A stretch of DNA of 10,327 nucleotides. Origin: Actinomycetota bacterium (GTDB lineage: Bacteria; Actinomycetota; Actinomycetes; Nanopelagicales; Nanopelagicaceae). Positions 1-10,327 of this stretch are shown here, one piece after another. Below the pieces are notes generated by a model that was not told where the DNA came from, did no database searches, and saw nothing but the letters and a program-made list of their open reading frames with translations. The stretch is from the NCBI GenBank assembly GCA_009703165.1, contig WLGP01000017.1, forward strand, positions 1 through 10,327. The letters are read 5' to 3'. The number at the start of each line of letters is the position of its first letter. Position 1 is the stretch's first letter. The translations under genes were made by a program, and so were the position numbers.

Positions 1-902
1 CACTTGTGCACTCGCGTACTTCGCTTCTAGATAACTTCCTTACCGTACTGATTTTGGCTGCCACGTACTTCTTTATTCGCAAGAATTACATTGCAACGGC
101 AATCTTCTTAGGATTGGCACTTGGTACAAAATGGAGTGCTATCTACTTCCTTGCAATCTTTGGCCCAGTGGCTCTCTATCGCGCATTCACCCATCACACA
201 GGTCGCGATCTCATTAAACCGACTCTGTCACGAATTGCCACCTTTGGGCTACTTCCACTTGCAATCTATGTAACCTCTTGGGCAGGTTGGTTCCTCTCAG
301 ATCGCGGTTGGGGACGAGATCACTCAACAAATCCAATCGCATCATTTATCCACTATCACCAGCAGATGCTCAACTTCCATACTGGCTTAAGTGAGAAGCA
401 CACCTACGCAGCTAGTCCTTGGACCTGGTTGATTCAATCAAGGCCAACTTCCTTCTTCTACCAATCACCAAAGAGCTGCGGTGCACCTTCCTGTTCGCAA
501 GAAGTTCTTGCTATGGGAACACCGTTCTTATGGTGGGCAGGTGCAATCGCAGTCTTTGTAGTTATTGGTTTCTGGATTAAATCGATTGTGAAGCGACGTA
601 TGGAGCCAGCCTCAAATATCATCGTGATCGGTATGGCAGCTGGATATCTTCCATGGTTTGCATTTCAAGATCGCACAGTCTTCTCGTTTTACTCAATCAT
701 CTTCCAACCATTTGTAATCCTGGCAATTGCATACTGTGCGCGCTGGTTTATCTCGCAGAATATGCGATGGGGTCAGATTGCAAGCGTTACCTTTGCGCTA
801 TTGGTCTTCTTTAACTTTCTCTACTTCCTCCCAGTATTTGTGGGAGATGTCATGACATATGACGCCTGGTATGGGCGCATGTGGTTACCGAGCTGGATTT
901 AA
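1..902 (+). CDS. pmt: protein O-mannosyltransferase, C-terminal part (5' end outside window)
   Basis: Integral membrane enzyme of the GT39/PMT family. It transfers mannose from polyprenyl-phosphate-mannose to Ser/Thr of proteins crossing the membrane. The frame is open to the left edge (codon CTT at 3-5), so the GTG at 6 is an internal valine and not the start. About 298 residues are visible. They begin at the family segment SRTSLLDNFL that follows an early membrane helix, continue through GLALGTKWSA and the motif YVTSWAGWF, and then reach a periplasmic stretch (SRPTSFFYQ). The end has several hydrophobic helices with the C-terminal FLPVFVGDVMTYDAWYGRMW pattern seen in actinobacterial Pmt (Rv1002c type). 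The N-terminal catalytic acidic pair lies outside the window. The gene ends 6 bp from the convergent sepX stop, and no terminator hairpin is visible. Family assignment is strong; the substrate proteins are unknown. Confidence 0.9.
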   Translation, partial: LVHSRTSLLDNFLTVLILAATYFFIRKNYIATAIFLGLALGTKWSAIYFLAIFGPVALYRAFTHHTGRDLIKPTLSRIATFGLLPLAIYVTSWAGWFLSDRGWGRDHSTNPIASFIHYHQQMLNFHTGLSEKHTYAASPWTWLIQSRPTSFFYQSPKSCGAPSCSQEVLAMGTPFLWWAGAIAVFVVIGFWIKSIVKRRMEPASNIIVIGMAAGYLPWFAFQDRTVFSFYSIIFQPFVILAIAYCARWFISQNMRWGQIASVTFALLVFFNFLYFLPVFVGDVMTYDAWYGRMWLPSWI

Positions 903-908
903 GGTGCG

Positions 909-1661
909 TTACTGATTAGAGGCGCGATTATTGCGAAGGCGAGTGATCGCTTCTTCTGCAAGTTGCTGATCGAAGATCTCATCACGCGATGGTGATGTTG
1001 CTGCCAAGGCTTGGCGCTCAAGAAGTTCTTGCTCCTCGCTCCACTTACCTGGTTCAGTCAGATCGATAACGCGACGTGATGGAACTGCCTTTGCAGCATT
1101 TACATATGTAGGAACCGGAACGCTCTGTGGATCCCATTCACTTGCCGCCTTCTGACTTCCCTTAGGCAAGATTGTGACGCCAGTGGTCTCACGCTCTGCA
1201 AGTGGAATCCAATGTTCAGTAGTTGTTCGCGGTGCAACAACTTCTGCCAAATTGGTCGTGGAGATACCAGCATTGGTGCGATGAAGTTCGTCGCGGCGTC
1301 GCTTTGCAATCTTTTCAGTATTGGTCTCGTGGCGAACATGTGCAAGATAGAAGATAAATCCTGCAACAGGTAACAAGATGAGTGTGTATGTAACTGCTTG
1401 CATTACTGCACCTACCAATGTCAGTACGAATGATGTAACGATGAGTGAGAAGAAAAGTCGTCTGCGCGTCAATGTAAGTTCATGCGCGCGTATTCGATCT
1501 ACCTCTGAAAGTGGACTTACATTTCCGGCGACAACTTCAAGTGCGCTGCGATAGCGCTGGGCGCTCTTGCCGGTAAATTCATTACGGCTTTGAATCCAAC
1601 GTGGCAGAAAATAGGCAACCCACATGCCAATAATCGCCAGATAGATAATTCCAGAAGCCAT
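909..1661 (-). CDS. sepX: divisome membrane protein SepX/GlpR family
   Basis: A 250-residue membrane protein. One hydrophobic segment lies at the very N-terminus (about residues 4-20, followed by PRW). A basic/polar stretch (21-66) comes next, then a hairpin of two membrane segments (about 67-88 and 90-107) and a long hydrophilic C-terminal region. That region carries W(D)PQSVPVPTYV (176-187) followed by VIDLTEPGKW (198-207), a pattern I associate with actinobacterial SepX/GlpR. In Streptomyces SepX supports septum formation; in Corynebacterium GlpR is the membrane receptor for the gephyrin-like Glp. Here it sits downstream of glp and rimJ on the same strand, 68 bp after rimJ, consistent with that partnership. 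It seems shorter than the better-studied homologues (from memory). There is no good Shine-Dalgarno sequence before the ATG and a TAA lies in frame five codons upstream, so this is the only plausible ATG start. Confidence 0.85.
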   Translation of the reverse strand: MASGIIYLAIIGMWVAYFLPRWIQSRNEFTGKSAQRYRSALEVVAGNVSPLSEVDRIRAHELTLTRRRLFFSLIVTSFVLTLVGAVMQAVTYTLILLPVAGFIFYLAHVRHETNTEKIAKRRRDELHRTNAGISTTNLAEVVAPRTTTEHWIPLAERETTGVTILPKGSQKAASEWDPQSVPVPTYVNAAKAVPSRRVIDLTEPGKWSEEQELLERQALAATSPSRDEIFDQQLAEEAITRLRNNRASNQ

Positions 1662-1729
1662 GATGAGCCAAGATTAAGGGGTGAGCCCTTCACATCCGTG
1701 GATTTGCCCCTTGCTGACCAGCACTTTTT
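1662..1729 (-). promoter_or_regulatory. rimJ-sepX spacer with two competing stems
   Basis: Reading the minus strand, AAGGGG (1712-1707) and AAGGG (1690-1686) can each pair with the same CCCCTT (1681-1676), giving either a 25-nt loop or a tight 5-nt loop. The structure ends about 15 nt before the sepX ATG. TAATCT at 1676-1671 could also act as a -10 giving a near-leaderless sepX transcript, but I see no matching -35. This could be an RNA structure affecting sepX expression or a chance repeat. The pairing is seen in the sequence; the function is a guess. Confidence 0.25.
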
Positions 1730-2311
1730 TTACTCGACTGTTGGGTTCTCTTTCACATAACTGACATGGTCGCGCCACTGCCCATCGATATGTAAGTAAC
1801 GTGCACGCGTACCTTCAAGAATGTATCCGGCCTTCTCGGCGACTTTGCATGATGGCGCATTCTCTGGACGAATATTGATTTCAATACGGTGCAGGCCGAG
1901 CTGATCAAATCCAAAACGTGTAAGGATCTCAACGGCCCGCGTTGTATATCCACGGTTGGCATAATCCTGATCGATCCAATACCCGATATGGCCACCGCGA
2001 AGAGCCCCATAAATGACTCCCCCCAGCGTGATCTGGCCGATGAGGTTCGGTCCTTTCCAGATCACAAATGAGTATGAACGGCCGTTGCGGGCTTCTCGGT
2101 TAAAGGTTGCGATCATCGAAAAGTAGGAAGGTAGTTGCGGAGTTGAGGCGGCAGGGCCAGTCGTTACCCGCGGAAGAGTTGCCTCCCATTGTTGGAGCCA
2201 CTCACGATTTCGCCCACGCACTCGATTCCAACGCAGGCGATCGCGTAAACGCAATGGGCGAAGTTCTAGCTCGCCATCACTTAAGAGAATCGGCCACGAC
2301 TGTGCAGACAT
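1730..2311 (-). CDS. rimJ: RimJ/RimL-type GNAT N-acetyltransferase
   Basis: A 193-residue GNAT acetyltransferase that uses acetyl-CoA to acetylate an amino group, commonly a protein N-terminus in this subfamily. Visible landmarks are LELRPLRLRD (15-24), the strand-2 region VIWKGPNLIGQITL (83-96), and the acetyl-CoA motif A stretch GYWIDQDYANRGYTTRAV (110-127) with the N-R-G-Y loop. The C-terminal RPENAPSCKVAEKAGYILEG (148-167) is typical of RimJ/RimL proteins. The start ATG is 5 bp after the glp stop and has no Shine-Dalgarno sequence, so translation is probably coupled to glp. Its place between glp and sepX is a conserved actinobacterial arrangement. A division protein is therefore a tempting substrate, but nothing in the sequence shows which protein is acetylated. 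Confidence 0.88.
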   Translation of the reverse strand: MSAQSWPILLSDGELELRPLRLRDRLRWNRVRGRNREWLQQWEATLPRVTTGPAASTPQLPSYFSMIATFNREARNGRSYSFVIWKGPNLIGQITLGGVIYGALRGGHIGYWIDQDYANRGYTTRAVEILTRFGFDQLGLHRIEINIRPENAPSCKVAEKAGYILEGTRARYLHIDGQWRDHVSYVKENPTVE

Positions 2312-2316
2312 CGAAG

Positions 2317-3243
2317 TTAGATATATCGACGTTCGAGAACAACGACAGTGACATCGGCGCCAGCATCCAGGCTGGTAACACCTTCTGCGACTGCGATAAA
2401 TGCATTGGCATCAGAGAGGGTTGTCTGCTCATCTTGAGCCGATGAGTCTCCCTTGCCAAGAGGTGTCACTGACTTTCCATCCTCAGACAAGATTCCGCGG
2501 ACATAAGAGCGTTGACCTTCGATAGAGGTAATTGGCTTCTCTAACTTGGCCTTCACTGAAGGGCGATGAATTGTCGCAGCACCGAGCATGGTGCGAATCA
2601 TCGGGCGAACAAAGAGTTCAAATGAGATGTAGGCAGCGATTGGATCTCCTGGCAAGGTGACTACTGGAACCTTATCTGGACCGATCGTGCCGTAATTGTG
2701 GCGACCGCTAGATTCAATCGCTAAATCAATTGTGGTGATCTCACCGATTCCTGAAAGCGTGCGGGTGATGAGATCAAATGAATCGTCATGGCGTTCACCG
2801 CTGATGATGATTAAATCAGCGCGAACGAGTTGATCTTCAATGACATCTTTGAGCTCTTCTTCATCATCTGGAATTGTGTGAACTCGATATGCCACTGCCC
2901 CAGTTTCGCGAACTGCAGTAGTGAGCAGCCAAGAATTAGTTTCGTACTCTTCATCTGGGCCAAGTGTCTGACCTGGTTCGACCAGGTCAGGGCCGGCAGA
3001 GAGAACAACAACGCGTGGATGAGGACGAGTTGGAAGATGATCGCGACCGATTGATGCGGCAAGTCCGATCTGTGTTGAGCGAATACGGCTTCCCTCTTTG
3101 AGAACCAGGCGCTCACCGGCAAAGACATCTGCGGCAAGGGTTGCACCGTGTGCATCCAAGAGCGACATATCGAAGGGCTCAAGTGGTTGGCAGAGAGCCA
3201 ATAGGGATGAGAGAAACTCATCAACTCTTACATGCTCTGCCAT
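2317..3243 (-). CDS. glp: gephyrin-like Glp (MoeA superfamily), lacking domain II
   Basis: A MoeA/gephyrin-superfamily protein of 308 residues; the family is usually about 400. Residues 1-40 (VDEFLSSLLALCQPL, LLDAHGATLAADV) match the N-terminal part of domain I. The next residues, AGERLVLKEGSRIRSTQIGLAASIG (42-66), match the segment that normally comes about 100 residues later. All of domain II, including the usual FDNSxMDGYA motif, is absent. Domain III (about 76-220) keeps the fold but is altered: LSAGPDLVEPG (81-91) where the family has STGxELVxPG, SGERHDDSFD (148-157) for SGGVSVGxxD, and IESSGRHNYGTIG (176-188) for the (K)PGxPxxFG region. LPGDPIAAY (197-205) is close to the normal LPGNPxxA. 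Domain IV is about 228-306. In Corynebacterium Glp binds FtsZ and the receptor GlpR. The neighbouring sepX/glpR and the lost motifs favour a structural division role over molybdate insertion. Confidence 0.85.
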   Translation of the reverse strand: MAEHVRVDEFLSSLLALCQPLEPFDMSLLDAHGATLAADVFAGERLVLKEGSRIRSTQIGLAASIGRDHLPTRPHPRVVVLSAGPDLVEPGQTLGPDEEYETNSWLLTTAVRETGAVAYRVHTIPDDEEELKDVIEDQLVRADLIIISGERHDDSFDLITRTLSGIGEITTIDLAIESSGRHNYGTIGPDKVPVVTLPGDPIAAYISFELFVRPMIRTMLGAATIHRPSVKAKLEKPITSIEGQRSYVRGILSEDGKSVTPLGKGDSSAQDEQTTLSDANAFIAVAEGVTSLDAGADVTVVVLERRYI

Positions 3244-3286
3244 AATCTCACCATACTTGTTCGAGCTACTGAATTCGGGGATTGAC
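3244..3286. promoter_or_regulatory. divergent spacer between glp and fthC
   Basis: This 43-bp gap must serve both directions. For fthC, CATACT (3252-3257) is a possible -10, placing the transcript start near 3264, with a weak TTACAT (3228-3233) 18 bp upstream as a -35. GGGG at 3277-3280 is a plausible ribosome-binding element 6 nt before the GTG at 3287. No convincing hexamers were found for glp. In many actinobacteria galU occupies this position; there is no trace of it here. Confidence 0.35.
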
Positions 3287-3844
3287 GTGAACTTTCATAA
3301 TGAAAAGTCTGATCTCCGATTGAGATATCGCCGAGAACGTAGTGAACACTCTATAAATACTCCATTTTCATATCTTGTTGAGACAAAAGAGATTTCATCG
3401 GCACAGGTAATTGCCAGTTACATTTCATATGGTGATGAACCCAACACCCTAGAACTCAATCAAGAGATCATTAACTCTGGAAAAAAATTACTACTTCCGC
3501 GAATTACTGATCGCCATGGAAATCCTGGATTGGAGTGGGTGCAGTGGGATGGAGATCAAAGCAATCTCAAGGCTCGCGGAAAGATTCTGGAGCCGATCGG
3601 TGGCGCCGAAGAAGATTTAAATCAGATTGAAGTTGTTATCGTTCCAGCGCTACGCGTTGATCGCCGCGGTTATCGTCTGGGGCAAGGTGGTGGATATTAC
3701 GATCGCGCACTTCCACAGCTGCGTGCATGGAGCATTGCTCTCATCTTCCCTGAAGAGATATCCGGCGAGGATCTTCCACGTGAAGCACACGATATTCCAG
3801 TCAACGCTTATGCCACCTATGACATGGTCGTACGAATCAATTAA
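3287..3844 (+). CDS. fthC: 5-formyltetrahydrofolate cyclo-ligase
   Basis: ATP-dependent enzyme converting 5-formyl-THF to 5,10-methenyl-THF, a cytosolic salvage step of one-carbon metabolism. Starting at GTG 3287 gives 185 residues, the normal family length. It opens with KSDLRLRYRRER (7-18), the typical N-terminal basic helix. The ATP-binding motif GQGGGYYDR is at 132-140, preceded by IVPALRVDRRGYRL. The C-terminal EAHDIPVNAYAT pattern is also typical. The frame is open back to 3098, but that extension runs antisense through glp and resembles nothing. GTG 3287 has GGGG 6 nt upstream, so it was preferred; TTG at 3257 is the alternative. The stop overlaps the stop of the convergent acyl-CoA dehydrogenase gene. 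Confidence 0.9.
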   Translation: MNFHNEKSDLRLRYRRERSEHSINTPFSYLVETKEISSAQVIASYISYGDEPNTLELNQEIINSGKKLLLPRITDRHGNPGLEWVQWDGDQSNLKARGKILEPIGGAEEDLNQIEVVIVPALRVDRRGYRLGQGGGYYDRALPQLRAWSIALIFPEEISGEDLPREAHDIPVNAYATYDMVVRIN

Positions 3845-4983
3845 GGAAGATTGCGAGCCATCACAATTCGCTGAACCTGATTTGTTCCCTCGTAGATCTG
3901 TGTAAGTTTGGCATCACGCATCATGCGCTCAACTGGATAGTCAGAGACGTATCCGTATCCGCCAAGAACTTGAACAGCATCAGTGGTGACTCTCATTGCA
4001 ACATCGCTGGCAAATGCTTTGCTAGCTGCTGAGAAGAATTTGAGATCCTTATCGTTGCGCTCACTCTTTGCAGCTGCTGCATAGGTGAGTTGGCGTGCTG
4101 CCTCAATATTCATCGCCATATCAGCGAGCATGAATTGAATGCCTTGGAAATCAAAGATCTCTTTACCGAACTGCTTGCGCTCGTGTGAGTACTTCTCTGC
4201 TGCATCGAGAGCGCCTTGAGCAATACCTAGCGCTTGCGCTGCAATAGTGATGCGTGTGTGATCCAAGGTATCCATTGCGATAGAGAAACCTTTACCAACT
4301 TCACCGATACGACGATCATCTGCAATCTCAACGTTATCGAAATAAACCTCTCGTGTTGGTGACCCTCTAAAGCCCATCTTCTTCTCAGGTGCGCCGAATG
4401 AGATTCCTGGATCTGATTTTTCGACTATAAATGCAGTGATTCCCTTAGATCCCTTACTTGGATCAGTCTGAGTAATAACGGTATAGAACTCAGAGACTCC
4501 AGCATTTGAAATCCACTTCTTACTTCCGTTAAGAAGCCAACCAGCAGATGTCTTCTCTGCCTTTGTCTTTAACGCTGCAGCATCAGATCCGGCTTCAGAT
4601 TCCGAAAGGCAATACGAGAAACCTTTTCCCTTTGCGAGCTCTGGCAACCAACGACGCTTCTGGGCATCATCTCCACCCAGCATCAACGGCACTGAACCAA
4701 GTTTGTTGACGGCAGGAATAAGGGATGAGGCTCCGCAGACGCGAGCAACTTCTTCGATGATGAGAACGACAGCAAGTGCATCTGCACCTTCTCCACCGTA
4801 TTCCGCCGGAACATGTGCGGCGTGAAGATTTGCCTTGAGTAGCGCATCTGCTGCTTCCTGCGGATAGCGATGATCTTCATCGACAGCGTGAGCAAATGGA
4901 GCGATCTCTTTCTCAGCCAAAGCTCGCACGCTATCGCGCAGATCTTGGTATTCACTTGGCAGTGCAAATAGATCGCTACTCAT
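3841..4983 (-). CDS. acyl-CoA dehydrogenase, FadE25-like
   Basis: A 380-residue FAD-dependent acyl-CoA dehydrogenase, which makes trans-2-enoyl-CoA and passes electrons to electron-transfer flavoprotein. Seen: N-terminal helical domain with ALAEKEIAPFAHAVDE (21-36), YGGEGAD (62-68), the first family signature SESEAGSD (127-134), KWISNAG in the beta domain, and LDHTRITIAAQALGIAQGAL (240-259). The C-terminal signature GGYGYVSDYPVERMMRDAK precedes IYEGT, with the catalytic base Glu365 in the short/medium-chain position. The sequence recalls mycobacterial FadE25 (IPAVNKLG, FQGIQFMLADMAM). Chain-length preference cannot be read from sequence. The ATG directly follows the stop of ctaG (TAAATG), so it is translated as the last gene of the copC operon; AAGAGAAG at the end of ctaG can serve as its ribosome-binding site. 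Confidence 0.93.
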   Translation of the reverse strand: MSSDLFALPSEYQDLRDSVRALAEKEIAPFAHAVDEDHRYPQEAADALLKANLHAAHVPAEYGGEGADALAVVLIIEEVARVCGASSLIPAVNKLGSVPLMLGGDDAQKRRWLPELAKGKGFSYCLSESEAGSDAAALKTKAEKTSAGWLLNGSKKWISNAGVSEFYTVITQTDPSKGSKGITAFIVEKSDPGISFGAPEKKMGFRGSPTREVYFDNVEIADDRRIGEVGKGFSIAMDTLDHTRITIAAQALGIAQGALDAAEKYSHERKQFGKEIFDFQGIQFMLADMAMNIEAARQLTYAAAAKSERNDKDLKFFSAASKAFASDVAMRVTTDAVQVLGGYGYVSDYPVERMMRDAKLTQIYEGTNQVQRIVMARNLP

Positions 4984-6801
4984 TTACTTCTCTTTTCTTG
5001 TATTCAGTGATTGTAAATATGCGTTGTACTGAGCAAGTTCATCAGGTTCACCTAAAGCAGCCTTGCGCTCTTCATTGCGATCGATGCGACGACTCTCTTT
5101 CGCATCATCACGCATCCAAAGAATAAAGGTTGCGATCAAGGCAAGAATAATTGGTATTTCACCCATTGCCCAACTCCAGCTTCCGCCGGCCCGCTGGTCA
5201 TCCAGAAGTCCTGATCCCAGCCATGGAATGTTCTGCGAAGAGTAGAAGCCTCGATCGATCAGGGTAGATGTCGATAGCAAGGCAATAGAGAAGAAGGCGT
5301 GGATAGCCATCGCCGCAAAGAGGATGACAATTCGCACCAAGTGGTGAATGCGACGTGGGCTGGGATCTACGCCGATGACAATCATAAAGAAGAGGAAACC
5401 GGCGAGGATAAAGTGAATATTCATCACGAGATGGCCTGCATGGCTTGCCATCAAGATTCCAAATAGATCGGTGAAGTAGAGCAGGAAGAGCGAACCATCA
5501 AAGATGGCAAGGACAACGATGGGGTTGGTAATTACTGCTCCAAATCGTGAATGCAGAAGTGTAAGAAGTACTCCACGTGGTCCACGTTCTTCAGGAGTTC
5601 TACCTTGTGGCAAGGTGCGAAGTGCAAGAGTGATTGGAGCACCGAGAACTATTCCAATCGGTGCAATCATTCCCAAAGTCATATGCGCAACCATGTGATA
5701 TTCAAATGAATACTGCGCATAGACCCCGAGGCCGCCACTTGTTGCAAAATCCAATGCAGAGATACCAAGTGCGAAGGCAACGGTGCGACCGACAGGCCAA
5801 GCATCACCACGCTTCTTCAAGATAACAACACCCTTGATATAGAGAGCCACTGCAAAAACAAGTGCTCCAATAAAGAAGAGATCTGGTTCGTAAGCAAATA
5901 AAACATTGGTTAAGGTTGGAGCAGGTGGAATAACCGGATCAACAATGCGATCAGGGCTGGCATTGAGCGAGAGCCAGATACCCACTGCTGTGATCGCTGC
6001 CATCAGCACAACTTCTACCGAGATCAACCGCCCAAGGCCACGCCAATCAATCTTCTCTCGTAGCGCAATATTCTTGCGATGGAGATATCCCATGTAGAGA
6101 AGTACTGCGGTAATAATCGTTTTAAGTACTACAACGCGTGCATATGAGGTATCCCAGGCGTCGCGGAAATTCAAACGTGCCCATGCATTGATCAGACCGC
6201 TCAGTACAACAACAATCGCTGCCCAGAGAGCCATCACGCTAAAGCGAAGAATTGCTGGCTTTCGCTCTTCACCTTTGATGTAACTCAGCGCAAAGAGGCC
6301 ACCGACCCAGAGTGATAGCCCAACAATATGGAGAATCATCGAACCGGTCGCTAGCGCATGTGAACCGCCCGAAACTGAATGGCTCTCCAATGCTGGCGCT
6401 GCAATAGAGATGAGAGAGACGATAAGTAAGAAGAGGGTTGGTATGACGCGTGTGATGCGCAGGATAAGAAATCCCACAATGAAGGCGATGAGCATCTGTG
6501 CAAAGAGGTATCGGCCGAGGACAACTTGTGTCACAAAAGAACGGAGCGATGTGTAATCAAGGGCCTGCGTCAATCCTGTTCCCAAGATATCTGCCAGCGT
6601 TGCAGCTAAATAGAGAGCGCTGGAAGAAAACCAGACCAAGCCAATAGTCGATGCCTTTCTCCGTAAGGCCAATGCGCTCTGTGAAAGAGCGCCATCGTTA
6701 TTGATGAGGAGAAAACTCATCGCTAGAAGAAACCCCACCACCGCAAAGCTGGAGATGAAGGTGAGATATTTTGAAATCAGTAAGAGTGCGTCAAGCGCCA
6801 T
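4984..6801 (-). CDS. CopD / CtaG fusion (copper transport and cytochrome c oxidase assembly)
   Basis: A 605-residue polytopic membrane protein with two fused domains. The N-terminal half (about 1-280) is CopD-like, a predicted copper-import membrane domain. It has ESHSVSGGSHAL (139-150) followed by LHIVGLSLWVGGLFAL (157-172), keeping His141, His148 and His158. The C-terminal half (about 300-565) is caa3-type CtaG, linked to copper delivery to cytochrome c oxidase. It has YHMVAHMTLGMIAPIGIVLG (368-387), LALRTLPQG, HAGHLVMNIHFILAGFLFF (454-472) and IGVDPSPR, all with the expected histidines. It ends in a charged cytoplasmic tail (566-605). This fusion is common in actinobacteria. The gene starts 3 bp after the copC-like stop, with AAAGAGAAG upstream as ribosome-binding site, and runs directly into the acyl-CoA dehydrogenase gene. 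Its metal ligands look intact, unlike those of its copC neighbour. Confidence 0.93.
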   Translation of the reverse strand: MALDALLLISKYLTFISSFAVVGFLLAMSFLLINNDGALSQSALALRRKASTIGLVWFSSSALYLAATLADILGTGLTQALDYTSLRSFVTQVVLGRYLFAQMLIAFIVGFLILRITRVIPTLFLLIVSLISIAAPALESHSVSGGSHALATGSMILHIVGLSLWVGGLFALSYIKGEERKPAILRFSVMALWAAIVVVLSGLINAWARLNFRDAWDTSYARVVVLKTIITAVLLYMGYLHRKNIALREKIDWRGLGRLISVEVVLMAAITAVGIWLSLNASPDRIVDPVIPPAPTLTNVLFAYEPDLFFIGALVFAVALYIKGVVILKKRGDAWPVGRTVAFALGISALDFATSGGLGVYAQYSFEYHMVAHMTLGMIAPIGIVLGAPITLALRTLPQGRTPEERGPRGVLLTLLHSRFGAVITNPIVVLAIFDGSLFLLYFTDLFGILMASHAGHLVMNIHFILAGFLFFMIVIGVDPSPRRIHHLVRIVILFAAMAIHAFFSIALLSTSTLIDRGFYSSQNIPWLGSGLLDDQRAGGSWSWAMGEIPIILALIATFILWMRDDAKESRRIDRNEERKAALGEPDELAQYNAYLQSLNTRKEK

Positions 6802-6804
6802 ACA

Positions 6805-7341
6805 TTACTTCTCTTTAAAGATCTTACGTGCGTAAGCACCCATTCCAACGAGGACGAGAATTGAAAGTCCTAGGAGGAAGATGACAAAGAGATTAGTTCC
6901 AAAATTGCTTCCCACTGGTTCAGCAGTCGATGAGGCGGTTGGTTGCGGTGCTGCGCTAGCAGTTGGCGTTGAGAGCACAATCGCTGAATATGTAAAGGTG
7001 TAAGAGCCTTCAAGTGGCAGATCAACGTCGGAGAGTAAAAGGTAAGAGACTTTGTAGACGCCAGATGTTTCAAGAGGTTTCATCTCTGCAACTGCATCTG
7101 TTCCCAGCACAGTCAAGATTCCTGTATCGACTCTCTTGCCGTTGGGATCGGTAACGATAATTTCATTTCCCTCTTCAATGAGAGGAAACTCAGTTGTAAT
7201 CGTGATCGCACTTGGTCCAGCTTTGAGAGTAGATCCGGCGATTGGGCTTGTCGCAACGAGTGTGTTGGCCTGTGCCAATGGCATAGCCATAGATGTAAAG
7301 AAGAGAACGAGACCGGCTAACGCCTTGCTCCAACGCTTCAC
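6805..7341 (-). CDS. CopC-domain membrane-anchored protein without copper ligands
   Basis: An exported CopC-like protein of 178 residues. It has a signal peptide of about 25 residues (KRW, hydrophobic core, cleavage after AQA). A CopC beta-sandwich follows (about 26-124: TSPIAGSTLKAGPSAITITT, VTDPNGKRVDTG, GVYKVSYLLLSDVD, EGSYTFTY). Next come a Thr/Ser/Ala/Pro-rich linker (about 125-148), one membrane helix (about 150-170) and a basic tail. Normal CopC begins mature as H-A-x-L and has a D-G-H motif near YxVSxxxxSxDGHPVxG. Here Asn26 takes the place of the first His and SDVDLPLEG replaces the second motif; the chain has no His and no Cys. The start is GTG at 7341, with GGGAGG 6 nt upstream and an AT-rich -10 further up. 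The ATG at 7383 overlaps that -10 and adds an unusual 14-residue head. First gene of the operon with copD/ctaG. Confidence 0.85.
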   Translation of the reverse strand: MKRWSKALAGLVLFFTSMAMPLAQANTLVATSPIAGSTLKAGPSAITITTEFPLIEEGNEIIVTDPNGKRVDTGILTVLGTDAVAEMKPLETSGVYKVSYLLLSDVDLPLEGSYTFTYSAIVLSTPTASAAPQPTASSTAEPVGSNFGTNLFVIFLLGLSILVLVGMGAYARKIFKEK

Positions 7342-7347
7342 TTTTTG

Positions 7348-7353
7348 CCTCCC
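7348..7353 (-). promoter_or_regulatory. Shine-Dalgarno fixing the copC-like start
   Basis: On the minus strand GGGAGG is followed by six bases and then GTG (7341-7339). It is the strongest ribosome-binding site in the window and decides the start codon against the longer reading from ATG 7383. Confidence 0.75.
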
Positions 7354-7382
7354 GGCTCTCGAAGTTAGCCCTTGAATTCGCA

Positions 7383-7388
7383 TCTATA
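7383..7388 (-). promoter_or_regulatory. candidate -10 of the copC-copD/ctaG-fadE operon
   Basis: TATAGA reads on the minus strand at 7388-7383 and differs from TATAAT at one of six positions. Transcription would begin near 7376, about 35 nt before the GTG start. No clear -35 element is visible at the expected distance. Confidence 0.45.
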
Positions 7389-7415
7389 GTCTCACTTCTT
7401 TAGACTGTGCATCTA

Positions 7416-7426
7416 CCCCGCCGGGG
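7416..7426. repeat. GC-rich palindrome between copC-like gene and fmdB
   Basis: CCCC-GCC-GGGG is a perfect 4-bp inverted repeat in an otherwise AT-rich divergent spacer. On the plus strand it is followed, after AT, by TTTTT, which resembles a very short terminator; it also lies upstream of both promoters, where an operator could sit. It is too short to assign a role. Confidence 0.3.
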
Positions 7427-7469
7427 ATGTTTTTCTTCATATCTTTACTACTTCGAAGGGAATGTGACG

Positions 7470-7673
7470 ATGCCTACATATCAATACGCCTGTACCGACT
7501 GCGACCATGCCTTTGAAGCCGTTCAATCCTTTTCAGAGGAAGCGCTGACCGTATGCCCAGAATGTAAAGGTGAGATTCGAAAAGTTTATTCCAGTGTTGG
7601 CGTTGTCTTCAAGGGTTCTGGCTTTTATAAGACTGATTCAGCAAAGCCGGCACCAACAACTAGTTCGGAGTAG
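7470..7673 (+). CDS. FmdB-family zinc-ribbon protein (Ruc-like)
   Basis: A 67-residue protein that begins MPTYQYACTDCDHAFEA, the usual FmdB opening. It has two CxxC pairs (CTDC at 8-11 and CPEC) that would bind one zinc, then VYSSVGVVFKGSGFYKTDS, which is highly conserved in actinobacterial members. A short Pro/Thr/Ser-rich tail ends it. The mycobacterial homologue Rv0991c (Ruc) is described as a redox-controlled chaperone whose cysteines sense oxidation and whose tail is disordered. The tail here is much shorter, so equal function is not certain. The start at 7470 is supported by AAGGGA 8 nt upstream and by the family N-terminus; the upstream ATG at 7407 adds unrelated residues. It keeps its usual orientation relative to fthC but is separated from it by the copC operon. 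Confidence 0.9.
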   Translation: MPTYQYACTDCDHAFEAVQSFSEEALTVCPECKGEIRKVYSSVGVVFKGSGFYKTDSAKPAPTTSSE

Positions 7674-7679
7674 TTCGGG

Positions 7680-7793
7680 CTATTCGTTGTGATGTGGCGG
7701 CTTATCCGCTTTGATATCTTCGTCACGTTTTACATCAATATCTTCGCGTGGATCGCGTTCATCCTCTGTAGTGGATGGGAATAAATCGCTCAT
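7680..7793 (-). CDS. small hydrophilic acidic protein, 37 residues, unknown function
   Basis: An open frame of 37 codons from ATG (7793) to TAG (7680) exactly fills the space between fmdB and the MMPL gene. It starts MSDLFPSTTEDERDPRED and ends KPPHHNE. It is rich in Asp/Glu with some Lys/Arg, with no hydrophobic segment and no cysteine. No family recognised. There is no Shine-Dalgarno sequence, but TACTAT (7808-7803, minus strand) is placed as a -10 for a near-leaderless transcript, a common actinobacterial style. The composition is protein-like and the gap would otherwise be unexplained in such a compact region, but the short length means it could be chance. Confidence 0.45.
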   Translation of the reverse strand: MSDLFPSTTEDERDPREDIDVKRDEDIKADKPPHHNE

Positions 7794-7802
7794 AAGAATC
7801 AC

Positions 7803-7814
7803 ATAGTACATACT
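7803..7814. promoter_or_regulatory. abutting divergent -10 elements
   Basis: TACTAT on the minus strand (7808-7803) and CATACT on the plus strand (7809-7814) lie back to back. The plus element predicts a transcript start at about 7821, the A of the MMPL ATG; the minus element predicts about 7796, 3 nt before the small-ORF ATG. Neither gene has a Shine-Dalgarno sequence. No good -35 elements are seen, so this stays tentative. Confidence 0.35.
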
Positions 7815-7820
7815 TACGAC

Positions 7821-9929
7821 ATGTTTATGCGACTCGGATCATTCATCGTCGGCCATCGTAAGAGCGTTTTAATCACTTACATCATCGCAATCTTGGTTGC
7901 AGGCGGCATCGGCTCACTCTCATTTAGCCGACTTGATTCAGGTGGCTACTCTGATATGAACTCAGAATCTGCCAAAGCTGCCAACTACATCACCGACACC
8001 TTCAAGGTGCAGGACCCAGTTGCGATCCTTGTTGTAGATGCAGGAAGCCGATCAGTTGATGATCCAACTGTTGCGCAAGAAGCTGCAGCCCTTGAGAAAG
8101 AAGTTGCTGCGACAAAGGGAATTAAGCGAACTCTTTCTTATTGGTCAACTGGTGGTGCTCCAAACCTGCGTTCAACTGATGGAAACGCGGCATTCTTATT
8201 TATCTATGCAGATATTGAAAACTTTGACTTTGAAGGTTATGGCGCAGTTGGAAAGATAATCTCAGAGAATTTCGATGGCGAATATAAATCTCTCGAGGTT
8301 TATGCAGGTGGTGGCGCAGTTGTCACCAACGCCATTAACTCAAAGATTAAGACCGACCTCTTGCTCGCCGAAGGTATTGCAATTCCTCTGACCTTTATCC
8401 TCTTAGCCTTTGTATTCGGCGCACTCGTTGCATCTGCGATGCCGCTTGTGGTCGGCGTTGGCGCAATTCTTGGCTCATTCTTCTTCACCTACTTATTAAC
8501 CCTTGTCACCGATGTCAGCGTCTTTGCCCTCAACCTCATTACTGGTCTGGGACTTGGTCTGGGTATTGATTACGCCTTGTTAATCGTCAATAGGTTCCGC
8601 GAAGAGATGCATAACGGTAAGAGCGTGGAAGAGAGTGCGATCATCACTGTTGGCACTGCGGGAAAGACTGTCTTCTATTCAGGTTTGACCGTGATGGTGA
8701 CGCTGAGTGCGCTCTTGCTCTTCCCATTGAACTTCCTAAAATCATTTGGATATGCCGGCGTTATTGTCACGCTCTTTGCAATCTTTGGAGCCCTCATTCC
8801 ACTTCCTGCTCTCCTTGCAATCCTTGGCAAGCGCGTAGATAAGGGCGTTACTCGCAAGAGTGGGCTAAAGCCTAAAGAAGATGGGCGATGGGCCAAGACT
8901 GCTCGCGCGGTAATGGCAAAGCCACTTCCTGTTGTTATTGGTTCACTTGGGCTTTTAATTGTGATGGCGCTACCGATTGTAAATATCGCCTTTGCACAAG
9001 TTGATTCACGAGTGCTCCCAGCATCTAATCGCGCTGCAATTAGCTCTGAAGTAATTGATACTCGCTTTGCAAGTTTTGAGGGAAGTCCCATTGAGGTCAT
9101 CCTTCCTGAGGGAGCCGGTCGTGAAGATCAACTCAACTCATTCTTAGCCCAGGCTGCCAACGTTGAAGGAATCACTCGTGTAGGCGCACTTGAATACGCC
9201 GGCAGTGATATCCGCGTGCAGGTAATTCCTGGAACAAGTTCGCGATCACTTGATGCTGAGCGACTCATAAAAGAGCTCCGTGCTCTCGATAAACCTGATG
9301 GACTTTTGATCGGCGGCCTTGCAGCCGACTTCACTGATTCACAAGGTGGAATCGCACGAACTCTGCCATGGGCGCTGGGTTGGATCGGCTTCGCAGTATT
9401 TATTCTTATTTTCGTCTTTACCGGTTCGATCATCTTGCCGATTAAGGCTGTTCTTCTCAACGGTCTCTCGCTCGTTGCGACCTTGGGTGTTGTCACATGG
9501 ATCTTTATTGAAGGTAACCTCAAATGGCTCGTTGGTGATTTCACAGTGACCGGAACTCTCGATACAGGATCTGTCATCTTGGTAGCCGTTGTGGTCTTTG
9601 GGCTATCAATGGATTACGAACTCTTCCTGCTCTCCCGCATCAGAGAAGAACACTTGGCAGGTAAATCCAATGTTGAGTCAGTTGCAATTGGATTGCAGCG
9701 CTCTGCGCGCATCATCACGGCAGCAGCGTTATTGCTTGCTGTTGTCTTTGCTGCATTTATGACCAGCGGAGTCACTTCGATCAAGATGCTTGGTTTTGGC
9801 GTCGCCTTTGCAGTCCTATTGGATGCGACAATCGTCCGCGCACTTCTTGTCCCTGCACTAATGCGCCTCTTCGGAGAACGTAACTGGTGGGCTCCAAAGA
9901 GCCTGCGCAGATTTACTCTGACGCACTAG
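7821..9929 (+). CDS. MMPL/RND-family membrane transporter
   Basis: A 702-residue proton-driven exporter of the MmpL/RND type with the usual two-repeat plan. There is one membrane helix (about 16-34), an extracytoplasmic domain (35-178) and five helices (about 180-336). After a cytoplasmic linker (337-365) there is a seventh helix (about 371-391), a second outer domain (392-510) and a final bundle of five. The proton-relay Asp-Tyr pairs are in place: GLGIDYALLIVNRFREE with Asp250/Tyr251 and GLSMDYELFLLSRIREEH with Asp598/Tyr599. GKTVFYSGLTV (281-291) is another family mark. It is shorter than mycobacterial MmpL3, lacking its long C-terminal tail. Substrate unknown; candidates are lipids or small hydrophobic compounds. 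No Shine-Dalgarno sequence precedes ATG 7821 (ATG 7827 is an alternative), fitting a leaderless mRNA. purU follows after 19 bp. Confidence 0.92.
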   Translation: MFMRLGSFIVGHRKSVLITYIIAILVAGGIGSLSFSRLDSGGYSDMNSESAKAANYITDTFKVQDPVAILVVDAGSRSVDDPTVAQEAAALEKEVAATKGIKRTLSYWSTGGAPNLRSTDGNAAFLFIYADIENFDFEGYGAVGKIISENFDGEYKSLEVYAGGGAVVTNAINSKIKTDLLLAEGIAIPLTFILLAFVFGALVASAMPLVVGVGAILGSFFFTYLLTLVTDVSVFALNLITGLGLGLGIDYALLIVNRFREEMHNGKSVEESAIITVGTAGKTVFYSGLTVMVTLSALLLFPLNFLKSFGYAGVIVTLFAIFGALIPLPALLAILGKRVDKGVTRKSGLKPKEDGRWAKTARAVMAKPLPVVIGSLGLLIVMALPIVNIAFAQVDSRVLPASNRAAISSEVIDTRFASFEGSPIEVILPEGAGREDQLNSFLAQAANVEGITRVGALEYAGSDIRVQVIPGTSSRSLDAERLIKELRALDKPDGLLIGGLAADFTDSQGGIARTLPWALGWIGFAVFILIFVFTGSIILPIKAVLLNGLSLVATLGVVTWIFIEGNLKWLVGDFTVTGTLDTGSVILVAVVVFGLSMDYELFLLSRIREEHLAGKSNVESVAIGLQRSARIITAAALLLAVVFAAFMTSGVTSIKMLGFGVAFAVLLDATIVRALLVPALMRLFGERNWWAPKSLRRFTLTH

Positions 9930-9948
9930 TAGGCCGTAGGCTTAGGCC

Positions 9949-10327
9949 ATGGATCTCATCGCCACACTGCAATGTGAAGATCAACCTGGCATCGTTCACG
10001 CGATGACGAGCGCCGTCTTAGCATGTGGTGGAAATATTATTGAGAACCAACAATTTACCGATGAGCCAACAAATACCTTTGTGATGCGCACACGCTTTGA
10101 AACTAGCCAAGGAATTGATGCAGCGCAGAAGAGTCTGAGTGAGGGTTTAGGAAGATTCTCTCCCACTCTTCGCATTCGCCCAACAGATCGTAAGCCTCGC
10201 GCACTTGTTCTCGTTACCAAAGAGAGCCACTGTTTGCGTGATCTGCTCTATCTTTTAGAACTCGGCGAACTTCCTATTGAGATTCCAGTTGTAGTTTCCA
10301 ACCATCAAGATCTCAAGGCGCTCGTCG
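9949..10327 (+). CDS. purU: formyltetrahydrofolate deformylase, N-terminal part (3' end outside window)
   Basis: PurU hydrolyses 10-formyl-THF to THF and formate, balancing one-carbon units and supplying formate. Of this gene 126 codons are visible. Residues about 1-75 form an ACT regulatory domain (LIATLQCEDQPGIVHAMTSA, then GGNIIENQQFTDE). The formyltransferase-like domain starts at ALVLVTKESHCLRDLLYLLE, followed by GELPIEIPVVVSNHQDL, which is diagnostic for PurU. The catalytic Asn/His/Asp set lies beyond the edge, although the SNH segment is present. The start ATG is 19 bp after the MMPL stop, with GTAGG (9936-9940) 8 nt upstream, so it is probably co-transcribed with the transporter. The ACT domain implies control by small molecules such as glycine or methionine, as in E. 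coli PurU. Confidence 0.92.
   Translation, partial: MDLIATLQCEDQPGIVHAMTSAVLACGGNIIENQQFTDEPTNTFVMRTRFETSQGIDAAQKSLSEGLGRFSPTLRIRPTDRKPRALVLVTKESHCLRDLLYLLELGELPIEIPVVVSNHQDLKALV

Follow-up and report, generated by a model that had tools for sequence, protein, structure and literature searches.

The MoeA fold is known from enzymes as well as from scaffolds. Molybdenum insertases such as MoeA and Cnx1E possess a catalytic lobe with its motifs, and gephyrin, through its E domain, and the MoeA-derived actinobacterial protein Glp are two molybdenum enzymes turned scaffold. In gephyrin, an engineered deletion of residues 371-459 removes the lobe equivalent to domain II of Glp while the dimer and receptor binding are kept; subdomain II builds receptor-clustering filaments, and its deletion abolishes filaments, phase separation and clustering (PMC12441120; compare PMC13086950). 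The Glp of C. glutamicum (Cgl0883; PDB 8bve and 8bvf; NCBIfam NF045515) has domain II at residues 46-145 and binds the FtsZ tail with a hairpin of domain IV, deletion of which also stops GlpR binding (PMC10522489). According to Megrian et al. 2025, Glp is predicted to have lost catalysis and at least two copies of MoeA are retained in actinobacteria (PMC11733289, whose main text gives no match for 'domain II' or 'Nanopelagic'). No published account of a Glp, MoeA or gephyrin that naturally lacks domain II was found in searches of open-licence papers, in agreement with an earlier sequence-only reading of the DNA analyzed here, which knew of no described example.

The DNA in question, hereafter the window, is a stretch of 10,327 nucleotides from a member of the family Nanopelagicaceae, and it encodes a Glp without domain II. 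The gene, glp (2317..3243, minus strand), is an uninterrupted ORF with an ATG start and 308 codons plus stop, identified by profile matches. Its first 22 residues (3178..3243) are assigned to domain III and residues 23-42 (3118..3177) form the first piece of domain I, with boundaries transferred from C. glutamicum Glp by alignment; comparison with the same protein places the second piece of domain I at residues 43-73 (3025..3117). Domain III follows at residues 74-223 (2575..3024; Pfam, alignment), with SGGVSxG replaced by SGERHDD, and domain IV at residues 224-308 (2320..2574; Pfam, model), with a shortened hairpin (strands 245-252 and 258-261). Profiles, alignment and model agree that, among the four structural domains, I, III and IV are present and II is gone.

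The N-terminus is intact, as residues 1-42 match the beginning of full-length Glps, and the chain then passes directly into the segment that normally follows domain II, as the sequence-only reading had described for codons 40-50 (VFAGERLVLKE; 3094..3126, minus strand; alignment and predicted structure). Relative to the nearest full-length relative, a protein of the same family (L137), about 99 residues are absent between residues 42 and 43/44, the exact cut being uncertain by one or two residues; the earlier estimate was some 100 residues lost in frame. Mapped through L137 onto PDB 8bve, the missing stretch corresponds approximately to residues 40-151 of C. glutamicum Glp, that is, domain II plus about six linker residues on each side. 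The MoeA enzyme signature has disappeared as a whole: DNSAMDGYA (FDNSxMDGYA), MTGAP and SGGVSxG are all lacking. Pfam detects MoCF_biosynth (domain III) and MoeA_C (domain IV); its MoeA_N match is confined to the final 22 positions of that model (139-160 of 160) and, at 16.4 bits, stays under the cut-off. Positions 139-403 of the 403-position profile NF045515 correspond to residues 39-303, and the score of 278 bits falls below the cut-off of 475, a quarter of the profile having no counterpart in the window protein. The 43-bp spacer (3244..3286) holds no remnant of domain II, as noted before, and leaves no space for one, since a divergent gene begins directly beyond it (3287..3844, plus strand; GTG start at 3287 inferred). 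This gene, which locus comparison identifies as a conserved neighbor of glp, is presumably a 5-formyl-THF cyclo-ligase, a name assigned by eye like galU, mogA, ileS and yggT below. A separately encoded domain II was likewise not found, in that PF03453 had no match, at the level of a loose first look, in the 21 family genomes lacking both MoaC and a long MoeA.

The favored interpretation, with a probability of about 0.75, is that the window protein is a divisome protein derived from MoeA of which domains I, III and IV are left, most likely serving as a scaffold only. The sequence-only reading had proposed natural in-frame removal leading to a minimal scaffold form; the junction, selection on the gene, the predicted fold, the rimJ-glpR neighborhood and the absence of MoaC from 21 of 31 family genomes point in the same direction, with partner binding presumed.

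Faulty assembly or binning, or a gene decaying into a pseudogene, could be suspected considering that the window's own genome is only 65% complete and consists of 153 contigs (with one MoCF_biosynth match). However, 15 of the family's 17 genera share this junction, and the short form is present in at least 16 single-contig genomes (13 in genus g1, plus G095, G125 and G127) and on the chromosome of strain IMCC19121 (CP015605; L053). All 120 of the best database proteins listed for the window Glp lack PF03453. Across 31 genomes covering all 17 genera, many of the genomes used being incomplete, 25 have a short Glp (including G061, whose gene contains a run of N), five have domain II (four full-length proteins and G091, truncated at a contig end, whose fragment extends into domain II), and in one (G245) no Glp was found, with a distant MoeA match only. 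In a search of 60 relatives with a full-length query, 57 matched; matches within the window's own genus were short and uninterrupted, and those in other families of the class were longer frames. At the level of the order, 280 of 296 genomes had a match, and short, uninterrupted genes were found among the matches listed, in which Glp length was read (genus coverage being that of the 31-genome set). The possibility, raised beforehand, that full-length close relatives would expose an assembly error did not materialize, as domain II is retained only in two other genera, g28 and g30, and the deletion, shared by 15 genera and recurring in other lineages, is no peculiarity of the window genome.

The gene is also maintained by selection. 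In a hand-picked set of 19 glp genes (the window and 18 other loci), mean pN/pS was 0.198 over 171 pairs, indicating purifying selection, and the median dN/dS over 94 unsaturated pairs was 0.068, a rough value given the near-saturated synonymous sites. Constraint is strongest in the second piece of domain I (pN/pS 0.117) and in domain III (0.151), and weakest in domain IV (0.314). Through conservation and purifying selection combined, artefact and pseudogene can be rejected with near certainty.

Phylogenetic analysis shows a single loss of domain II in Nanopelagicaceae: 29 short rows group into a single clade (100/100) next to the Glps of g28 and g30 (33 rows together, 97/89), in a tree computed with domain II columns excluded and with bootstrap values that had not settled. 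The family's own MoeA paralogues lie far from these Glps (100/100). All trees are single-gene trees, and the C. glutamicum reference was left out. A long branch (0.73) carries the short clade, which would fit a change in constraint.

Beyond the family, a class survey of 158 genomes, in which low scorers were followed in 14 genomes, revealed a 307-residue Glp in G423 (family f39) and one of 305 residues in G374 (family f5), both without domain II, with different junctions, and each beside galU-, rimJ- and glpR-like genes read by eye. A survey of 394 genomes added three further g94 genomes with short Glp (G598, G632 and G644), the protein database contained 88 clusters of this type (P0001-P0088; 299-318 aa), three of which are still annotated as MoeA_N, and a metagenome protein, P0291, constitutes a fourth domain-II-less case. 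The best wider tree requires four changes. The f39 short forms make up one clade (100/100) adjoining the f39 full-length Glp (99/89), which is kept in the other f39 genus seen (G432), and the short form of f5 falls among the full-length Glps of that family (100/100), five f5 genomes having full-length Glp, which in one case is truncated by the end of the contig. There are thus apparently three further domain-II-less Glps in the class, giving about four losses, although the f5 form is represented by one 70%-complete genome (G374) and one cluster (P0241; nine members on two contigs), and P0291 is one metagenome sequence on a long branch (1.03; L242 was flagged for a long branch too).

The genomic surroundings are those of a Glp. 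Directly downstream of glp lies a rimJ-like GNAT acetyltransferase gene (1730..2311, minus strand; profile matches, locus comparison), followed by glpR/sepX (909..1661, minus strand; locus, motif), which encodes a homologue of the membrane partner of Glp. The GlpR/SepX of the window scores 86.5 bits against NF050099 (cut-off 150) and stays under all NCBIfam SepX_GlpR cut-offs, yet its locus and motif are conserved; the models miss this member. The motif around PTYVxAxKA is conserved in both short and full-length lineages. Where Glp is short, its gene directly adjoins rimJ and glpR, and in g28 the order is glp-moaC-mogA-like-rimJ-glpR (for instance L222:2903-6435 in G094, with an intact-motif full-length Glp). 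Among 20 longer loci, moaC lies between glp and rimJ in ten, glp is next to rimJ without moaC in nine, and the remaining one is a separate MoeA-moaC pair.

The full-length Glps of g28 and g30 (L135-L137, L139) belong to the same family and clade as the short forms and, in g28, have the same rimJ-glpR partners. They differ in retaining domain II and the MoeA motifs, in having moaC beside them and in being the sole MoeA_N protein found in their genomes. From these sequences they are candidate bifunctional proteins, molybdenum insertase and divisome component at once, which may still do both jobs; they look like exceptions to the view expressed in PMC11733289.

Such loci suggest a link between domain II and the molybdenum cofactor (Moco). 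Among the 31 family genomes, MoaC and MoeA_N co-occur in the same ten. In four of them (G092-G094 of g28 and G100 of g30) no MoeA_N protein other than a full-length Glp was detected, and six (G014, G015, G190, G294, G158 and G070) combine a short Glp with a separate MoeA; the separate MoeAs of G015, G158, G070 and G294 cluster with eight copies of other genomes in a clade well away from Glp. MoaC had no match, in a loose first look, in the remaining 21, of which 20 are at least 97% complete and one is the window's 65%-complete genome. Replacement of the short gene by a second, full-length moeA was considered and rejected; such a copy is present in the six genomes and was not found in the 21. 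In a comparison of four acI strains, Moco synthesis was described only for tribe A7 (PMC5301498). The six genomes count against the proposed role of Moco loss to the extent that, with a separate MoeA present, absence of Moco is not required for staying short.

A parallel pattern is seen in 18 other families, each represented by a single genome. In all 14 MoaC-positive representatives, Glp contains MTGA as well as a DNSxMDGYA-like motif, compared with none of the four MoaC-negative ones (G040, G046, G047 and G051) for MTGA (Fisher p 3e-4, with the criterion chosen after the table had been seen, G051 being 78% complete and the MoaC of G049, two contig-end fragments, counted as present). Two of the original 20 representatives, G043 and G059, both with MTGA, were dropped as MoaC was not tested in them. 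Outside the family, 30 of the 40 genomes tested were positive for MoaC and none of six in f5, where genus g5 has a full-length Glp with degenerate motifs and no MoaC, and g72 has lost domain II. Decayed domain II motifs (AIAAVDGYCV, TAGSAI and others) occur in full-length Glps of several genomes without a MoaC match (L243 and L245-L247 of f5; L148, L158 and L161), and decayed full-length Glps of MoaC-negative genomes are apparent intermediates before excision. These patterns suggest an order in which the need for Moco ends, domain II decays and domain II is then cut out. In G432 (f39), which has two copies, a Glp with degenerate motifs stands beside rimJ-glpR and an intact-motif MoeA-like protein is encoded near moaC (L227/L226), an apparent division of labor between paralogues.

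Genome streamlining alone, unlinked to Moco, is an unlikely cause of the loss. All short-Glp genomes in which Glp was read are indeed small, the largest measuring 2.2 Mb. However, domain II persists in g28 and g30, which have genomes of 1.6-1.9 Mb, retain Moco and lack a second MoeA_N protein, and the motifs of domain II have decayed in larger MoaC-negative genomes of 2.8-3.8 Mb (G051, G047 and G046). Continued pterin chemistry, such as binding of molybdopterin-AMP by the remaining domain III, is very improbable: the half of the active site contributed by domain II is gone, the SGGVSxG of domain III is replaced, and the 21 genomes with no MoaC match offer no known substrate.

According to the favored scenario for Nanopelagicaceae, the Moco pathway would have been lost in the ancestor of most genera, with moaC and the mogA-like gene leaving the glp locus, which would have removed selection on the catalytic half formed by domain II. 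Domain II would then have been excised in frame and the strands rejoined by a short beta-hairpin on domain I, and the remaining dimer would link the FtsZ tail to membrane GlpR (SepX) at the division site. AlphaFold predicts a confident fold for the short Glp in which such a hairpin, with strands 40-42 and 45-48, closes domain I where other Glps insert domain II. The one proline-rich hinge compared, between domains I and III, is PxPR (P74, P76 and R77) and is invariant in 56 rows.

A scaffold role is likely because GlpR, SepF and the FtsZ tail are retained alongside short Glp, the tail in all 30 FtsZs read (those given as loci among 33 matches); by analogy with C. glutamicum, short Glp would bind FtsZ and GlpR. 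Several observations weigh against this interpretation. The FtsZ-binding hairpin is shorter than in C. glutamicum and most contact residues differ, with only two of nine identical in the alignment (V338 and L360), five changed (L343, M361, R362, A364 and F414) and two in a gap (Y369 and L370). The FtsZ-binding loop signature with M361 and Y369, derived from Corynebacteriales, is accordingly lacking, M361 corresponding to S253. Domain IV is the least constrained part, the Glp and GlpR scores lie below the NCBIfam cut-offs, and the model superposes more closely on closed MoeA-type structures (Cnx1E, 1.9 Å) than on the open C. glutamicum Glp (3.3 Å), the form that creates the FtsZ site. The FtsZ contact may thus be remodeled, or GlpR may be the main partner.

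The strictest version of the latter, in which short Glp has abandoned FtsZ and works solely with GlpR or a different partner via conserved faces of domains I and III instead of the domain IV hairpin, is rather unlikely, even though the strong constraint on these two domains, the altered FtsZ contacts and the kept GlpR motif all fit it. Retention of the FtsZ tail in every FtsZ read argues against it, as does the C. glutamicum hairpin experiment, in which a single deletion abolished both interactions, making FtsZ and GlpR binding hard to separate (PMC10522489).

The scaffold reading places the short Glp beside the gephyrin construct, with the difference that the gephyrin deletion is man-made, whereas the matching one here arose naturally in a division protein of bacteria, became fixed in most of a freshwater family and was apparently repeated elsewhere. 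Short Glps separate the enzymatic from the scaffolding parts and offer a small form for structural work on Glp-GlpR-FtsZ. If bacterial Glp forms filaments of the gephyrin type, the short forms divide cells without them. The short forms also allow a test of whether Glp-driven division depends on domain II assembly. A wider proposal, offered tentatively and with slightly less than even odds, is that domain II of actinomycete Glp is a module for Moco only: Glps that are the sole insertase, with moaC beside them and motifs intact, would still be bifunctional enzymes and scaffolds, contrary to the published view of a Glp without activity; after Moco loss or takeover by MoeA, domain II would decay and then be excised, independently in about four lineages, yielding natural counterparts of gephyrin lacking subdomain II; and filaments of the gephyrin type would not be needed for division.

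The FtsZ tails themselves vary across the family (L178-L207). Most of the short-Glp genera read have I-D-V/I-P-D-F-M, while g28, g30, g29 and g37 have L-D-V/I-P-D-F-L and g39 shows a mixed LDVPDFM. A tie between this change and the loss of domain II was considered and rejected, as g29 and g37 have short Glp and keep L-D-V/I-P-D-F-L. GlpR of C. glutamicum binds Wag31, and the usual actinobacterial place of divIVA is the dcw cluster position beyond the yggT-like gene. In three dcw neighborhoods inspected (L254, L255 and L256), divIVA/wag31 was absent from this place, and the genes from ftsZ to the yggT-like gene are followed by an ileS-like gene on the opposite strand.
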